Shown: in pieces, positions 1 to 64,000 of the stretch | How the letters are laid out: every line of letters starts with the position of its first letter | Numbering within the stretch: the first letter of the stretch is position 1 | Origin: Dethiobacter sp. | GTDB taxonomy: Bacteria > Bacillota > Dethiobacteria > Dethiobacterales > Dethiobacteraceae | NCBI GenBank assembly: GCA_018333635.1 | Contig: JAGXTL010000043.1 | Span: forward strand, 1 to 64,000 | Length of the DNA: 64,000 nt | Direction: 5' to 3' | Translations under genes and position numbers: made by a program | The notes under the pieces: model-generated | Told to the model about the DNA's origin: nothing | Databases searched by the model: none | What the model saw: the letters and a program-made list of their open reading frames with translations, nothing else

Positions 1-219
1 CGACCAAACAAGTTCTGTCACCAGGGCTTGTTTTTTACTATCTTCAGGCAACTGTCGGTGAACAACACTATTTACAACCGACATTTTCGGTGCAAAAACT
101 ACCGTCAAACAGCGTGATTAACAACACATAGCGCTCAGACACAAATATGTCTCGGCTCTCATATATATGCAGTGTGAAATAACTGTGGCCAGGGTTAGCA
201 GGAAGGCAGGTGCTAAAAT

Positions 220-1074
220 GTGAGCTTTTCCGTGGGTGATATTGTGGGACGCAAGTCGTATGGGATGGACATCATGTTTAAAATTATTGCGATTGATGAA
301 AAAAAACAGGAAGCAGTCCTAAAAGGTTTAAATATGAGATTGCTGGCAGATGCTAAACTCTCTGACCTAAAATCTCCCGAGCCTTTGGCTCTGCAAAGTT
401 ATCGCTCCCGTTCGGACCATGCGCAAAAAGAATGTATTACAAAAATTTATAGGCGGCGCGGCTTGGAGAGGGAACAAACCCGTAGTGTCAGCGGCAGGGC
501 AGCAGATGAGTTCTTCGAATTGCCTGGAAAAATTTTGCATTTAGACGGCGACGAAGATTATCTGGCGGAGTGTCTTAAAGCATATCACTCCCTTCAATTG
601 GAGGCAGCAGGTTTTTTCATTCCTGAAAAAGAGCAGCCTCATAAAATTTGGAGCCTTCTGCATAAGCACAGGCCGGATATTTTAATTATGACCGGGCATG
701 ATGCCTATATCAAAACCAAAAAAAACTTTCAGGACCTTAAGAGTTACCGCAATTCACAGTACTTTGTCGCTGCCACTTTAAAGGCAAGGCAATATGAACC
801 GGGAAAAGATGAGTTAGTAATTTTTGCAGGAGCCTGCCAATCGCATTATGAGGCTATTCTGGCTGCAGGTGCCAATTTTGCAAGTTCACCGCAGCGCGTC
901 TTGATCCACGCCCTGGACCCTGTCTTTATTATGGAAAATGTGGCCTATACCTCCATTAATAGTTCAGTCAATATTTATGAAGTTATTAGGCATACAATAA
1001 CAGGGTTAGATGGTATAGGAGGAGTGGAAACACGGGGGAAATTCCGTTTGGGACTGCCCAAATCCCCATATTAG
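220..1074 (+). CDS. yabG: Sporulation-specific protease YabG
   Basis: A 284-residue protein matching the YabG family, the protease that trims spore coat and cortex proteins late in sporulation. The N-terminus (SVGDIVGRKSYGMDI) is a family signature. The motif GHDAY around His160 and GACQSHYE around Cys206 are the conserved His and Cys regions and are likely catalytic. Length is close to the family norm of about 290. It begins with GTG at 220 behind an 'aggaaggcagg' ribosome site. It is immediately upstream of veg, as in Bacillus subtilis and many Clostridia. Family assignment is confident; the catalytic residues are inferred from motif conservation. Confidence 0.93.
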   Translation: MSFSVGDIVGRKSYGMDIMFKIIAIDEKKQEAVLKGLNMRLLADAKLSDLKSPEPLALQSYRSRSDHAQKECITKIYRRRGLEREQTRSVSGRAADEFFELPGKILHLDGDEDYLAECLKAYHSLQLEAAGFFIPEKEQPHKIWSLLHKHRPDILIMTGHDAYIKTKKNFQDLKSYRNSQYFVAATLKARQYEPGKDELVIFAGACQSHYEAILAAGANFASSPQRVLIHALDPVFIMENVAYTSINSSVNIYEVIRHTITGLDGIGGVETRGKFRLGLPKSPY

Positions 1075-1085
1075 ACCTCCTTGCC

Positions 1086-1124
1086 CCCTCACCCTAACCC
1101 TCTCCCAAAGGGAGAGGGGATTTT
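1086..1124. repeat. C-rich/G-rich hairpin repeat downstream of yabG
   Basis: A 9-bp perfect stem (ccctctccc, loop aaa, gggagaggg at 1098-1118), preceded by 'ccctcacccta'. It may serve as the yabG terminator, although the T tract is short. The same C-rich motif recurs at about 50,745-50,782 and, inverted, at 22,281-22,301, so it is a dispersed genomic repeat rather than a gene-specific signal. Confidence 0.6.
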
Positions 1125-1226
1125 CAGGGTATATGTCTCTTAAAAAGTTGGTTCATCAGTTCTTTTTTAGTTGGTTTTGGCAGAATATTTATGGCAAGGA
1201 GTGCAGCTTTCGGACGGAAAAACATC

Positions 1227-1256
1227 TTGACATAAGCTAAAATCTGTTGATATAAT
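1227..1256 (+). promoter_or_regulatory. Sigma-A promoter P1 of veg
   Basis: Consensus -35 TTGACA (1227-1232) and -10 TATAAT (1251-1256), both perfect hexamers, separated by 18 bp. It lies about 75 bp upstream of the veg start. In Bacillus subtilis veg is known for one of the strongest vegetative promoters, which agrees with what is seen here. Confidence 0.8.
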
Positions 1257-1269
1257 TAAGTTTCATAAT

Positions 1270-1298
1270 TTGACAATATTCTTGCTGTATGATAGAAT
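1270..1298 (+). promoter_or_regulatory. Sigma-A promoter P2 of veg
   Basis: A second promoter, TTGACA (1270-1275) with a 17-bp spacer and TAGAAT (1293-1298), lies just downstream of P1 and about 32 bp before the veg start codon. The two together make a tandem vegetative promoter. Confidence 0.75.
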
Positions 1299-1330
1299 AG
1301 CAGTGTAAACAACGTCTGGGGTGATAAGCA

Positions 1331-1597
1331 TTGGCAGCCAGCACTTCCCTACTGCAAATCAGGCGTAGCCTGGAATCCCATGTCGGACAAAAAATTCGTT
1401 TGCGTGCCCATCGTGGGCGTCGGAAAACTCTCGAGAAGGTAGGCGTTCTGGAAAATACGTACCCATCAATTTTTGTCGTAAGAATTGATGAGCCGAATTA
1501 TAACCAGCGTCTTTCCTTCTCATACGCCGATGTCCTGACAGAGACAGTAGAACTGACCCTTGTACACAAAGACGAAAAAACAAAGCATCCTGCCTAA
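1331..1597 (+). CDS. veg: Veg protein
   Basis: An 88-residue protein of the Veg family, recognised by the opening LLQIRRSLESHVGQKIRLRA and by its position after yabG. Veg is a small, abundant protein reported to stimulate biofilm matrix gene expression in Bacillus subtilis. The start is TTG at 1331 behind 'ctggggtgataagca'. Two strong tandem promoters precede it and a hairpin terminator follows within 15 bp, so it is probably transcribed alone. In Bacillus subtilis a small acid-soluble spore protein gene (sspF) follows veg; here that place is taken by an accessory island. Confidence 0.93.
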   Translation: MAASTSLLQIRRSLESHVGQKIRLRAHRGRRKTLEKVGVLENTYPSIFVVRIDEPNYNQRLSFSYADVLTETVELTLVHKDEKTKHPA

Positions 1598-1610
1598 GTC
1601 TAGTATTTAT

Positions 1611-1644
1611 TAAAGAAGCGCAGCTAAATGGCTGCGCTTCTTTA
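1611..1644 (+). terminator. veg terminator
   Basis: Perfect 14-bp inverted repeat (taaagaagcgcagc 1611-1624, loop taaatg, gctgcgcttcttta 1631-1644), A-rich before and T-rich after, so it could work in both directions. Its right arm is also the left copy of the direct repeat that bounds the adjacent island. Confidence 0.85.
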
Positions 1645-1648
1645 ATTG
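1631..1648 (+). repeat. Left copy of 18-bp direct repeat (possible att site)
   Basis: gctgcgcttctttaattg, identical to 4984-5001. It is followed directly by the left member of a 20-bp inverted repeat. Confidence 0.7.
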
Positions 1649-1668
1649 GTGATGAATAAAATATGTCC
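1649..1668 (+). repeat. Left member of 20-bp near-perfect inverted repeat
   Basis: gtgatgaataaaatatgtcc matches the reverse complement of 5004-5023 with a single mismatch. Each member sits just to the right of one copy of the 18-bp direct repeat. Confidence 0.7.
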
Positions 1669-2001
1669 AAACAGTCTCTGCAAGCGCATTATCTGCAAAA
1701 AATACTTCAGTTTTCTCAAGCTGCCGGTAGACTGCGTTGGTTTCGTGCAGAGGATAACAAAAAATTATTGTCTGCCACCAATAAAAAAAGAACGCTAAGC
1801 GTTTTCTTACCAGCTGACGCTGTTTCATATAGACCAGCTCCTTACAGCAACGACACTGCCACAGTTTTCTGGAGATAGCTATCAGAATAAGCACAAAAAA
1901 GTGATATTTAATTTATTTGCGCGATTAGAAATGTTTTTAAAGCATCTACTGTGATATAATTGTAAAAAATATGCTCAGACTAATGTATTGAGGTGAATGG
2001 C
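1669..2001. other. Island left end, no supportable gene
   Basis: About 330 bp without a convincing gene. Short open frames exist on both strands (1663-1878 forward, 1610-1894 reverse), but the reverse one runs through the veg terminator and the island boundary, neither has a good ribosome site, and I recognise no family. Low-complexity AT-rich sequence lies before the HTH gene (about 1900-1985), with a possible -10 box 'tataat' near 1955. Confidence 0.5.
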
Positions 2002-2220
2002 GTGGCGGTAAGTTATAACAAGCTTTGGAAGCTGCTTATCGACAAGAAAATGAAAAAGAAAGAGTTACAGGCTGCCGCAGGCATCAGTTCAAGCCTGATT
2101 ACAAAGCTTGGACATGATGAGCCTGTAACTACGACCGTACTTATGAAAATATGCGCAGCTCTGCAGTGCGATATTGGCGATATTATGGAAATCATTCCTG
2201 ACGGACAGAAAAAATCATGA
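2002..2220 (+). CDS. Small XRE-type HTH transcriptional regulator
   Basis: A 72-residue single-domain Cro/CI-type DNA-binding protein. The helix-turn-helix is visible as KKKELQAAAGISSSLITKL, followed by the recognition-helix extension and the typical tail MKICAALQCDIGDIMEI, as in YozG-like regulators. GTG at 2002 is preferred to GTG at 1993 because 'gaggtg' (1990-1995) is correctly spaced only for the later start. Such regulators commonly head mobile or defence islands, and this is the first gene of the island. Its targets are unknown. Confidence 0.8.
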   Translation: MAVSYNKLWKLLIDKKMKKKELQAAAGISSSLITKLGHDEPVTTTVLMKICAALQCDIGDIMEIIPDGQKKS

Positions 2221-2469
2221 GCACTGTAAAGATAATCACTCAGGCTTAAGAAATCTCTACGTCAGTCGTGAGCCATCGGGCTGTATATCAAAGCGCCGAA
2301 AGAAAGGTATGCCAGCACACAAACTCGAACGACAGTGGCGATCAAAGATTTCCGGGGTTGAGGGGTGGTTGTGGTCTGGAACGGCGGCTTATGCGTAAAG
2401 CGGAGGGAGCGAAATCTACCTAAGTGATATCGACATAGAAACATCATTCTACAGAAAGGAGCGTTGTGA
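2221..2469. other. Intergenic segment in island
   Basis: About 250 bp with no supportable gene. A short forward frame overlaps the end of the HTH gene but has no ribosome site and resembles nothing I know. A good ribosome site (gaaaggag, 2455-2461) at its end serves the broken gene starting at 2470. Confidence 0.4.
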
Positions 2470-2616
2470 ATGCGAAAAGCATACGATACATTTCTCTTAT
2501 CAGAAGTGTCCGCAGGCTTAGCTGCCAAAGCTGGAAGCTTTGAACCGTATCGTTATGAGTGCGCAGAGCTGAATTCTATTTCGACAATAATACAAAGATG
2601 TTTTATCTTGGCTTGA
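2470..2616 (+). pseudogene. 5' fragment of a broken gene
   Basis: ATG at 2470 with a well-placed 'aaaggag' site opens a 48-residue frame (starting MRKAYDTFLLSEVSAG) that soon meets a stop. The larger frame downstream starts inside this one in another phase and has no ribosome site of its own. The simplest reading is that this is the true 5' end of one former gene, now cut off by a frameshift or an internal deletion near 2555-2565. The N-terminal segment is not assigned to a family. Confidence 0.55.
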
Positions 2617-3509
2617 GGTTTAGCGAAGACGAGATATCTGCCTATGAACAACTTTCTACCATTCTCGAGTTGAGAGTTGCGTCTCAGGCTCAGCCGTTCT
2701 ACACATTGCGAATTAACGGGAAAAACTTTTCCGTTGATACTCGGAGATTGATTTCTCTCGATAAATTCTCTTACAGCTATTTTTTGTCAAATACACTAAA
2801 TGGTGTCAAGAGAAAATATGAGGTGTTCAATAACGTCGCAAACAACGCAGCGACTTTCTTTAAGATGCAAGTGGGTAATAGTGGTTATCGAGCTAAATTA
2901 GTTCGTAGTTCAATTCTTTATACAAACACTCCTTACTTCATAGCTGTTCAGAGCCAGTATCGGTCGCCAGTAACTGTTAGTCTACCAAGCGAAATCAAGG
3001 TTGAAAACACTTTTGAATTTGTGACTATGGGGAGAAATTTCTTAGGAAAGGTTCTGACCCCCATTGGAGGATTAGAGCAAACAGGGACGTACAAAGTTGA
3101 CTGCCGTTTCAACAAGGCAGATGTCAGTAGCAAAATAGAAACTGTCGCCAAATGCAAGGGTAAAATTAAGCTGTACAACGAAGACACCGGGTATTTAATC
3201 AGAATGCACCTGATGAAAATGAAAGCCCCGATGTTCCTGAATATAGACCCTCCCTATGTGATAAAGGGTAGCAAACTTTACACGAATTTCTTTACCGAAG
3301 GAGACCATCTAAATCTTCAACGAGTGATTATTAAGTACTTAGATGCAAAGTTCCCGTGGATAATCACCTATGACGATTGTCTTTTGGTGCGGGATTTATA
3401 CCACCGTTTCCATATGGAGGAATACGGGATTACCCATAGCGCTGGCGGTAGTGTGCAAGGCAAAGAGATAGTGATAACGAATCTGACGGTTGATAGATTC
3501 AAGTGGTAG
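2559..3509 (+). pseudogene. Chimeric ORF: unknown domain fused to C-terminal half of a D12-class DNA adenine methyltransferase
   Basis: The 316-residue frame has two unrelated parts. Residues 1 to about 166 are an uncharacterised domain (FYFDNNTKMFYLGLRF near the start). From about residue 167 the sequence reads as the C-terminal half of a D12-class N6-adenine DNA methyltransferase: PIGGLEQTGTYKVDCRFNK, the catalytic DPPY at 230-233, KGSKLYTNFF, and PWIITYDD near 266-273. The SAM-binding FxGxG motif and target-recognition region of a complete enzyme are absent. There is no ribosome site at the GTG 2559 start. I infer two deletions, near 2560 and near 3057, leaving an inactive fusion. The methyltransferase identity rests on motif recognition, not on a search. 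Confidence 0.65.
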
Positions 3510-3522
3510 GAGGATATCAATT

Positions 3523-4905
3523 ATGACAACACTAAATCAGCTTCTCATAGCAGAAGCAACCGAATACGAATTCAAGTCTGCTGTTGAGTCTAATAAGCCA
3601 CGTGGTTGGCTGAAGACCGTAAGCGCATTCGCCAATGGCGTGGGTGGTAGTATATACTTCGGCGTGTCCGACGACGGTGTTGCAATCGGATTGGATAACG
3701 CCCAGAAAGCCGCAGAACAAATCAGCGAACTTATAAAGGTAAGAATCGAGCCTGCCGTCAAAAATATTGTGCTTGAACCGCATTGTGTCGACGGCAAGGA
3801 AATTCTCCGAGTACAGATTTCTGGCGGAGCAAACACGCCATATTACTACACTGGCGATGGCACAAAGATTGCCTATTATCGCATCGGAAACGAATCCGCA
3901 CAAGCGCCTGCCGCTGTTCTTAACGAATTGCTCCTGAAAGGGCTTCACCAGACCTTTGACGCCCTTGAAACGAAGTATCGGTTATCAGATTACAGTTATA
4001 CGTTATTTGAGGCTACGTACAAGCAAAAGACGGGATTTGCCATTGATAAGCCGCGGGACTACCGCTCTTTCGGAATGTTGATAGGCGACGACACGCTGAC
4101 TTATGTCGGTGCGCTTTTTGCCGACCAATGTCCGATTTACCAGTCGAGGGTATTCTGCACCCGTTGGAACGGACTGAAAAAGGGCGGGCTTTATGTTGAT
4201 GCTCTCGACAATGATGAATTTCAGAGTAATGTTATTTCCCTGCTCACGGACGCGCTGAAATTCGTGCGTCACAACTCGTCCGTCAAATGGAAAAAGACCG
4301 GCACCGGAAGAATTGAAATGCCCGACTATCCGTCTGAGGCTGTTCACGAGGCTCTGGTTAACGCACTCGTCCACCGCGACTACATGATTCAGGGTAGCGA
4401 AATCCACGTCGATATGTACGACGACCGCCTTGAGATAGCTTCGCCCGGCGGGATGCCTGACGGCAAACGAATTCAAGACTTGAACATTGACAATATTCCG
4501 TCAATCCGCAGAAACCCTATCATCTGCGACCTTTTCAGCCGTCTGAAACTAATGGAGCGTCGTGGAAGCGGTCTGCGTAAAATCATTGACCAGTACCCTG
4601 AAGATGCCGTGCCTTTGTTCCGTTCCACAGAACAGTCGTTTGTCGTAACTTTGAAAAATTTGAATTACGCCAAACTATCTACGCCACATGGCGATAAAGT
4701 TGGCGTAGATAACGGCGACGAAAATAATGTAACTTTGATTTTGAATGCAATATCTGAAGACCCAAAAATCACGCAAAAGAATATCGCTATCAAAACCGGC
4801 TTATCGACACGCACGGTATCGAGAGAAATCAGAGAACTCCGTGATACAGGCGTCATTCGGCGCATTGGGTCGGATAGGTCAGGATATTGGGAAATTGTTA
4901 AATAG
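3523..4905 (+). CDS. AlbA_2 (Schlafen-like) ATP-binding transcriptional regulator
   Basis: A 460-residue protein with the architecture AlbA_2 domain (about residues 5-125, with EYEFKSAVE and FANGVGGSIYFGVSDDG), a GHKL-type ATPase-like C-terminal module (HEALVNALVHRDY, about 275-290, and RRGSGLRKI, about 347-355), and a winged helix at the end (QKNIAIKTGLSTRTVSREIR). The family is often annotated as putative transcriptional regulator or ATP-binding protein, and several members sit in phage-defence islands. ATG 3523 follows 'taggagga' and is chosen over an upstream TTG at 3490. It starts 14 bp after the methyltransferase chimera, so the two were probably co-transcribed. It appears intact. Confidence 0.82.
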   Translation: MTTLNQLLIAEATEYEFKSAVESNKPRGWLKTVSAFANGVGGSIYFGVSDDGVAIGLDNAQKAAEQISELIKVRIEPAVKNIVLEPHCVDGKEILRVQISGGANTPYYYTGDGTKIAYYRIGNESAQAPAAVLNELLLKGLHQTFDALETKYRLSDYSYTLFEATYKQKTGFAIDKPRDYRSFGMLIGDDTLTYVGALFADQCPIYQSRVFCTRWNGLKKGGLYVDALDNDEFQSNVISLLTDALKFVRHNSSVKWKKTGTGRIEMPDYPSEAVHEALVNALVHRDYMIQGSEIHVDMYDDRLEIASPGGMPDGKRIQDLNIDNIPSIRRNPIICDLFSRLKLMERRGSGLRKIIDQYPEDAVPLFRSTEQSFVVTLKNLNYAKLSTPHGDKVGVDNGDENNVTLILNAISEDPKITQKNIAIKTGLSTRTVSREIRELRDTGVIRRIGSDRSGYWEIVK

Positions 4906-4983
4906 AAAATCGGCTCTCTCCTGCATTTCCATATCGGTTTGGAGTATGGCTCAACAAGTTTCTCTATTGATCCGCGCCATTTT

Positions 4984-5001
4984 GCTGCGCTTCTTTAATT
5001 G
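4984..5001 (+). repeat. Right copy of 18-bp direct repeat (possible att site)
   Basis: Identical to 1631-1648, but here only one arm of the veg-terminator hairpin is present, so this copy does not form the terminator. Confidence 0.7.
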
Positions 5002-5003
5002 AA

Positions 5004-5023
5004 GGACATATCTTATTCATCAC
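5004..5023 (-). repeat. Right member of 20-bp inverted repeat
   Basis: ggacatatcttattcatcac, the reverse complement of 1649-1668 apart from one base. It lies outside the right direct repeat, whereas its partner lies inside the left one. Confidence 0.7.
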
Positions 5024-5175
5024 TGCATAGATATTTAAAGATTTCAGTGTCATCTAGACACACTTTGGCAGGTTAAAACATATAATTAAGCGGGTGATGC
5101 CTTGTGAAAGGAGCGTGGGACACTTTTCCGTTATTTGCATATAGTGTAGGAAATTAACTGAAGGGAGGATGAAGC

Positions 5176-6906
5176 ATGGGTAAAGATGATCACGTTAAGC
5201 CACTCGAATGCATAACCGATCTACTGAAAGTGGAGCAGGTTGTGGGTGAAAATGCTACGCAGACCTCTGTAATCCGCGATATTACCCTGCCGGGGAGAGT
5301 AAGAAAAATCACCGAAGTAGATACTACTCTTCGTGATGTGCGGGGGCGCGTGATTGAAAACAAAGTTGTTGTAGAAGGGATCGTCCATAAACAGATTTTC
5401 TACGTAGATGATGATACCGGCCAGTTGAAGGAGTTTACCGTGCCGGATGAGCGCTTCGTGCAATTTGTGGACGTTCCCGGTGCACTGCCTGGCATGAATG
5501 TGCAAATACATTCCAGGGTAGAATTTGTGGGTCACGATTTTATTCGTGAAATTTGCTTCGGCCACAAGAAGCCTCATAAAGATAAAAATGGCCACCACGA
5601 CAAAGATGACGACAATGAGTATGATAACATTGGCAAAGATCACGATGAGCATCATGACAAAAATCATCACGGCAAAGATCACGATGAGCATCATGATAAA
5701 AATCATCATGGCAAAGACTGCCACAAGGGCCATCACTACGATAAAGTTGAGTCGCTTTATCGTCAGACGGTTATACTGGAAATTTTTGCGAAAGTGACTG
5801 AGTCAATCCAGTTGAACGTTGTCGTCGATGTGGTGGGAATCGATGAAAACAGAATTCTGACTGAGCTTTTAAAAGTGGAAAGTGTGATCGGAGAAGGTGC
5901 ATCCCAGGTAGCTGTAATTGCAGACATTAGGTTTAAGAGGCCCGCAAGAAAGATTAAAAATATAGATACTGAAATTCGCAACTTGGTCTCGAGGGTAATC
6001 GAGGGCAAAGTAGTTGTAGAGGGCGTACTGCATAAGCAGATCTTCTTTGTGGGCTTAGATAACGACATTGTTTTTGAAGTGTCCGTCGATGAAAAGTTCA
6101 CTCACTTTGTTGATATCCCTGGTGCATTTCCGGGCGCCAATGTGCAAGTCTATCCACGGGTTGAATTTGTTAATGTGCAAATAGATGCTTACGACCCTGC
6201 TTTCGGCAAACAGACTGCCATCATTGACATCTTTGTCAAGGTGACGGAGACTGTGCAGGTTGATGTAGTCACCGACATCAAGGATGTAAAAGTCACAAAA
6301 GAGCTGCTAAAAGTGTCCCAGGTTGTCGGCGAAGGAGTTCGTCAGCAAACTATTGTGGCAGATCTTACGGCTCCGGCTCCAGCCAGAAAAATTGCCGGCC
6401 CGCCAGACACTCGTTTTGATAACATCGTGACTAGGGTCATAGAGAATAAAGTTGTTATCGAAGGAGATTTAGTCAAACAAGTATACTTCGTTCGTGAAGG
6501 TGATTTTCCTGAAGTGCTGGAGTTTGAAGTCCGCGAACACTTCACCAGTTTTATAGATATACCTGGAGCTTTGCCGGGGCAGGTTGTCCAGGTTTATCCG
6601 CGGGTAGAGTTTACGGATTTTGAAATTGATCCCTACGACCGCACGCAGATTCGCCAGACTTCTGTGATTGAAATCTTTGTAAAAGTTACGGAGTTTGTGC
6701 AGATTGAAGTAGTTACTGATTGTGATGTGAAGCCGGTTCCTGCCGTGACCGTCTATGTCGTACAGAAAGGCGACACGCTCTTTAAAATTGCCATACGCTT
6801 TAATACCACAGTAGCAGCCATCCTAGCGGCAAATCCAGAAATTAAAGACCCGAACCTGATTTTCCCGGGACAGAAGATTCTTATCCCCGCACCACCAAAG
6901 GGATAA
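5176..6906 (+). CDS. Triple SPOCS-domain (DUF3794) protein with His-rich insert and C-terminal LysM
   Basis: A 576-residue protein with three SPOCS (DUF3794) repeats, each recognisable by 'ELLKV..VVGE' at its start, 'VI..KVVVEG...KQ.FFV' in the middle and 'F..FVD(I/V)PGA.PG..VQ...RVEF' near its end (about residues 15-215, 225-375 and 376-520). A LysM domain (YVVQKGDTLFKIAIRFNTT) closes the protein. Within the first repeat, residues about 130-192 form a His/Asp/Lys-rich insert built from a 13-residue unit repeated in tandem. SPOCS-LysM proteins such as SipL of Clostridioides difficile bind SpoIVA at the forespore surface. ATG 5176 follows 'gaagggagg'. It is probably a spore coat or outer-layer protein and a paralogue of the next gene. 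Confidence 0.85.
   Translation: MGKDDHVKPLECITDLLKVEQVVGENATQTSVIRDITLPGRVRKITEVDTTLRDVRGRVIENKVVVEGIVHKQIFYVDDDTGQLKEFTVPDERFVQFVDVPGALPGMNVQIHSRVEFVGHDFIREICFGHKKPHKDKNGHHDKDDDNEYDNIGKDHDEHHDKNHHGKDHDEHHDKNHHGKDCHKGHHYDKVESLYRQTVILEIFAKVTESIQLNVVVDVVGIDENRILTELLKVESVIGEGASQVAVIADIRFKRPARKIKNIDTEIRNLVSRVIEGKVVVEGVLHKQIFFVGLDNDIVFEVSVDEKFTHFVDIPGAFPGANVQVYPRVEFVNVQIDAYDPAFGKQTAIIDIFVKVTETVQVDVVTDIKDVKVTKELLKVSQVVGEGVRQQTIVADLTAPAPARKIAGPPDTRFDNIVTRVIENKVVIEGDLVKQVYFVREGDFPEVLEFEVREHFTSFIDIPGALPGQVVQVYPRVEFTDFEIDPYDRTQIRQTSVIEIFVKVTEFVQIEVVTDCDVKPVPAVTVYVVQKGDTLFKIAIRFNTTVAAILAANPEIKDPNLIFPGQKILIPAPPKG
5632..5730 (+). repeat. 39-bp tandem repeat encoding His-rich units
   Basis: Two nearly identical 39-bp units (5632-5670 and 5671-5709) and a partial third (from 5710) encode the peptide GKDHDEHHDKNHH. 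The two full copies differ at only a few bases, so the duplication is recent or maintained. It stays in frame with the SPOCS gene. Confidence 0.85.
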
Positions 6907-6935
6907 TGTAGCATCATTGATGCTACATTTTTTTA
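6905..6935 (+). terminator. Terminator after the triple-SPOCS gene
   Basis: A 12-bp inverted repeat (aatgtagcatca / tgatgctacatt, one-base centre, so really an 11-bp stem with a tight loop) followed by seven T. It overlaps the TAA stop codon of the gene. Confidence 0.85.
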
Positions 6936-7027
6936 TGCAGAGAAAACTATTTGCTTTTCCTTCAAGACAGAACAGTAAACTTTTGTCTGTCCTTAGCATA
7001 CGATAGCAACGGAAGGCAGGGGAATTT

Positions 7028-8587
7028 ATGATGAACAAAGAGCCGGAACAAATGAATCGCGTACTGCCGCTGATTTTGGCTGAGGGAAACACTACCGTAA
7101 CCGTGCCCCTAACATGGTCGCTGCCGGGCAATGCGCCGCAGTTTGATGAACCGGAACTAACGGTGCTTGATGTAAAAGCAGTTGCTTTGTCCGGGGAAGT
7201 AGTGGCAGAAGTAGTTATCGAACAGCTTACGTATTATCTTAACGAAGATACCGGGTTGGTAGAAAAACAGACCACAACATACCTGTTAACTGAGCTGGTG
7301 CAAGTGCCTGTCGTAAAACCGGGCAATCGGGTGACTGCACAGGTGGACGTAGGGGTGCTTGGCGGCTGGCGAACGGAACGAGATAATCTGCGTGGGCAAA
7401 GAGCAACGATACTTAAAGGTGAATGCAAGCTGTTTGTCAGTTATACAGTGTTTGGTGACCAGGAAGTTTATGTTTATAAGGCATCCGGCTTTGACGGTGA
7501 AGCGCTTTCGGAAACAGTAGACGTGGAATCTCTGCAGAGCTGCTTTACGGAAGTCATTGATTTATCATTTCCACTGGAAATGGCCGCTACTCCTAAAAGT
7601 ATGGGCGAATTAAGCGGGCATTTCAAAAATGCTAAGGTTACATCAATGTGTGGTTGGGTCAAGATTGAAGGTGAAATTGCTGCCACAGTCCCATACTTGA
7701 CAGAAAAGGAGCAGATAATTAGCGAGGTATTTGTCTTTCCGGTCAAATATTTTCTTGAGGTGAATTCAGCCACAGGTGAAATGGCTGCGGAAGTGACGGG
7801 GGAGGCAAAAATTTTTACCTGTCTTCGTGAGCATGGTGAGAGGACGGGGATACTGCGAGGCTTGCTTTATCTGGAAGGACGGCTCAGCTTGCTGGAGCAT
7901 CTGGGAGTGGCAGTCAAAAGCCGGAGTCATCCTGCCGGTTTTCAGCATAAGTTGCCCCATCACCATAAGAAGCCGTTTCTGCTGGAAGAAGTTATTGCCA
8001 TGGGTTCATCGCAGACGCTGGTACAGCGTGAAATATTTTTCCCCCGTCGGGTGCGCAGCGTGCGGGAGCCGGTCGATGCCCAAGTTCGAAATCTTCAGCA
8101 TGAAGTAATCCCAAACAAAGTTATTGTAAAGGGCATCTTGCGCAAGCAGCTTTTTGCCGTTGATGCGGAGACAGGGACAGTCTTTGCTGTAGACGTCAAT
8201 GAGAACTTTGTCCATTTTGTTGATGTTCCAGGCGCTTCACCCGGAATGCGTGCCCATGTCAAGGCGCGTGTGGAATTTGTGAAGGTGGATATTAATCCTG
8301 GAGGTGAATCAGCGCGGCAGGTAACAATTATTGAAATTAGTGTTAAAGTTACCCGGTTTGTGAAAAAGGAAATAGCGGAAGACAATGTCTGGCCGGTTCT
8401 GCCTTGGCCGCCCATGAAACCCAAGCCGCCGCATCCTGCGGCAAAAACATATATTGTTCGCTCAGGTGATACAATCTGGAAAATTGCAAATATGTTTGGC
8501 GTTTCCATGGAGGCGATTATTGCTGCCAACAACCTTACAAACCCGAATTTAATCTTCCCCGGGCAACAGTTGATAATCCCGAGCTAA
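7028..8587 (+). CDS. SipL-like SPOCS-LysM spore morphogenesis protein
   Basis: A 519-residue protein with a poorly conserved N-terminal beta-rich portion, at least one clear SPOCS repeat at about residues 320-445 (VIPNKVIVKGILRKQLF, FVHFVDVPGASPGM) and a C-terminal LysM domain (TYIVRSGDTIWKIANMFGVS, about 473-518). Length and layout resemble SipL of Clostridioides difficile, which recruits SpoIVA to the forespore. The start ATG 7028 follows 'ggaaggcagggg'. A sequence resembling a sigma-E -10 box (catacgat, 6999-7006) lies upstream, but I found no convincing -35. It and the preceding gene look like diverged duplicates. Confidence 0.8.
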   Translation: MMNKEPEQMNRVLPLILAEGNTTVTVPLTWSLPGNAPQFDEPELTVLDVKAVALSGEVVAEVVIEQLTYYLNEDTGLVEKQTTTYLLTELVQVPVVKPGNRVTAQVDVGVLGGWRTERDNLRGQRATILKGECKLFVSYTVFGDQEVYVYKASGFDGEALSETVDVESLQSCFTEVIDLSFPLEMAATPKSMGELSGHFKNAKVTSMCGWVKIEGEIAATVPYLTEKEQIISEVFVFPVKYFLEVNSATGEMAAEVTGEAKIFTCLREHGERTGILRGLLYLEGRLSLLEHLGVAVKSRSHPAGFQHKLPHHHKKPFLLEEVIAMGSSQTLVQREIFFPRRVRSVREPVDAQVRNLQHEVIPNKVIVKGILRKQLFAVDAETGTVFAVDVNENFVHFVDVPGASPGMRAHVKARVEFVKVDINPGGESARQVTIIEISVKVTRFVKKEIAEDNVWPVLPWPPMKPKPPHPAAKTYIVRSGDTIWKIANMFGVSMEAIIAANNLTNPNLIFPGQQLIIPS

Positions 8588-8620
8588 CTGGTAACTTTCA
8601 CCATGCGAAGGCATTTTTCT

Positions 8621-8652
8621 GACAGCGGCGCTAATAGCCGCTGTCTTGTTGT
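8621..8652 (+). terminator. Terminator after the SipL-like gene
   Basis: Stem gacagcggc / gccgctgtc (8621-8629 and 8637-8645) with a 7-base loop and a T-rich tail. Confidence 0.8.
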
Positions 8653-8691
8653 TATTTGCTCAAACTCAGTCAGTTTCTTGCAAGACGGCTT

Positions 8692-8720
8692 TTGTCAGAG
8701 GTTGCCGGATAGTCTATAAT
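8692..8720 (+). promoter_or_regulatory. Sigma-A promoter of the LysM-CAP gene
   Basis: TTGTCA (8692-8697), 17-bp spacer, TATAAT (8715-8720), about 49 bp before the start codon. Confidence 0.65.
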
Positions 8721-8768
8721 GGAAATTGTGAAGTTATGTTAACAATTTAGCAAAAGGAGTGTGCTTGT

Positions 8769-9590
8769 GTGCGTAAAAAAAGGACGAGCTTTCTTTCACT
8801 GGTGCTGCTGATCACCGTTTTATTGATGACCAACTCATCCGCCGCCAATGCCTTGACGTTTGCAAATACTTTGACTGTCAGCCAGATTTTCCGGTGGACA
8901 CCCAGCGGATGGCAGCGGGTTTCCGCACCGCTGATGCTTTCCAGAAATACAAGTCAAACTGCTTTCTACCGGGTGCAGTCAGGTGACACGTTGCATCGTA
9001 TCAGCCTGCGTTTCAACACAACGGTTGCAGAACTGATGCGGCTGAATCGTTTGACAGGCACAACTATTTTTGTGAATCAGTGGTTGCTGGTGCCTCGCCC
9101 TCAAGCGCAACCGGCGCCCCAACCACAGCCGACTCCTCAGCCTCAACCGGCTCCCCAACCTCAACCGGCTCCTCAGCCGCAACCGGCGCCGTCTAATCAA
9201 CTGAATCAGTTTGAGCAAAGAGTTTTTGAACTGACCAATTTGGAACGGCAAAAACATGGAATAGCCCCGCTGCAAATCGACTTGGCACTTTCTGGCGTGG
9301 CTAGACTAAAGTCGCAGGATATGCACGACACCGGCTACTTCGCGCATAATTCCCCGCTGTATGGTTCACCCTTTGATATGATGAGACGCTTTGGCATAGC
9401 GTTTCAAACCGCAGGGGAAAACATCGCCGGTGGGCAGAGAACGCCGGAAGATGTGGTAAGAGCTTGGATGAACAGCCCGGGTCATAGGGCAAATATTTTA
9501 AATGCCAGATTTACTCATCTTGGCAGCGGGTATTTCTCCGGCCCCAATGGTTTTGGTCACTTCTGGACTCAAATGTTTGTCGGCCGCTAA
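8769..9590 (+). CDS. Secreted LysM-CAP domain protein (YkwD-like)
   Basis: A 273-residue protein: signal peptide (residues 1 to about 28, basic start then LVLLITVLLMTNSSAANA), one LysM domain (YRVQSGDTLHRISLRFNTT, about 67-112), a Pro/Gln linker made of PQPAPQ-type repeats (about 114-148), and a CAP/SCP domain (about 155-273, with the conserved GENIAGG and MNSPGHRANIL). CAP proteins of this type are exported and attach to peptidoglycan through LysM; in spore formers many are spore-associated. The molecular activity of bacterial CAP domains is not settled. Start GTG 8769 follows 'aaaggagtg'. A vegetative-type promoter precedes it. Confidence 0.9.
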   Translation: MRKKRTSFLSLVLLITVLLMTNSSAANALTFANTLTVSQIFRWTPSGWQRVSAPLMLSRNTSQTAFYRVQSGDTLHRISLRFNTTVAELMRLNRLTGTTIFVNQWLLVPRPQAQPAPQPQPTPQPQPAPQPQPAPQPQPAPSNQLNQFEQRVFELTNLERQKHGIAPLQIDLALSGVARLKSQDMHDTGYFAHNSPLYGSPFDMMRRFGIAFQTAGENIAGGQRTPEDVVRAWMNSPGHRANILNARFTHLGSGYFSGPNGFGHFWTQMFVGR

Positions 9591-9604
9591 ACAAAAGAAA
9601 ATAT

Positions 9605-9636
9605 AGAGCGTCAGGCTACTGTGCCGGACGCTCTTT
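9605..9636. terminator. Bidirectional terminator between convergent genes
   Basis: Stem agagcgtc / gacgctct (9605-9612, 9627-9634) extended by ggc/gcc, located where the CAP gene and the L,D-transpeptidase gene converge. The hairpin overlaps the 3' end of the latter. Confidence 0.7.
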
Positions 9637-10149
9637 GAATTTTGGAATAAGAAGCATTTTGCCGGGATGCAGATAGCGGGGGTGTTTAATTTTATTGAAC
9701 TGAATTAATTGTTGCGGTGTTATTTCGAAGCGTCGGGCGATCGTTTCCACAGTATCGCCGGGTCGGACATAATAGATGTCTTTGCCGATGTGTTCCGGGA
9801 CTTTTACGGCATCCTCCCGGTCAAAAATAATGACAGAGGTGCCGATGGGTACGAGCGGATAGATTTCTTCTACATCCTCGTTATACATCCGGATGCATCC
9901 TGCGGTAGCAGCAGTGTTGATGGTCCAGGGATTAAATGTGCCATGAATGCCATGGCGCTGGTAAGTAAACGCCAACCAACGTGTGCCTAACCCGGGATGA
10001 GGGCGGGGGTTTTTTTCATAGACTTTATATTCACCCAACGGTGTAGGCGTAGCTGGTTTGCCAATGGCAATAGGAAATGTTTTGTAGTACTGTCCTTGCT
10101 GGTAAAAGGTCAGTTTTTTCATTAACCGATTAACTTCTATTCTGGTCAT
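9616..10149 (-). CDS. L,D-transpeptidase (YkuD family) with C-terminal LysM
   Basis: A 177-residue protein with a YkuD catalytic domain (about residues 8-110). The active-site signature HGIHG...TAGCIRM is visible, with the catalytic Cys in AGCIRM, and a LysM domain closes the protein (YYVRPGDTVETIARRFEIT). These enzymes make 3-3 peptidoglycan cross-links or anchor proteins. In Bacillus subtilis YkuD is a spore-associated enzyme with the LysM at the other end. There is no signal peptide, so export during growth is doubtful. One of only two minus-strand genes in the window. ATG 10149 follows 'gggagagcag' on the minus strand. Confidence 0.92.
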   Translation of the reverse strand: MTRIEVNRLMKKLTFYQQGQYYKTFPIAIGKPATPTPLGEYKVYEKNPRPHPGLGTRWLAFTYQRHGIHGTFNPWTINTAATAGCIRMYNEDVEEIYPLVPIGTSVIIFDREDAVKVPEHIGKDIYYVRPGDTVETIARRFEITPQQLIQFNKIKHPRYLHPGKMLLIPKFKERPAQ

Positions 10150-10374
10150 GCTCTGCTCTCCCGTCTGCGTGGTTTTTGTTATATCCTATGTAGCAACTGA
10201 CCGTTCTGACAATAACAATAGTAAAAGTTGGAATAAGCTAAAGTTAATCTCTGCTCCAGAAAAGGGATTTTGGCCAGGATGTGGAATATTAAAGGTCTGT
10301 TTACGGTTTTATCCTTATATTCATTTGGAGAGAATAGTTTCTAGCGATGTGTCTGGCAGATGGAGGGAAAAATT

Positions 10375-11409
10375 GTGAAAGAATTGTCTGGTTTGCAGGA
10401 TGTTCAAGATTTTAAGATAGAGAATAACCGGCTAGTGCATTCGGCGACACATGAAGAAATTCTTGCCGGTTCCACCACAGACATTTATTTTATTCGTACA
10501 CTGGAGATTTTGAGGAGTACCGGAAAGAGCGAGACAGAGGTGACTGCCGAAATCTTTGCTAGTCAGCCCGGTGTATTATGCGGCGCAGAGGAAGCAGTTC
10601 AGCTTCTAAAGAGTAAAGACGTAAAGATATGGGCGTTGGGGGAAGGGGAAGAATTTGAGCAAAAAGAAGTAGTCATGCGGATTCAAGGTCAATATAGTCG
10701 CTTTGGCATTTATGAGACAGCAATCCTTGGTATGCTGGCCAGCGCCAGCGGTTGGGCTACGGCAGCGCGGCGGTGTAAAGCGATAGCCGGAGAGAAAAAA
10801 GTCTTTTGTTTTGGCGCAAGACATGTCCATCCTGCCGTGGCACCAGTTATGGAACGTGCGGCTATAGTGGGCGGGGCAGACGGCTGCAGTTGTATTCTTG
10901 GTGCCAAGTTGGTTGGTCAAAAACCAATCGGTACTGTGCCTCATGCGGTAATGTTGATTGTGGGCGATACTGTCGAAGTTGCGCTAACCTATGATAGCGT
11001 GATGCCAAAGGAAGATCCGCGGATTATCTTGGTAGATACTTTTAAAGACGAGGCGGAGGAGACTTTACGTGTCGCTGAGGCCTTAGGCAAAAAGCTGGCG
11101 GGAGTAAGGTTAGACACACCAAGAGAGCGGGGTGGCGTTACCCCCGGATTAGTGAGGGAAATCCGCGCCCGCCTAGATCAAGCTGGCTTTAACCAGGTAA
11201 AAATATTTGCCTCTGGAGGTTTAAACGAAGAAAGAATACCTCGTTTAAGTGAAGCGGGTGTGGATGCGTTTGGAGTAGGCAGTTTTATTTCTCGTGCTCC
11301 GGCCATTGACATGACCATGGATATTAAAGAGGTGGAAGGCAAGCCCATGGCCAAACGTGGTCGCATACCGGGAATTACTGAGTCACCCCGTTTAAAAAAG
11401 ATTTGTTAA
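10375..11409 (+). CDS. Nicotinate phosphoribosyltransferase-like protein
   Basis: A 344-residue protein of the nicotinate/quinolinate phosphoribosyltransferase fold, closest in look to the short archaeal/clostridial PncB-type proteins. Visible are FGARHVHPAV, the segment GVRLDTPRERGGVTPGLV, and the phosphate-binding IFASGGLNEERI with GVGSFIS near the C-terminus. The expected reaction is nicotinate plus PRPP to nicotinate mononucleotide in NAD salvage. GTG 10375 is preferred because 'ggaggga' (10362-10368) is correctly spaced for it but would overlap the ATG at 10360. The histidine kinase gene follows 26 bp later. Confidence 0.82.
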   Translation: MKELSGLQDVQDFKIENNRLVHSATHEEILAGSTTDIYFIRTLEILRSTGKSETEVTAEIFASQPGVLCGAEEAVQLLKSKDVKIWALGEGEEFEQKEVVMRIQGQYSRFGIYETAILGMLASASGWATAARRCKAIAGEKKVFCFGARHVHPAVAPVMERAAIVGGADGCSCILGAKLVGQKPIGTVPHAVMLIVGDTVEVALTYDSVMPKEDPRIILVDTFKDEAEETLRVAEALGKKLAGVRLDTPRERGGVTPGLVREIRARLDQAGFNQVKIFASGGLNEERIPRLSEAGVDAFGVGSFISRAPAIDMTMDIKEVEGKPMAKRGRIPGITESPRLKKIC

Positions 11410-11435
11410 GATTCTGGATTCGGGGGGTCGATGCC

Positions 11436-13082
11436 ATGATACAGGATTCACGGGAAGATTTTTTTCTGCAGTTGTTGGCTGACTACGTGCTTTTAAACGA
11501 GCTTTTGGGCGGAAATAATACTGAACAGTTCTTGCATAAAATTGGGATTAAATACGGGCTGCGGCTGGAAGACCGCTACCGCTCTGCTTCTGATTGTTCC
11601 AAAAATTTAACCGTTGAGCAATTTAGCAATTTGATTTCCCGCTTTGCACAGAGCATTGGCGGAGAGTATGTCCTGCAGGCAGCTGATGAAGAAAAAGTGG
11701 TTATTTACTGTTACAGATGTCCTTTTGGCCATGTGGTGTTAAAGACACCTGTTTTGTGCGCTGCGTTGACAGCCATGTTAGGGGGGATTGCCTCCCGCAA
11801 TTTCCCTTATAGCAAGGTAAGCAGGGAACATTCCATAGCTAAAAAAGCTGCCAATTGCCAGATAGTGATTTATCTGCAAGAAACGGAGACGGCGTTAGCT
11901 GCGGCGGGGAATGTTTACGCGGACAGAGTTGTAAATTATGTGCTTACACCTTCTGAAATAGAATTGATGAACAATGAAGTTCTAGCCGGTAACAATATTT
12001 ATCATAAATATGTGGCTAGCTTTGAGAGCTTGAAAAGTAAGCACCAGTTTTTGGAAACGGAATATAACCAACTACGCAATGAAATATTTTCAGATTTAGG
12101 GTTGGGTGTGTTGACCGTGAATGAAGCAGGTAAAATTACGTATATGAATAAAGAGGCTCAGGAATTACTGCCGGTGGGAGAAAACTGGGATGTCGGCAGT
12201 ACAAAAATCTTTCAGTCTCTTTTGCATGAGACGTTGACTAAGCATACGCATTTTAAACAGCATCAGGTTCAAATTCCATTTCCCGCTGAAGTTCGCGTAT
12301 ATTCGGTAAACACCGCTCCTCTTTTCCATGAAGAAGGAGGGCTGAGTGGCGCAGTCTGTGTTTTTCAAGATGAAACAAAAATAAGGGCGTTGGAGAATGA
12401 GCTTTTACAGATGGAAAAGTTTTCTCTGGTAGCAGAGTTGGCTGCCGGCATTGCGCACGAAATTCGCAACCCTATTACAACGCTGCGTGGATTTCTGCAG
12501 ATTTTAAGTAAGGAATTTAGGCATGAAACAAAAGGGGCCGAATACTGTGCCATGATGATTGAGGAGATTGATCGTGCTAATAGTATTCTTAAAGAATTTT
12601 TACTCCTGACAAAGCCGACTGCTCCAAAAGTTCGGGAAGTAGATTTGCATGTGGTATTGGAAGAGATATTTCTATTAATCGAGAGCAAGTCTTTGTTGGA
12701 AAATGTGGAGATTAGCAAGTGCTACGCGAAAAAGCTACCTCTTGTCAAGGTTGACCCAGCGCATATGAAACAAGTTTTTCTGAATTTAGCCACCAACGCT
12801 ATCCAAGCTATGCCTGACGGCGGCCGTTTGACTATTTCCACCTCGGAGGAGAAGGGAAAAGCGGTGGTTAGGTTTAGTGATACAGGTTTCGGCATGGAAG
12901 AAAGTCAACTGAAAAAAATCTTTGATCCGTTTTTTTCTACTAAAGAGCAGGGAACAGGCTTAGGCTTGACAGTTTCTTATCGGCTAATTGAAGCTCATAA
13001 CGGCAAGCTTTATGCGGAAAGCACTCCAGGTAGAGGCTCTGTCTTTACGCTAGAACTGCCAGTATTTCGTAACGAGGAATAG
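11436..13082 (+). CDS. Soluble sensor histidine kinase (sensor domain-PAS-HisKA-HATPase)
   Basis: A 548-residue histidine kinase without membrane segments. Residues 1 to about 180 form a sensor domain with Cys-containing CYRCPFG and GGIASRNFPY motifs, resembling the MetOD1-type sensor domain; about 195-320 is a PAS domain; the dimerisation/phosphoacceptor helix AHEIRNPITTLRGF carries the His near residue 341; the ATPase has an N box (NLATNAIQAM), G1 (FSDTGFGM) and G2 (GTGLGL). No response regulator is adjacent, so it is an orphan kinase, the kind that feeds the sporulation phosphorelay or Spo0A directly in spore formers. That role is inference. ATG 11436 is chosen over TTG 11403, which overlaps the preceding gene. 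Confidence 0.88.
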   Translation: MIQDSREDFFLQLLADYVLLNELLGGNNTEQFLHKIGIKYGLRLEDRYRSASDCSKNLTVEQFSNLISRFAQSIGGEYVLQAADEEKVVIYCYRCPFGHVVLKTPVLCAALTAMLGGIASRNFPYSKVSREHSIAKKAANCQIVIYLQETETALAAAGNVYADRVVNYVLTPSEIELMNNEVLAGNNIYHKYVASFESLKSKHQFLETEYNQLRNEIFSDLGLGVLTVNEAGKITYMNKEAQELLPVGENWDVGSTKIFQSLLHETLTKHTHFKQHQVQIPFPAEVRVYSVNTAPLFHEEGGLSGAVCVFQDETKIRALENELLQMEKFSLVAELAAGIAHEIRNPITTLRGFLQILSKEFRHETKGAEYCAMMIEEIDRANSILKEFLLLTKPTAPKVREVDLHVVLEEIFLLIESKSLLENVEISKCYAKKLPLVKVDPAHMKQVFLNLATNAIQAMPDGGRLTISTSEEKGKAVVRFSDTGFGMEESQLKKIFDPFFSTKEQGTGLGLTVSYRLIEAHNGKLYAESTPGRGSVFTLELPVFRNEE

Positions 13083-13124
13083 CGCGTAAAGTGCTTTTTT
13101 TTTACCCCAACCAAGGGGACAACC

Positions 13125-13168
13125 AAGGGGACGGTTCTGGTGGTTGCAGCCACCAGAACCGTCCCCTT
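13125..13168. repeat. 19-bp perfect palindrome (GGGGACGGTTCT-type repeat)
   Basis: Left arm 13125-13143 and right arm 13150-13168 (aaggggacggttctggtgg and its complement) flank a 6-base loop. Short partial copies of the arm ('ccaagggga') precede it at 13111-13120. It lies between the kinase and the cyanophycin operon and may act as a transcription barrier, but the lack of a T tract and the flanking partial repeats point to an extragenic palindromic repeat. Confidence 0.75.
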
Positions 13169-13240
13169 GATTGGGGGCATAGGATGCCAAAGCAGTGGTA
13201 ATTCTATCAAGTGTGGGATTTTCTCCGGAGGTGCTTGAAC

Positions 13241-14068
13241 GTGACGCGGCAAAAACAAGGTAGCCTAGTAGTGATAGGCGGTGCGGAAGATAAGGAAGGG
13301 GACTGTAAAATTTTACACCGTTTCCTGCGGCTGTGCGGTGGGCGAGAGGCCAGAGTTTTAATCTTGTCAACGGCCAGCACAGACCCGAGCGCCGGAGAAC
13401 AATACGGCGCTATATTCACTGATTTTGGCGCTCATGATGTGCGAATCCTGGCTGTTCCAAGCAGAAAGGAAGCAAATCAAGGTGAATTTAAACAAGTTTT
13501 TGCCGAGTGCAGCGGCATTTTTTTTACCGGCGGCGACCAGCTACGGATTACAGGAATTCTTGGTGGCAGCAGATTGGGTGACGCCCTGCGCCAGGCCCAC
13601 TGCCGAGGAGCAGTGGTGGCCGGGACGAGTGCCGGTGCGTCAGTTATGAGCGAGACAATGCTGGTAGGGGGAGTGGATGATGCTACGCCAAAAAAGGAGA
13701 TTATCAGGATGGCGCCCGGCCTGGGGTTATTGCGCCAGGTGGTGGTTGACCAGCATTTTGCCCAGCGGGGACGTATTGGACGGTTGCTTGCTGCGGTAGC
13801 ATATAATCCTGAGATGCTTGGTGCCGGCATTGATGAGGACACAGCGCTTGTAATTAATGAAGACGGGGTGTGTGAGGTGATAGGCTCCGGCACTGTGACG
13901 ATTATTGACGGTCGGAATGTGGCTCATTCGAATATTTCGGAGTCACGCCCCGGCCAACCGCTGGCACTGACAAATATATGTTTGCACATCCTTGCCGAAC
14001 AATACTGTTTTCATTTGAATAAACGCAATGTTTTTTTGCCCGCAGCTAAGGAGGAAACAAGCAGATGA
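13241..14068 (+). CDS. cphB: Cyanophycinase
   Basis: A 275-residue serine exopeptidase of peptidase family S51, which splits cyanophycin (multi-L-arginyl-poly-L-aspartate) into beta-Asp-Arg dipeptides. Visible are the start LVVIGGAEDKEGD, FFTGGDQ, and the nucleophile loop GTSAGASVMSE with the catalytic Ser at 130. GTG 13241 follows 'ccggaggtg'; an earlier TTG-type start at 13211 would add ten residues before the conserved start. Its stop overlaps the ATG of cyanophycin synthetase by 4 bp (ATGA), showing translational coupling in one operon. Confidence 0.93.
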   Translation: MTRQKQGSLVVIGGAEDKEGDCKILHRFLRLCGGREARVLILSTASTDPSAGEQYGAIFTDFGAHDVRILAVPSRKEANQGEFKQVFAECSGIFFTGGDQLRITGILGGSRLGDALRQAHCRGAVVAGTSAGASVMSETMLVGGVDDATPKKEIIRMAPGLGLLRQVVVDQHFAQRGRIGRLLAAVAYNPEMLGAGIDEDTALVINEDGVCEVIGSGTVTIIDGRNVAHSNISESRPGQPLALTNICLHILAEQYCFHLNKRNVFLPAAKEETSR

Positions 14069-16725
14069 ACATCAGGGAGATTCAGTTTTTTACAGGGCGA
14101 AATATTTACAGTCATCGTCCTGTTATGAAGATACTTCTTGATTTGGGAGAGAGAAGACTATACCGAACGGACAGTATTTTTGCAGGCCGCTTACTTGCTA
14201 TGCTGCCGCGTCTGGCGGAGCATTTCTGTTCTCGCCGTTATCCCGGAGGGTTCGTGGAGCGACTTGAGGAAGGAACATATCTTGGTCATGTGATTGAACA
14301 TGTCTTTCTGGAGCTGCAGAGTTTGGCTGGGATGGAAGCGGAGTACGGCAAGACTACTAACAGGGAAGACGAGTTAACGGAAATTATCTGTGAATACCGC
14401 TGTCGTCAAGCTGTAAAGGGGTTGGCTCTCGCTGCTATGCGTGTGGTTGTCGCGGCGTTGGACGGTGACACTGTCAATCTTACTAATATGATAACCAAGG
14501 CGAGAAAGACAGCTCTCCGTTTTTTACCGGGACCCAGCACGGAAGCTATTTTGCAGGCGGCGCGCAAGCGCGACATTCCGGTTCAGCAACTGGCAGAGGG
14601 CAGCAGTCTTTATCGTCTCGGAACCGGAAAATATCAAAAAAGAATTTTTGCCAGTATAAGTGAGGGAACAGGCTGTATTGCCGTAGAGATTGCCGGTAAT
14701 AAGCCGTTGACGAAGAATATTTTGGAACAGCATGGCTTACCCGTGCCGCGCGGCATGGTGGTTCGCAGCAAAAAAGAAGCTTGCCGGGCGGCAAGACTAT
14801 TAGGTTTTCCTGTGGTGGTAAAGCCGGACAACGGAAATAAAGGCAAAGGGGTTTCATTGGAAATTTGCTCCAGCCATGAAGTTGAGCAGGCTTTTGAGGC
14901 CGCAGCCGCTTTTAGCTCCTCCATTCTAATTGAAAAGTATATTTCCGGCAGACACTATAGATTATTAGTAGTGGGCGGAGAGTTGGCCGCAGCCGCAGAA
15001 CGCATTCCAGCCCATGTGCTAGGTGATGGGCTGCACAATATTTTTCAACTGGTGCAGCAGGAAAACAACAATCCGCGACGTGGCAACGGGCATGAAAAGC
15101 CGCTCACCAAGCTTAAGCTGGATTCAGCCGCCTTAGCTTTGCTGGCAAAACAAGGATTATCACCTGCGAGCGTGCCAAAGCCGGGACAACAGATCTGGCT
15201 GCGAAAAAATGACAATCTTTCTACGGGCGGGACGGCTAGCGACGTTACAGCGATAGTTCATCCGCTCCAGGCGCAGTTGGCAGTACGCGCAGCCTTGGCA
15301 GTTGGTCTTGAAATTGCAGGGGTTGACCTGATTATGCAGGATATTGGTGCAGCCCCTGATAAGCAACACGGGGCAATTATTGAAGTTAATGCAGCGCCTG
15401 GTCTGCGGATGCACCTTTTCCCAAGCAAAGGGGAGAGGCGGGATATCGGTCAAAAGATTGTGGAACTGCTCTTCCCTCCGGGCACTCCCTGTCGGGTGCC
15501 TGTGTTTAGCGTTACGGGGACAAACGGCAAAACTACCACGGCACGGATGCTCGACTTTGCCTTGCGCCGCCATGGGCTTTACCCGGGGTTGTGTTGCACT
15601 GATGGGATATATTTTAACGGAGAGTTGCAGCAAAAAGGCGATCTTACCGGTCCTGCCAGCGCCAGAATGGTTTTGGCTAACCCTACCGTTGATGTGGCGG
15701 TGCTGGAAACGGCCCGTGGCGGAATTATTCGCCGCGGCCTTGGTTATGACCGAGCTGACGTGGCTGTGATCTGTAATCTTCGGGAAGATCACTTAGGTCA
15801 GGATGGGATTGAGAACATGGACGAGTTGGTTCATGTGAAGAGCCTGGTGGCAGAAGCAGTTTATTCTTCCGGTACAGTAATTCTCAATGCTGATGACGGC
15901 TATGTAAACGACTTTGCCGCAGCCTGCTGGACAGAGATTATTTTCTTTAGTATGCAGGCAGACAACATGCTGATGCGGCGTCATTTGAGTAACGGAGGGA
16001 GGGCCGTTTTGGTGCGGCAGGGTGTTATCCTTGCCGCAGAAGGCGGGCGCGTTTTACTGATGGGGCGAGTTCGTGATTTTGCCGTAACTTTAGGAGGCAG
16101 GGCTGTTCACCAGGTTGAAAATTTACTGGCCGCGTTAGCCGCGTTATGGGCTTATGGTCTCGCGCCCAGAAAGGCAGGACAGTATTTGCGGGATTTTGCC
16201 AACGCCCTTAGTGACAACCCGGGAAGAGCCAATATCTATGATGTTGATGGTATCCGGGTGCTAGTTGATTATGGTCATAATGCGGACGGAATATTGAAGC
16301 TGGGGCAGTTGGCGAAAAAGTTAAAAGCCAATCGGTTAATTGGGGTGGTGGGCGTACCGGGGGATCGCTGTGATGCGCTAATCGTACTGGCAGGGAAAGC
16401 AGCAGGACATCGCTTTGACTATCTGATTATTAAAGAGGACCAGGATTTGCGCGGCCGCCAGCCGGGTGAGGCAGAAAAACTCTTGTTGCGTGGGGCCTTA
16501 GCAGCAGGAATGGCCAGAGAGAGCATCTATGTGCAACGTGAAGAGCGGCTGGCTGTTAGAAAGGCGCTTTCCATGGCCAGCCCCGGAGATTTGGTGGTAA
16601 TATTTTATGAAAAACTAGAGCAGGTGCTGGCAGAGGTGGTGCCACCGGCTGCTGATGCAGCGCTGCAATTGCCGCAGAACCAAGATTCTCCTCAGGAGAT
16701 AGGCCTGCCCGGATCGTTGCCGTAG
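14065..16725 (+). CDS. cphA: Cyanophycin synthetase
   Basis: An 886-residue enzyme that adds Asp and Arg alternately to build the nitrogen-storage polymer cyanophycin, using ATP. Three parts are visible: an N-terminal domain (1 to about 200), an ATP-grasp domain (about 210-480, with VVKPDNGNKGKGVS and EVNAAPGLRMHL), and a Mur-ligase-like domain (from about 485) with P-loop GTNGKTTTARML and later NPGRANIYD and VDYGHNADG. Length agrees with the family (about 870-900). With the overlapping cyanophycinase it gives both synthesis and mobilisation of the polymer. In spore formers cyanophycin has been linked to sporulation; that link is inference here. Confidence 0.95.
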   Translation: MNIREIQFFTGRNIYSHRPVMKILLDLGERRLYRTDSIFAGRLLAMLPRLAEHFCSRRYPGGFVERLEEGTYLGHVIEHVFLELQSLAGMEAEYGKTTNREDELTEIICEYRCRQAVKGLALAAMRVVVAALDGDTVNLTNMITKARKTALRFLPGPSTEAILQAARKRDIPVQQLAEGSSLYRLGTGKYQKRIFASISEGTGCIAVEIAGNKPLTKNILEQHGLPVPRGMVVRSKKEACRAARLLGFPVVVKPDNGNKGKGVSLEICSSHEVEQAFEAAAAFSSSILIEKYISGRHYRLLVVGGELAAAAERIPAHVLGDGLHNIFQLVQQENNNPRRGNGHEKPLTKLKLDSAALALLAKQGLSPASVPKPGQQIWLRKNDNLSTGGTASDVTAIVHPLQAQLAVRAALAVGLEIAGVDLIMQDIGAAPDKQHGAIIEVNAAPGLRMHLFPSKGERRDIGQKIVELLFPPGTPCRVPVFSVTGTNGKTTTARMLDFALRRHGLYPGLCCTDGIYFNGELQQKGDLTGPASARMVLANPTVDVAVLETARGGIIRRGLGYDRADVAVICNLREDHLGQDGIENMDELVHVKSLVAEAVYSSGTVILNADDGYVNDFAAACWTEIIFFSMQADNMLMRRHLSNGGRAVLVRQGVILAAEGGRVLLMGRVRDFAVTLGGRAVHQVENLLAALAALWAYGLAPRKAGQYLRDFANALSDNPGRANIYDVDGIRVLVDYGHNADGILKLGQLAKKLKANRLIGVVGVPGDRCDALIVLAGKAAGHRFDYLIIKEDQDLRGRQPGEAEKLLLRGALAAGMARESIYVQREERLAVRKALSMASPGDLVVIFYEKLEQVLAEVVPPAADAALQLPQNQDSPQEIGLPGSLP

Positions 16726-16791
16726 AAGGAATTGGCAGATTTAGAGCGAATCTAATAAATTGTTGCCATATTAAAGATGTGCAGGTATAAG

Positions 16792-17637
16792 ATGATTGTG
16801 ACGGAAAAGGCGCATGCCAAAATTAACTTAATTTTGGATGTAGCGCAAAAGCGGCCAGATGGCTATCATGAGATTAGGACGGTTATGCAAAGCCTTTCCC
16901 TGTGTGATACCATAACCTTATCCCAGAATAGTAATGGGCAGATTTCTCTGGACTGCAATATGACGGAGTTGCCAGCAGGAGACGGGAACTTGGCTTGGCA
17001 GGCGGCTAGCTTGATTCAGGCTGAATACGGAGTGTCTCAAGGAGTCCACATTAATCTTGAAAAGAGGATTCCTGTAGCAGCGGGATTGGGTGGCGGCAGC
17101 TCAGATGCCGCCGCCGTATTGCGAGGGTTGGTGCGTCTGTGGGAACTAACTCCTAAAGAGGGAGAGCTCTCTCGTTTAGCGGCAAAGTTAGGCTCGGATG
17201 TTCCGTTTTGCCTTTCCGGCGGCACTGCGCTTGGGACCGGCCGAGGGGAAATAATAACCGCGCTGCCTTCGTGTCCTCATTTTTATGTTGTCTTGGCAAA
17301 CCCTGGCTTTCCTGTGTCTACAGCTAGTGTCTATCAAAATTTTCGCTTTGAGGGCAACAAAGAAAGACCGGATATTGAAGGGATGATTGCAGCCATCGGC
17401 AGCGCTGAGCAGAGCGGTATTTTAGCGCGCCTGGCCAATGCTTTGGAGCCTTCAACTTTTTCCCTCTACCCGCTTGTGCAAGAATTAAGAGATAAAATGG
17501 GACAAATGGGATCAGCTTTAATGTGCGGAAGCGGAGCCACAGTCTTTGCCCTGTTCACGGCTACTGTGGCAGCGAGGAGGCTGCAGCAAACGCTGCGCGC
17601 TGCCGGAACAACAGCTTGGCTGACAGAGACGATTTAG
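16792..17637 (+). CDS. ispE: 4-diphosphocytidyl-2-C-methyl-D-erythritol kinase
   Basis: A 281-residue GHMP-family kinase, the fourth step of the MEP isoprenoid pathway, phosphorylating CDP-methylerythritol. Signatures are AHAKINLILDV at the start, the ATP loop PVAAGLGGGSSDAAAVL (about 90-106) and MCGSGATVFALF near the C-terminus. ATG 16792 is preferred over ATG 16777 because 'aggt' at 16783-16786 is spaced for it and the conserved start follows. Located between the cyanophycin operon and a nucleotidyltransferase gene; in Bacillus subtilis ispE is also in this neighbourhood. Confidence 0.95.
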   Translation: MIVTEKAHAKINLILDVAQKRPDGYHEIRTVMQSLSLCDTITLSQNSNGQISLDCNMTELPAGDGNLAWQAASLIQAEYGVSQGVHINLEKRIPVAAGLGGGSSDAAAVLRGLVRLWELTPKEGELSRLAAKLGSDVPFCLSGGTALGTGRGEIITALPSCPHFYVVLANPGFPVSTASVYQNFRFEGNKERPDIEGMIAAIGSAEQSGILARLANALEPSTFSLYPLVQELRDKMGQMGSALMCGSGATVFALFTATVAARRLQQTLRAAGTTAWLTETI

Positions 17638-17658
17638 AACTGACAGGAGGGGACCAGG

Positions 17659-18408
17659 ATGTTTGATGTCGTAATTTTGGCTGGAGGCGGAAAAGAAAGA
17701 GAATTGATTGAATATACCGGCTTGGCAAACAAAGCTTTTATTCCGATTCATGGCAAGCCGATGTTGGCATACGTTTTGGAGGCACTAAAAAAAACGGGAG
17801 AAGTGGGTAGAATTGTGGTGGTAGGGCCGATAAACGAGCTGGCGCCTCTTATTGAGCCTTATGGGATCATCGCTGTGCCTGAAGCCCACAATGTCCCTGA
17901 AAACTTGCGCAATGGCGTCGATGTCCTTCAACCCAGAGCCCATTTTCTGATTGTTGCCGCCGATCTTCCGTTTCTGAAAGCGGAGGCTGTTAGTAGTTTT
18001 CTCAAGCAATGCAAGCCCTACGATTGGGATTTCTATTACCCGATTGTGAGCAAGGAAGATAACGAGCAGCGTTTCCCTGGAGTGAAGCGGACATATGTGA
18101 AGCTTCGTGATGGCACTTTTACCGGAGGCAATCTGTTTTTATTGAACCCGGCCAGCTTAAATAATACTCTCTCTCGCCTTGAGCAGGTTTTTTCTCTCCG
18201 GAAAAGCCCGATAAAACTGGCTGGACTGTTGGGGAGCAGGTTTATTTTGCGCTTTATACTTAGGCGGCTTACTCTCTCTGAATTGGAGGCGCGCTTTTCT
18301 GTCTTGTTTGCATTAAGCGGGAAAGCAGTAATTACCCGCTTTCCTGAAATCGGTACCGATGTAGATAAGCCTTCTGATTTGGAATTAGCAAAAAGGGAGT
18401 TATTGTAG
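17659..18408 (+). CDS. NTP-transferase (MobA-like) family protein
   Basis: A 249-residue nucleotidyltransferase-fold protein. The glycine-rich nucleotide loop (VVILAGGGKERELIE), a Lys in LANKAFIPIHGKPML and the metal-binding Asp in VAADLPFL are visible, and DVDKPSDLE closes the domain. The substrate cannot be told; related proteins act on sugar phosphates or molybdopterin. ATG 17659 follows 'aggagggg' 21 bp after ispE, so the two are probably co-transcribed. It occupies the place where Bacillus subtilis has purR and yabJ. Confidence 0.8.
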   Translation: MFDVVILAGGGKERELIEYTGLANKAFIPIHGKPMLAYVLEALKKTGEVGRIVVVGPINELAPLIEPYGIIAVPEAHNVPENLRNGVDVLQPRAHFLIVAADLPFLKAEAVSSFLKQCKPYDWDFYYPIVSKEDNEQRFPGVKRTYVKLRDGTFTGGNLFLLNPASLNNTLSRLEQVFSLRKSPIKLAGLLGSRFILRFILRRLTLSELEARFSVLFALSGKAVITRFPEIGTDVDKPSDLELAKRELL

Positions 18409-18439
18409 TTATCGATTTGTTAAATATTTCCTAGCTGAA

Positions 18440-18467
18440 GCAGGAATTTTTCACTTCTTGTGGAAAT
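18440..18467 (+). promoter_or_regulatory. Sigma-H promoter of spoVG
   Basis: GCAGGAATT (18440-18448) fits the sigma-H -35 consensus RNAGGAWWW, followed by an 11-bp spacer and GTGGAAAT (18460-18467), close to the -10 RNNGAATWW. It lies about 43 bp before spoVG, which is the classical sigma-H-dependent gene in Bacillus subtilis. Confidence 0.7.
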
Positions 18468-18509
18468 AGCACTGGGAAGCAGACTGAGGCTGGGAAAGGC
18501 GGTGATATC

Positions 18510-18785
18510 ATGAGGGTTACCGATGTTAGGATTAGGAAAATGAATAGTGACGGAAAGATGAAAGCTATTGTTTCAATTACTTTGGAGCATCAATTTGTTG
18601 TTCATGACGTACGGGTAATCGAAGGTAACAACGGGTTGTTTGTGGCCATGCCCAGTAAACGGACACCTGACGGAGAATTTAAAGATATTGCTCATCCGAT
18701 TACGTCAGAGACGCGTGAGATTATCCAGTCAGCCGTTCTTGTGGCGTACGGCTCAGAACTGGAGAGGGAATTAGTCGGAGCGTAA
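18510..18785 (+). CDS. spoVG: Regulatory protein SpoVG
   Basis: A 91-residue nucleic-acid-binding protein of the SpoVG family, starting [19 protein letters not shown] and carrying [20 protein letters not shown], both family hallmarks. SpoVG binds RNA and DNA and affects septation, cortex formation and virulence regulons in various Firmicutes. It has its own likely sigma-H promoter and is followed by a short hairpin with a T tract, then by glmU, the same order as in Bacillus subtilis. Confidence 0.97.
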
Positions 18786-18789
18786 TTCC

Positions 18790-18812
18790 GGAGCAGAAAG
18801 CTCCTTTTTTTT
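18790..18812 (+). terminator. Weak terminator after spoVG
   Basis: A short stem (ggagc / gctcc, 18790-18804) followed by eight T. The 5-bp stem suggests partial read-through into glmU. Confidence 0.55.
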
Positions 18813-18888
18813 GTCTTTTGACAAATATTAAGCGGCGGTTTAAATGTTTTTTCCGAGAAACTGCAATACTGGCAAGGAGGAGAAGTAA

Positions 18889-20271
18889 GTGACTGATGTG
18901 ACAGCCGTGATTCTTGCAGCAGGCGAAGGCAAAAGGATGAAATCAAAACGTCCGAAAGTACTCCATGAAATCTGTGGCCGTACATTGCTGGGCCATGTGC
19001 TTGCTGCTCTGGAAAATCTCTGTACAGATAAAATTGTGGTGATTGGCCACGGCGCAGCGGAAGTAGAAGCTGCCTTTGGCCGGTCAGTCCGATACGCGCG
19101 CCAGGAAGAACAATTGGGAACGGGACATGCGGTGATGCAGGCAGTGCCACAGCTTTCCGGCAGAGGGGAGGTAATGGTGCTCTGTGGTGACACGCCACTG
19201 CTTTCCTCTGAGACACTGGCCGGACTGCTTAAAGAGCAGAGGCGAACCGGGGCTGCTGCCACCGTACTTACAGCCATTGTGCCAAATCCATTTGGGTACG
19301 GTAAAATTATCCGTTCTGCCTCAGGTGCGCTAGAGAAGATCGTGGAAGAAAAAGATGCTGATGACCAGGAAAAGAAAGTTGCGGAAATAAATACAGGGAC
19401 GTATGTCTTTGCGGCAGAGGCGCTGCTTGATGTGCTAAAGCGCTTGAGTAACGATAATTCACAGGGGGAATATTATCTGACCGATTGCATTGCCCTCTTG
19501 ATCGGCAAGGGTCTGAGTGTTTCCTCGTTCTGTCTGGAGGATTATCGCCATGCTCTTGGTGTTAACGACCGCAGCCAGCTTGCCCAAGCAGCGTCCTTGC
19601 TTAGAGAGCAGATAAATCAACGCCTGATGATTTCCGGAGTAACCATGGTAGATCCGGCTACTACTTACGTAGATGTTGATGTCCGTGTCGGGCCCGATAC
19701 CATCCTTTTTCCTAATACCGCATTACTAGGCTCGGCAGCAGTAGGTACGGGGTGTGTCATTGGCCCTAACACAGAGATTAAAGATAGCCTTATTGGCGAC
19801 TATGTGACTGTGAGGCACTCGGTGCTTGGCGGCTGTATATTAGCAGACAATGTTACGGTAGGTCCGTTTGCTCAGCTGCGACCAGAGACGGTGCTGCGTC
19901 AAGGAGTAAAAGTGGGCAATTTTGTAGAGATTAAAAAGTCAGATATTGGTAAAAACTGCAAAATACCGCATCTCTCTTATGTGGGTGACGCTCAAGTTGG
20001 CAGCCAAGCCAATCTCGGAGCGGGAACTATCGTAGTTAATTATGACGGTCAGGAAAAACACTGTACAGTAATAGGCGAGCAAGCATTTGTCGGTTGCAAT
20101 AGTAACTTGGTGGCGCCGGTCACTATAGGCAAAGGAGCATTTGTGGCTGCCGGCTCAACCATTACTAAAGATGTGCCGCCCGGAGCTCTTTCGCTGGCAA
20201 GAGCTAAGCAAGTAAATAAAGATGGCATGGCAGCCCGTTTTATTGAAAGCGGAAAGAGTGACGATTTTTGA
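18889..20271 (+). CDS. glmU: Bifunctional GlcNAc-1-P uridyltransferase / GlcN-1-P acetyltransferase
   Basis: A 460-residue enzyme making UDP-GlcNAc for peptidoglycan. The N-terminal pyrophosphorylase carries LAAGEGKRMKSKRPKVLHE (about 8-27), GTGHAVMQ and GEYYLTD. The C-terminal half (from about 250) is a left-handed beta-helix of hexapeptide repeats ending in the acetyltransferase motif HLSYVGDAQVG and NYDGQEKH. The start is GTG 18889 behind 'aaggaggagaag'. Length is typical. It is followed by prs, as in Bacillus subtilis. Confidence 0.97.
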   Translation: MTDVTAVILAAGEGKRMKSKRPKVLHEICGRTLLGHVLAALENLCTDKIVVIGHGAAEVEAAFGRSVRYARQEEQLGTGHAVMQAVPQLSGRGEVMVLCGDTPLLSSETLAGLLKEQRRTGAAATVLTAIVPNPFGYGKIIRSASGALEKIVEEKDADDQEKKVAEINTGTYVFAAEALLDVLKRLSNDNSQGEYYLTDCIALLIGKGLSVSSFCLEDYRHALGVNDRSQLAQAASLLREQINQRLMISGVTMVDPATTYVDVDVRVGPDTILFPNTALLGSAAVGTGCVIGPNTEIKDSLIGDYVTVRHSVLGGCILADNVTVGPFAQLRPETVLRQGVKVGNFVEIKKSDIGKNCKIPHLSYVGDAQVGSQANLGAGTIVVNYDGQEKHCTVIGEQAFVGCNSNLVAPVTIGKGAFVAAGSTITKDVPPGALSLARAKQVNKDGMAARFIESGKSDDF

Positions 20272-20345
20272 CGAACAAAGCAGGAAATGGCGTATGAAAA
20301 GCGAACATTCAATCTTTGTAAGTTAAAGAGTCGGGAGGGTAAGGC

Positions 20346-21287
20346 GTGTATCGAGGGCGAAAACTCCAGATATTTAGCGGTACGGCGAACATGCAGCTGA
20401 CGGAAGAAATTGCCGAACATGTGGGTGTACCCTTAGGACAGGTGGAAGTAAAACGCTTTAGTGATGGTGAAATTAGTATTTATATCGGGGAAAGCGTGCG
20501 TGGCTCCGATGTTTTTATTGTCCAGCCCATTAGCTGTCCGGCTAATGAAAACTTAATGGAACTTCTGATTATGATGGATGGAATGAAAAGGGCTTCGGCC
20601 AAAAGTATTAATACTGTTTTGCCTTATTATGGTTATGCGCGGCAGGATCGAAAAACAAGGGCACGGGACCCTATTACGGCAAAGTTAGTGGCAGATTTGC
20701 TTACAACTGCGGGCGCAGACCGTGTTATTGCCATGGATTTGCATGCCGGCCAGATTCAGGGTTTCTTTAATATCCCTGTAGATCATTTGAAGAGCCTGCC
20801 AATTCTGGCAAAATATTTCCAGCAAAAGGTATTTGCCGATGCCGTCGTCGTATCGCCTGATGTGGGCGGAGTGACAAGAGCCCGTGAATTGGCAGAGCGG
20901 CTGCAGTTGCCGATTGCCATTATTGATAAACGGCGACCGGAACCAAACGTGGCAGAAGTGATGAATATTATCGGCAAAGTAAAGGGAAAAACTGTGATCA
21001 TGATTGATGACATTATCGATACCGCCGGAACTATCTCGCTTGGCGCGCACGCTCTCTTGGAGCAGGGGGCAAAAGAAGTGTATGTTTGTTGTACGCACCC
21101 GATACTATCCGGCCCGGCATTGGAGCGCTTGGCAACGGCACCGGTTAAAGAGATTATTGTGACTAACACCATTCCTCTCGGGGGAAAGAAGTTGGACAAG
21201 ATTCGCGTTTTGTCTGTGGCATCGCTTATTGGTGATGCCATTATTAGGATTCATGAAGAACTTTCTGTTTCTAAGCTGTTTGACTGA
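20346..21287 (+). CDS. prs: Ribose-phosphate pyrophosphokinase
   Basis: A 313-residue PRPP synthetase (ribose-5-phosphate plus ATP to PRPP). The flexible-loop segment [17 protein letters not shown], the metal-binding [11 protein letters not shown], the catalytic [12 protein letters not shown] and the PRPP-binding [11 protein letters not shown] are all present. GTG 20346 follows 'gggagggtaa'. Feeds PRPP to the purine salvage (hpt) and NAD salvage genes in the same window. The ctc (ribosomal protein L25-like) gene that follows prs in Bacillus subtilis is absent here. Confidence 0.97.
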
Positions 21288-21334
21288 GTGTTAAATTAAG
21301 CCGGCTTAGGTAGTTGGAGGATAATTAAGAGGAT

Positions 21335-21961
21335 ATGAATAGAAAGAACAAAGCGGAGATGGTAGTTGTTCTCGGTTTGGGCAATCCCGGCCCAAAATAT
21401 TCGCTTGCACGGCATAATGCGGGATTTCGTATGGTGGACTGTATTAGCATTGCTGCAAAAATCCCGCTTTACAAAATGAGCCACCAAGCATATTGGGGCA
21501 AAGGTCAATTTGCGGGGAGTGATGTGGTGCTGGCTAAGCCCATGACTTATATGAATAACAGCGGTCTGGCAGCCGCTGCTCTCTGCAATAATTTTGGCGT
21601 ATCTCCGGAGAGGGTCTTGGTCGTTTATGACGACATGGATTTACCGTTGGGCACATTGCGTCTGCGACCCCAGGGGGGAAGCGGCGGACATAATGGACTT
21701 AAATCGATTATCTATCATTTGCAGACCGAATCGTTCCCACGTATGCGGATAGGCATCGGTCGCTCTCCGTCAGCCGAAGTAGCAGATTATGTGCTGGAAA
21801 GCTTCTCTAAAGCTGAGGAGGAAGTTTTGGCCGGCATGTTAGATCACGCTGTCAGAGCAGCCGCCTTGTTTATTGAAGAAGGAATCATGGCGGCTATGAA
21901 CCGTTTTAATGTTCACACGAAAAAAAAGCCTTTACAAGCGGCTGAAGACATGCTAGAGTAG
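21335..21961 (+). CDS. pth: Peptidyl-tRNA hydrolase
   Basis: A 208-residue Pth (SpoVC) that frees tRNA from prematurely released peptidyl-tRNA. Family signatures are VLGLGNPGPKYSLARHNAGF with the catalytic His, KPMTYMNNSG, and VYDDMDLPLG followed by RLRPQGGSGGHNGLKSI. ATG 21335 follows 'gttggagg'. In Bacillus subtilis pth is followed by fin and mfd; here a T-box and pheA are interposed. Confidence 0.97.
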   Translation: MNRKNKAEMVVVLGLGNPGPKYSLARHNAGFRMVDCISIAAKIPLYKMSHQAYWGKGQFAGSDVVLAKPMTYMNNSGLAAAALCNNFGVSPERVLVVYDDMDLPLGTLRLRPQGGSGGHNGLKSIIYHLQTESFPRMRIGIGRSPSAEVADYVLESFSKAEEEVLAGMLDHAVRAAALFIEEGIMAAMNRFNVHTKKKPLQAAEDMLE

Positions 21962-21984
21962 ATTTCAACATCAAATCCTATAGA

Positions 21985-22258
21985 CAGTGATGGAGAAAAG
22001 TAAGGCATTTACGGTCTCACAGGGAGGGAGCGCCATAGATTGAGAGCGTCCCGGATACGTTTTGCCCCAAGTTCCCTCCGGAGTCGCAGGCTGAACTGCA
22101 GAGTAGGCCGAGCCGGGAAGCCCTCCCGTTATCCTGGGACAGGTCTCGGAAAACGTGATGTTTTCCCGCATCTGCGATTGAGTGAGCGCATCTGTGCGCT
22201 AAATTGGGTGGTACCGCGGAAGATACCCCGTCCCTTTTCTGGGTCGGGTTTTTTATTT
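21985..22258 (+). ncRNA. T-box riboswitch (probably tRNA-Phe) controlling pheA
   Basis: The conserved T-box sequence (gggtggtaccgcgg, 22206-22219) precedes a GC-rich hairpin with a T-rich tail (about 22225-22258), the alternative terminator. Upstream, 'gatggaga..agta' (about 21988-22004) fits the K-turn and AG-bulge region of stem I. A candidate specifier TTC (22072-22074) would read tRNA-Phe. The bulge TGGT pairs with ACCA, the 3' end of a tRNA with discriminator A, as in tRNA-Phe. Uncharged tRNA-Phe would promote read-through into the phenylalanine gene downstream. The T-box is certain; the exact specifier is a suggestion. Confidence 0.92.
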
Positions 22259-22334
22259 TAGCATAGGAAATTATATCGTTGGGAGAGGGATAGGGTGAGG
22301 GTATAAAAAGTATGAAAATGGGAGGTGTGTTGTC

Positions 22335-23162
22335 ATGTCAGTCAGTATAGCCTATCTAGGGCCGGTTGGCACTTTCTCCGAGGAGGCCGCCAAGCGTTTC
22401 GCCGGCATTTTAGGGGGAGAATTTGTGCTTACAGCATGTGCCACTATTACCGCTTGCGCCGATGCAGTTGAAGATGGGGTGGTACAATATGCCGTAGTGC
22501 CGCTGGAAAACTCTTTGGAAGGTTCTGTCCATGAAACATTAGATGTCTTGACGACCGGGCTGCAACTAATGATTGTGGCAGAACTTGTTCTGATTATTAA
22601 CCATGCGTTGTTAGTTTTTCCGGAGCATACAGGAGACATTAGTAAAGTTTATTCCCATCCCCAGGCTTTAGCCCAATGCAGGAATTATTTGCGCCGTCAA
22701 TGGCCCGCTGCACAGTTGCTGCCTTTGTTAAGCACTGCGGATGCTGCGGCGTTTGTAGCACGTGAAGGGGCGGGTATTGCCGCCATCGGCAGCATCAATG
22801 CCGCAAAAAAATATGGCCTGCGGGTATTGGCGCAGGAAATTCAGGACAGCGAAAATCAGACACGTTTTGTGGTTTTGGGAAAGGGGTCGGCAGTGCCAGG
22901 TCAAGTGCTGAAAACTTCTTTGTTATTTTCTGTGAAGAATGTGGCCGGCAGCCTGTTCGACGTGCTTCAAGCCTTTGCCGCAAATGAGGTAAACTTGACA
23001 CGGATTGAATCACGGCCGGCAAAGCGACAATTGGGGGATTATATCTTCTTTGTGGATTTGGACGGTTCTCCCGATGATACTCGTGTAAAAGCAGCGCTCA
23101 GGCAAGTTGCTGCCAACGCGGTGATGATGAAGTTATTAGGCTCTTATCCGGTTCTTGCTTGA
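22335..23162 (+). CDS. pheA: Prephenate dehydratase
   Basis: A 275-residue monofunctional enzyme converting prephenate to phenylpyruvate in phenylalanine synthesis. The catalytic domain (1 to about 180) shows YLGPVGTFSEEAA, VVPLENSLEGSVHETLD and the substrate-binding NQTRFVVLGKG; a C-terminal ACT domain (about 192-270, with ESRPAKRQLGDYIFFVDLDG) gives feedback inhibition by phenylalanine. ATG 22335 follows 'gggaggtgtg'. Expression is gated by the T-box upstream. Confidence 0.96.
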   Translation: MSVSIAYLGPVGTFSEEAAKRFAGILGGEFVLTACATITACADAVEDGVVQYAVVPLENSLEGSVHETLDVLTTGLQLMIVAELVLIINHALLVFPEHTGDISKVYSHPQALAQCRNYLRRQWPAAQLLPLLSTADAAAFVAREGAGIAAIGSINAAKKYGLRVLAQEIQDSENQTRFVVLGKGSAVPGQVLKTSLLFSVKNVAGSLFDVLQAFAANEVNLTRIESRPAKRQLGDYIFFVDLDGSPDDTRVKAALRQVAANAVMMKLLGSYPVLA

Positions 23163-23246
23163 CGTTGGCATAAATCCAGGCAATCTGGTTAATAATAGGG
23201 GGTAGTGATGTACGGAGGCTGTCACCGTTCACTAAAGAGGTGAAAA

Positions 23247-23477
23247 ATGCTGATTGTCTGGATCTGCCGAAACTGTGGGCGCAGGATGGCGAGTGTGGAA
23301 GCTTGTCAAGATAGCCCCCGTGTCGCTGCGTTGACGGCGCAAGCGGAAGACGATATAATAGAAATTGACAGTTCGGGGAAGATGACTATTCACCTTTTGT
23401 GTGAGGACTGTCTGGAAACCATTGGCCCGGAGGAAGAAAGTGAGACTATCTTTTTGCGCGGACCGGAAATTCATTAA
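23247..23477 (+). CDS. fin: Anti-sigma-F factor Fin (YabK)-like protein
   Basis: A 76-residue protein with two Cys pairs, CRNCG near the start and CEDCLE near residue 52, forming a zinc-ribbon-like site. Size, Cys spacing and position (pth ... fin, mfd) match Fin/YabK, which in Bacillus subtilis binds and inhibits sigma-F to help the switch to sigma-G in the forespore. Start ATG 23247 follows 'aaagaggtg'. The sequence between the Cys pairs is only loosely similar, so the assignment depends partly on synteny. Confidence 0.78.
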   Translation: MLIVWICRNCGRRMASVEACQDSPRVAALTAQAEDDIIEIDSSGKMTIHLLCEDCLETIGPEEESETIFLRGPEIH

Positions 23478-23499
23478 CCAACCGGTCAGAGATTACAGA

Positions 23500-23528
23500 G
23501 ACCTTGTGAAAAACAAGGTCTATTTTAT
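23500..23528 (+). terminator. Terminator after fin
   Basis: Stem gaccttgt / acaaggtc (23500-23507, 23513-23520), 5-base loop, followed by tatttta. Confidence 0.75.
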
Positions 23529-23577
23529 GTTTTCCCGCGGATTTAACCTCTGGGCTAAAACTACGGGAGGGCGTTGA

Positions 23578-26500
23578 ATGCTTAAAAAACTTGCCTTAGA
23601 GCTATTGTCCATCCCGCAACTTGCACCGCTTTTTGAGGGTTTGGAAGGCACAACCCGAGCCCAATTGCTTTATGGTCTGGATGATAGTGCCAGGAATCTT
23701 ATGATGGCAGCCGTTCGCCTTCGGACAGGCAGGCCCGTGCTTTTAGTGGCGCACGATTCGCTTCAAGCTATAAAAATTTATGAAGACTTGCTTGCTATCT
23801 TTAAAGAGGAAGAAGTTTTTTACTTCCCCTCACGTGACTTGCTTTATGGTTATACTTTGCTTTCCGCCAGCGGAGATGCGGCGGCGCAGAGAATCGCCGT
23901 ACTGAAGGCGCTGGCAGCCGGGAAAAACATTGTTGTGGTGGCAACTATTTCAGCATTATTGACAAAAATGGCTCCTTTTGCACCCTGGCAGAGTGCCTGT
24001 TTCTCCATTTCCACGGGCCAGCAACTTCCTTTAGATGCCTTGCTTTTGGCGCTGACGGCTGCAGGCTATGAACGCGTGGAGATTGTGGACGTTCAAGGTC
24101 AAATTTCGCTCAGGGGAGGCATTTTGGATATTTTCCCGGTAGGGGAACATTACCCCTATAGGCTAGAATTTTTTGGGGATGTGGTAGATTCAATTCGCTG
24201 TTTTGATTTGTCGTCGCAGCGCTCACATCAGATTGTCTCTGTGTTGGAAATCACTCCTTCCAGAGAGATGATAGTGGGAAATGCAGAGCGGGCGGAAGCG
24301 GTTATTGCTCTGCAAGCAGAAATGAGCCTAATTGCTGAACAGGCAGGCAAACGGGTCAATCCCGAGTCGGGAGGGCGTCTGCGCGAAATAGTGGCTGAGC
24401 ATCTTGAGCTGATTAGGGAGGGAGTCTATTTCCCCGGCATCGAGCAGTATCTGCCTTATTTCTACTCTAAAGCTGTATCACTGCCGGACTATTTTCCCAA
24501 AGAAACTTTGCTTTTTGTGGATGACCCGCCTCGCTGCCAGCAGGCGGCCGAACAACTTCTTAGCCAGCTAGGCGAAATGCAAAGCACTCTGTTGGCCCAG
24601 GGAGACATTCTGCCTCAGCAGGCAGAACCGGCATGGACGTATGGCGAAGTTCTGGCCAGTCCAGTTCAACAGCTCGTTGCTTTTTCACTGTTTATCCATA
24701 GCAGTATTTATCACTCCTATCGACGGAATATCTCGCTTAGCGCAAAGCCTGTTCCGCGCTTTCTTGGTCAATGGGATCTTTTTGCTGAGGAAGTGGGACA
24801 TTGGCGCAGGCAGGGTTATCGGACGGTGATCCTTACCTCGTCACGAGAACGCAGCACAGGTATAGCCGATGTGCTGGCAGATAAAAATATTCCTGCTCAT
24901 TACACTCTTTCTGAGCCGGAGTTTCTCCCCCGTACTGTTACTCTTTTACACGGCACCCTTGAGGCTGGCTTTGTGATTCCGGCAGTGAAATTAGCTGTGT
25001 TGGCAGAGCAGGATATTTTGCCGCAAAGAAAAAAGCGCCGCCGGATTAAAGGTAAAGAGGGCTTGCTAGTCGGCGATTATCAAGAATTGCAGATTGGCGA
25101 CTATGTGGTGCATGAACAGCACGGCATCGGGCAATACCTGGGGTTGCGCACTCTGGCTGTGGGGGGTACACAGCGGGACTACCTGCATATTCAGTACGCC
25201 GGTAATGACAAGCTCTACATCCCTATAGAGCAAATTGACCTTGTTCGTAAATATATCGGGGTGGAAGGGAAGAAGCCAAAACTGCATGCTTTGGGCGGCG
25301 GCGAGTGGAGCAGAGCGAAAGCCCGCGTTCAGGCTTCTGTACAGGAATTGGCTAAAGAATTATTAGCCCTTTATGCTGCCAGAGAAAGCGAGCCCGGCTA
25401 CCAGTTTTCCCCGGATCATCCCTGGCAAAAAGATTTTGAAGCTGCTTTTCCATATGAAGAAACGCCGGATCAACTGCAGACAATTAAGGAAGTAAAGGAG
25501 GCGATGGAAAAAATGCAGCCTATGGATCGCCTTCTCTGCGGCGATGTGGGCTATGGCAAGACAGAAGTCGCTCTGCGAGCGGCCTTCAAAGCGGTAATGG
25601 ATGGGATGCAGGCGGCATTTTTAGTCCCCACCACCGTTTTAGCGCAGCAACATTATCGCAATTTTATAGAAAGATTGGCAGGCTTTCCTGTAACGGTAGG
25701 CGTGTTAAGCCGCTTTCAAAGCGCCGCAGAACAGAAAGCCACCCTTTGCGGATTGCGCGAAGGGCAGATTGACCTAGTCGTCGGTACTCATCGCTTGCTT
25801 TCCCGGGATGTGCGCTTTAAGAATTTGGGAATCCTGGTGGTCGATGAGGAACAGCGCTTTGGCGTCCGTCACAAAGAACGGATAAAGATGCTGAAGAAAA
25901 ATTTGGATGTGCTGACTATGACGGCTACGCCTATTCCCAGGACGCTCCATATGTCCATGGTGGGTGTCCGAGAAATATCTGTGATTGAAACGCCTCCGGA
26001 GGATCGTTATCCGATTCAAACCTATGTATTGGAATACGCCGATACATTAATTCGGGAAGCAATAGGACGGGAGTTGAGCCGGGGAGGCCAGGTATATTTT
26101 GTGCATAACAGAGTGCAATCTATTGATCGCTGGGCTGTCCGACTGAAAGAGTTGTTGCCTGGTGTGCGCCTGGCGGTGGCGCATGGGCAGATGGCAGAGG
26201 ACAGATTGGAAGAGGTGATGCTTGGTTTTTTGCACGGAGAATACGATGTGCTGCTCTCCACAACCATCATTGAAGCGGGGTTGGATATTCCAAATGTTAA
26301 CACTATTATTATTCATGACGCCGACAAATTCGGGTTGGCGCAGCTCTATCAGTTGCGAGGTCGTGTAGGCCGCTCCAACCGGATTGCTTATTGCTATCTT
26401 ACATATCAAAAGGACAAGGTGCTGACGGAAGTGGCCGAAAAAAGGCTGCAGGCGATCAAAGAGTTTACTGAGCTTGGTTCTGGATTTAAGATTGCGCTGC

Positions 26501-27111
26501 GTGATTTGGAAATCCGTGGCGCCGGCAATATCCTGGGGCCGGAGCAGCACGGTTTTATGATGACGGTTGGTTTTGATTTATACGTTAAATTGTTGGACGA
26601 AGCCATTCGCACCTACCAGGGCGAAGCGCGAGTAAAGAAGGTACCTGCCAGAGTTGAGGTGCAGGCTGACGCCTACCTTCCCGCCAGTTATATAGCAGAC
26701 GCAAGGCAGAAAGTCGCTTTTTATCAAAAGGTGGCCGCGCTCGAGGAAATCCAAGAGATTGACGAAGCAAGAGAAGAGCTTTCTGACCGCTATGGTCCTT
26801 TGCCTCCCGCAGCGCAAAATCTGCTAAACGTAGCGCACATCAGGCTGTTGGCGGAGCAAATGCACGTTTCTGTCGTCAGCGAAGAAAAGGGCGAATTGCA
26901 GATCCGCTTTACAGCGCAGGCGTCTTTTGCCGCAAATGAATTGCGGATCATTTCCCAAAAATATGCCGGTCGGCTGATAGCGAGCACTGGCAAGCAGTTT
27001 TTGCTGTCCCTGCGTCACAATTCCAAGTCGGGAGCAGAGCGTCTCCTCCTTATTTTAGCAGTTCTCAACGACTTAAAAAAACTTGCAAGAAATCAGAATC
27101 CTCAAGTATAA
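23578..27111 (+). CDS. mfd: Transcription-repair coupling factor Mfd
   Basis: A 1177-residue DNA translocase that removes stalled RNA polymerase and recruits the UvrABC excision system. Order of domains: UvrB-like region (about 1-330), RNA-polymerase-interacting CarD-like domain (about 500-570, GDYVVHEQHGIGQYLGL), superfamily 2 helicase motor with Walker A GDVGYGKTE (about 655), DEEQ box (about 755), and motif VI region QLRGRVGRS, then a C-terminal regulatory domain. Full length. In Bacillus subtilis it also affects forespore DNA repair. Confidence 0.98.
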   Translation: MLKKLALELLSIPQLAPLFEGLEGTTRAQLLYGLDDSARNLMMAAVRLRTGRPVLLVAHDSLQAIKIYEDLLAIFKEEEVFYFPSRDLLYGYTLLSASGDAAAQRIAVLKALAAGKNIVVVATISALLTKMAPFAPWQSACFSISTGQQLPLDALLLALTAAGYERVEIVDVQGQISLRGGILDIFPVGEHYPYRLEFFGDVVDSIRCFDLSSQRSHQIVSVLEITPSREMIVGNAERAEAVIALQAEMSLIAEQAGKRVNPESGGRLREIVAEHLELIREGVYFPGIEQYLPYFYSKAVSLPDYFPKETLLFVDDPPRCQQAAEQLLSQLGEMQSTLLAQGDILPQQAEPAWTYGEVLASPVQQLVAFSLFIHSSIYHSYRRNISLSAKPVPRFLGQWDLFAEEVGHWRRQGYRTVILTSSRERSTGIADVLADKNIPAHYTLSEPEFLPRTVTLLHGTLEAGFVIPAVKLAVLAEQDILPQRKKRRRIKGKEGLLVGDYQELQIGDYVVHEQHGIGQYLGLRTLAVGGTQRDYLHIQYAGNDKLYIPIEQIDLVRKYIGVEGKKPKLHALGGGEWSRAKARVQASVQELAKELLALYAARESEPGYQFSPDHPWQKDFEAAFPYEETPDQLQTIKEVKEAMEKMQPMDRLLCGDVGYGKTEVALRAAFKAVMDGMQAAFLVPTTVLAQQHYRNFIERLAGFPVTVGVLSRFQSAAEQKATLCGLREGQIDLVVGTHRLLSRDVRFKNLGILVVDEEQRFGVRHKERIKMLKKNLDVLTMTATPIPRTLHMSMVGVREISVIETPPEDRYPIQTYVLEYADTLIREAIGRELSRGGQVYFVHNRVQSIDRWAVRLKELLPGVRLAVAHGQMAEDRLEEVMLGFLHGEYDVLLSTTIIEAGLDIPNVNTIIIHDADKFGLAQLYQLRGRVGRSNRIAYCYLTYQKDKVLTEVAEKRLQAIKEFTELGSGFKIALRDLEIRGAGNILGPEQHGFMMTVGFDLYVKLLDEAIRTYQGEARVKKVPARVEVQADAYLPASYIADARQKVAFYQKVAALEEIQEIDEAREELSDRYGPLPPAAQNLLNVAHIRLLAEQMHVSVVSEEKGELQIRFTAQASFAANELRIISQKYAGRLIASTGKQFLLSLRHNSKSGAERLLLILAVLNDLKKLARNQNPQV

Positions 27112-27147
27112 TGAAATTATGTTTAAAATCAGAAGGGAAGTGCACTC

Positions 27148-28119
27148 ATGTTTTTTAAACAAAAAAGTGTAATAGCTCTTGTTGCAGCTTTAGTGCTTGG
27201 AGCAGTTATTTTTGCCGTAGTGGGTTACGGCGGCCAAGGCGCCAGGGCTGTAGTTGCTGAGGTGAACGGAGAAAGTATTACGCGGAAAGAACTAGATTCG
27301 TATATTAATGTTTTGCGTTTGTTTATGCCGAACTTGGAGCCCATGCTGGGTGATGAGGCCCGCCGTCCCATGTTGGAAGGCCAGATTCTTGAAGCCATGG
27401 TCGAAAACCTGTTGCTTAAGCAAGCGGCGGCACAGTTGAATATTACTGTGACTGAGGCGGAGATGCAAGGATTCTATGAAATGGCGCGGGCACAGATGAT
27501 TGGTCAAACCTTTGCATCTGAAGAAGAAATGATGACAAGGCTGCAAGAACTGCAAATCAGCGAGGAAGCTTTAATTGATTTTATTGGTAGTGGAATCTAT
27601 ACTGAAAAATTGGAGGCTCATTTCATCAGCGCTGCGACAGACGAGGAGATTCAGCAGTTTCTGACTGAAAATCCTGATTTCGGTAAAAATCCGGCGATGC
27701 TGGAGTTAAGTCATATCCTGCTTGCAACAGAAGATGAAGCGCTGGCAGCCCGGGAGAGAATCATAGCAGGTGAAGATTTTGGTGATCTTGCGGTGGAACT
27801 GTCAACCGATCCTTTGGCTAAAAATGAAGGTCAGCGGGGTTACCGCGGTTATTTGGGTGCCGAAATTCCGGAAGTTAACCAGCTGTTTGTGGAAGAATTT
27901 ATGGTGGGCGCCAACAAGATTGAAAATGACGGAGAAATTTCACCGCCTGTGGAAACTGAGTTTGGCTGGCATTTGATTAAGTTGCATAAGCGTGTGCCCA
28001 GTACTGAACTCAGTCCAGAAGAAGGTCGGCAGAACGCGGCACAAGCCCTCGGCACACAGCGGGCCGCTGAATATATGCAAACATTTAAAACAGAGGCTCA
28101 GATAGAGAGAAAACTATAA
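27148..28119 (+). CDS. SurA/PrsA-like peptidyl-prolyl cis-trans isomerase
   Basis: A 323-residue exported foldase. A hydrophobic N-terminal segment (about 8-32) acts as signal or anchor; no lipobox Cys is present, unlike classical PrsA. A SurA-type N-terminal chaperone domain (about 36-160) is followed by a parvulin rotamase domain (about 185-290, ELSHILLATEDEA ... GWHLIKLHK). It helps fold secreted proteins at the membrane-wall interface. Located between mfd and spoVT, a common clostridial arrangement. ATG 27148 follows 'agaagggaag'. Confidence 0.9.
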   Translation: MFFKQKSVIALVAALVLGAVIFAVVGYGGQGARAVVAEVNGESITRKELDSYINVLRLFMPNLEPMLGDEARRPMLEGQILEAMVENLLLKQAAAQLNITVTEAEMQGFYEMARAQMIGQTFASEEEMMTRLQELQISEEALIDFIGSGIYTEKLEAHFISAATDEEIQQFLTENPDFGKNPAMLELSHILLATEDEALAARERIIAGEDFGDLAVELSTDPLAKNEGQRGYRGYLGAEIPEVNQLFVEEFMVGANKIENDGEISPPVETEFGWHLIKLHKRVPSTELSPEEGRQNAAQALGTQRAAEYMQTFKTEAQIERKL

Positions 28120-28147
28120 AGCAAGAACCTTCCTTTTTACTTCAAGT

Positions 28148-28177
28148 GAATAAAATATTTCCCCTCGATATATACTA
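28148..28177 (+). promoter_or_regulatory. Sigma-G/sigma-F type promoter of spoVT
   Basis: GAATA (28148-28152), 18-bp spacer, TATACTA (28171-28177), one base from the forespore -10 consensus CATNNTA. In Bacillus subtilis spoVT is transcribed by sigma-G. It sits about 53 bp before the start codon. Confidence 0.65.
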
Positions 28178-28229
28178 TCACTAGAGGTTAAGAATGTAAT
28201 TATGTGAAGAAAAAGGAGGGGAAGTCTGC

Positions 28230-28784
28230 TTGAAGGCAACAGGGATTGTGCGCAGGATCGATGACTTGGGGCGTGTCGTTATTCCCAAGGAGATTCGCAG
28301 GACGCTAAGGATTCGCGAGGGCGACCCTTTAGAAATTTTTGTCGACCGAGACGGCGAAGTGATTTTAAAGAAATATTCGCCTATTGGTGAATTGGGTGAT
28401 TTTGCTCAGGAATATGCCGACTCACTTTACGAAGCCATGGGACATATTGCGCTTATCGCCGACAGGGATACGATTATTGCTGTCGCAGGTGCGCCTAAAA
28501 AGGAGTTTATGGGCAAACCGCTTTCTCCAGCTGTGGAAAAAGTAATGGAAACCCGTAAAAGTATTCTCATCAGTTCTACTGCGGAACACAAGTTTTATAA
28601 AGATGTGGATGAGGAAAATGCTCCAAAATTTACTGCGGAAGTGATTGCTCCGATTGTTTCCGGAGGTGACCCCATCGGCGTTGTCCTTTTTGGTACGAAG
28701 GAAAAGGATGCGAAAATGAGCGACCTTGAGCTAAAGCTTGTGGAAACGGCGGCAGGATTTTTGGCTAAGCAGATGGAGCCGTAA
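28230..28784 (+). CDS. spoVT: Stage V sporulation regulator SpoVT
   Basis: A 184-residue forespore transcription factor. The N-terminal AbrB-type swapped-hairpin DNA-binding domain (KATGIVRRIDDLGRVVIPKE, residues 2-21) is almost invariant; the C-terminal part (about 55-184) is a GAF-like domain. SpoVT adjusts sigma-G-dependent genes, affecting coat, germination and SASP expression. TTG 28230 follows 'aaaggagggg'. It has its own likely forespore promoter and a terminator. Confidence 0.97.
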   Translation: MKATGIVRRIDDLGRVVIPKEIRRTLRIREGDPLEIFVDRDGEVILKKYSPIGELGDFAQEYADSLYEAMGHIALIADRDTIIAVAGAPKKEFMGKPLSPAVEKVMETRKSILISSTAEHKFYKDVDEENAPKFTAEVIAPIVSGGDPIGVVLFGTKEKDAKMSDLELKLVETAAGFLAKQMEP

Positions 28785-28814
28785 TGTTATCAATGCGAGT
28801 AATTAAACTTATTT

Positions 28815-28856
28815 AGAGAGGAAGCAGTAACTATGGTTGCTGCTTCTCTGTTTTTC
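28815..28856 (+). terminator. Terminator after spoVT
   Basis: A stem formed by agagaggaagcagtaac (28815-28831) with gttgctgcttctct (28836-28849), followed by 'gttttt'. Confidence 0.8.
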
Positions 28857-28923
28857 CCGCCCCTTGCGGCTATGCATTTTTTGCTGCCGCAAATTTTTTT
28901 TAACCTAGCTGGGATATTTAAGC

Positions 28924-28952
28924 TTGAATAACTCTGCTTATAGTAATATAAT
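28924..28952 (+). promoter_or_regulatory. Sigma-A promoter of the toxin-antitoxin pair
   Basis: TTGAAT (28924-28929), 17-bp spacer, TATAAT (28947-28952), about 50 bp before the antitoxin gene. Confidence 0.65.
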
Positions 28953-29001
28953 TAGGATACAATTGTGCTACAATATTGCTATTATCGTGAGGGAGTGAAC
29001 A

Positions 29002-29286
29002 ATGATGAATATACGGCCTTCCGCAGCAATCCGTAAGAACTACAATGAAATCTCTGAACTCTGCAAACGTACAGGAGAACCGGTTTATCTGACCAAAAAC
29101 GGCAGCGGCGACCTTGTGGTGATGGATGTAGAGGTGTTTGCCCGGCGCGAAAGTATGTTGAAACTAAAGGAAAAGCTGATGCAATCAGAAATTGATATCC
29201 TAAAAGGACGAACCTATTCCGTTGAGGAAACAATATCAGCCATGCGCAAGACTGTCTTGGAGTTTTCCAATGCCGGAAAAGAATAA
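29002..29286 (+). CDS. Phd/YefM-family antitoxin
   Basis: A 94-residue protein with the Phd/YefM DNA-binding N-terminus (IRPSAAIRKNYNEISELCK, then PVYLTKNGSGDLVVMDVEVF) and a charged C-terminal tail expected to wrap the toxin. It would neutralise the downstream toxin and repress its own promoter. ATG 29002 (or 29005) follows 'gtgagggag'. Its stop overlaps the toxin start by 17 bp. Confidence 0.9.
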   Translation: MMNIRPSAAIRKNYNEISELCKRTGEPVYLTKNGSGDLVVMDVEVFARRESMLKLKEKLMQSEIDILKGRTYSVEETISAMRKTVLEFSNAGKE

Positions 29287-29587
29287 GCCTTATACGGTAA
29301 AAATTACGGAAACCGCATGGGAAATGATCATTTCTCATGCGCGTTTTCTTGCAAGTGTCAGTGTGCCTGCCGCAAACAGGCTGATAGATAACTTTTTTGA
29401 AATAACCAACAGTCTTGCTGCGATGCCAGAGCGCAACCCATGGCTGGAAGATGATGCGATTCCTTTTCAAAAATATCGCAAGCTGCTGGTTGGCAAGCAC
29501 TATATAGCGCTTTATCAGATACAGGAAAGCACTGTCTATGTGGCAGCTGTCATGGATTGCCGGCGGGATTACGTTTGGTTGCTGTAA
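29270..29587 (+). CDS. RelE/ParE-family toxin
   Basis: A 105-residue protein of the RelE/ParE superfamily: YTVKITETAWEMIISHARFL at the start, a central helical hairpin, NPWLEDDAIPFQKYRKLLV and a C-terminal VYVAAVMDCRRDY strand. Members either cleave mRNA on the ribosome or poison gyrase; which applies cannot be told here. ATG 29270 is taken because it is the only start lying within the antitoxin's end; an upstream frame opening at 29222 has no ribosome site. The pair stands between spoVT and spoVB, genes that are neighbours in Bacillus subtilis. Confidence 0.85.
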   Translation: MPEKNKPYTVKITETAWEMIISHARFLASVSVPAANRLIDNFFEITNSLAAMPERNPWLEDDAIPFQKYRKLLVGKHYIALYQIQESTVYVAAVMDCRRDYVWLL

Positions 29588-29729
29588 TTTTCGGGACATG
29601 CAGCCTGTTCATAATGCGAAGAATTTGGGAAATATTTTTACCGGTTGGCCGTTCTGTTCATTCAAATTAAATATATGCTATAATGTAGTGAAATTGCTGA
29701 ATATAAGTTTGCCGACGTGAGGTGAGAGC

Positions 29730-31349
29730 TTGACGAAACAGTCTTTTGTTAAAGGTGCGGCGATCTTGGCGCTTGCCGGTGCTTCCGCGCGTATTGTGGG
29801 AGCCTTTTTTAGAATTTTTCTGGCGATACTGATTGGAGACGAGGGGATGGGCCTTTTTCAGATGGCTTATCCGGTTTACGTTTCATTGTTGGCCATTTCT
29901 ACTGCCGGAGTTCCCATCGCCATTTCCAAGTTGGTGGCCGAGAATCTGGCTTACGGAAATTACCGGGGAGCCTATAAAATTTTTCGTGTGGCCTTAACTT
30001 TACTGGGCATATCGGGATTGGTCGTTTCTCTTGGCCTTTATTTTGGCGCCGACTTTATTGCCAGAGTGATTACACAGGATTCACGTGCTTATTATTCGTT
30101 GATTAGTATTTCACCAGCGATTTTCCTTGTTACAGTGATGTCAGCATATCGCGGTTTTTTTCAGGGGCAGCAGCAAATGATGCCCACCGCCTTTTCGCAA
30201 ATTGTCGAACAAATTGGGCGTGTGGCCAGTGCTTTGCTTTTGGCCGTTCTTTTTTTGCCTAGAGGCCTGGAATTTGCTGCCGCCGGCGCCAGTTTCGGCG
30301 CTGCCGCCGGCGCTTTTTTCGGTTTAGCTCTACTGTTGCTTGTGTCGCTGCGCCAGCGCAAAGAATTCATCGGCAAACTGCGCTCCCAGCGTATCCCAGA
30401 TCGGGAAAAAGCGGATAAGATTATCCCCAGAATTGTCGGTCTAGCTGTCCCCATAACCTTGGGCAGTCTGGTGATGCCGCTAATCGCCATTGTAGATTTA
30501 TTTCTTGTTCCACAGCGGTTGCAAGACGCCGGGTTTGACACAAGCCGCGCAACAGCTCTTTACGGGCAACTCACCGGTATGGCCAGCCCGCTAGTCAATA
30601 TTCCCACTATTGTAACGGTGGCTCTTGCTATTTCCCTTGTGCCGGCAATTTCCGAGGCATTGGCGCTCAAGAAAGAAAAACTGATTCAGGAGCGCTCGTA
30701 TCTTGCCGTGCGCTTGACGCTTCTTTTGGCATTGCCTTCTGCCTTCGGCTTATTTTTGCTGGCTGAACCAATCACCATTCTCTTATTCCAGAATGCGGAA
30801 GCAGGCAGGGTTCTTGCAGTATTATCGCTGGCCGTATTGTTCCTCACGCTGTTTCAAGTTACTTCAGCCATTCTCCAGGGATTGGGTCGTACTATGATTC
30901 CGGTCACAAGCATGCTTTGGGGTGCAGCCGTGAAAACTATTCTGACTTGGCAGCTGACTGCGCTGCCGGCGTTACATATTAGCGGTGCCGCGCTGGGCAC
31001 TGTGGCCGGCTTTGGCGTGGCCGCGCTGTTAAATCTTTACCGTGTCCAAGCGCTTACAGGAATGCCTCTGCGCCCGGTTGAACTGCTCGCTAAGCCGCTT
31101 ATTGCTTCTCTGGGCATGGCTGCCGCAGTTTTGATGATCTATCCGCAATTAGCGGCGCTTCACCCTTTGCTTGGCCTGTCGCTTGCTAATAAAGTGGCTA
31201 CGTTGGGATCTGTCTTTGCTGGCGCATTCGTTTTCGGGCTGCTTTTCCTGCTGCTGGGCGGAGTCCGGCGTGGTGAGCTGCTGCTTTTGCCGCGAATCGG
31301 AAAGCCGCTGGTGAGGTTGTTGGAAAAACTACATTTATTGCGAGGCTAG
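29730..31349 (+). CDS. spoVB: Stage V sporulation protein B / MATE-MurJ-like flippase
   Basis: A 539-residue integral membrane protein of the polysaccharide-export (MVF/MOP) superfamily with about 14 membrane segments. The start SFVKGAAILALAGASARIVGAFFRI is typical of SpoVB and related lipid II or oligosaccharide flippases. In spore formers SpoVB is needed for cortex peptidoglycan. TTG 29730 follows 'gtgaggtgaga'. The next gene, mazG, starts 3 bp after its stop, as in the Bacillus subtilis spoVB-yabN order, which supports the assignment. Confidence 0.88.
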   Translation: MTKQSFVKGAAILALAGASARIVGAFFRIFLAILIGDEGMGLFQMAYPVYVSLLAISTAGVPIAISKLVAENLAYGNYRGAYKIFRVALTLLGISGLVVSLGLYFGADFIARVITQDSRAYYSLISISPAIFLVTVMSAYRGFFQGQQQMMPTAFSQIVEQIGRVASALLLAVLFLPRGLEFAAAGASFGAAAGAFFGLALLLLVSLRQRKEFIGKLRSQRIPDREKADKIIPRIVGLAVPITLGSLVMPLIAIVDLFLVPQRLQDAGFDTSRATALYGQLTGMASPLVNIPTIVTVALAISLVPAISEALALKKEKLIQERSYLAVRLTLLLALPSAFGLFLLAEPITILLFQNAEAGRVLAVLSLAVLFLTLFQVTSAILQGLGRTMIPVTSMLWGAAVKTILTWQLTALPALHISGAALGTVAGFGVAALLNLYRVQALTGMPLRPVELLAKPLIASLGMAAAVLMIYPQLAALHPLLGLSLANKVATLGSVFAGAFVFGLLFLLLGGVRRGELLLLPRIGKPLVRLLEKLHLLRG

Positions 31350-31352
31350 GGC

Positions 31353-32798
31353 ATGAAAAAAGTATATTTTGTGGGACTTGGTCCCGGTGATCCACAAGCA
31401 TTGACATTGCGCTCCCTGCGGTTACTAAAAAAAGTTAAACATGTCTATGTCAGGACGGCGAGGCATCCTGCCGTTGCAATTCTTGACCGGTATGGTATTC
31501 CCTATAAGACACTGGATTTCTTTTACGAAAAGTCTCGAACGTTTGACGAGACGTATCGAAAGATTGCTTTTTATATCCTTAATGCGGCGCTTAAGCACCA
31601 TGAGGTAGTCTATGTAGTTCCCGGCAGTCCCTTTTTTGCAGAACGAACTGTGGAGATTATTTTGAAAAAGGCACCTTTTGCCGGGATTGCCTGTCGAGCT
31701 CTCCCCGCCGTTTCTTTTGTGGAAGCAGTCAGCAGTGAATTAAATTTGCCGCGGGAAGCAGGGCTGGTAGTGCTTGATGCGCTGGAGCCGGACAAGCTTC
31801 TCGACAACCCGGACAAGCATCTCCTGATTATCCAGGCGTATAACCGTCAAATTGCTTCCAGGGTTAAGCTGCAGCTAATGGTGCTCTATCCCGAGGACCA
31901 TCGGGTTACAGCAGTGCGCGCCGCCGGTCTTTCTGCCGGGAAAAAAATTGTAACCGTCCCGCTCCATGAAATGGACAGACTTTCTTTTACGGACCACCTC
32001 ACCTCATTTTATCTCCCGCCAATTGCCACATATGGGACACAAGACCTGCTGCGTTTAATGCGTCAGTTGCGTGGCGAAGACGGGTGCCCATGGGATCGGG
32101 AGCAGACTCATCAGAGCTTGAAGCCTTATCTGCTGGAAGAAGCCTATGAAGTGCTTGGTGCCATTAACAGCGGTAATACTGCGGATTTGTGCGAGGAGCT
32201 GGGCGATCTGCTGTTGCAGGTGGTCTTCCATGCCCAGGTGGCCACTGAAAAGCAGAGCTTCTCATATTATGATGTTGTGGCCGGAATTACGGCAAAGCTG
32301 CTAAGGCGTCATCCCCATATCTTCGCAGACGGCAGCGCCAGAACTATGTCTGAGGTAGAAAGCAGTTGGCAAGAACTTAAAAAAGCAGAAAAAGAAGAAC
32401 GGAAATCCCTTTTTACGCTGGAGACGTATTTGCCAGCATTGCTCAGAGCGCAAAAACTGCAACGCCAAGCTTCCAGCGTAGGCTTTGACTGGCCTGATGC
32501 AACCGGCGCATGGGCTAAATTGGCAGAGGAGTTAAAAGAATTAAAAGATGCATATAATGAACAGCAAGAGGCCAAAATAGGAGAAGAACTGGGTGATTTG
32601 CTCTTCGCAGCTGTAAATCTTTCCCGCTTTCTTAACATAGATGCTGAACAAGCTTTATCCGGCAGTATTCAAAAGTTTTATACCCGCCTGCGTTATGTGG
32701 AGGAGAAAGCACGGGCCGAGGGAGGAGAGATTTCTGCATATTCCTTGTCGAAGCTTGACGCATGGTGGGATGAGGCAAAAAAACGTTCTAATGCCTAA
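31353..32798 (+). CDS. mazG: MazG (YabN): SAM methylase-like domain fused to NTP pyrophosphohydrolase
   Basis: A 481-residue fusion. The N-terminal tetrapyrrole-methylase-like domain (about 1-220, VYFVGLGPGDPQALTLRSL) is followed by two MazG modules: the first with DGCPWDREQTHQSLKPYLLEE and EELGDLLLQVVFHAQ (about 245-310), the second near 385-450 (EELGDLLFAAVNLSRF). MazG hydrolyses non-canonical or excess NTPs. The methylase-MazG fusion is the usual form in Firmicutes. ATG 31353 directly follows spoVB. Confidence 0.95.
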   Translation: MKKVYFVGLGPGDPQALTLRSLRLLKKVKHVYVRTARHPAVAILDRYGIPYKTLDFFYEKSRTFDETYRKIAFYILNAALKHHEVVYVVPGSPFFAERTVEIILKKAPFAGIACRALPAVSFVEAVSSELNLPREAGLVVLDALEPDKLLDNPDKHLLIIQAYNRQIASRVKLQLMVLYPEDHRVTAVRAAGLSAGKKIVTVPLHEMDRLSFTDHLTSFYLPPIATYGTQDLLRLMRQLRGEDGCPWDREQTHQSLKPYLLEEAYEVLGAINSGNTADLCEELGDLLLQVVFHAQVATEKQSFSYYDVVAGITAKLLRRHPHIFADGSARTMSEVESSWQELKKAEKEERKSLFTLETYLPALLRAQKLQRQASSVGFDWPDATGAWAKLAEELKELKDAYNEQQEAKIGEELGDLLFAAVNLSRFLNIDAEQALSGSIQKFYTRLRYVEEKARAEGGEISAYSLSKLDAWWDEAKKRSNA

Positions 32799-32893
32799 AA
32801 AATCCTTTATTTTAGGAAGGATTTACAAAAACTTTAGCGAATAGGCTTATAAGTGTTCTTGCTACATAAACAAGGCTATAGGAGGTAATTTTT

Positions 32894-33166
32894 GTGAACA
32901 AGTCTGAACTTATCAGTGTCGTTGCGGAAAAGGCGGAATTGACAAAAAAAGACACAGAAAAAGTGGTAAACGAAGTCTTTGAGGGGATCAGTGCTGCGTT
33001 GGCTCAAGGGGATAAGGTACAGATAATCGGTTTTGGCACATTTGATGTGCGGGAGCGTAAAGCTCGTGAAGGTCGTAATCCGGCTACCGGAGACGCGATC
33101 ACAATACCGGCAGTTAAAGTGCCTGTCTTTAAGGCGGGTAAAGCGCTGAAAGATAATGTGAAGTAA
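32894..33166 (+). CDS. hup: DNA-binding protein HU
   Basis: A 90-residue histone-like protein, starting [20 protein letters not shown] and carrying the DNA-binding arm [14 protein letters not shown]. It bends and compacts DNA. GTG 32894 follows a strong 'taggaggtaa' site and a long perfect terminator follows, consistent with high expression. It lies where Bacillus subtilis has the small S4-domain gene rqcP (yabO), which I do not see here. Confidence 0.97.
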
Positions 33167-33186
33167 TTTCGTTGCCAAGCAAGGAT

Positions 33187-33236
33187 TAAGATAAAAATCA
33201 GGCGGAGAGAACTCTCTCCGCCTGATTTTTATCTTA
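33187..33236. terminator. Strong bidirectional terminator after hup
   Basis: A perfect inverted repeat with 23-bp arms (33187-33209 and 33214-33236) around a 4-base loop, T-rich at the right and A-rich at the left, so it can work in both directions. Confidence 0.92.
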
Positions 33237-33310
33237 GTACTGGTGCTTATATTTTCAGCTTTCCTTAGAATACTAACAGTAAGCGATATTTTTCAAAGGA
33301 GGCAGAAAAA

Positions 33311-34327
33311 TTGGTGTCAAGAAAACAGTTGTTAGTTGGGCTATTGCTCGTTCTGTTGTTATTGCTTTTAAGCGGTTGTCCATTCCGCCGTCAACCGGAA
33401 TTGACTCCTGCGCCCTTTTTGGAGCCTAAAGCAGATCAGCAGCGGCAAGCATCGCCGCCTGCCATTCCCGCAGAGATTAGCCAAGGAGCAAATCAGGAGC
33501 CAAAACTGCGTGTCTTTATTGCAGAGCGCAATCAAATCCGCACCATGAATATGGAGGAATATCTGCAGGGTGTAGTGGCGGCTGAAATGGATCCTGACTG
33601 GCCGATAGATGCGCTGGCGGCTCAGGCAATTATTGCCCGTACTTTCACGTTGCATAAGATTGAAGAGTTTGGTGGAGTTCCGCAACGCAACGCTCATGCT
33701 TCAACAGATATCCGGGAGTTTCAGGCCTATGACGCTGCGCGCATAAATGAAAATGTACGGGCAGCGGTGGAAAAAACCCGGGGACAGGTGCTTGTTCATA
33801 ATAACCAGTTTATCCGAGCCTGGTTTCACGCTTACGCCGGTCCCAGAACTGCTTTGGCTAGGGAAGGCCTGGGCTTTAAGGGACCGAATCCGCCATATAT
33901 TCAGATTGTTGATAGCATGGCAGGAGCTGTGATTCCCGCAGAAGAGAAAAATTTTACCGCCAGTTTTCCTCTCTACCGTATTCGCACTGCGACAAGGCAG
34001 ATTGTTGGGCGGGATCCAGGTAAGGTTACCAGGGTAGAAATTGCCCAAAAAGGACCGTCTGGTCGGGTTACCCGTTTCCGAGTCAACGATCTGGAAGTCT
34101 CCGCTCCAGAGCTTCGCCTGGCGCTAGGCAGTACCGTGATGCGCGCTACTTTTATTAACCGCCTGAGCATTGAGGGCAACAATTTGGTGATGTCAGGCAC
34201 CGGTTATGGGCATGGTGTGGGTATGTGCCAGTGGGGCGCCAAAGGACTTGCAGAGAAGGGCAGAAATGCTGCAGAAATCGCCAAATATTATTACAGAAAT
34301 GTTGAGATAATCAAAATGTGGAACTAA
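33311..34327 (+). CDS. SpoIID/LytB-domain lipoprotein
   Basis: A 338-residue protein with a lipoprotein signal (LLLLLLSGC, Cys about 22), a linker, and a SpoIID domain (about 65-338; MEEYLQGVVAAEMDPDWPIDALAAQAIIARTF begins the core and GYGHGVGMCQWGAKG is the C-terminal signature). SpoIID is a peptidoglycan lytic transglycosylase acting in forespore engulfment, but the true spoIID normally lies elsewhere (near spoIIIAA or spoIIQ) and is not usually a lipoprotein, so this is more likely a paralogue. TTG 33311 (or GTG 33314) follows 'aaaggaggcag'. Confidence 0.85.
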   Translation: MVSRKQLLVGLLLVLLLLLLSGCPFRRQPELTPAPFLEPKADQQRQASPPAIPAEISQGANQEPKLRVFIAERNQIRTMNMEEYLQGVVAAEMDPDWPIDALAAQAIIARTFTLHKIEEFGGVPQRNAHASTDIREFQAYDAARINENVRAAVEKTRGQVLVHNNQFIRAWFHAYAGPRTALAREGLGFKGPNPPYIQIVDSMAGAVIPAEEKNFTASFPLYRIRTATRQIVGRDPGKVTRVEIAQKGPSGRVTRFRVNDLEVSAPELRLALGSTVMRATFINRLSIEGNNLVMSGTGYGHGVGMCQWGAKGLAEKGRNAAEIAKYYYRNVEIIKMWN

Positions 34328-34342
34328 GCTGAAAAGGCAACA

Positions 34343-34384
34343 AATAATGTGGCAGCGCGGCAGGGCGCTGCCACATTATTTTAG
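34343..34384 (+). terminator. Terminator after the SpoIID-like gene
   Basis: A 16-bp perfect stem (aataatgtggcagcgc, loop ggcagg, right arm 34365-34380) followed by a T run. Confidence 0.9.
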
Positions 34385-34397
34385 CATAGGAAATTAT
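34378..34397 (+). repeat. 20-bp sequence shared with the pheA leader
   Basis: attttagcataggaaattat occurs here and at 22255-22274, in both cases directly after a terminator hairpin. It resembles the 'aggaaattatat' start of the composite repeats at 41.4 and 53.3 kb. Confidence 0.6.
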
Positions 34398-34469
34398 GGT
34401 CTAATATTCTGTTCAATTCATAGTTATGGAATAGAGACTGGCGAGTGCGCAAAGAAGGAGGAAAGGAAG

Positions 34470-34760
34470 TTGGAGCACAACTATCAGAAAAGCTCAAGTC
34501 AGCACAGACTAATTATCCTGAACAGGGAGAGCATGGATGTGACAGGAGTATTGCATGTGGACAGCTTTGATGATGAGGAAGTGATTTTAGAGACAGAACA
34601 AGGGATTTTAGCTATCCGGGGTGAGGAATTGCATATCAAGCAGTTAAACTTAGAAAAAGGAGAACTGGCTATTGAAGGGCTGATTCTGGAATTAGCCTAC
34701 TCGGATGACAAGCGCTTCCGTGATCGCGGCAAAGGCCTTTTTGAGCGGCTTTTTAAGTAA
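34470..34760 (+). CDS. yabP: Sporulation protein YabP
   Basis: A 96-residue protein of the YabP/YqfC family: HRLIILNRESMDVTGVLHVDSFDDEEV and the later ELHIKQLNLEKGELAIEG are characteristic. It is made in the mother cell and is needed for cortex formation with its partner YabQ. TTG 34470 follows 'gaaggaggaaag' and gives the family length; the longer frame opening at 34347 runs through the preceding terminator and is not a credible start. Confidence 0.92.
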   Translation: MEHNYQKSSSQHRLIILNRESMDVTGVLHVDSFDDEEVILETEQGILAIRGEELHIKQLNLEKGELAIEGLILELAYSDDKRFRDRGKGLFERLFK

Positions 34761-34774
34761 ACGGAGGGAAGCAG

Positions 34775-35206
34775 GTGCAGGACAGCTTTATTGGCGCCCA
34801 GTTGCAAACGTTTGCATTGACTATTGGCCTAGGCTTTCTAATTGGTTTAATTTATGACTTTATGATGACAGGCAAAAAGTTTATCCGGCTTTCCCGAGGC
34901 GTTCATTTCCTTATTGACTTCCTATTTTGTTTGACAATGACACTGTTAGTATTCATTGCTCTCTTAGCCAATAACTGGGGGGAAGTCAGAGCTTACGTAT
35001 TTATCGGGCTAGGTGTCGGAATCCTTATTTACATGCTTCTCTTTAGCCGGTCTGTTTCAATGCTGCTGACAAAAACTTTTTCCCTGCTAATCAGCTTCGC
35101 TTTGCTTATTATCCGCCCTGCGCTGTTGATGTTCCGAAAAATTAGCTGGTTAATCGGTCAAATTAAAAAAAAGGCAGGGCATTTTGTCAGGGAAAAGAAG
35201 GAATAG
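34775..35206 (+). CDS. yabQ: Spore cortex biosynthesis protein YabQ
   Basis: A 143-residue membrane protein of the YabQ family with at least four hydrophobic segments and a basic C-terminal tail; FALTIGLGFLIGLIYD and VHFLIDFLFC are recognisable. In Bacillus subtilis YabQ is located in the forespore outer membrane and is required for cortex. GTG 34775 follows 'cggagggaagc', 14 bp after yabP, so the two are in one operon. Confidence 0.92.
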   Translation: MQDSFIGAQLQTFALTIGLGFLIGLIYDFMMTGKKFIRLSRGVHFLIDFLFCLTMTLLVFIALLANNWGEVRAYVFIGLGVGILIYMLLFSRSVSMLLTKTFSLLISFALLIIRPALLMFRKISWLIGQIKKKAGHFVREKKE

Positions 35207-35261
35207 CCTGTGCCCGGCGCGAATGAAAGTTTAGAAAGCAAGTGATAAAAGGGGCATATGG

Positions 35262-35594
35262 ATGAAAACGAATCTGGTTCGACAAAACAAGAAACTTGCT
35301 TATCTGCCGGGGGCTGGGCGGCGATCAGCCGCTGGAAGTAAACTGTTGAAAGGGTTAATTATCCTCTTAGTCCTTTATTTCGTTCTCTTGTTTGCCACGC
35401 AATCCATTCGATTGCTGCAAATGCGTCGCACATTGTCTTCCATTGAAGAAGAAATTCAGACTGTGCGTATGCAAAACGAGGAAATGCTCAGAGAAATTGA
35501 ACAGCTTAACTCACCGGTTTATCTGGAGAAAAAGGCTCGTGAGGAGCTTGGCATGGTTCGCTCCGGCGAATTGTTGTTTCTTTTTCGCGAATAG
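35262..35594 (+). CDS. divIC: Septum formation initiator DivIC/FtsB
   Basis: A 110-residue single-pass membrane protein: a basic cytosolic start, one hydrophobic helix (about 30-48) and an extracellular leucine-zipper coiled coil (TLSSIEEEIQTVRMQNEEML), then the family signature YLEKKAREELGMVRSGE. It forms the FtsL-FtsB-FtsQ subcomplex of the divisome. Same position as divIC in Bacillus subtilis. Confidence 0.93.
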   Translation: MKTNLVRQNKKLAYLPGAGRRSAAGSKLLKGLIILLVLYFVLLFATQSIRLLQMRRTLSSIEEEIQTVRMQNEEMLREIEQLNSPVYLEKKAREELGMVRSGELLFLFRE

Positions 35595-35691
35595 GACAAG
35601 CTAGAAGCGACTAATCGCTATCTTTCTTGACAAACTGCTGAAACGGAATATAATTATGATAGATAGTTCAACAAGGGGGAATTGTGTTCGT

Positions 35692-36084
35692 ATGTCTTTA
35701 GTGGTGGGTGCCATTGTGGAAGGAATGGTGACAGGCATTACTCATTTCGGAGCTTTTGTTCAGCTGGCGAACGGAGAGACCGGCCTGGTACACATTTCTG
35801 AGGTGGCTGATTCTTATGTGAAAGATATCAATGAGCACTTGCAGAAAAAGGATAAAGTCAAGGTAAAAGTCCTTTCTGTGGATGGCAACGGCAAGATTGG
35901 CCTGTCTATTAAGCAGGCTAACAGCAGTGGGGGGCGTGGTTCCCACAGTAAAGCGTCTCGAATGTCTTTTGAGGATAAGATAAATAAATTTTTGAAAGAC
36001 AGTGATGAGCGGTTGCTTGATTTGAAGCGCAACACCGAATCAAAAAGGGGCGGAAAAGGGTCATCATTCCGTGCTAATGTGTAA
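35692..36084 (+). CDS. yabR: S1-domain RNA-binding protein YabR
   Basis: A 130-residue protein with an N-terminal S1 RNA-binding domain (about 3-75: VGAIVEGMVTGITHFGAFVQL, GLVHISEVAD, KVKVKVLSVDG) and a Ser/Lys-rich tail. Related to polynucleotide phosphorylase S1 domains. ATG 35692 matches the conserved start; upstream in-frame codons are not starts with suitable spacing. Order divIC-yabR is as in Bacillus subtilis. Confidence 0.92.
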   Translation: MSLVVGAIVEGMVTGITHFGAFVQLANGETGLVHISEVADSYVKDINEHLQKKDKVKVKVLSVDGNGKIGLSIKQANSSGGRGSHSKASRMSFEDKINKFLKDSDERLLDLKRNTESKRGGKGSSFRANV

Positions 36085-36176
36085 AGGGGACTGGCTAAAT
36101 AGCTTCGTTTGCCGTTTTTTCGGCGTAGCGGTGCTTTTTGCTTACTGAAACTGAGGCGGTCTACAGTTATACCGGC

Positions 36177-36221
36177 ACAACGCTAAGCATGTCATCAGTG
36201 ACAGGCTTAGCGTTGTTTTTG
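36177..36221 (+). terminator. Terminator after yabR
   Basis: An 18-bp stem (36177-36194 with 36199-36216, one mismatch) with a 4-base loop and T tail. Confidence 0.85.
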
Positions 36222-36275
36222 TAGCCTGGGAAATCATATGGTTTCCGACGCAATGGGAGGTGTCGCAGGGGTGGC
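36222..36275. repeat. Partial copy of the dispersed composite repeat
   Basis: 'gggaaatcatatggtttccgac' followed by 'caatgggaggtgtcgcagg' matches the middle of the two long repeats at 41.4 and 53.3 kb with several changes. It sits between yabR's terminator and the end of the transporter gene on the other strand. Confidence 0.65.
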
Positions 36276-36288
36276 AGCCTTCATCACT

Positions 36289-36729
36289 TCAGCGCAGAAG
36301 CATAAGCTTGGCGCCCAGCGCGAGCAGTGCCAGTCCCGCTACCTTGGGCCAGGTAAAAGGAATTTTTTCCAGGCCGAAAAAGCCGAAGTGGTCAATCAAT
36401 ACTGCTGTTCCCACTTGCCCAACAATGATAGCTGTGGTGGCTGTGGCAACGCCCAGGCTGGAAATACTGGCTACCACTGAATAAAGGATAACCACGCCAA
36501 TAGAACCTCCCAGATAAAGATACCAAGGGACATCTTGGTATCTGCTTAAATCCCCCTTTCCCAGGCGCAGAAGGAAGAGCGGAATGAGTACCGTAGCTAG
36601 TCCCACCAACTGGACGATAAATGTAGATTCTAACAAGCCGATAATTTTGCCTAGACCTGTATTTAGTGAACCTTGTATGGCCATGAAAACACCGGCAATA
36701 AATGCCAGTAAAAGAGCAAACGGAGACAA
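36289..36729 (-). CDS. DMT-family transporter (YdcZ/DUF606)
   Basis: A 146-residue membrane protein with four to five hydrophobic helices, matching the small DUF606/YdcZ branch of the drug/metabolite transporter superfamily (FMAIQGSLNTGLGKIIG; VGVA-type glycine helices; GVATATTAIIVGQVGTAVLIDHFG). Members work as dimers or pairs; the substrate is not known. TTG 36729 follows 'aaaggatgc' on the minus strand. It is transcribed divergently from feoB. Confidence 0.85.
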   Translation of the reverse strand: MSPFALLLAFIAGVFMAIQGSLNTGLGKIIGLLESTFIVQLVGLATVLIPLFLLRLGKGDLSRYQDVPWYLYLGGSIGVVILYSVVASISSLGVATATTAIIVGQVGTAVLIDHFGFFGLEKIPFTWPKVAGLALLALGAKLMLLR

Positions 36730-36776
36730 TGTACCGCATCCTTTCGTGAAAGATTCGTCTTTATTCTGTGCTAAGT

Positions 36777-36826
36777 GAGGTTGTCTATGCGGAAAAGATT
36801 TTTCTGCATAGACAACCTCTTTTTCT
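36777..36826 (+). terminator. Hairpin and T tract upstream of feoB (terminator or attenuator)
   Basis: Perfect 14-bp arms (gaggttgtctatgc 36777-36790; gcatagacaacctc 36806-36819) around a 15-base loop, followed by five T. It faces feoB and ends about 60 bp before its start. No upstream + strand gene needs a terminator here, as the gene on that side is divergent, so an attenuator in the feoB leader is possible. Confidence 0.65.
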
Positions 36827-36884
36827 GCATATCTATTTGAGGAGGCAAGAGGGACGCTTGCTCTGGCAGAGAGGCGGGATTTCG

Positions 36885-38639
36885 TTGAAAGCAGTTGTGC
36901 TGGTGGGGAATCCCAATGTGGGGAAAAGTGTTTTATTCTATCAGTTAACCGGAAACTATGCGACAGTTTCCAATTATCCCGGGACCACCGTAGAAGTAGC
37001 CCACGGCCAGGCCAGCGTAGAGGGTAGGCAGGTTAGAGTATATGATAGCCCGGGCATTTACAGTTTATTGCCGTTAAGTGAAGATGAAGCTCTTACAAAA
37101 AGATTGTTGCTGGAGAAAAGTCCGTCTGTAGTAGTTCATGTGGTAGATGCCAAAAATTTGCCGCGCATGCTGCCGCTGACATTGGAACTGCAAGCTTGTG
37201 GCTTTCCTGTCATCCTAGTGTTGAATATGATGGATGAAGCAAAAAAGCTGGGCGTGAAAATTAGGCGTGAAGAATTGTCCTCGAGGCTTGGCATCGCAGT
37301 GGTGGAAGCAGCTTTTGTGCATGGGTGGGGTGTCGATGTTCTTAGGCGCGAAATCGCAAAGCAATTAAACGGCAGGTTAACAGCTCGTCCTTTCTGCCGG
37401 CCGGCTACCATGCCGGAGCAAGAGCAACAGGTGTTCATAGCTTCTGCTCTGCAACGCCGAAGGGCGGCAGAAAAAATTCTGGAGGGGATTTATAGCTACG
37501 GTGATTTGAGGCGGGGAGCTTGGTTAGACAGGCTCACATTGCATCCTGTGCTGGGTTTGCTGTTCAGTATTGCAGTCGTCTATGCCGGATTTTATTTGCT
37601 GGTGGGACGTTTGGGCGCCGGGATCTTGGTAGATTTGTTTGAAGGAGTTCTCTTTGCTGAAATTATTATTCCTTGGCTTACAGTTTGGGTTGCTTATCTC
37701 CCTTGGCCGTCTGTCCGAGAGCTGTTGGCAGGCGATTTTGGTATTCTCACCATGGGGTTTCGCTATGCCTTCGGCATTATTATGCCCATGGTGGGCACAT
37801 TCTTTTTTGCTTTTGCTTTCTTGGAGGATAGCGGCTATCTGCCGCGTCTGGCGTATTGGGCCGATGGCTTGCTGCGAAAAATCGGTCTTAACGGGCGCGC
37901 GATAATTCCGCTCACCCTAGGTTTTGGTTGCGGCACCATGGCTGTGGTCGCAACACGGACGCTGGAGAGTAAGCGTGAACGGATTGCCGCTACTTTTTTG
38001 CTGGCCCTAGCGATCCCTTGCTCGGCACAGTTGGGGCTGCTGCTGGCGATGTTAAGCGCTACTCCTTTCCTTCTTTTGGTTTGGTGTTTGGTAGTATTCT
38101 CTGTGTTCATTATCGCCGGTTCCCTGCTAAACATTCTCCTTCCCGGTAAGCGGGCAGCTTTCTTCATGGAGCTGCCGCCACTGCGGATGCCTAAGCCAGG
38201 GGCCATTTTGCAAAAAACCTTAGCTCGTATGCGTTGGTATTTTATGGAGGTTGTGCCGGTCTTTATCTTTATTAGTATCCTGCTCTGGCTTTTGGCTGGG
38301 ACCGGACTGCTTGGCAGCCTGGTTGCCGCTTTGGTGCCGCTGGTTGGGATGCTGGGGTTGCCGCCGGAAGTGTCCCTTATTTTCCTTTACGGTTTTTTTC
38401 GCCGGGATTACGGTGCGGCCGGTCTCTTTCTTCTTTATCGCAGCGAAAGTTTAAGCGGCGAGCAAATGCTGGTGGCGGCCGTCGCGCTGACACTTTTTCT
38501 GCCTTGTCTTGCGCAGTTGACTATGATGGTGAGGGAGCGGGGTGTGCCGGTGGCAGCAGCCATCATATTTCTGGTGACGATGACGGCGTTTGCCGCCGCC
38601 TTCTTGCTTCGGCTGGCGCTGGCTTTGCCGGTGTGGTAA
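36885..38639 (+). CDS. feoB: Ferrous iron transport protein B
   Basis: A 584-residue Fe2+ transporter. An N-terminal G domain (G1 GNPNVGKS at residues 8-15, G3 DSPG, G4 NMMD) is followed by FeoB gate and core regions with about eight membrane helices. The protein is shorter than the E. coli one (773 residues) but in the range of many clostridial FeoBs. TTG 36885 follows 'gaggcggg' and places the P-loop at the usual position; the longer frame opening at 36768 runs through the leader hairpin. feoA follows 14 bp later, opposite to the common feoA-feoB order. Confidence 0.92.
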   Translation: MKAVVLVGNPNVGKSVLFYQLTGNYATVSNYPGTTVEVAHGQASVEGRQVRVYDSPGIYSLLPLSEDEALTKRLLLEKSPSVVVHVVDAKNLPRMLPLTLELQACGFPVILVLNMMDEAKKLGVKIRREELSSRLGIAVVEAAFVHGWGVDVLRREIAKQLNGRLTARPFCRPATMPEQEQQVFIASALQRRRAAEKILEGIYSYGDLRRGAWLDRLTLHPVLGLLFSIAVVYAGFYLLVGRLGAGILVDLFEGVLFAEIIIPWLTVWVAYLPWPSVRELLAGDFGILTMGFRYAFGIIMPMVGTFFFAFAFLEDSGYLPRLAYWADGLLRKIGLNGRAIIPLTLGFGCGTMAVVATRTLESKRERIAATFLLALAIPCSAQLGLLLAMLSATPFLLLVWCLVVFSVFIIAGSLLNILLPGKRAAFFMELPPLRMPKPGAILQKTLARMRWYFMEVVPVFIFISILLWLLAGTGLLGSLVAALVPLVGMLGLPPEVSLIFLYGFFRRDYGAAGLFLLYRSESLSGEQMLVAAVALTLFLPCLAQLTMMVRERGVPVAAAIIFLVTMTAFAAAFLLRLALALPVW

Positions 38640-38653
38640 AAGGAGGCTTGGCG

Positions 38654-38890
38654 ATGCAAAAAATAGTTTCGCTTGACGGCTGCTCTGCGGGAGAAACAGG
38701 TAAGATTGTGGCGTTAGCTACCGGAAATTACACAATTTTGCGAAAATTGCTGAGCATGGGTCTTGTTCCGGGAGTGCAAATCCGGGTTATTCGTTGTCGT
38801 CCCAGCATTGTTGTGCAGGTTGGTCACAGTAAAGTAGCGCTTGAGGAATGCCTCGCGGCACAGATTACACTGGTAAGAATTGACGGATAA
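38654..38890 (+). CDS. feoA: FeoA-domain protein
   Basis: A 78-residue SH3-like FeoA protein (SLDGCSAGETGKIVAL, LRKLLSMGLVPGVQIRVI, VALEECLAAQITL). FeoA supports FeoB activity by an unsettled mechanism. ATG 38654 follows 'aaaggagg'. In one operon with feoB. Confidence 0.93.
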   Translation: MQKIVSLDGCSAGETGKIVALATGNYTILRKLLSMGLVPGVQIRVIRCRPSIVVQVGHSKVALEECLAAQITLVRIDG

Positions 38891-38891
38891 T

Positions 38892-38958
38892 TTGTCGAAA
38901 TATTTTTTCATTCAACTCCCCTGCTCTGACAAATTCCTGCGGTTATCCGCTTTATAAT
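38892..38958 (+). promoter_or_regulatory. Spo0A-controlled promoter of spoIIE
   Basis: A perfect 0A box TGTCGAA (38893-38899) and a second, TGACAAA (38927-38933), precede a perfect -10 TATAAT (38953-38958). The second box overlaps the -35 region, and the -35/-10 spacing is longer than usual (about 21-22 bp), the same unusual arrangement known for the Bacillus subtilis spoIIE promoter. Confidence 0.75.
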
Positions 38959-38991
38959 ATGGAGAAGGTGGAAGACAAAGGGGGATTTCCA

Positions 38992-41166
38992 GTGCCGGAG
39001 CGCAGTTCAGTTATTGAGCCGTATCTGAGAGTAAGCAGAGTTGACCGCAGAGTAGTCAAGCCAGCAGTGCGCACACGCAGAATTGAGTTTCCCGCGGAGC
39101 TGGCGACCTGGGAGACGGCGGGTGCTTTGGTGGCGCTGGTGCTGCTCTCGCGCCTGAACCTGATGGGAGAGCTGGCACCGTTTGGTTTGGCTTACTGGGC
39201 GGTGGCCTCGCGGGGTGAATACCGACGGATGGCACTTTATGGTATATTTATGACAGCAGCAGTCGTGCAGACGGGGGAGCTGGTTGCTGCGCTTGGGCTG
39301 GTGCTGTCTGCAGCTATCTTTTGTTTGTTGCTTTATCGGTTGGACAAGCCTCGCCTGCCGTTGTCGGTGGCGGTAGGGACGGCGCTTTTTCTTGGTTCAT
39401 TGCCACACTTATGGTTAAATAACTTTTATCCATATGACATTCTTCTGCTGGTCCTGGAAGCAACCATTGCCATGTTTGCTGCCGCAGTATTTTTTCAGGT
39501 GCATGCCTGCCCTCGTCCACAGCTAGCCAGCGACAAGAATGTGGAGGGAATCACTTCCTGGGTAGTCTTTGCCGGCTTGCTGCTGCTGTCCCTTGTGCAG
39601 GGGGGGGCAGTGTTGCTGCCGTTGGCCGCCGTAATATCGCGGATTATTGTGCTGTGGGCGGCCTTTGCCCTTGGTCCCGGCATGGCCGCCGCGGCAGGCG
39701 CTCTCTTAGGGTTTCTTCTCGGCGTTCAAGGGACGGGCTTTGCCTGGTTAGGCATGCTGACCTTTGCCGGTTTCTTTGCCGGCCTGTTCCGCTCTTATGG
39801 CAGGCTTGCGAGTGCAGGCGGCTTTTTTCTGGCAGCTGTTGCGCTCTCTCTCTATATGGGCGGCCGGGAATCGGTCGTCTTTGAAAGTGTCGTCTCTGCC
39901 GCAGCCAGTTCCCTTTTTCTCCTTGCGCCCCTTCTTCCACTGAGAACACAAATGCTGGCTTCATTTTTGCCGCATGCTGCTGAAGATGACGCAAAAAAAA
40001 TCCGGGAACTGACAGCAAATCGTATTAAAGACTATGCTCTTGTTTTTAGAGAACTGTCCGCAGCTTTTCAGCAGTCAGCAACAGCAGAAAAGGAAAACCA
40101 TTTACCTCTGGCGGCGCTGGTGGATGCGGTCGTGGAAAAGGTGTGCAAATACTGCCCTTCCCGCAGGCGTTGTTGGGAAAAAGATTTGCAGCGCACCTAT
40201 AATGCGCTGCTCAGCGTTCTGGCTGAATTAGAAAACGGAGACAGCGTTAAGGAAGCGAAAAGTCCGGAGTTCTTTCAAAAAATCTGCAAAAAGAGGACAG
40301 AGTTTCTCCAAACTGTCAGCCTGTATTATAAGATGGAAGCTTACCAGCATAGCTGCAATAAACGAATGGAAGGCGGGCGAACACTGGTAACAATGCAGCT
40401 GGCAGGCTTATCGCAGATAATGTTTGCATTGTCGAGAGAAGTGCGGGAGGGAGTTCTTGATGCGCAAAGACGACTTAGAAATCAGTACTTTCATGTAGAA
40501 ATCGGCGTGGCTCAGACTTCCAAGGCAAATGCCGATGTTTGCGGCGACTATTATAGCTACCTGGAACTGCGCGATGGGAAACAGGCGTTTATTTTGAGCG
40601 ATGGTATGGGAAACGGCAGCCGGGCGCAACAGGAGAGTCGTTCCGCCGTTCAGTTGGTGGAACAACTGCTGCTAGCCGGTTTCCGTAAAGACGCGGTGGT
40701 ACGCACAGTTAATACCATTTTGCAGCTGCGCTCTCAAACAGAGAGCTTTGCCACTCTTGACCTTTTGGTGGTAGACGCAGAAAATGGCGAGGCAGAATTT
40801 TTGAAAATAGGAGCCGCCCCCAGCTATTTGCGTTTGCAGAGCCGAGTGAGGGAAATTAAATGTCCTTCTGTGCCATTGGGTATCCTTGACGATGTGGAGT
40901 TGAAACCGGTGCTTGTCCAGTTAGAAAATGATGTGCTGATTGTGATGGTGACAGACGGAATCCATGAAGTTTTGCCTGCACAGCCGGACTGGCTGAAAGA
41001 TTATTTGACAGGGCAGGTCTCAACTCATCCTCAGGTGCTGGCAGATGAAATCATCCATCAAGCAAGGCACTTCTCCGGCCAAGCCGAACTAAGAGACGAT
41101 ATCACCGTACTAGTATGTCGCGCCAAACGCTTAAAACATAAAATCCGCGATTTCGTTTCAAAATAG
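38992..41166 (+). CDS. spoIIE: Stage II sporulation protein E, serine phosphatase
   Basis: A 724-residue protein: about ten N-terminal membrane helices (about 45-320), a linker with two Cys pairs (KYCPSRRRCW), a central FtsZ-interacting region, and a PP2C phosphatase domain (from about 500; FILSDGMGNGSRA and the C-terminal LRDDITVLVCR). It dephosphorylates SpoIIAA to release sigma-F in the forespore. GTG 38992 is chosen because 'aaaggggga' is correctly spaced and an ATG at 38959 overlaps the -10 box. Expression is probably Spo0A-dependent. Confidence 0.93.
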   Translation: MPERSSVIEPYLRVSRVDRRVVKPAVRTRRIEFPAELATWETAGALVALVLLSRLNLMGELAPFGLAYWAVASRGEYRRMALYGIFMTAAVVQTGELVAALGLVLSAAIFCLLLYRLDKPRLPLSVAVGTALFLGSLPHLWLNNFYPYDILLLVLEATIAMFAAAVFFQVHACPRPQLASDKNVEGITSWVVFAGLLLLSLVQGGAVLLPLAAVISRIIVLWAAFALGPGMAAAAGALLGFLLGVQGTGFAWLGMLTFAGFFAGLFRSYGRLASAGGFFLAAVALSLYMGGRESVVFESVVSAAASSLFLLAPLLPLRTQMLASFLPHAAEDDAKKIRELTANRIKDYALVFRELSAAFQQSATAEKENHLPLAALVDAVVEKVCKYCPSRRRCWEKDLQRTYNALLSVLAELENGDSVKEAKSPEFFQKICKKRTEFLQTVSLYYKMEAYQHSCNKRMEGGRTLVTMQLAGLSQIMFALSREVREGVLDAQRRLRNQYFHVEIGVAQTSKANADVCGDYYSYLELRDGKQAFILSDGMGNGSRAQQESRSAVQLVEQLLLAGFRKDAVVRTVNTILQLRSQTESFATLDLLVVDAENGEAEFLKIGAAPSYLRLQSRVREIKCPSVPLGILDDVELKPVLVQLENDVLIVMVTDGIHEVLPAQPDWLKDYLTGQVSTHPQVLADEIIHQARHFSGQAELRDDITVLVCRAKRLKHKIRDFVSK

Positions 41167-41406
41167 TTTCTTCATTCAAAAGCCTCCTTTCCCGGAGTGC
41201 TTTTTTTTGTGCTGGGAAATTATATCAAAACACGGAGCGTCTTTTTTAGGTATTGCATACTCACCCAGTTGCTTCGCTCTGAAAGAAATGATCCTGAAGA
41301 TAATTCCCCTCCTGTGGAGGGGTGGCGCAGAGCGCCGGGGTGGTTAGCTACGATGGAGTTTCTGTATTTTAGAGGCTTGTGTTTTGAGAGTTTGTTGAGG
41401 AGGTAT
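41167..41406. other. Intergenic region after spoIIE
   Basis: A probable spoIIE terminator (about 41,176-41,209, aagcctcc paired with ggagtgctt, then T8), then 'gctgggaaattatat' resembling the start of the dispersed repeat, and a G-rich stretch 'ttcccctcctgtggaggggtgg' (about 41,310-41,334). No gene. Confidence 0.55.
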
Positions 41407-41579
41407 GCGACCACCCCGCCCTTGCGGGCACCCCTCCAGGGGAGGGGAATTTTTGTACCAGGAAAATATATTATTTCCGACGTAATGGGGGGTGTCGCAG
41501 GACGACTCCTTTTCGGGCGGGTTTCAAACCCGCCCTGCAAGACGCGTCAGTTGATAGAAAACGCGAAGCGTCTTTTTTT
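41407..41579. repeat. Composite intergenic repeat, copy A
   Basis: The first 44 bp are identical to 53265-53308 (gcgaccaccccgcccttgcg ... aggggaat), followed by an AT-rich spacer, the shared 'taatggggggtgtcgcagg', the palindrome 'gggcgggtttcaaacccgccc', and a tail with 'gaaaacgcgaagcgtctt' ending in T7. No protein-coding potential. Confidence 0.85.
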
Positions 41580-41679
41580 GCAGAATATAGGGTGAGGGGG
41601 GATAAGAGAAAGGTTTTCATCTGCCTGCAGGAATTTTTAGCCGGAACAAGAAGAAGAATAGGCATGAACAGGAGGGATT

Positions 41680-43077
41680 TTGTTGCGGGAGCGGGTAGAA
41701 AAAACTATTAAGGAAAACAGTTTATTCTTAGCCGGCCAAAAGGTGTTGGTGGCCGTTTCCGGTGGAGCAGATTCTCTTAGCTTGCTGCATGTTTTGCATA
41801 GTTTGGCAGGTTCATTGGAGATTTCTTTGCATGTGGTTCATGTTCATCATGGGCTGCGGCCGGAGGCGTCTGCAGAAGCTGTCAGCGTAAAAAAAGAGGC
41901 AATCCGTCTAGGTTTGCCCATCACCGTGCGCCGTGTTAAGGTGAAAAAACTGCAGGCGCAAATTGGTTGTTCTTTGCAGGAAGCGGCCAGAATAGCTCGT
42001 TACAGCGTGTTTTCAGACGTTGCACGCCTTAGCGGTGCCGTGCGAGTTGCCACTGCCCACCACCGGGATGACCGGGCGGAAACTTTGCTGATGCGTCTTT
42101 TATCGGGCAGCGGGATAGACGGATTAAAAGGCATTCCCCTAAAACGCACGCTGGAGCACGGCATTGAAGTAGTCCGACCATTGTATTATCTTTCACGGCA
42201 GGAAATAGAAAATTATTGTCGAACATTTAAGCTGTCGCCGCTTTTGGATCAGTCTAATACGCGGCCTGAGTATTACCGTAATCGCGTTAGGCTGCTTCTG
42301 CTACCGTATTTGGAAGCAGAGTTTGGTGCGCATATTCGCAGTGCGCTGGCTAATACTGCAGAAAATCTGACAGAGGACGCCGCCTTATTGAATGCTCTGG
42401 GGAGGGAAGCGTTTTCTGCTGTGACAGAGAGCTGCAGTACAGACGCAATTTGTTTGGATACTCTTCAGCTAAACAAGTTGCCTGCGGCACTACAGACACG
42501 CGTTATCCGCCACGCTTTGTGGCATGCCGGTGTAACAAGGTTAGGGAGACGGCATGTAGCGCAAGTTCTGGCGTTAGCCACTCACCTTTCTCCCTCAGCA
42601 CAGGCCGTTTTGCCAAACGGGGTGCTGGCTGCAAGAGTTTATAACCGGATATGGCTGGGCAATTCCGTTCACCGTCGAGACGCCGCAGTTAAAATTACCG
42701 AAATTCATGGCCCTGGACTGGCATACCTTCCCTGTTGCGGATTGTGGCTGCAAGCGGAAATAAAATCGGCCGGAGCTGTAGCTTTGTCTCAGTTGAGCAA
42801 AAATGAAGCATGCCTCGATTTGGAAAAAATATCTTGGCCGCTTTTGGTCAGAGGCCGACAAGCCGGAGACAGGATGCAGCCGCTTGGAGCACCGGGCAGC
42901 CGTAAAGTGAAAAAAATTCTGGCAGACAGAAAAATTCCTCTAAGACAGAGGGAGCAGATTCCTCTCATTATCAGCGGACATCAGCCTGTTTGGTTGGGCG
43001 GAGTGGAGATTGCCGACTTCTGTAAAGTGACTGCTCAAACAGAAAAAGTGCTTTATCTTAAAATAGTGAAAGAATAA
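41680..43077 (+). CDS. tilS: tRNA(Ile)-lysidine synthase
   Basis: A 465-residue enzyme that converts C34 of the CAU anticodon to lysidine. The PP-loop VAVSGGADSLSLLH (about 24-37), LRPEASAEA, the ATP-binding RDDRAETLLMRLLSGSG and a C-terminal TilS domain (RGRQAGDRMQPLGAPGSRKVKK) are all visible. TTG 41680 follows 'aggaggga'. Followed by hpt as in Bacillus subtilis. Confidence 0.96.
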   Translation: MLRERVEKTIKENSLFLAGQKVLVAVSGGADSLSLLHVLHSLAGSLEISLHVVHVHHGLRPEASAEAVSVKKEAIRLGLPITVRRVKVKKLQAQIGCSLQEAARIARYSVFSDVARLSGAVRVATAHHRDDRAETLLMRLLSGSGIDGLKGIPLKRTLEHGIEVVRPLYYLSRQEIENYCRTFKLSPLLDQSNTRPEYYRNRVRLLLLPYLEAEFGAHIRSALANTAENLTEDAALLNALGREAFSAVTESCSTDAICLDTLQLNKLPAALQTRVIRHALWHAGVTRLGRRHVAQVLALATHLSPSAQAVLPNGVLAARVYNRIWLGNSVHRRDAAVKITEIHGPGLAYLPCCGLWLQAEIKSAGAVALSQLSKNEACLDLEKISWPLLVRGRQAGDRMQPLGAPGSRKVKKILADRKIPLRQREQIPLIISGHQPVWLGGVEIADFCKVTAQTEKVLYLKIVKE

Positions 43078-43091
43078 AGAGGTGGGGAAAT

Positions 43092-43616
43092 TTGCCGGAG
43101 AAAAAGCTTGAAAAAATATTGTTGGGCAGAAAGGAAATTCAGCAAAAAATCGCTGAACTTGGCAGTCAAATCAGTAAAGACTACGAGGGGAAAGAACTGC
43201 TTTTAATTTGTGTGCTTAAAGGAGCAGTCATCTTTTTGGCCGATCTGATGCGTCATTTAGTTGTGCCGGCCGAGATTGATTTCATGGCTGTTTCATCTTA
43301 CGGCGCTTCCACCGAGTCTTCGGGAGTAGTAAGAATTTTAAAAGATTTAGATTGCAGCATTGAAAACAAGCACTGCTTAATTGTGGAAGATATTATTGAC
43401 AGCGGCTTGACGCTGAAATATCTGGAAGAAAATTTGCTCTCTCGGCATCCTGCCTCAATAAAGATTGTGACGCTGCTCGATAAGCCGGAGCGTCGTAAAG
43501 TAGCTATTCAGCCTGATTACTGCGGCTTTAAGATTCCTGATGAATTTGTGGTGGGCTATGGCCTGGATTTTAGTGAACAGTACCGTGGCTTGCCCGATCT
43601 GTGTGTGTTGAACTAA
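43092..43616 (+). CDS. hpt: Hypoxanthine phosphoribosyltransferase
   Basis: A 174-residue type I phosphoribosyltransferase for purine salvage. The PRPP-binding loop is IVEDIIDSGLTLKYL, with LLICVLKGAVIFLADL near the start and VVGYGLDFSEQYRGLPD near the end. TTG 43092 is 14 bp after tilS. In most Firmicutes ftsH follows directly; here a five-gene redox cluster is interposed. Confidence 0.96.
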   Translation: MPEKKLEKILLGRKEIQQKIAELGSQISKDYEGKELLLICVLKGAVIFLADLMRHLVVPAEIDFMAVSSYGASTESSGVVRILKDLDCSIENKHCLIVEDIIDSGLTLKYLEENLLSRHPASIKIVTLLDKPERRKVAIQPDYCGFKIPDEFVVGYGLDFSEQYRGLPDLCVLN

Positions 43617-43681
43617 ACGGCGAGAGGAAGTTGTCACAATAGTTTAGGAATATTTAATTAAAAGACGGGAGGTTTTGTTTA

Positions 43682-45478
43682 ATGGGTTCTGTATTAGGTA
43701 AAGTTTTGCGTGTTAACTTGACCACCGGAGCCATTTACACAGAGGAGCTTTCTGCTAAACTTTCCAAAGAGTTTATTGGCGGCAGAGGGCTAGGGGGCAA
43801 GATGCTGGCGGATGAAATTCCTGTAGGCATCGATTCTCTCTCAGCGGAGAACAAACTGTTTTTTGTTACCGGCCCGCTGACCGGCACGACTGCCCCCACA
43901 GGCGGTCGCTACATGGTTGTGACTAAGTCGCCGCTAAACGACGTTATTGCGTCATCCAACTCCGGCGGTTTCTGGGGTGCTGAACTTAAATTTGCCGGCT
44001 ATGATCTGTTGGTAGTGGAAGGCAAAGCTACCGAACCTGTTTACATCAGTATTAAAGATGATCTGGTGGAAATCAAGCATGCCGGCCATCTTTGGGGCAA
44101 AAATACTAACGAAACGACAGATTTGCTTCTAAAAGAATTTGGCGATCCCAAAGCTCGTGTGGCTAATATTGGCACTGCCGGCGAACAGCTTTCCCGCATT
44201 GCCTGTATTATGAATGACCGCTGGCGCGCTGCCGGTCGCTCCGGAGTAGGAGCAGTCATGGGCGCCAAAAATCTGAAGGCTATTGTCGTGCGCGGCAGCA
44301 ATAAGGTCGAAGCAGCTGACCCGGACAAGTTTAAAGAACATGTCAAAGATGCCATGCTAAGAATTAAAGAAAATGGTGTTACCGGCCAAGGTTTGCCGGC
44401 TTACGGCACAGCCGTGTTGGTCAACATCATTAACGAAGCAGGAATTCTCCCGACTAACAATTTCCAATACGGTGTATTCCCAGACGCTGAAGAAATTTCT
44501 GGAGAGGCCGTTGCCGAGAAATACATGAAGAAGAAGGATCCTTGTTTTCGTTGTCCCATCGCCTGCGGGCGCTACTGTGAAGTAGATGGGGTTGGCGGCG
44601 GCGGACCGGAGTACGAGACGGTTTGGGCCTTTGGCAGTGACTGCGGCATTTCCGACTTAAAAGCAGTCATTAAAGCCAACAACGCCTGTAACGAAGTGGG
44701 CGTCGACACTATTTCCGCCGGAGCCACTATTGCTGCTGCCATGGAACTGTATCAGCGCGGCTTTATCAAAGATGCTGATTTAGACGGCGGACCGGCGTTG
44801 CAGTGGGGTAACGGGGAAGCCATCGTGGAGTGGGTTAAGCGCATGGCTGACAAAAAAGGTTTTGGTGCCAAACTGGCTATGGGCTCTGCTCGACTGGCTG
44901 CGGCTTACGGTGCTCCCGATTTGTCCATGACTGTTAAGAAGTTGGAGTTGCCGGCTTATGATCCCCGCGGCCTGATGGGTCACGGGTTGCAGTACGCCAC
45001 GGCTAACCGCGGCGGCTGCCATGTGCGCGGTTATATGATTTCACCGGAGATTTTGGGCATGCCTGAGGCGCTGGACCGTTTTTCTATAGAAGGCAAGGCT
45101 GAATGGGTTAAAATTTTCCAGGACCTCACCGCCGCCATTGATAGTTCCGGGCTTTGTCTTTTCACCTCCTTTGCGCTTGGCGCCAAGGAGTACGCCGAGC
45201 TGCTCACTGCTGCCACCGGTGTGAATTACAGTGCCGAAGATGTGCTGACAAGTGGCGAGCGCTGTTTCAATGTGGAACGGTTGTTTAACTTTGCGGAAGG
45301 ATATACCGCCGCAGATGACACTTTGCCCAAGCGTTTTCTGGAAGACCCAATGCCTGCCGGTCCCAGTAAGGGCCATTTGCATCGCTTGAAAGAACTGTTG
45401 CCCAAGTATTACGAGATACGCGGCTGGGATGCTGAAGGCATGCCTGGTGACAAACGGCTGAAAGCATTAGGCCTGTAA
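43682..45478 (+). CDS. aor: Aldehyde:ferredoxin oxidoreductase (tungsten/molybdenum)
   Basis: A 598-residue AOR family enzyme that oxidises aldehydes to acids (or reduces acids) with ferredoxin at a tungsto- or molybdopterin site. Visible are the pterin-binding start LGKVLRVNLTTGAI and GGRGLGGKMLADE, TAPTGGRYMVVTKSP, and the [4Fe-4S] ligands CFRCPIACGRYC (about 290-301). Length is typical of about 600. ATG 43682 follows 'gggaggt'. Neighbours moaD, moeB and a MOSC gene supply or process the pterin cofactor. Confidence 0.94.
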   Translation: MGSVLGKVLRVNLTTGAIYTEELSAKLSKEFIGGRGLGGKMLADEIPVGIDSLSAENKLFFVTGPLTGTTAPTGGRYMVVTKSPLNDVIASSNSGGFWGAELKFAGYDLLVVEGKATEPVYISIKDDLVEIKHAGHLWGKNTNETTDLLLKEFGDPKARVANIGTAGEQLSRIACIMNDRWRAAGRSGVGAVMGAKNLKAIVVRGSNKVEAADPDKFKEHVKDAMLRIKENGVTGQGLPAYGTAVLVNIINEAGILPTNNFQYGVFPDAEEISGEAVAEKYMKKKDPCFRCPIACGRYCEVDGVGGGGPEYETVWAFGSDCGISDLKAVIKANNACNEVGVDTISAGATIAAAMELYQRGFIKDADLDGGPALQWGNGEAIVEWVKRMADKKGFGAKLAMGSARLAAAYGAPDLSMTVKKLELPAYDPRGLMGHGLQYATANRGGCHVRGYMISPEILGMPEALDRFSIEGKAEWVKIFQDLTAAIDSSGLCLFTSFALGAKEYAELLTAATGVNYSAEDVLTSGERCFNVERLFNFAEGYTAADDTLPKRFLEDPMPAGPSKGHLHRLKELLPKYYEIRGWDAEGMPGDKRLKALGL

Positions 45479-45492
45479 GTCAGGCCCTAAGC

Positions 45493-45524
45493 AGGAGGGC
45501 TTCCGCTTGGAAGCCCTCCTTTCC
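45493..45524 (+). terminator. Terminator after aor
   Basis: Perfect 12-bp stem (aggagggcttcc, loop gctt, ggaagccctcct) followed by a short T/C tract. It separates aor from the moaD-moeB-MOSC genes, so these may have their own promoter or depend on read-through. Confidence 0.8.
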
Positions 45525-45601
45525 CGTCGCATTTTAACAGATGAGGCAAGCGGTGTTGTTTACAATCAATGGGTAAGCAAATTTCCGTAGAGGTGTGACT
45601 A

Positions 45602-45829
45602 ATGTTGAAGATAACAGTAAAGCTGTTTGCTACTCTCCGCCATAACCGTTTTAAGGTGGCCGAACATGAGTATTTTGCAGCGCCTACGATCTTGGCTGTT
45701 GCAGAAGAACTAAAAATCCCCCGGGAAGAGTTGGCGCTTACGATGGTAAACGGAGTATTGGTACCGGTGGAGCACTTGCTGCAAGATGGCGATACGCTGT
45801 CCATCTTTCCGCCGGTAGGAGGTGGTTAG
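45602..45829 (+). CDS. MoaD/ThiS-like sulfur-carrier protein
   Basis: A 75-residue ubiquitin-fold protein ending in Gly-Gly (PPVGGG), the residue pair that is adenylated and carries sulfur. The middle shows VNGVLVPVEHLLQDGDTLSIFPP. In this setting it probably carries sulfur for molybdopterin dithiolene synthesis. Its stop overlaps the start region of the E1-like partner. Confidence 0.9.
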   Translation: MLKITVKLFATLRHNRFKVAEHEYFAAPTILAVAEELKIPREELALTMVNGVLVPVEHLLQDGDTLSIFPPVGGG

Positions 45830-45830
45830 C

Positions 45831-46649
45831 ATGGTGTCGTTGTCCGAATTTCTTTTATCTCGTCTAGAGGGTGACATGATATCCTGGCAGGTTCAGCGGG
45901 AAGCGGCTAGCCGCTATAAGCAGACCATTGGTCAAATCGAGGAGGAAATTTTAAATGCGGGCTTTTTGCCGGCTCGTTACCAGCGAAACCGTAAGACAAT
46001 TTCTGCGGCCGAACAGCTGATGCTTTTTCGCAGCCGAGTCACTGTGATCGGCTGCGGCGGCCTTGGTGGCTATGTCTTGGAAGAGTTGGCGCGGCTTGGT
46101 GTGGGACAGCTTGTGGCGGTAGACCATGATGTGTTTGAAGAACACAATCTCAACCGCCAGCTTTTAGCCACCATAGCAGCATTGGGTCGCTTTAAAGCCG
46201 ACGTTGCGGCTGAACGGATTGCTTCCATAAACCCTGCGGTAGAGTTTGTGCCGATTAAAGAAGCCTTTGCCAGGGAGAATAGCGAGCGATTGCTTGCGGG
46301 AAGTCAAGTGGTGGTAGACGGGCTGGATACTATTGGCACTCGGCTTAAATTGTCTTCCGTGTGTAAAGAGTTAGAAATCCCTTTAGTGCACGGCGCGATT
46401 TGCGGTTGGTTTGGGCAGGTGGCCACCCAATTCCCGGGAGATGACACTTTGGAGAAATTATATCTGAGGTGTACAGAGGATAGAGGGATGGAAAAAATCT
46501 ATGGAAACCCCTCTTTTACGCCAGCAATTGTTGCCAGTTTGCAGACTGCGGAAGTTTGCAAGATTCTGCTGGGCAGAGGTTCTCTGCTGCGAAAAAGAGT
46601 GCTTTGTTTAAATTTATTAGCCATGGAAATGGACGAACTGCAGCTTTAA
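45831..46649 (+). CDS. MoeB/ThiF/HesA-family E1-like adenylyltransferase
   Basis: A 272-residue protein with a helical N-terminal part and an E1-like adenylation domain: VTVIGCGGLGGYVLEELARLGVG (nucleotide loop, about 75-97), NLNRQLLA, and GLDTIGTRL. The Cys-X2-Cys zinc pairs of typical MoeB are not obvious. It would adenylate and load sulfur on the preceding MoaD-like protein. ATG 45831 is chosen with 'aggaggtgg' at the usual distance. Confidence 0.87.
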   Translation: MVSLSEFLLSRLEGDMISWQVQREAASRYKQTIGQIEEEILNAGFLPARYQRNRKTISAAEQLMLFRSRVTVIGCGGLGGYVLEELARLGVGQLVAVDHDVFEEHNLNRQLLATIAALGRFKADVAAERIASINPAVEFVPIKEAFARENSERLLAGSQVVVDGLDTIGTRLKLSSVCKELEIPLVHGAICGWFGQVATQFPGDDTLEKLYLRCTEDRGMEKIYGNPSFTPAIVASLQTAEVCKILLGRGSLLRKRVLCLNLLAMEMDELQL

Positions 46650-46703
46650 AAACTGAGAAAACGCTATGTGCGCATTGTGTGGAGAAAGAGGAGGTAAAGG
46701 CAA

Positions 46704-47144
46704 ATGGCGCAGGTTGTTGCCGTTTCTGTTAGCGAGAAAAAAGGGATGCGCAAAACTAACGTTGAAGAAGCGTGGCTGGAAACTGAGTATGGCATTACCG
46801 GAGACGCTCATGCCGGCGAGGGGCACCGTCAAGTCAGCTTGCTGGCAAAAGAGAGCATTGAAAAAATGCAGGCATTGGGTTTGGACGTCAGTGCCGGGGA
46901 CTTTGCCGAAAATCTGACGACTGAGGGGATAGAGCTGCCTGTGCTGCCGGTGGGCACTCAACTTCTGGTAGGTAATGGCGTGATTCTTGAAGTAACGCAA
47001 ATCGGGAAGACTTGCCATGAGCGCTGTGCCATCTTTTACCAGGCAGGCGATTGCGTAATGCCAAAAGAGGGGATTTTTGTGCGCGTACTTAAAGGCGGGC
47101 GGGTGGCCCCGGGTGATGAGATTAGTGTCAAGGGGACGGAGTAG
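46704..47144 (+). CDS. MOSC-domain protein
   Basis: A 146-residue stand-alone MOSC protein. The family shape 'ITGDAHAGEGHRQVSLL', 'GDFAENLTTEGI' and the conserved Cys in GKTCHERC are present. MOSC domains bind molybdenum or tungsten cofactor and handle sulfur transfer. Position after moaD and moeB-like genes suggests a role in finishing the cofactor of the aldehyde oxidoreductase. Confidence 0.92.
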   Translation: MAQVVAVSVSEKKGMRKTNVEEAWLETEYGITGDAHAGEGHRQVSLLAKESIEKMQALGLDVSAGDFAENLTTEGIELPVLPVGTQLLVGNGVILEVTQIGKTCHERCAIFYQAGDCVMPKEGIFVRVLKGGRVAPGDEISVKGTE

Positions 47145-47246
47145 GTGACACATTTTTTGTTTGTGGCAGGAAAATTGCAAAATAAGTCGAAAGGAATGAT
47201 GATATGACGAAATCTTTAGAATAATTATTAAAGATAGGTGACTGCG

Positions 47247-48566
47247 ATGAAAAAGGCAACAGGAGTTTCTATTTTTTTATTAGGAAGTTTATTTCTTCTT
47301 TCAGGATGCGGTAGAGTCCAAGAGCCTGAGGCAGTAAAGACTTCTTCGCCGCCAAAACAAGAGATTGCTTCCAATCAGTTTGAATCAGCTCATACTTGCC
47401 AGTATTGTCACCAAAAGATTTACCAACAATGGCGCGGCACAGCACACGCATCCTCGTCAACAAATCCGGTATTTTTAGCGGAAATGAGGAGGACAAGTGA
47501 AGAAACAGGTGGTGCGTCTGATGAGTTTTGTGTCAGTTGCCATATTCCGGTGGGCTGGTTAGCCGCAGAAATCCCCCCGGTAGATGGGAGCAGGCTTAGC
47601 GACATGGCGAAGCAGGGTGTTTCGTGTGATTTATGCCATACAACCACAGCTGTTACAGGCAAAGGCAATGCAGCCTTTCAGCTGACACCCGGCAGAACGA
47701 AATTTGGGCCGCTTGCCGACCCATTACAGACTCCGCTTCATGAAAGCGCTTTCAGCGAACTTCATACGCAAGCAGATTTTTGCAGCTCTTGTCATCAAAT
47801 CATTCATCCTCAGAATGGGTTGGTATTGGCATCCACCTTTAGTGAATGGCAGCAAAGTTCCTATGGCTCCAGGAGAATATCTTGTCAGGATTGCCACATG
47901 ACGCCAGGCCCCGGAGTGAATAAGCCTAACCCCGGAGTGACTGCCACAGGCGCCCCAAAAGTGCGGGAACACACGTGGCGGCATGATATGGTGGGCAATA
48001 ATGTTTTTGCCATGCGCCGCGCCGGTTTTTCTGCACATGCTGCCAGAGCGGAAGAAAATTTGCAAGCAGCAGCAGTGTTGTTTCTGGGGCTTCCTGCGCA
48101 ACTGAGCCCTTATCAGCCGACGAAAATAAATATTCGGATTCGCAACGATGGAGCCGGCCACTATTTGCCTACCGGACTTTCATTGTTCAAAGATATGTGG
48201 TTGGAAGTAGTTTGCACCAACCAGTCGGGGCAGGTAATCCATAGCAGCGGCGTTCTGACTGAGACAGGAGCTATTCCTGACGGTGCGGTAGTTTTTGGCA
48301 CCAGCTTTGCTGACGCCTCCGGAGAGGAAACAGATAATCTTTGGGAGGCAGTCAAAGTGTTGCGTGAGCACCGCATTCCACCCCAACAGTATCTCGATGA
48401 GTTTGTGGAAATTCCCGGGCTGCCTTTGCCTGGCACATTAAACATTCGGGTTCGCCTGCTCCACAGAAGCATCTCTTTGCAACGGGCTGCCCAATTGGGC
48501 ATTAGTATAGACGAAGTTCCCGTGGTGGTGATGGACGAAATAAGCGGCCAAATAACAGTGCGTTGA
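47247..48566 (+). CDS. Pentaheme c-type cytochrome lipoprotein
   Basis: A 439-residue exported protein with a lipobox (LLSGC, Cys21) and five CXXCH heme-binding motifs: CQYCH (51-55), CVSCH (95-99), CDLCH (127-131), CSSCH (179-183) and CQDCH (213-217). The rest (from about 240) is beta-rich without heme motifs and includes HTWRHDMVGNN, which may supply ligand histidines. The layout resembles multiheme cytochrome c554-like proteins. It would carry electrons at the outer face of the membrane; partners are unknown. ATG 47247 follows 'agataggtg'. Multiheme cytochromes are uncommon in fermentative Clostridia. Confidence 0.9.
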   Translation: MKKATGVSIFLLGSLFLLSGCGRVQEPEAVKTSSPPKQEIASNQFESAHTCQYCHQKIYQQWRGTAHASSSTNPVFLAEMRRTSEETGGASDEFCVSCHIPVGWLAAEIPPVDGSRLSDMAKQGVSCDLCHTTTAVTGKGNAAFQLTPGRTKFGPLADPLQTPLHESAFSELHTQADFCSSCHQIIHPQNGLVLASTFSEWQQSSYGSRRISCQDCHMTPGPGVNKPNPGVTATGAPKVREHTWRHDMVGNNVFAMRRAGFSAHAARAEENLQAAAVLFLGLPAQLSPYQPTKINIRIRNDGAGHYLPTGLSLFKDMWLEVVCTNQSGQVIHSSGVLTETGAIPDGAVVFGTSFADASGEETDNLWEAVKVLREHRIPPQQYLDEFVEIPGLPLPGTLNIRVRLLHRSISLQRAAQLGISIDEVPVVVMDEISGQITVR

Positions 48567-48640
48567 AAGAGGAAGAACTGCTCTGATGTTTGCTCCCTGC
48601 ATAATTTTGGCAATGAGCCTTTATCTGCCTGCATCCAGCC

Positions 48641-48669
48641 TTGTAGGCATAGATAAGATGTGTTACAAT
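48641..48669 (+). promoter_or_regulatory. Sigma-A promoter of ftsH
   Basis: TTGTAG (48641-48646), 17-bp spacer, TACAAT (48664-48669), about 45 bp before the start codon. Confidence 0.6.
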
Positions 48670-48713
48670 GGAGTTCGGGAGTAAGGCCTTTTTTCAGAGA
48701 GGAGGAATCTTTC

Positions 48714-50672
48714 ATGAATAAATTTGCTCGACAGGCAATTTTTTATTTGCTGATTCTATTTATTGCCGTTGCCATTATTCAGTATTTTAATCAGCCTGCC
48801 GAACGGGCGGAAGAACTTAGATATGACGAGTTTCTTACAGCGCTTGATAATAATCAGGTCAAAGATCTGTTGATTGTGGGAAATGAATTGACCGGCACAT
48901 TGCGGGATGGCAGACAGTTTCGTGCGTATAACCCGGAGGGTGCCTTATTGATCCCTCGCCTTGAAGGGAAAGATATTCAGTTTCAGGCCGTTCCGCCGCC
49001 GGAACCTCAATGGTGGGCCAGCTTAGCTACTTTTATTATCCCTTTTGTTATTCTAATGGTCATCTTTTTTTTCTTGATGCAGCAGTCCCAAGGCGGTGGG
49101 AACCGCGTGATGAATTTTGGGAAATCACGCGCCCGCTTGCATGACGGCACTCGCAAGCGCGTTAACTTTAACGACGTGGCCGGCGCCGACGAGGAAAAAG
49201 CCGAGCTGGTAGAAATTGTTGAGTTTTTAAAAGAGCCGCGAAAATTTATTGAATTGGGGGCCAGAATACCTAAAGGCGTTCTGCTGATAGGACCTCCCGG
49301 TACCGGGAAAACTTTGCTGGCCAGAGCTGTAGCCGGAGAAGCGGAAGTTCCCTTCTTTAGTATCTCCGGTTCAGATTTTGTGGAGATGTTTGTAGGCGTG
49401 GGCGCTTCACGCGTCCGTGATCTTTTTGATACAGCTAAGAAAAATGCGCCTTGCATCGTCTTTATTGATGAAATTGATGCCGTGGGACGCCAGCGGGGCG
49501 CAGGCCTGGGTGGTGGCCATGATGAGCGGGAACAGACGCTTAACCAGTTGTTGGTTGAGATGGACGGCTTCGAGGCTCACGAAGGTATTATTATAGTGGC
49601 AGCCACAAATCGTGCCGATATTCTCGACCCGGCGCTTTTGCGGCCGGGCCGCTTTGACCGGCAGGTCACAGTAAACCATCCTGACGTAAGAGGGCGGGAG
49701 GAAATTCTTCAGGTTCATGCTCGTAGTAAGCCGTTGGCCTCCGATGTGGACCTTAGTGTAATCGCTCGCCGTACACCGGGGTTTAGCGGTGCCGATTTGG
49801 AAAATGTGATGAATGAGGCTGCATTGCTTGCCGGTAGGTATAATAAAAAGCAGATTGCCATGTTGCAGTTGGAAGAAGCTATTGAGCGGGTCATGGGCGG
49901 CACAGAAAAAAGAAGCCGTGTTATCAGCGAGTTTGAGAAGAAGATTGTGGCTTTCCACGAGGCGGGACACGTGTTGGTGGGCTACCTTTTGCCTAATACT
50001 GACCCCGTTCACAAAGTATCAATCATTCCGCGCGGCCGCGCCGGCGGTTACACACTGATGCTCCCGGAACAGGATCGCTACTATATGACTAAATCCGAAC
50101 TAATTTCGCGTGTGACCACTTTGCTTGCCGGTCGTGTTTCGGAAAAAATTATCTTGAATGAAATTTCCACAGGTGCCCAGAATGACTTGGAGCGTGCCAC
50201 AGCGATTGTTCGTCAAATGATTATGGAATACGGGATGAGCGACCAGCTTGGGCCGATTACTCTTGGCAAACGTCAATACGAGCAAGTTTTTCTCGGCCGG
50301 GATCTGACCCGCGACCGCGATTTTTCGGAAGAAGTCGCGCGGGCGATTGATATGGAAATCCGTTCAACAATGGACGACAGTTATAAGCATGCGGAAGAAA
50401 TTGTAGTGAACAACCGTGAGAGGCTAGAATTAATCGCCAATGCTTTAATGGATCAAGAGACGCTCGACGCCGAAGAGATTGTTGCCCTGATGGAAGTAAA
50501 GTCGCTGACTGAATTGCACAGCAGCCGTCAGGCAAGGGCTAAAGAAGCCGAGAAGGCTGAAGAAGCAAAAGAATTCCGGACGGCTAGGCGTGAGCCCAGT
50601 ATTAAAAAAGAATCGCTTCAGGTTTTGATTAATGACAAGAAAGTTGAAACAGAGAGTCAAGTCAAAGAGTAG
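48714..50672 (+). CDS. ftsH: ATP-dependent zinc metalloprotease FtsH
   Basis: A 652-residue membrane-anchored AAA protease. Two membrane helices (about 6-24 and 100-122), AAA domain with Walker A GPPGTGKT (about 190-200), Walker [16 protein letters not shown] and the second region of homology, and a zinc protease domain with FHEAGH (about 420). It degrades membrane and regulatory proteins and in Bacillus subtilis is needed for sporulation. ATG 48714 follows 'gaggagg'; the longer frame from 48660 lacks a site and overlaps the promoter. Confidence 0.97.
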
Positions 50673-51014
50673 GTGCTTGCTTTAGCAAAAGTAAACACTC
50701 ACTCTGGCACTGGCTCGTGCCCTTAGAGCCCTTATCGCCTTAGAGCCCTCACCCTAGCCCTCTCCCAGAGGGAGAGGGGACTTAGAGGGAGATTTAGAGG
50801 AGAGAGGGAATTTGCAAATAAATCCCCCTCTCCTTTTGGGTGAGGGGGATTTATTTGCTGAGTACTTAAAGATCAAGTCCCGTTAAAGCGCGAAAGAAAA
50901 AATAATATAAAAAATTCTGATATTAGCAGGGCCAGGCAGGAGAATTTTTTGTTTTGTAGAACTAGCAATGAAGGTTCACTATGTCTAGAAAACATTGTAG
51001 GGAGGGAATATTTA
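50673..51014. repeat. Intergenic repeats and terminator between ftsH and fhs
   Basis: A C-rich motif 'ccctcaccctagccctctccc' followed by 'gagggagagggg' (50,745-50,782) repeats the sequence seen after yabG. A 17-bp perfect palindrome (50814-50830 with 50842-50858) around 'tccttttgggt' with the T-rich end 'atttatttgc' probably terminates ftsH. The stretch 50,880-51,014 is AT-rich leader of fhs; the ribosome site 'agggaggg' is at its end. No gene. Confidence 0.7.
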
Positions 51015-52778
51015 ATGGTACTCGACCCCACCAAGCACGCGGATTGGGAAATTGCCGAAGAAGCAGAGTCGAGAATGAAGACTGTCCAACAGTTGGGAGC
51101 AGAACTGGGACTGGAGAAAGAAGAACTCCTGCCTTACGGCCATTATGTGGCAAAAATTGACTTCGCAAAGGTTCTGGAGCGCTTAAAAGATCGTCCTGAT
51201 GGCAAATACATAGACGTGACGGCCATCACGCCCACTCCCCTCGGCGAAGGTAAGTCTACATCAACTATGGGTTTGACACAAGGTCTTGGCAAGCGTGGCA
51301 AGAATGTTATTGCCACAATCCGGCAGCCATCCGGCGGTCCCACCATGAACGTAAAGGGTTCTGCAGCCGGTGGCGGTCTGTCGCAATGCATCCCCTTGAC
51401 ACCTTTTTCGCTGGGGCTTACCGGCGATATCAACGCCATAATGAACGCGCATAATTTGGCCATGGTTGCTTTAACCGCCCGTATTCAGCACGAATTTAAC
51501 TCTAGTGACGCTTTCTTGGAGCGGAGCGGCTTGAAGCGGCTGAATATTGACCCGCGCAACGTGGAAATGAAGTGGATTATGGACTTCTGCGCACAAGCAC
51601 TGCGCAATATCATTATCGGCCTTGGCGGCAAAAAAGATGGTTTCATGATGAATTCCGGTTTTGCCATCGCAGTGTCCTCTGAAGTGATGGCTATTCTTTC
51701 CATCGCGCGGGATCTCAAGGATATGCGTGAGCGGATGAGTAAAATCGTAGTTGCTTACGATAAAAAGGGTAAGCCGGTTACGACCGGTGATTTAGGTGTG
51801 GACGGCGCGATGACTGCTTGGATGGTGGAAGCGCTGAACCCGAACTTGATGCAGACTATCGAAGGGCAGCCTGCTTTTGTTCATGCCGGACCATTTGCCA
51901 ATATTGCCATCGGTCAGTCCTCCATTATTGCCGACCGCATCGCCTTGAAGCTTGGCGATTATGTCGTGACAGAATCTGGTTTCGCTGCCGACATCGGTTT
52001 TGAGAAGTTCTGGAATTTGAAGTGCCGCATGTCCGGTTTAGTGCCCAATTGTGCTGTAGTTGTAGCCACTATCCGCGCGCTAAAAGCCCACGGCGGTGCT
52101 CCGCTGCCCTTGCCCGGCCAGCCTCTCGATCCTGCTTACAGCAAGGAGCATGTTGAGTGGGTGGAAAAAGGTTGCTCTAACCTGATTCACCATATTAATA
52201 CTGTTAAGAAAGCCGGCATCAACCCGGTTGTTTGCATTAACGCTTTCTACACCGATACTGAGAATGAGATCAAGGCCGTCCGCAGGCTGGCCGAAGCTGC
52301 TGGCGCCCGTGTCGCTGTTTCTAAGCACTGGCAGTATGGCGGTGAGGGAGCGCTGGAGTTTGCAGATGCTGTTATCGAAGCTTGCGATGAGCCGAACAAC
52401 TTCAAGTTCCTCTATGAGCTGGAGACTCCGCTTCGCGAGCGGATTAACCTGATTGCTACTGAAGTATACGGGGCGGATGGTGTTGAGTACACCCCTGAAG
52501 CAACAGAAAAGGCAGTGCGGATGGAGAAGGATCCCGAAATCCAGAAGTTGGGGATCTGCATGGTGAAAACACATCTCTCCTTGTCTGACAACCCAATGCT
52601 CAAAGGTGTTCCCACCGGCTGGAAGTTGCGCGTGCGCGATATTCTTACCTACCAGGGGGCAGGCTTTGTGGTTCCGGTCGCCGGCGCTATCTCGCTGATG
52701 CCCGGTACTGCTGCTAACCCGGCATTCCGCCGCATTGATGTGGATACAGACACCGGCAAAGTGAAGGGCTTGTTCTAA
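51015..52778 (+). CDS. fhs: Formate--tetrahydrofolate ligase
   Basis: A 587-residue ligase forming 10-formyl-THF from formate, ATP and THF, a step of the methyl branch of the Wood-Ljungdahl pathway and of C1 metabolism in many anaerobes. Signatures: ATP loop [37 protein letters not shown], and the C-terminal [15 protein letters not shown] 51015 follows 'agggagggaa'. It is longer than the usual 556 residues by an N-terminal extension of about 30. Confidence 0.97.
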
Positions 52779-52798
52779 AAGAAGCGGCGAGGCGCATT

Positions 52799-53152
52799 AT
52801 GGATCTTCAGGTATTAACAATTGAGACATTGGAGAGGGCAAAGGAAGAAATCGCTCTGGTGGGCGCGAGTCCGGTCAGTGTGAATATTATGGCACCCAAA
52901 GCCATCTTCCGAGTTATTAAAGTGACTGGTCTGTCGGCAACAGCAGCCAACATCCTTAAACAAGAGATGCTTGCCAAAGGCGGTGAGGCTGCCGTCCATG
53001 CCGATGTGGTCAACTGCAGGCAAAAAACTAGCGATGTGCTTCTTATGGGTACGCTTTATCAATACCGCAAGGTAATTAAAAGTCTGCGTATCCAGCCTGT
53101 AGGCTTGTCGAAACTGTCAGAAAAGCTTAAAAGCCTTCTGCAAGAGAGTTAA
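52799..53152 (+). CDS. Stand-alone domain like the N-terminus of clostridial dihydropteroate synthase
   Basis: A 117-residue protein (DLQVLTIETLERAKEEI, MAPKAIFRVIKV, AANILKQEMLAKGGEAAVHADVV, DVLLMGTLYQYR). This is the pattern of the N-terminal extension that precedes the catalytic domain in the dihydropteroate synthase of many Clostridia. Here it ends after the extension with a normal stop, then a terminator; the pterin-binding catalytic domain is absent from the window. ATG 52799 starts 20 bp after fhs, so the two are co-transcribed. Similarity is by recall, not by search. Confidence 0.6.
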   Translation: MDLQVLTIETLERAKEEIALVGASPVSVNIMAPKAIFRVIKVTGLSATAANILKQEMLAKGGEAAVHADVVNCRQKTSDVLLMGTLYQYRKVIKSLRIQPVGLSKLSEKLKSLLQES

Positions 53153-53159
53153 CATTTTC

Positions 53160-53198
53160 TAAAAACCGTCTAAGACAATATGTCTAGCCGGTTTTTAC
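53160..53198 (+). terminator. Terminator after the fhs operon
   Basis: Stem made of aaaaaccg and ccggttttt with an extended interior helix (ctaagaca with tgtctag), followed by T-rich 'tttttactttttg'. Confidence 0.8.
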
Positions 53199-53264
53199 TT
53201 TTTGGGTCAAGGGGACAGGTGATTTGTCCCACTCGTCTACTCACCCACTCACCCACTCACCCAC

Positions 53265-53509
53265 GCGACCACCCCGCCCTTGCGGGCACCCCTCCAGGGG
53301 AGGGGAATCTTTATAGCAGGAATTTATATCGTTTCCAATGTAATGGGGGGTGTCGCAGGGCGACTCCCTTTCGGGCGGGTTTGAAACCCGCCCCTACTAA
53401 AAGGTGCTCAGGGTTTGCAGATCCGTCGAAGAGGCGGCAGCCCGTAGGGGCGGGTTTCAAACCCGCCCTGCAAGACGCGTTAGCTGATAGAAAACGCGAA
53501 GCGTCTTTA
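53265..53509. repeat. Composite intergenic repeat, copy B
   Basis: Starts with the 44 bp identical to copy A (41407-41450), then 'taatggggggtgtcgcagg', the palindrome 'gggcgggtttgaaacccgcc', about 60 bp of unique sequence, the palindrome again ('gggcgggtttcaaacccgccc'), and the tail 'gaaaacgcgaagcgtctt'. It thus carries one extra palindrome relative to copy A. A 124-residue open frame through it is not a gene. Confidence 0.85.
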
Positions 53510-53624
53510 TTTAGACAAAGATGGCAACCTCCCGGAGTAAGCCTCCTAAGTTGACATTCTGAACAGTAGTCCTTAGAATGGAATTACCGATCACTTAAGA
53601 AACAGATTGTGTATGGAGGCGCCC

Positions 53625-54602
53625 ATGAAAGAGACGGTTTTGGCGGGATTAAAAGAGCATTTTGGCAGCTATGTTTCGGGGGAGCAACTTAGCAACCGGC
53701 TGCAGGTGAGCCGTACTGCAGTCTGGAAATATATTGCCGGTTTGCGTGAAGACGGTTACCTGATTGAATCGTCGCCGAAATTGGGCTACCGTTTGGTTTC
53801 CTTGCCGGATTTATTATTGCCTTTGGAAATTCAAGACGGACTGAAAGCAAATATTTTGGGCAAGAAAATTTATTATCATCGCACAATTGATTCCACCAAC
53901 CGCCTGGCGCGTGAATTGGCTGCCGCAGGCGCAGTTGAAGGGACGCTGATTCTTTCGGAGGAGCAACTTGCCGGCAGAGGCCGATTAGGGCGTTCTTGGG
54001 TGTCTCCGGCGGGAGGCATCTGGTTTTCCCTGATTGTGCGGCCTCGCTTAGCACCGCATAAAGCACAGTTGATAACTTTATTAGCTGCTGTAGCGGCGGT
54101 GGAAGCCACAAAAATGACAACCGGGCTTGTGCCGGGGATTAAGTGGCCGAACGACTTATTGCTAGGCGGACGCAAGCTTGCCGGAATTTTAACTGAGGTC
54201 TCGGCGGAAATGGAGAGGGTTAATTATTTGGTGCTGGGAGTTGGTCTGAACGCCAATTTGTCTGCGGAACATTTTCAGGGTGAGCTGGCTGAGAGTGCCA
54301 CATCTCTTTTGCTTGAGAGAAGGCAGTTAGTTTCCAGAGTGAGCTGGGTGCAAAATTTCCTTACAGTTTTTGAAGACGCTTATTTTCTTGCTCAAGAGCA
54401 GGGTTTTGCCGGTGTGTTAGCCTCTTGGCGCAGATATTCAGTAACATTGGGGCAGAATGTGCTTGTGAGCTCGGGTGGACGTACTGTTCATGGGACTGCC
54501 CTTGATATTGATGAGCAAGGGGCACTGCTTGTCAAAACGGCAGCCGGTCAGGAAGCATTTTTGGCTGGGGAAGTCTCTCTTAAAGAAAGCAGGGAAGGTT
54601 AA
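53625..54602 (+). CDS. birA: Biotin--protein ligase / biotin operon repressor BirA
   Basis: A 325-residue protein with an N-terminal winged helix (about 1-65; [20 protein letters not shown]), a catalytic domain (about 80-260; [32 protein letters not shown]) and a C-terminal SH3-like domain. It biotinylates acetyl-CoA carboxylase and, through the helix-turn-helix, represses biotin genes. ATG 53625 follows 'tggaggcgc'. Followed 14 bp later by coaX, a common pairing in Firmicutes. Confidence 0.95.
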
Positions 54603-54615
54603 TGGGGGTGTGGCA

Positions 54616-55383
54616 ATGCTTTTAGCGGTAGATGTGGGCAACACAAATATCGTGCTCGGCGTTTATCAAGGACGCGAGCTGAAAGTATCTTGGCGAATTT
54701 CGACCAACAGGGAGCAAACGGGTGATGAATATGGCATTATCTTTAAAAATTTATTTGCGCAAGCAGGCATAGATGACAGCCAGCTAAGTGGGATGATCGT
54801 TTCTTCTGTAGTACCGCCCTTGATGTTCTCCTTAGAAGAGATGGCGAAGCGCTATTTTCGCTTTGATCCCTTGGTAGTAGGACCGGGGATGAAAACCGGA
54901 CTAAATATCAAAATTGATAACCCGCGGGAAGTAGGGGCCGACAGGATTGTCAATGCTGTTGCCGGAATAGAGCTTTACGGCGGGCCGCTCATTATTGTCG
55001 ATTTTGGTACGGCTACAACTTTTGACGCCATCTCTCGGAACGGGGAATACTTGGGTGGTGCCATCGCTCCGGGGATAAGTATTTCCACAGAGGCTCTTTT
55101 TCAGCGGGCAGCAAAATTGCCACGCGTGGAATTGATAAAGCCGAAGCGGGTAATTGGGCGGGATACAATTAGCAGCATGCAGTCAGGAATTATTTATGGT
55201 TTTATTGGACAGGTGGACGGTGTTGTCAAGCGGATGACACAGGAGTTTCCGGAAAAGCCGAAGGTGGTAGCTACCGGCGGTTTGGCAGCTCTCTTGGTTG
55301 CCGATTCAGAGACGCTGGAAATTGTTAACCCGCTGTTGACGCTGGAAGGCCTGCTGATTATTTACGAGCGAAATAAGCAGTAG
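54616..55383 (+). CDS. coaX: Type III pantothenate kinase
   Basis: A 255-residue CoaX, the first step of CoA synthesis in most Firmicutes. The ATP-binding phosphate 1 motif is [16 protein letters not shown] at the start; [12 protein letters not shown] and [10 protein letters not shown] are the pantothenate and phosphate 2 regions. ATG 54616 (family start) is taken; the frame opening at 54475 lies within birA and has no site. In Bacillus subtilis coaX follows ftsH closely. Confidence 0.96.
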
Positions 55384-55459
55384 TTTTTCTGTAAAAAAAA
55401 GGGTATTTTGCTTTTCCCTCGAATATATTTAAAAGGATTAAAGAGAGGGGAGTAAACTT

Positions 55460-55618
55460 ATGCCCTATAAAGTTTGTCCGTACTGCGATAATATATCGTA
55501 TTCAGCTGCGGACTCACCCACTGTAAAATGGCTTTGCCCTCATTGTGAAAAAGACATTTCACATGTCGAGGGACAGATCGCCGCGCCAACTAAAAAAGAG
55601 CAGCTTGAACCTAAATAG
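55460..55618 (+). CDS. Small zinc-ribbon protein
   Basis: A 52-residue protein (start MPYKVCPYCDNISYSAA) with CPYC and CPHC, two Cys pairs that would bind zinc. ATG 55460 follows 'agagagggg', a good site. The stop is followed by 74 bp to the carboxypeptidase gene. I do not recognise a named family; such mini zinc ribbons are frequent near coaX or DNA/RNA enzymes. Its codon pattern and ribosome site make it a believable gene. Confidence 0.75.
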   Translation: MPYKVCPYCDNISYSAADSPTVKWLCPHCEKDISHVEGQIAAPTKKEQLEPK

Positions 55619-55692
55619 TTTAAAGAGAAGGCCTGAAGCCCTATTTGCATCTTTAAACAACCAGTTAGGTATCAGATAGGAAGTGGGTTTTC

Positions 55693-56925
55693 TTGCCGGC
55701 AAAAAAGATATTTTTTGCAGCCGTCTTGTTGTGTGTTTTTTTATTTTCCAGCTCTGTGTACGCCAATCCTGAAATTCAAGCGCCAGCAGCAATTTTGATC
55801 AACGGCAGAACCGGTGAAGTGCTGTGGGAAAGAAATGCACATGAGCTAAAATATCCGGCCAGCACCACAAAAATTCTTACTTCGTTGCTGCTGCTGGAAA
55901 ATGCGGCAGAGGATGAAATTGCCGTAACCAGCCGTCTGGCTACCGCAGCCCAGGGAGCCTCGCTTTCTTTGGCGGAGGGTCAACAAATCCGGGTGGAAGA
56001 TTTGCTTTATGGGCTGATGCATCAGTCGGCTAATGACGGTTCTGTGGTGGCGGCAGAACATGTGGGTGGCAGCGTGGAAACTTTTGCAGCCATTATGAAT
56101 CTCAGGGCTAAGCAAATGGGCGCTAAAAATACTCATTTCACAAACCCTCATGGGCTGCCTGACGAAGAGCATCTGACGACAGCCTATGATTTGGCAATGA
56201 TTGCCCGTTCTGCCATGACTAATCTCCGCTTTCGAGAAATTGCTGCTACTCGGCATCATAATATTCCTTGGCCGGATGGAATCCCCCGTACGATTATTAA
56301 CCGCATCCCGCTTATGCGCAGCTACGAAGGGATGTTGGGAATTAAGAGCGGTTATACCGTGGCGGCGCAGCAGACATTTGTAGGTGCGGCAAAGCGGGAT
56401 GGACTGGAATTGATTGTTGTTGTCCTGCAAGCCAACGGGGCCCAGCTCTGGACAGACACTGTGGCTCTGTTGGATTATGGCTTTGAGACCTTCACCGCCA
56501 TCCGTCCGGTAGCTGCGGGGGATGTCCTGACAACTGCTCCGGTTCGTTTTGGTGAAACAGTTTCTTTGCAGGCGGCAAACAGCTTTGAAATTACTCTTCC
56601 CCAGGAGAGGGCGGACGTGGCTTTAGAGCTGAAAGTGGACGGTGGCCGACCGGCTCCGATTCAGAAAGGCGATATTCTTGGCGAGGCAGTTATTTTAGTG
56701 GCTGGGGAACAGGTAGGCAGCGTCCCGCTAATAGCCGCAAATGATGTGACGCGGGCAACTCTTGCCACCTCGCGCTTCTGGCTTCTGATTTTGCTTGCCG
56801 TTCTGGGCGGACTGCGCGTCCGCAAACTTTATCGGCGGCGCAAAGGGAGGAAAAAGCTGCGGCTTAAAAGTGGGCATGACATCGTCTGGTCAGAAAACTT
56901 CAAGAGCAGAAAGTTGGGGGGATGA
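55693..56925 (+). CDS. D-alanyl-D-alanine carboxypeptidase (DacF/DacB-like)
   Basis: A 410-residue penicillin-binding protein of family S11. Signal peptide (about 1-24), catalytic Ser57 and Lys60 in PASTTK, the second motif SAND and the third motif IKSGYT are visible; a C-terminal domain follows, and a membrane helix near 358-375 with a basic tail anchors it. It trims pentapeptides in the wall or the spore cortex; in spore formers paralogues such as DacB and DacF act in cortex cross-linking. TTG 55693 is behind 'aggaagtgg'. Which paralogue it is cannot be told. Confidence 0.92.
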   Translation: MPAKKIFFAAVLLCVFLFSSSVYANPEIQAPAAILINGRTGEVLWERNAHELKYPASTTKILTSLLLLENAAEDEIAVTSRLATAAQGASLSLAEGQQIRVEDLLYGLMHQSANDGSVVAAEHVGGSVETFAAIMNLRAKQMGAKNTHFTNPHGLPDEEHLTTAYDLAMIARSAMTNLRFREIAATRHHNIPWPDGIPRTIINRIPLMRSYEGMLGIKSGYTVAAQQTFVGAAKRDGLELIVVVLQANGAQLWTDTVALLDYGFETFTAIRPVAAGDVLTTAPVRFGETVSLQAANSFEITLPQERADVALELKVDGGRPAPIQKGDILGEAVILVAGEQVGSVPLIAANDVTRATLATSRFWLLILLAVLGGLRVRKLYRRRKGRKKLRLKSGHDIVWSENFKSRKLGG

Positions 56926-56929
56926 GATA

Positions 56930-57568
56930 ATGCTGAAAGTGCTTGCCGTGAATGGCAGTCACAGAAAAGGAAAAAACACGGCTGAAATGCTGAAGGCCGT
57001 CTTGGACGGGGCTGCAGAGCTGGGGGCGCAAACAGAGCTGTTGGAGATAATGGATTACCAGATTAAAGAGTGTATCGCCTGTAACAAGTGCCTGTCTAAG
57101 GCCGAATGCACTATTCAAGATGACGACATGGCGCAGTTGTCTGCAAAACTGTTGGAGGCCGACTGCATCGTTTTTGGGTCTCCTGTCTATTTCGCCAATG
57201 TCACTGGCCGCCTTAAGGATTTTATTGATAGGAGCCGACCGCTCCATCTGGTGAAAAATGCACTTGACGGTAAAGTTGGCGGCGCTGTAGTTCATGCCGG
57301 ACTGCGCAACGGCGGGCAGGAACTGGCATTAGCTATATTACATAACTACATGCTTGGGCAAGGGATGGTGGTAGCATCTGACCGCGGCCATCAAGATGCC
57401 CTCGTAAATGGCGGAGCCATGGGGAGCATGTTTTCTGCTTTTTCCCAAGGCAAGATGAGTTTTTTTAAGAGCGTTTCACTCGATGAGGCAGCGATGATTT
57501 CCAGTCGGGCATTAGGGCGACAAATGGTCAGGCTGGCGCAAAAACTTGCCAAAGAAACAGAGCGATAA
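56930..57568 (+). CDS. Flavodoxin-like NAD(P)H-dependent FMN reductase family protein
   Basis: A 212-residue protein of the flavodoxin/FMN-reductase fold (KVLAVNGSHRKGKNTAEML phosphate loop; IVFGSPVYFANVTGRLKDFIDR), with the inserted Cys-rich CIACNKCLSKAEC (about 47-59) found in iron-sulfur flavoproteins, which ligates a 4Fe-4S cluster (compact CX2CX2CX4-7C). It is therefore likely an iron-sulfur flavoprotein. ATG 56930 follows 'ggggggatgagata'. Starts 4 bp after the carboxypeptidase gene. Confidence 0.85.
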   Translation: MLKVLAVNGSHRKGKNTAEMLKAVLDGAAELGAQTELLEIMDYQIKECIACNKCLSKAECTIQDDDMAQLSAKLLEADCIVFGSPVYFANVTGRLKDFIDRSRPLHLVKNALDGKVGGAVVHAGLRNGGQELALAILHNYMLGQGMVVASDRGHQDALVNGGAMGSMFSAFSQGKMSFFKSVSLDEAAMISSRALGRQMVRLAQKLAKETER

Positions 57569-57639
57569 GCAAGTTATAATTATTCCAGTTTTTAGAACAC
57601 GTACAAAATGTCTGGTTAATTAGCAGGGATTTTATTGTT

Positions 57640-57815
57640 GTTTTCGAATAGAGTGTACAAGGGGAGTCTCAGCAGCAAATTTTGCTGAAAAAATTGCACA
57701 CCCTTGTCACCGCAGAGATGCATATTGTTTGGGTGAGGCTCCTTCTTGATGCTAAAAGTATTGGGAAGGAGTTTGTTGTTTCGGCCATAAATGTGAAATA
57801 TATCACATTATCGTA
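57640..57815 (+). ncRNA. Candidate structured leader RNA before the mrp operon
   Basis: Between the flavoprotein gene and mrp is 260 bp with several nested helices: acaaggg with cccttgt enclosing cagca/tgctg (about 57655-57715), then a stem with tcacc/gggtga near 57704-57737, then ctcctt with aaggag (about 57740-57775) followed by T-rich 'tttgttgttt', which could be a terminator. The conserved-looking 'gggtgaggctcc' is reminiscent of metal-ion riboswitch elements, but I cannot match a family. Possible ion-responsive leader for a Na+/H+ antiporter operon. Confidence 0.4.
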
Positions 57816-57829
57816 GGAGGTGCCGCAGT

Positions 57830-58159
57830 TTGAATGACGCTCTTCTTCGTGTGGTGTCTTGCTTTGTGATTCCGTTTATGCAGGTTTACGGTCTTTATGT
57901 GATTTTTAGCGGCCACATTGGTGGCGGGTTCGCCGGAGGGATGGTTCTGGGGATAGGCTTTGTCTTGTACTCTCTTGTTTTTGGTCTTAGCGAGGGACAA
58001 AATCGTGTACCTCACGATTTGATTATGGTAGTCGGTCTGGTTTTGTTCCTGACTGTTTTTGCCGAGCTTTTAATTGGGAAGGTGTTTAAATTTGTCATCG
58101 GCTTGCTGGTAGCACTCGTGATTTTAGCAATTTTTTCCGGCATAGTGGAGGAGGTATAA
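57830..58159 (+). CDS. mrpB: Na+/H+ antiporter subunit MrpB (MnhB) domain
   Basis: A 109-residue membrane protein with three to four helices, equivalent to the MnhB domain (VSCFVIPFMQVYGLYVIFSGHIGGGFAGGMVLG is its conserved first half, with GHIGGGFAGG). TTG 57830 follows 'taggaggtg'. It begins a tightly packed operon of Mrp subunits. Confidence 0.85.
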   Translation: MNDALLRVVSCFVIPFMQVYGLYVIFSGHIGGGFAGGMVLGIGFVLYSLVFGLSEGQNRVPHDLIMVVGLVLFLTVFAELLIGKVFKFVIGLLVALVILAIFSGIVEEV

Positions 58160-58163
58160 GCAG

Positions 58164-58538
58164 GTGGACATTTATTTCAAAATTACGGCAAATTATCCTT
58201 ATTTTGTGGCTATGGTTCTCTTTTGTATCGGGATTTATGCTATCTTATCACAAGCCAATTTAATGAAAAAAATTATCGGTATCAATATTATGGTAAACGC
58301 TATTTTCCTCTTGCTAATTTCTTCCGGTAATATCCGGGGTGGGATTGCGCCCTTGCAAGAGGTCGGACTGTCTACGGAACAGCTTTATGTTAATCCTCTG
58401 CCGGCTGCCCTAGTCCTTACCGGGATTGTAGTCTCTTTGAGCGTGACTGCTTTTGCCTTAAGTATAGTAGTAAAAATAAATGAATACTATGGCACTATTG
58501 AAGTTAATGAAATTTTGGAGATAAGGAGCAGCCAGTGA
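58164..58538 (+). CDS. mrpC: Na+/H+ antiporter subunit MrpC (MnhC)
   Basis: A 124-residue protein homologous to NuoK of complex I: three membrane helices, with ISQANLMKKIIGINIMVNAI typical of MnhC and a conserved acidic residue region. GTG 58164 follows 'ggaggtataa'. Its stop overlaps the start of mrpD. Confidence 0.92.
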   Translation: MDIYFKITANYPYFVAMVLFCIGIYAILSQANLMKKIIGINIMVNAIFLLLISSGNIRGGIAPLQEVGLSTEQLYVNPLPAALVLTGIVVSLSVTAFALSIVVKINEYYGTIEVNEILEIRSSQ

Positions 58539-60031
58539 TGTTTATGCTATTCGAAGCACACCCCTTGCTGCTGGTGCTTTTTGTTCTGATGGCAGCTCTG
58601 CTGATGCCCACAATTTTCCATTTCAGGCGTCGTCTCTGCGGGGCTGCTGCCTTACTTGTCATGTTTATTGCGCTGCTCATAAGCTTAAGCTTTGTCAGGC
58701 TGACACTGGAAGGCAGAGTGTTGTCATACGCAGTGGGCGGTTGGCCGGCTCCCTGGGGGATTGAAGTTCTAATTGAACCCCTTTCCGCTTTTATGTTGGC
58801 AGTAATCAGTTTTGTAGCGTTAATCGTTATTTTCTATAGTGTCTCTGCCCTTGAATGGGAGGTGCCAGAAGCCGGAATAGGCTGGTACTATACCACTTTC
58901 TTGCTGCTCATTGCTGCCATGAAGGGGATGGCTATTACTAATGATCTTTTTAATATGTATGTTTTTATTGAAGTGGCGGGCATTTCGGCTTGTGTCCTGA
59001 TTATCGCCAAAGGAGGGCGTGAGGCTACCGAAGCAACTTTTAAGTATCTCTTGTTGGCTACTGTTGGCTCTGGTTTTGTGCTCATGGGCATTGCTCTGCT
59101 TTACATGGTTACAGGCAACCTGAACATTGATTATGTGGCCAGGGAGCTTGCCATGGTTTATCCTCAGTACCCACACCTCATCTGGACAGTGCTCAGCTTT
59201 TTTTTGGTCGGATTTGGCATTAAGGCCGCTCTTTTCCCGCTACATGTCTGGTTGCCTGATGCTCATTCCTCAGCCCCCACCCCTTCCAGCGCCATCCTTT
59301 CCAGCCTTGTCGTTAAAATATATATTGTGGCGCTACTCAAATTTTATTTCCTCATTTTCGGCTTTGAATTGCTCGATCAGCTTTTAATTCGCCATCTGAT
59401 TTTAATGATGGGCAGCGCCGCAATACTTGCCGGCTCCATGTTTGCTTTCGCTCAACTTAATCTAAAGCGTCGATTAGCATATTCCAGTGTGGCGCAAATC
59501 GGCTATATTTTTCTTGGCATCGGCTTGGGCAGTCCTATCGGACTAGCCGCAGGTATACTGCATATTTTTAATCATGCTGTAATGAAAGCCTGCCTATTCT
59601 TGGCTGCCGGAGCCATCTATCGCCAGACCGGAGAAAAAAATGTTAACAAGCTGCAGGGGATAGGCTACTCCATGCCGCTGACCATGGGCGCCTTTAGCAT
59701 TGCTGCATTCTCCATGGTGGGCCTTCCTCTCTTTAGCGGCTTTATCTCTAAATGGTATCTGGCCCTTGGCAGTATTGAGGCGGGGATACCCATGTTTGTG
59801 GGGTTAATTATTTTGAGCGGATTACTTAACGGCAGCTATTTTCTTCCTATTATTTGGCAGGCATTTTTTGTGGTTGATAAACATGAGCCAAAAATATTGA
59901 CTATAGATAAGCTTCCCTTTAGTATGTCAGCCTCTTTGGTCGTGCTTGCGTTGGTCATTATCTATTTTGGGGTTTGGCCCCAGCTGCCTTTATCATTAGC
60001 TCAAAAAGCTGCCAATCTTTTTTTGCCGTAG
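58535..60031 (+). CDS. mrpD: Na+/H+ antiporter subunit MrpD (proton-translocating)
   Basis: A 498-residue antiporter-like subunit homologous to NuoM/NuoN, with about 14 membrane helices. Conserved motifs of the family include VFIEVAGISACVLI (glutamate in helix 5), LFPLHVWLPDAHSSAPTPSSAIL and HAVMKACLFLAAGAI. It is the likely proton-conducting part. GTG 58535 overlaps the mrpC stop. Confidence 0.95.
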   Translation: MMFMLFEAHPLLLVLFVLMAALLMPTIFHFRRRLCGAAALLVMFIALLISLSFVRLTLEGRVLSYAVGGWPAPWGIEVLIEPLSAFMLAVISFVALIVIFYSVSALEWEVPEAGIGWYYTTFLLLIAAMKGMAITNDLFNMYVFIEVAGISACVLIIAKGGREATEATFKYLLLATVGSGFVLMGIALLYMVTGNLNIDYVARELAMVYPQYPHLIWTVLSFFLVGFGIKAALFPLHVWLPDAHSSAPTPSSAILSSLVVKIYIVALLKFYFLIFGFELLDQLLIRHLILMMGSAAILAGSMFAFAQLNLKRRLAYSSVAQIGYIFLGIGLGSPIGLAAGILHIFNHAVMKACLFLAAGAIYRQTGEKNVNKLQGIGYSMPLTMGAFSIAAFSMVGLPLFSGFISKWYLALGSIEAGIPMFVGLIILSGLLNGSYFLPIIWQAFFVVDKHEPKILTIDKLPFSMSASLVVLALVIIYFGVWPQLPLSLAQKAANLFLP

Positions 60032-60044
60032 GAGGTCGATTCAA

Positions 60045-60560
60045 GTGTATTTTCAAAAAAAGATAGACGATCCGCAGGGGTTCATGCTGTTTGCCTCAAT
60101 ATTATATTTCTTTTGGTTTTTAATGTCTCCATCCTTTAGCTTGCGCAATATAGCTGTGGGACTTATCTGTTGCTTAGGAGTTACATATTTCTGGAGCCCG
60201 GACCTGTTTAAAGCAGGGCAGCCTTTTCGAATTGCACCGCGTCAAGTGGTGCGGTTAGCAGTCTATCTCTTGCTCCTGGCCTATAATGTGGTGGTAGCAA
60301 ATATTCATGTGGCGCTAATTGTCTTAAGTCCCAAGCTGCCCATTTCGCCCGGGTTCATCCTCGTAAAGACGAAGCTGGAAAAAGAGCTGACCCGCACTCT
60401 TTATGCCAATTCCATCACTCTTACCCCGGGAACGATTACAATAAATTTAAACAAGGATCGCTTGTTGGTTCATGCTTTAACGAAGGAAACTGCGCAAGGA
60501 GTCTACGAATGGCATTTGGAAAACAGGCTGCGCGAAATGGAGGTGGGCAGAGTTGATTGA
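60045..60560 (+). CDS. mrpE: Na+/H+ antiporter subunit MrpE (MnhE)
   Basis: A 171-residue membrane protein of the MnhE family: two to three N-terminal helices and a cytoplasmic domain (LVKTKLEKELTRTLYANSITLTPGTITI is the conserved core), as in Mrp and in the Mbh/Mbx complexes. GTG 60045 follows 'taggaggtc'. Overlaps mrpF by 8 bp. Confidence 0.93.
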   Translation: MYFQKKIDDPQGFMLFASILYFFWFLMSPSFSLRNIAVGLICCLGVTYFWSPDLFKAGQPFRIAPRQVVRLAVYLLLLAYNVVVANIHVALIVLSPKLPISPGFILVKTKLEKELTRTLYANSITLTPGTITINLNKDRLLVHALTKETAQGVYEWHLENRLREMEVGRVD

Positions 60561-60819
60561 ACGAAGCCTAGAGGACATCTTGCTGGGACTGGTACTGCTT
60601 TCATTTCTGACACTTTACCGGATTATCTGGGGGCCACACGCCGCAGACAGAATTGTGGGTACCAATGTGATGATGACAAACGTAATTCTCGCGATTATAA
60701 TCCTGGCTCACCTTTTTCAAAACTATACCTACTTTGATGTTGCCTTTGTCTATGTTCTCAGCGCCTTCGTAGGGACTATCTGCGTGATGAAGAGCCTGGG
60801 AAAGGGGAAGTTGTCATGA
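60553..60819 (+). CDS. mrpF: Na+/H+ antiporter subunit MrpF (MnhF)
   Basis: An 88-residue protein with three membrane helices (LTLYRIIWGPHAADRIVGTN is the family motif). TTG 60553 with 'ggaggtgggc' upstream. Stop overlaps the start of mrpG. Confidence 0.93.
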   Translation: MIERSLEDILLGLVLLSFLTLYRIIWGPHAADRIVGTNVMMTNVILAIIILAHLFQNYTYFDVAFVYVLSAFVGTICVMKSLGKGKLS

Positions 60820-61187
60820 TGTTGGTTTATGAATTGTTTATCTGTCTGCTTCTCTGGTCTGGCCTCTTTTTTCTCTTTGTGGGCACAATAGGCCTCATTC
60901 GCCTGCCTGATTTATACACCAGAATGCATGCCACCTCTAAATGCGATACTTTAGGTGCCGGTCTGATTCTGGTGGCGCTGATGTTTTTGGTAGGTCGCCC
61001 TGAGGTTTTCAAGCTGTTGATGATTGGTGTTTTCATCTGGAGCATAAACCCGCTGATAACTCATGTTATTGGCTATATGGCCTACCTGCGAGACGGAGAG
61101 CATTTGCCCGAGACATTTTTTATTGACTGTTATGATTTGCCATACCCTGGAAAAGAAATGAGCGGGAAGGAGGATGTTCATGCCTGA
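60816..61187 (+). CDS. mrpG: Na+/H+ antiporter subunit MrpG (MnhG)
   Basis: A 123-residue protein with three membrane helices and the motif GTIGLIRLPDLYTRMHATSKCDTLG typical of MnhG/PhaG. ATG 60816 overlaps the mrpF stop by 4 bp. Its end overlaps the next gene by 8 bp. Confidence 0.94.
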   Translation: MMLVYELFICLLLWSGLFFLFVGTIGLIRLPDLYTRMHATSKCDTLGAGLILVALMFLVGRPEVFKLLMIGVFIWSINPLITHVIGYMAYLRDGEHLPETFFIDCYDLPYPGKEMSGKEDVHA

Positions 61188-61419
61188 TTGGTTAGTGTTT
61201 TTGCTGCTGACTCTTTTAATTGTGGCTGCTCTGGGTGTCATTTTTATCCGTAGTTTGTTGTATGCGGTAATTATTTTCGGCGGATTTTCACTGATTATGG
61301 CATTGCTCTGGCAGCACTTTAACGCTCCGGATATCGCTATTATGGAAGCGGCTGTAGGAGTAGGGACGACGGTATTGATGGTGGCAGTAGTGACCCGGAT
61401 AAGGAGGGCACAAGAATGA
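61180..61419 (+). CDS. MbhD-like (DUF4040) subunit, split from MrpA
   Basis: A 79-residue membrane protein with three helices and the DUF4040 core APDIAIMEAAVGVGTTVLM. In classical Mrp this domain is part of the large MrpA; here it is a separate gene, as in membrane-bound hydrogenases (MbhD). ATG 61180 with 'gaaggagg' is preferred to ATG 61174, which is too close to the site. Its stop overlaps the next start. Confidence 0.85.
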   Translation: MPDWLVFLLLTLLIVAALGVIFIRSLLYAVIIFGGFSLIMALLWQHFNAPDIAIMEAAVGVGTTVLMVAVVTRIRRAQE

Positions 61420-61751
61420 GGGCGCTGTTTAATGTTTTTATTGTACTATTACTGCTCTTGCTGGCTCAGATGCTTGTGATGACTGTCAGTGAACTTCCAA
61501 GATATGGGGATCCCGCTGCTCCTACCAATAATTATGTGACTGAGCGTTACCTGCGTGAGGGTTATCAAGAGTTAGGAGGCCTGAATTTGGTAGCCAACAT
61601 TGTCGTCGGTTATCGCGCTTTTGATACGTTTATCGAAATTGTTGTTTTGTTTACGGCAGTTACTGCTATTTTGGTTACGTTAAGAAGCGGCAAACCAGTA
61701 GAGCACCACTCCCCGCATCAGCTTTGCGCCACCGGCAAAGTTGCAGAATGA
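61416..61751 (+). CDS. MbhE-like subunit, split from MrpA
   Basis: A 111-residue protein with two helices flanking an extracellular loop (YVTERYLREGYQELGGLNLVANIVVGYRAFDTFIEIVVLFTA, the MbhE pattern). In canonical Mrp this domain is fused to the C-terminus of MrpA. Here it overlaps the DUF4040 gene by 4 bp. Confidence 0.82.
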   Translation: MRALFNVFIVLLLLLLAQMLVMTVSELPRYGDPAAPTNNYVTERYLREGYQELGGLNLVANIVVGYRAFDTFIEIVVLFTAVTAILVTLRSGKPVEHHSPHQLCATGKVAE

Positions 61752-61785
61752 TTTCTAAAATATCAGTACCGATGGGAGGACACCC

Positions 61786-63252
61786 ATGTACGTGTCGCCG
61801 TTTTGGGCTATACTGGCCCCAGTCTGCGGAGGCGCTCTGATTGCAATGCTTAAAGAGAGTCGGCTGTGGGAGAGAAATGCGCTGGCGATCTTGACCAGTG
61901 TCGTCACATTTTTGTTAGTCGCACCTGCTTTGCCATTTGTGCTTCAGGGGGAGACACTTAGTTGGACGGCTGTTAGGATAACCGGCGGGTTGAGTATTGC
62001 TTTTACTGTTGAACCTCTAGGTTTGCTTTTTGCCTTTCTTTCCTCTATGTTGTGGGTGTTTGCCGCGCTGTATGCCACCGGCTATATGAGGAACGAGCAC
62101 CACCAGCGGCGCTTTTTCACCTTTTATATTTTAGCTTTGAGTGCCACCATGGGGGTGGCTTTTTCCGGCAATTTGTTTACCCTTTATTTATTTTATGAAT
62201 ATCTCGCGCTCATTACTTACCCCCTGGTAATTCACACTCAATCAGCGGAGGCTTACGCCGCGGGGACCAAGTATATAATCTACTGTTTTGTTAGTGGTGC
62301 CCTCGTCTTTCTTTCGCTCTTCATCCTAGGCGGCACAGTAGAATGTCTTGCTTTTACCCCTGCCGGCGTGTTGGGCGCAGCGCTGGAAAGCCATAGGCTG
62401 ACTCTTTTCATCGTTTTCTTTACTGCGGTGTTTGGTTTTGGTGTTAAGGCCGCAATGATGCCTTTGCATTCCTGGCTGCCGGCAGCCATGGTGGCGCCTA
62501 CTCCGGTAAGTGCCCTGCTTCATGCGGTTGCTATCGTTAAAACGGGGATATTCGGTATTTTGCGAGTGATGTTTTATCTTTACGGGGTAGATACTCTACG
62601 GGAATTGCGTGTGGCAGATATTTTGGCCGTCTTTGCCGTTTTTACCATTATCGTTGCCTCTGTGCTGGCCATTAAACAGACGAAACTGAAATCTCGACTT
62701 GCTTATTCCACCATCGGGCAGTTGGGATATATCACATTAGGGGCTGCCATGCTTTCCCCCTACGCCCTGACGGGCGGAGTAGCACATCTGATTAATCACG
62801 CTGTGCTAAAGATTGTGCTTTTCTTTTGTGCTGGTGCAATCATTACGCAGACCGGTGCTAAATATCTGGATCAGTTAAACGGTATCAGCAAACGGTTGCC
62901 CTACACCATGTTTTTCTTTACGTTAGCCAGCAGCGGTCTCATCGGTGTGTTGCCACTGGCTGGCTATATTAGCAAACTATATCTGCTGGGAGGAAGCATT
63001 GAGGCTGGTAAGCCTATCTTTGGTTTTGTCCTGCTAGTTAGTGCTGTGCTGAATTCAATTTACTATTTGCCCATTATTATTCGGGCTTACTTTAGTGAAG
63101 GACCATACGAAGCGCCGCTCGGGTTAGAGAGTCATCCCAGCATATTTTTCCCCACAGCAGTTTTAACAGTAATCTGCGTTGTTTTTGGCTTGTTTGCCCA
63201 ACAGACAACACTGCCACTGGTGACGCGCATCGTTTCTTCCATATTCCAATAG
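61786..63252 (+). CDS. Antiporter-like proton-translocating subunit (MrpD/NuoM type)
   Basis: A 488-residue antiporter-like protein with about 14 helices. Conserved GVKAAMMPLHSWLPAAMVAPTPVSALLHAVAIVKTG is the H+-channel signature, followed by HAVLKIVLFFCAGAII. It is a second antiporter-type subunit of the operon, a candidate to replace the missing NuoL-like part of MrpA. ATG 61786 follows 'gggagg'. Confidence 0.92.
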   Translation: MYVSPFWAILAPVCGGALIAMLKESRLWERNALAILTSVVTFLLVAPALPFVLQGETLSWTAVRITGGLSIAFTVEPLGLLFAFLSSMLWVFAALYATGYMRNEHHQRRFFTFYILALSATMGVAFSGNLFTLYLFYEYLALITYPLVIHTQSAEAYAAGTKYIIYCFVSGALVFLSLFILGGTVECLAFTPAGVLGAALESHRLTLFIVFFTAVFGFGVKAAMMPLHSWLPAAMVAPTPVSALLHAVAIVKTGIFGILRVMFYLYGVDTLRELRVADILAVFAVFTIIVASVLAIKQTKLKSRLAYSTIGQLGYITLGAAMLSPYALTGGVAHLINHAVLKIVLFFCAGAIITQTGAKYLDQLNGISKRLPYTMFFFTLASSGLIGVLPLAGYISKLYLLGGSIEAGKPIFGFVLLVSAVLNSIYYLPIIIRAYFSEGPYEAPLGLESHPSIFFPTAVLTVICVVFGLFAQQTTLPLVTRIVSSIFQ

Positions 63253-63267
63253 CTAGGGGGGAACCAG

Positions 63268-64000
63268 GTGGAGACAGGAATGATTATTTGGCAGCCGCAG
63301 GCTGCGTTCGGGTTATTATTGGTTGCGACGTTGCTTGTTTGGTTAGGAGGAGAAAAAGCGCGGGGCAGTTCCAGCTTAATTTTGTCTGCGTTGGCGGGTG
63401 CTTTCGTAATTCTGGCAACACTATTTCCCTTGGTAGGCACTGGGCAGATATTTAGGCAGACATTCTCAATCCTGCCGCCTTTCGGCCTTTCGTTTCATGC
63501 TGATCTGTTTAGTGTTTCTTTGGCTCTACTCTTTCTCTTTAGCGGCTTTGTTTTAGCTCTTTATACCTCAGCATATCCTCTTAAACATGACGAGCGCCGC
63601 TTCAAAACAGCTTTTCTTTTTATTATGGCCTGCGCCAGCGGGGTTGTGCTGGCAGGGGATCTGCTTAGCCTGTTCCTCTTTTTTGAAGCGATGTCTTTAG
63701 TATTCTTTCTCCTGATTATTCATAACCGTACCCGGGAGGCTATTGCGGCCACTTATAAGTTTATCTATCTGACCATTGGCGGCAGCATGTGTTACTTTAT
63801 GGCTTTGGCCACAGTTTTTGTTCAGGCTGACAGCTTCGCTTGGGTGCAGGGGGGCTTCATGCCGGCTACTTCCCTTAGTGCCTTGGCATTTGGGGGGTTT
63901 GTGATAGCTTTCGGCATGAAAGCCGGAATGGTGCCGCTGCATTTTTGGTTAGCAGCTGCCTACGGTCAGGCTCCGCCGCCTGCCGCGGTCCTCTCGTCGG
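63268..64000 (+). CDS. Third antiporter-like subunit (partial, runs off the right edge)
   Basis: An open frame from GTG 63268 (behind 'aggggggaacc') to the window end, 244 residues and continuing. Five to seven membrane helices so far, with LLSLFLFFEAMSLVFFLL (conserved Glu) and GFGMKAGMVPLHFWLAAAYGQAPPPAAVLSS-type signature, showing another NuoM/NuoN-like subunit. The 3' end and any further subunits lie outside the window. Confidence 0.85.
   Translation, partial: METGMIIWQPQAAFGLLLVATLLVWLGGEKARGSSSLILSALAGAFVILATLFPLVGTGQIFRQTFSILPPFGLSFHADLFSVSLALLFLFSGFVLALYTSAYPLKHDERRFKTAFLFIMACASGVVLAGDLLSLFLFFEAMSLVFFLLIIHNRTREAIAATYKFIYLTIGGSMCYFMALATVFVQADSFAWVQGGFMPATSLSALAFGGFVIAFGMKAGMVPLHFWLAAAYGQAPPPAAVLSS

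Follow-up and report, generated by a model that had tools for sequence, protein, structure and literature searches.

DNA duplication associated with inversion (DDAI) is on record in bacteria (Furuta et al. 2011, as cited in PMC8963470), and inversions produced by staggered breaks or template switching, with inverted duplications, have been described in Drosophila (PMC7584159). For IS1272, the described process is an inverted-repeat-replacing transposition (PMC5678879). The locus presented here resembles DDAI, as outlined in PMC8963470, in that a segment is inverted and breakpoint sequence is duplicated in inverted form at the other end. It differs from the cases as outlined there in having duplications of only 20-24 nt, a segment of about 3.35 kb that contains a foreign insert, and a terminator palindrome as one of the breakpoints. 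The end pattern equals that of the Drosophila inversions, but the locus is bacterial, far smaller, and has 16 terminator nt on an unexpected side.

A derived insert between veg and a coat gene

The window, the whole 64,000-nucleotide stretch that was analysed, lies on contig C85 of the genome of an uncultured Dethiobacter-like bacterium (G000; 2.39 Mb in 137 contigs, a metagenome-type assembly). The corresponding loci of relatives, found with the coat protein, come from metagenome-assembled genomes, including the genus mates G001 and G002. Spacers were read in 13 relatives, and in all of them the LysM/SipL coat gene comes 203-378 bp after veg with no island in between; the 3.35 kb is therefore derived and unique to this genome. 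The features of the locus are as follows, with the strand where one is assigned.

1331-1597, plus strand: veg, the left flanking gene (PF06257, E 6e-29; 91% DNA identity to G001)
1609-1648: veg terminator palindrome (T) plus TTG (inverted-repeat search and folding; orthologous hairpin at equal distance from veg in G001 and G002)
1609-1632: B1, the left arm and loop of T
1631-1648: left copy of the 18-bp direct repeat
1649-1668, minus strand: B2', inverted copy of the ancestral spacer end (20-mer native at 5004-5023, also in G001 and G002)
1649-1788 (inner edge approximate), minus strand: S', the inverted ancestral veg-coat spacer (reversed matches to G001 and G002; shuffles)
1784-1808: T2, a second terminator-like hairpin, approximate inner edge of S' (similar to other sequences of the genus)
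1993-2220, plus strand: small Cro/C1 helix-turn-helix gene (HTH_26) that looks intact (PF13443, E 3e-22; distant homologues in G001 and G002)
2470-2568, plus strand: DruB fragment 1, profile positions 1-33 of 477, followed by a deletion and frame change (PADLOC PDLC00003, E 2e-13)
2565-3060, plus strand: DruB fragment 2, profile positions 86-248 (PADLOC PDLC00003, E 2e-72)
3060-3509, plus strand: C-terminal half of a D12 adenine methylase, in frame with DruB (PD-Lambda-5_B 133-272 of 291, E 4e-42)
3523-4905, plus strand: full-length AlbA_2/HATPase_c_4/winged-HTH protein that looks intact (PF04326, PF13749; phrog_12156 over 8-459)
4911-4983, plus strand: repeat confined to the genus, at the insert's right end (79-85% matches on contigs C81 of G000, C32 of G001 and C7 of G002)
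4976-5001: right terminator fragment, with B1' (inverted 1609-1632) and the right 18-bp repeat copy (adjoins the genus repeat, as on C81 of G000)
5004-5023, plus strand: B2, the ancestral spacer end at its original position (TGCATAGATATTTAAAG comes next, as it does in relatives)
5176-6906, plus strand: SipL/LysM spore-coat-type gene, the right flank (PF12673, PF01476; directly after veg in relatives)

The patch of about 3.3 kb places broken and accessory genes beside a housekeeping gene. Its 3.1 kb of defence-type genes, foreign and in part broken, which separates T from the coat gene, is derived; the initial annotation, which took the segment for a decayed insert, is borne out by its absence from all relatives that have the locus. 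The open reading frame 2559-3509 is a chimera in which DruB 86-248 runs on in frame into the C-terminal half of the D12 methylase, and DruB 1-33 (2470-2568) precedes it out of frame. The chimeric reading frame in 2470-3509 was formed by deletions, and the DruB-methylase fusion shows that the insert has undergone further deletions. The methylase part, whose motif I half is missing, encodes a product (3060-3509) that is 40% identical to residues 149-284 of the intact 292-aa methylase of G002, and DruB has no match in the 60 relatives. With DruB broken into two fragments, no match for a DruA remnant in 2221-2469 and no other Druantia partner gene recognised in the insert, what is left is a remnant of Druantia and not an intact druB with its partners. 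No viral relatives of the cargo were found. What the insert preserves is the remains of defence-type genes that came from elsewhere.

Outside the insert, the coat gene contains a His/Asp/Lys-rich tandem stretch (HHDKNHHGKD) at 5593-5740, and a T-box leader (RF00230) lies at 21978-22238. A CCCTCACCCTAACCCTCTCCC...GGGAGAGGGGA repeat at 1086-1120 also occurs twice in locus L054, and spacers of G001 and G003 contain similar forms of it.

Repeats and terminator at the insert ends

The 18-bp exact direct repeat, GCTGCGCTTCTTTAATTG, has copies at 1631-1648 and 4984-5001, and a 20-bp inverted repeat with one mismatch pairs 1649-1668 with 5004-5023; both were reported in the initial annotation and are confirmed at these coordinates. 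The longest direct repeat and the longest exact inverted repeat were each 10-15 nt in 100 dinucleotide shuffles of 1000-6500, so that 18 nt exceeds chance. The left direct copy does lie inside the veg terminator, as proposed; a very stable hairpin forms at 1609-1646, 12 nt past the veg stop (-26.2 kcal/mol, z -8.3). Further copies of either repeat, whose possible recurrence had been raised, were searched for in this genome, and only chance-level matches were obtained.

A further inverted pair, absent from the initial annotation, joins 1609-1632 to 4976-4999 (24 nt, 96%) and matters more than the 20-bp pair. The right-hand terminator fragment matches T better in this inverted sense than directly. 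Because the terminator is palindromic, the "direct" and "inverted" readings of the fragment compete, and half of a palindrome that is copied inverted also reads as a direct repeat, which would explain the 18-bp repeat. The two inverted pairs stand non-nested, in the order B1-B2'...B1'-B2, and gene reading and profile searches of 1649-5003 revealed neither an integrase nor a transposase, in keeping with the earlier impression that none was visible. With repeats of this geometry, correctly judged at the outset to be unfit for a simple transposon, and no recognisable transposase, the segment does not qualify as a terminal-inverted-repeat transposon.

The ancestral spacer is reversed

Both flanks are collinear with G001, to 1646 on the left and again from 5004. 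After its terminator, G001 has a spacer whose 58-bp match ends in GGACATATTTTATTCATC, with CTTGCATAGATATTTAAAG coming next; the spacer of G002 is a longer version, with one mismatch in the GGACATATTTTATTCATC end. To the right of the island, from 5004, GGACATATCTTATTCATCAC-TGCATAGATATTTAAAG is in place and the remaining spacer is missing. The missing part is found inverted at 1649-1788, immediately after the terminator, and in reverse it is 96.6% identical to G001 over 58 bp and about 71% identical to G002 over 140 bp. Reversed 1649-1708 scores 106 against G001 (z 31.7; shuffle maximum 33), whereas the forward sense is at chance; the matches to G002, of 1649-1708 (z 18.2) and of 1709-1800 (z 11.3), are likewise confined to the reverse sense. 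Similarity of 1801-1990 to the relatives' spacer is at chance level, and since the spacers of G001 and G002 differ, the 5' limit of S' is approximate. S' was also considered as a real gene and rejected, the matches being weak and degenerate only. The T2 region (1784-1820) carries CAGCTGACGC and is 89% identical over 36 nt to contig C87 of G001, perhaps as another short dispersed repeat.

The elements now stand in the order B1, second arm, B2', S', foreign genes, genus repeat, B1', TGAA, B2 and coat gene. Alignment with the relatives shows that the locus formerly ran from veg through T and a spacer (S) ending in B2 to the coat gene, as it does in them.

A probable inversion with duplicated breakpoints

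S, either together with the insert or as the insert arrived, was probably inverted between T and B2, in a non-site-specific event that duplicated the breakpoints. In this lineage the 3.1 kb of foreign genes, with the genus-specific repeat at one end, ended up between T and the coat gene, presumably by insertion. The insert together with S, or S alone during insertion, would then have been turned round, with the ends of the event in palindromic T and in B2. B2 would have been copied, so as to stand in its native place and inverted beside T, and the T arm plus loop would likewise have been copied, to stand by veg and inverted beside B2. Such a footprint would result from staggered breaks that were filled in, and equally from template switching with short hairpin matches as primers; an integrase would not be needed. 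The order B1-B2'-(insert)-B1'-B2 accounts for the "unusual geometry" remarked on in the initial annotation, whose passing suggestion that an inversion might once have occurred at the terminator palindrome was right in substance.

The locus has the two marks of a DDAI-type inversion: 1649-1788 is reversed relative to the ancestral order in G001 and G002, and breakpoint sequence is duplicated inverted at the other end, over 20 nt for B2/B2' and, with a reservation about 16 nt of the terminator, over 24 nt for B1/B1'. Some details speak against a pure staggered-break inversion. The second arm (1633-1648, 16 nt) stays on the left where it would be expected on the right, and TGAA has been added between B1' and B2. 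In addition, GCCATTT in B1' may belong to the genus repeat and not to T. The B2 copy in S' is preceded by TTT, as in G001, and native B2 by AA, as in G002, so that two events or two sources are possible. The insert occurs in one genome, and no intermediate without the inversion is known.

A genus-restricted repeat and the alternative explanations

The repeat at 4911-4983 is present in three of the 60 genomes searched (G000, G001 and G002), all of one genus, and had no match in an Rfam search. It was considered as an integron attC site and rejected: canonical core sites are absent by eye, and single-stranded DNA folding is no better than in shuffles for two of three copies. Copies lie near intrinsic terminators in the window (4911-4983), in L054 (1501-1556), in L051 (1490-1559 and 2466-2495) and in L053 (1501-1544), and the second L051 copy adjoins a group II intron match (RF02001).

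Among the alternatives, the one that survives best is that this repeat is mobile, inserting with cargo at terminators through a GTGCC-TTT end, and that the spacer was rearranged later. On contig C81 of G000 the GTGCCTTT end of a copy adjoins CCGGCTTCTTTTATG, the latter half of a terminator which G001, G002 and G003 possess whole and repeat-free, just as the end of the window copy adjoins half of the veg terminator; and two copies flank a toxin-antitoxin-like pair on C32 of G001 (L051). The C81 junction resembles IS1272 (PMC5678879) in that a possibly mobile end stands in for part of a stem-loop and no target sequence is duplicated. Unlike IS1272, the repeat has no recognisable transposase gene beside any of its copies; a profile scan of the window insert found no IS1182-family transposase, and L051, L053 and L054 were read, outside that scan. 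Half-terminator junctions fit at two sites, among five good copies of which two were compared with empty sites, but a weaker copy on C97 of G002 lacks the half terminator, and such insertion alone leaves inverted S' unexplained. As an account of the whole locus it is unlikely. The second copy that adjoins a half terminator is nevertheless a real but unproven lead, and a terminator-targeting element comparable in effect to IS1272, seen at two sites and with no transposase found, is possible.

Somewhat less likely still is that S and B2 were duplicated in inverted form and native S was lost when the insert arrived, so that insert and spacer never turned together. Only S' and B2 would be re-used, and the foreign genes could have had either orientation beforehand, but an extra deletion exactly up to B2 is required. 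A fuller version of the mobile repeat is doubtful: it would enter the loops of intrinsic terminators, take half of the hairpin, supply a terminator of its own and bring defence or toxin-antitoxin genes along, with a recombinase moving it and the inverted spacer as a by-product. We consider it slightly more doubtful that contigs were misjoined at the terminator palindrome: the genome is in 137 contigs, its genus mates are metagenome-assembled and each of the two junctions falls in a palindrome or short repeat, but assembly k-mers usually exceed the 18-24 nt of these repeats, the flanks on both sides are collinear with G001 and the AlbA_2 gene is intact.

The att-like insertion first proposed, in which an island bounded by direct repeats entered the veg terminator with an integrase acting in trans, is very unlikely and already contradicted as a single event. 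The exact 18-bp repeat at both ends, one copy within the terminator, favours it; against it, the spacer of the ancestral locus lies reversed just inside the left repeat, the inverted sense gives the right fragment its better match to T, the repeat was not found elsewhere in the genome and no integrase was recognised in the insert. Nor was the predicted empty site, 1648 joined to 5002, found in relatives, which have spacer there; the reversed-spacer arrangement aligns with a score of 298 against 243 for the empty site in G001, and 324 against 100 in G002. With single-att empty site and integrase both absent, the segment does not qualify as an integrase-borne island. A programmed segment flipped by a recombinase is extremely improbable, since the two inverted pairs that flank the segment lack the required nesting, consist of host spacer and terminator sequence, and accompany no recognisable recombinase.

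Implications

The repeats at the ends of the patch are thus better attributed, with fair though not high confidence, to a small local DNA inversion than to site-specific integration, and the locus is an instructive but ordinary genome scar. Repeats that look like an integration site can arise from local inversion at a palindromic terminator, and it is comparison with relatives that decides. The linked repeat, which adjoins half-terminators at two loci, offers a lead to an element that targets terminators.
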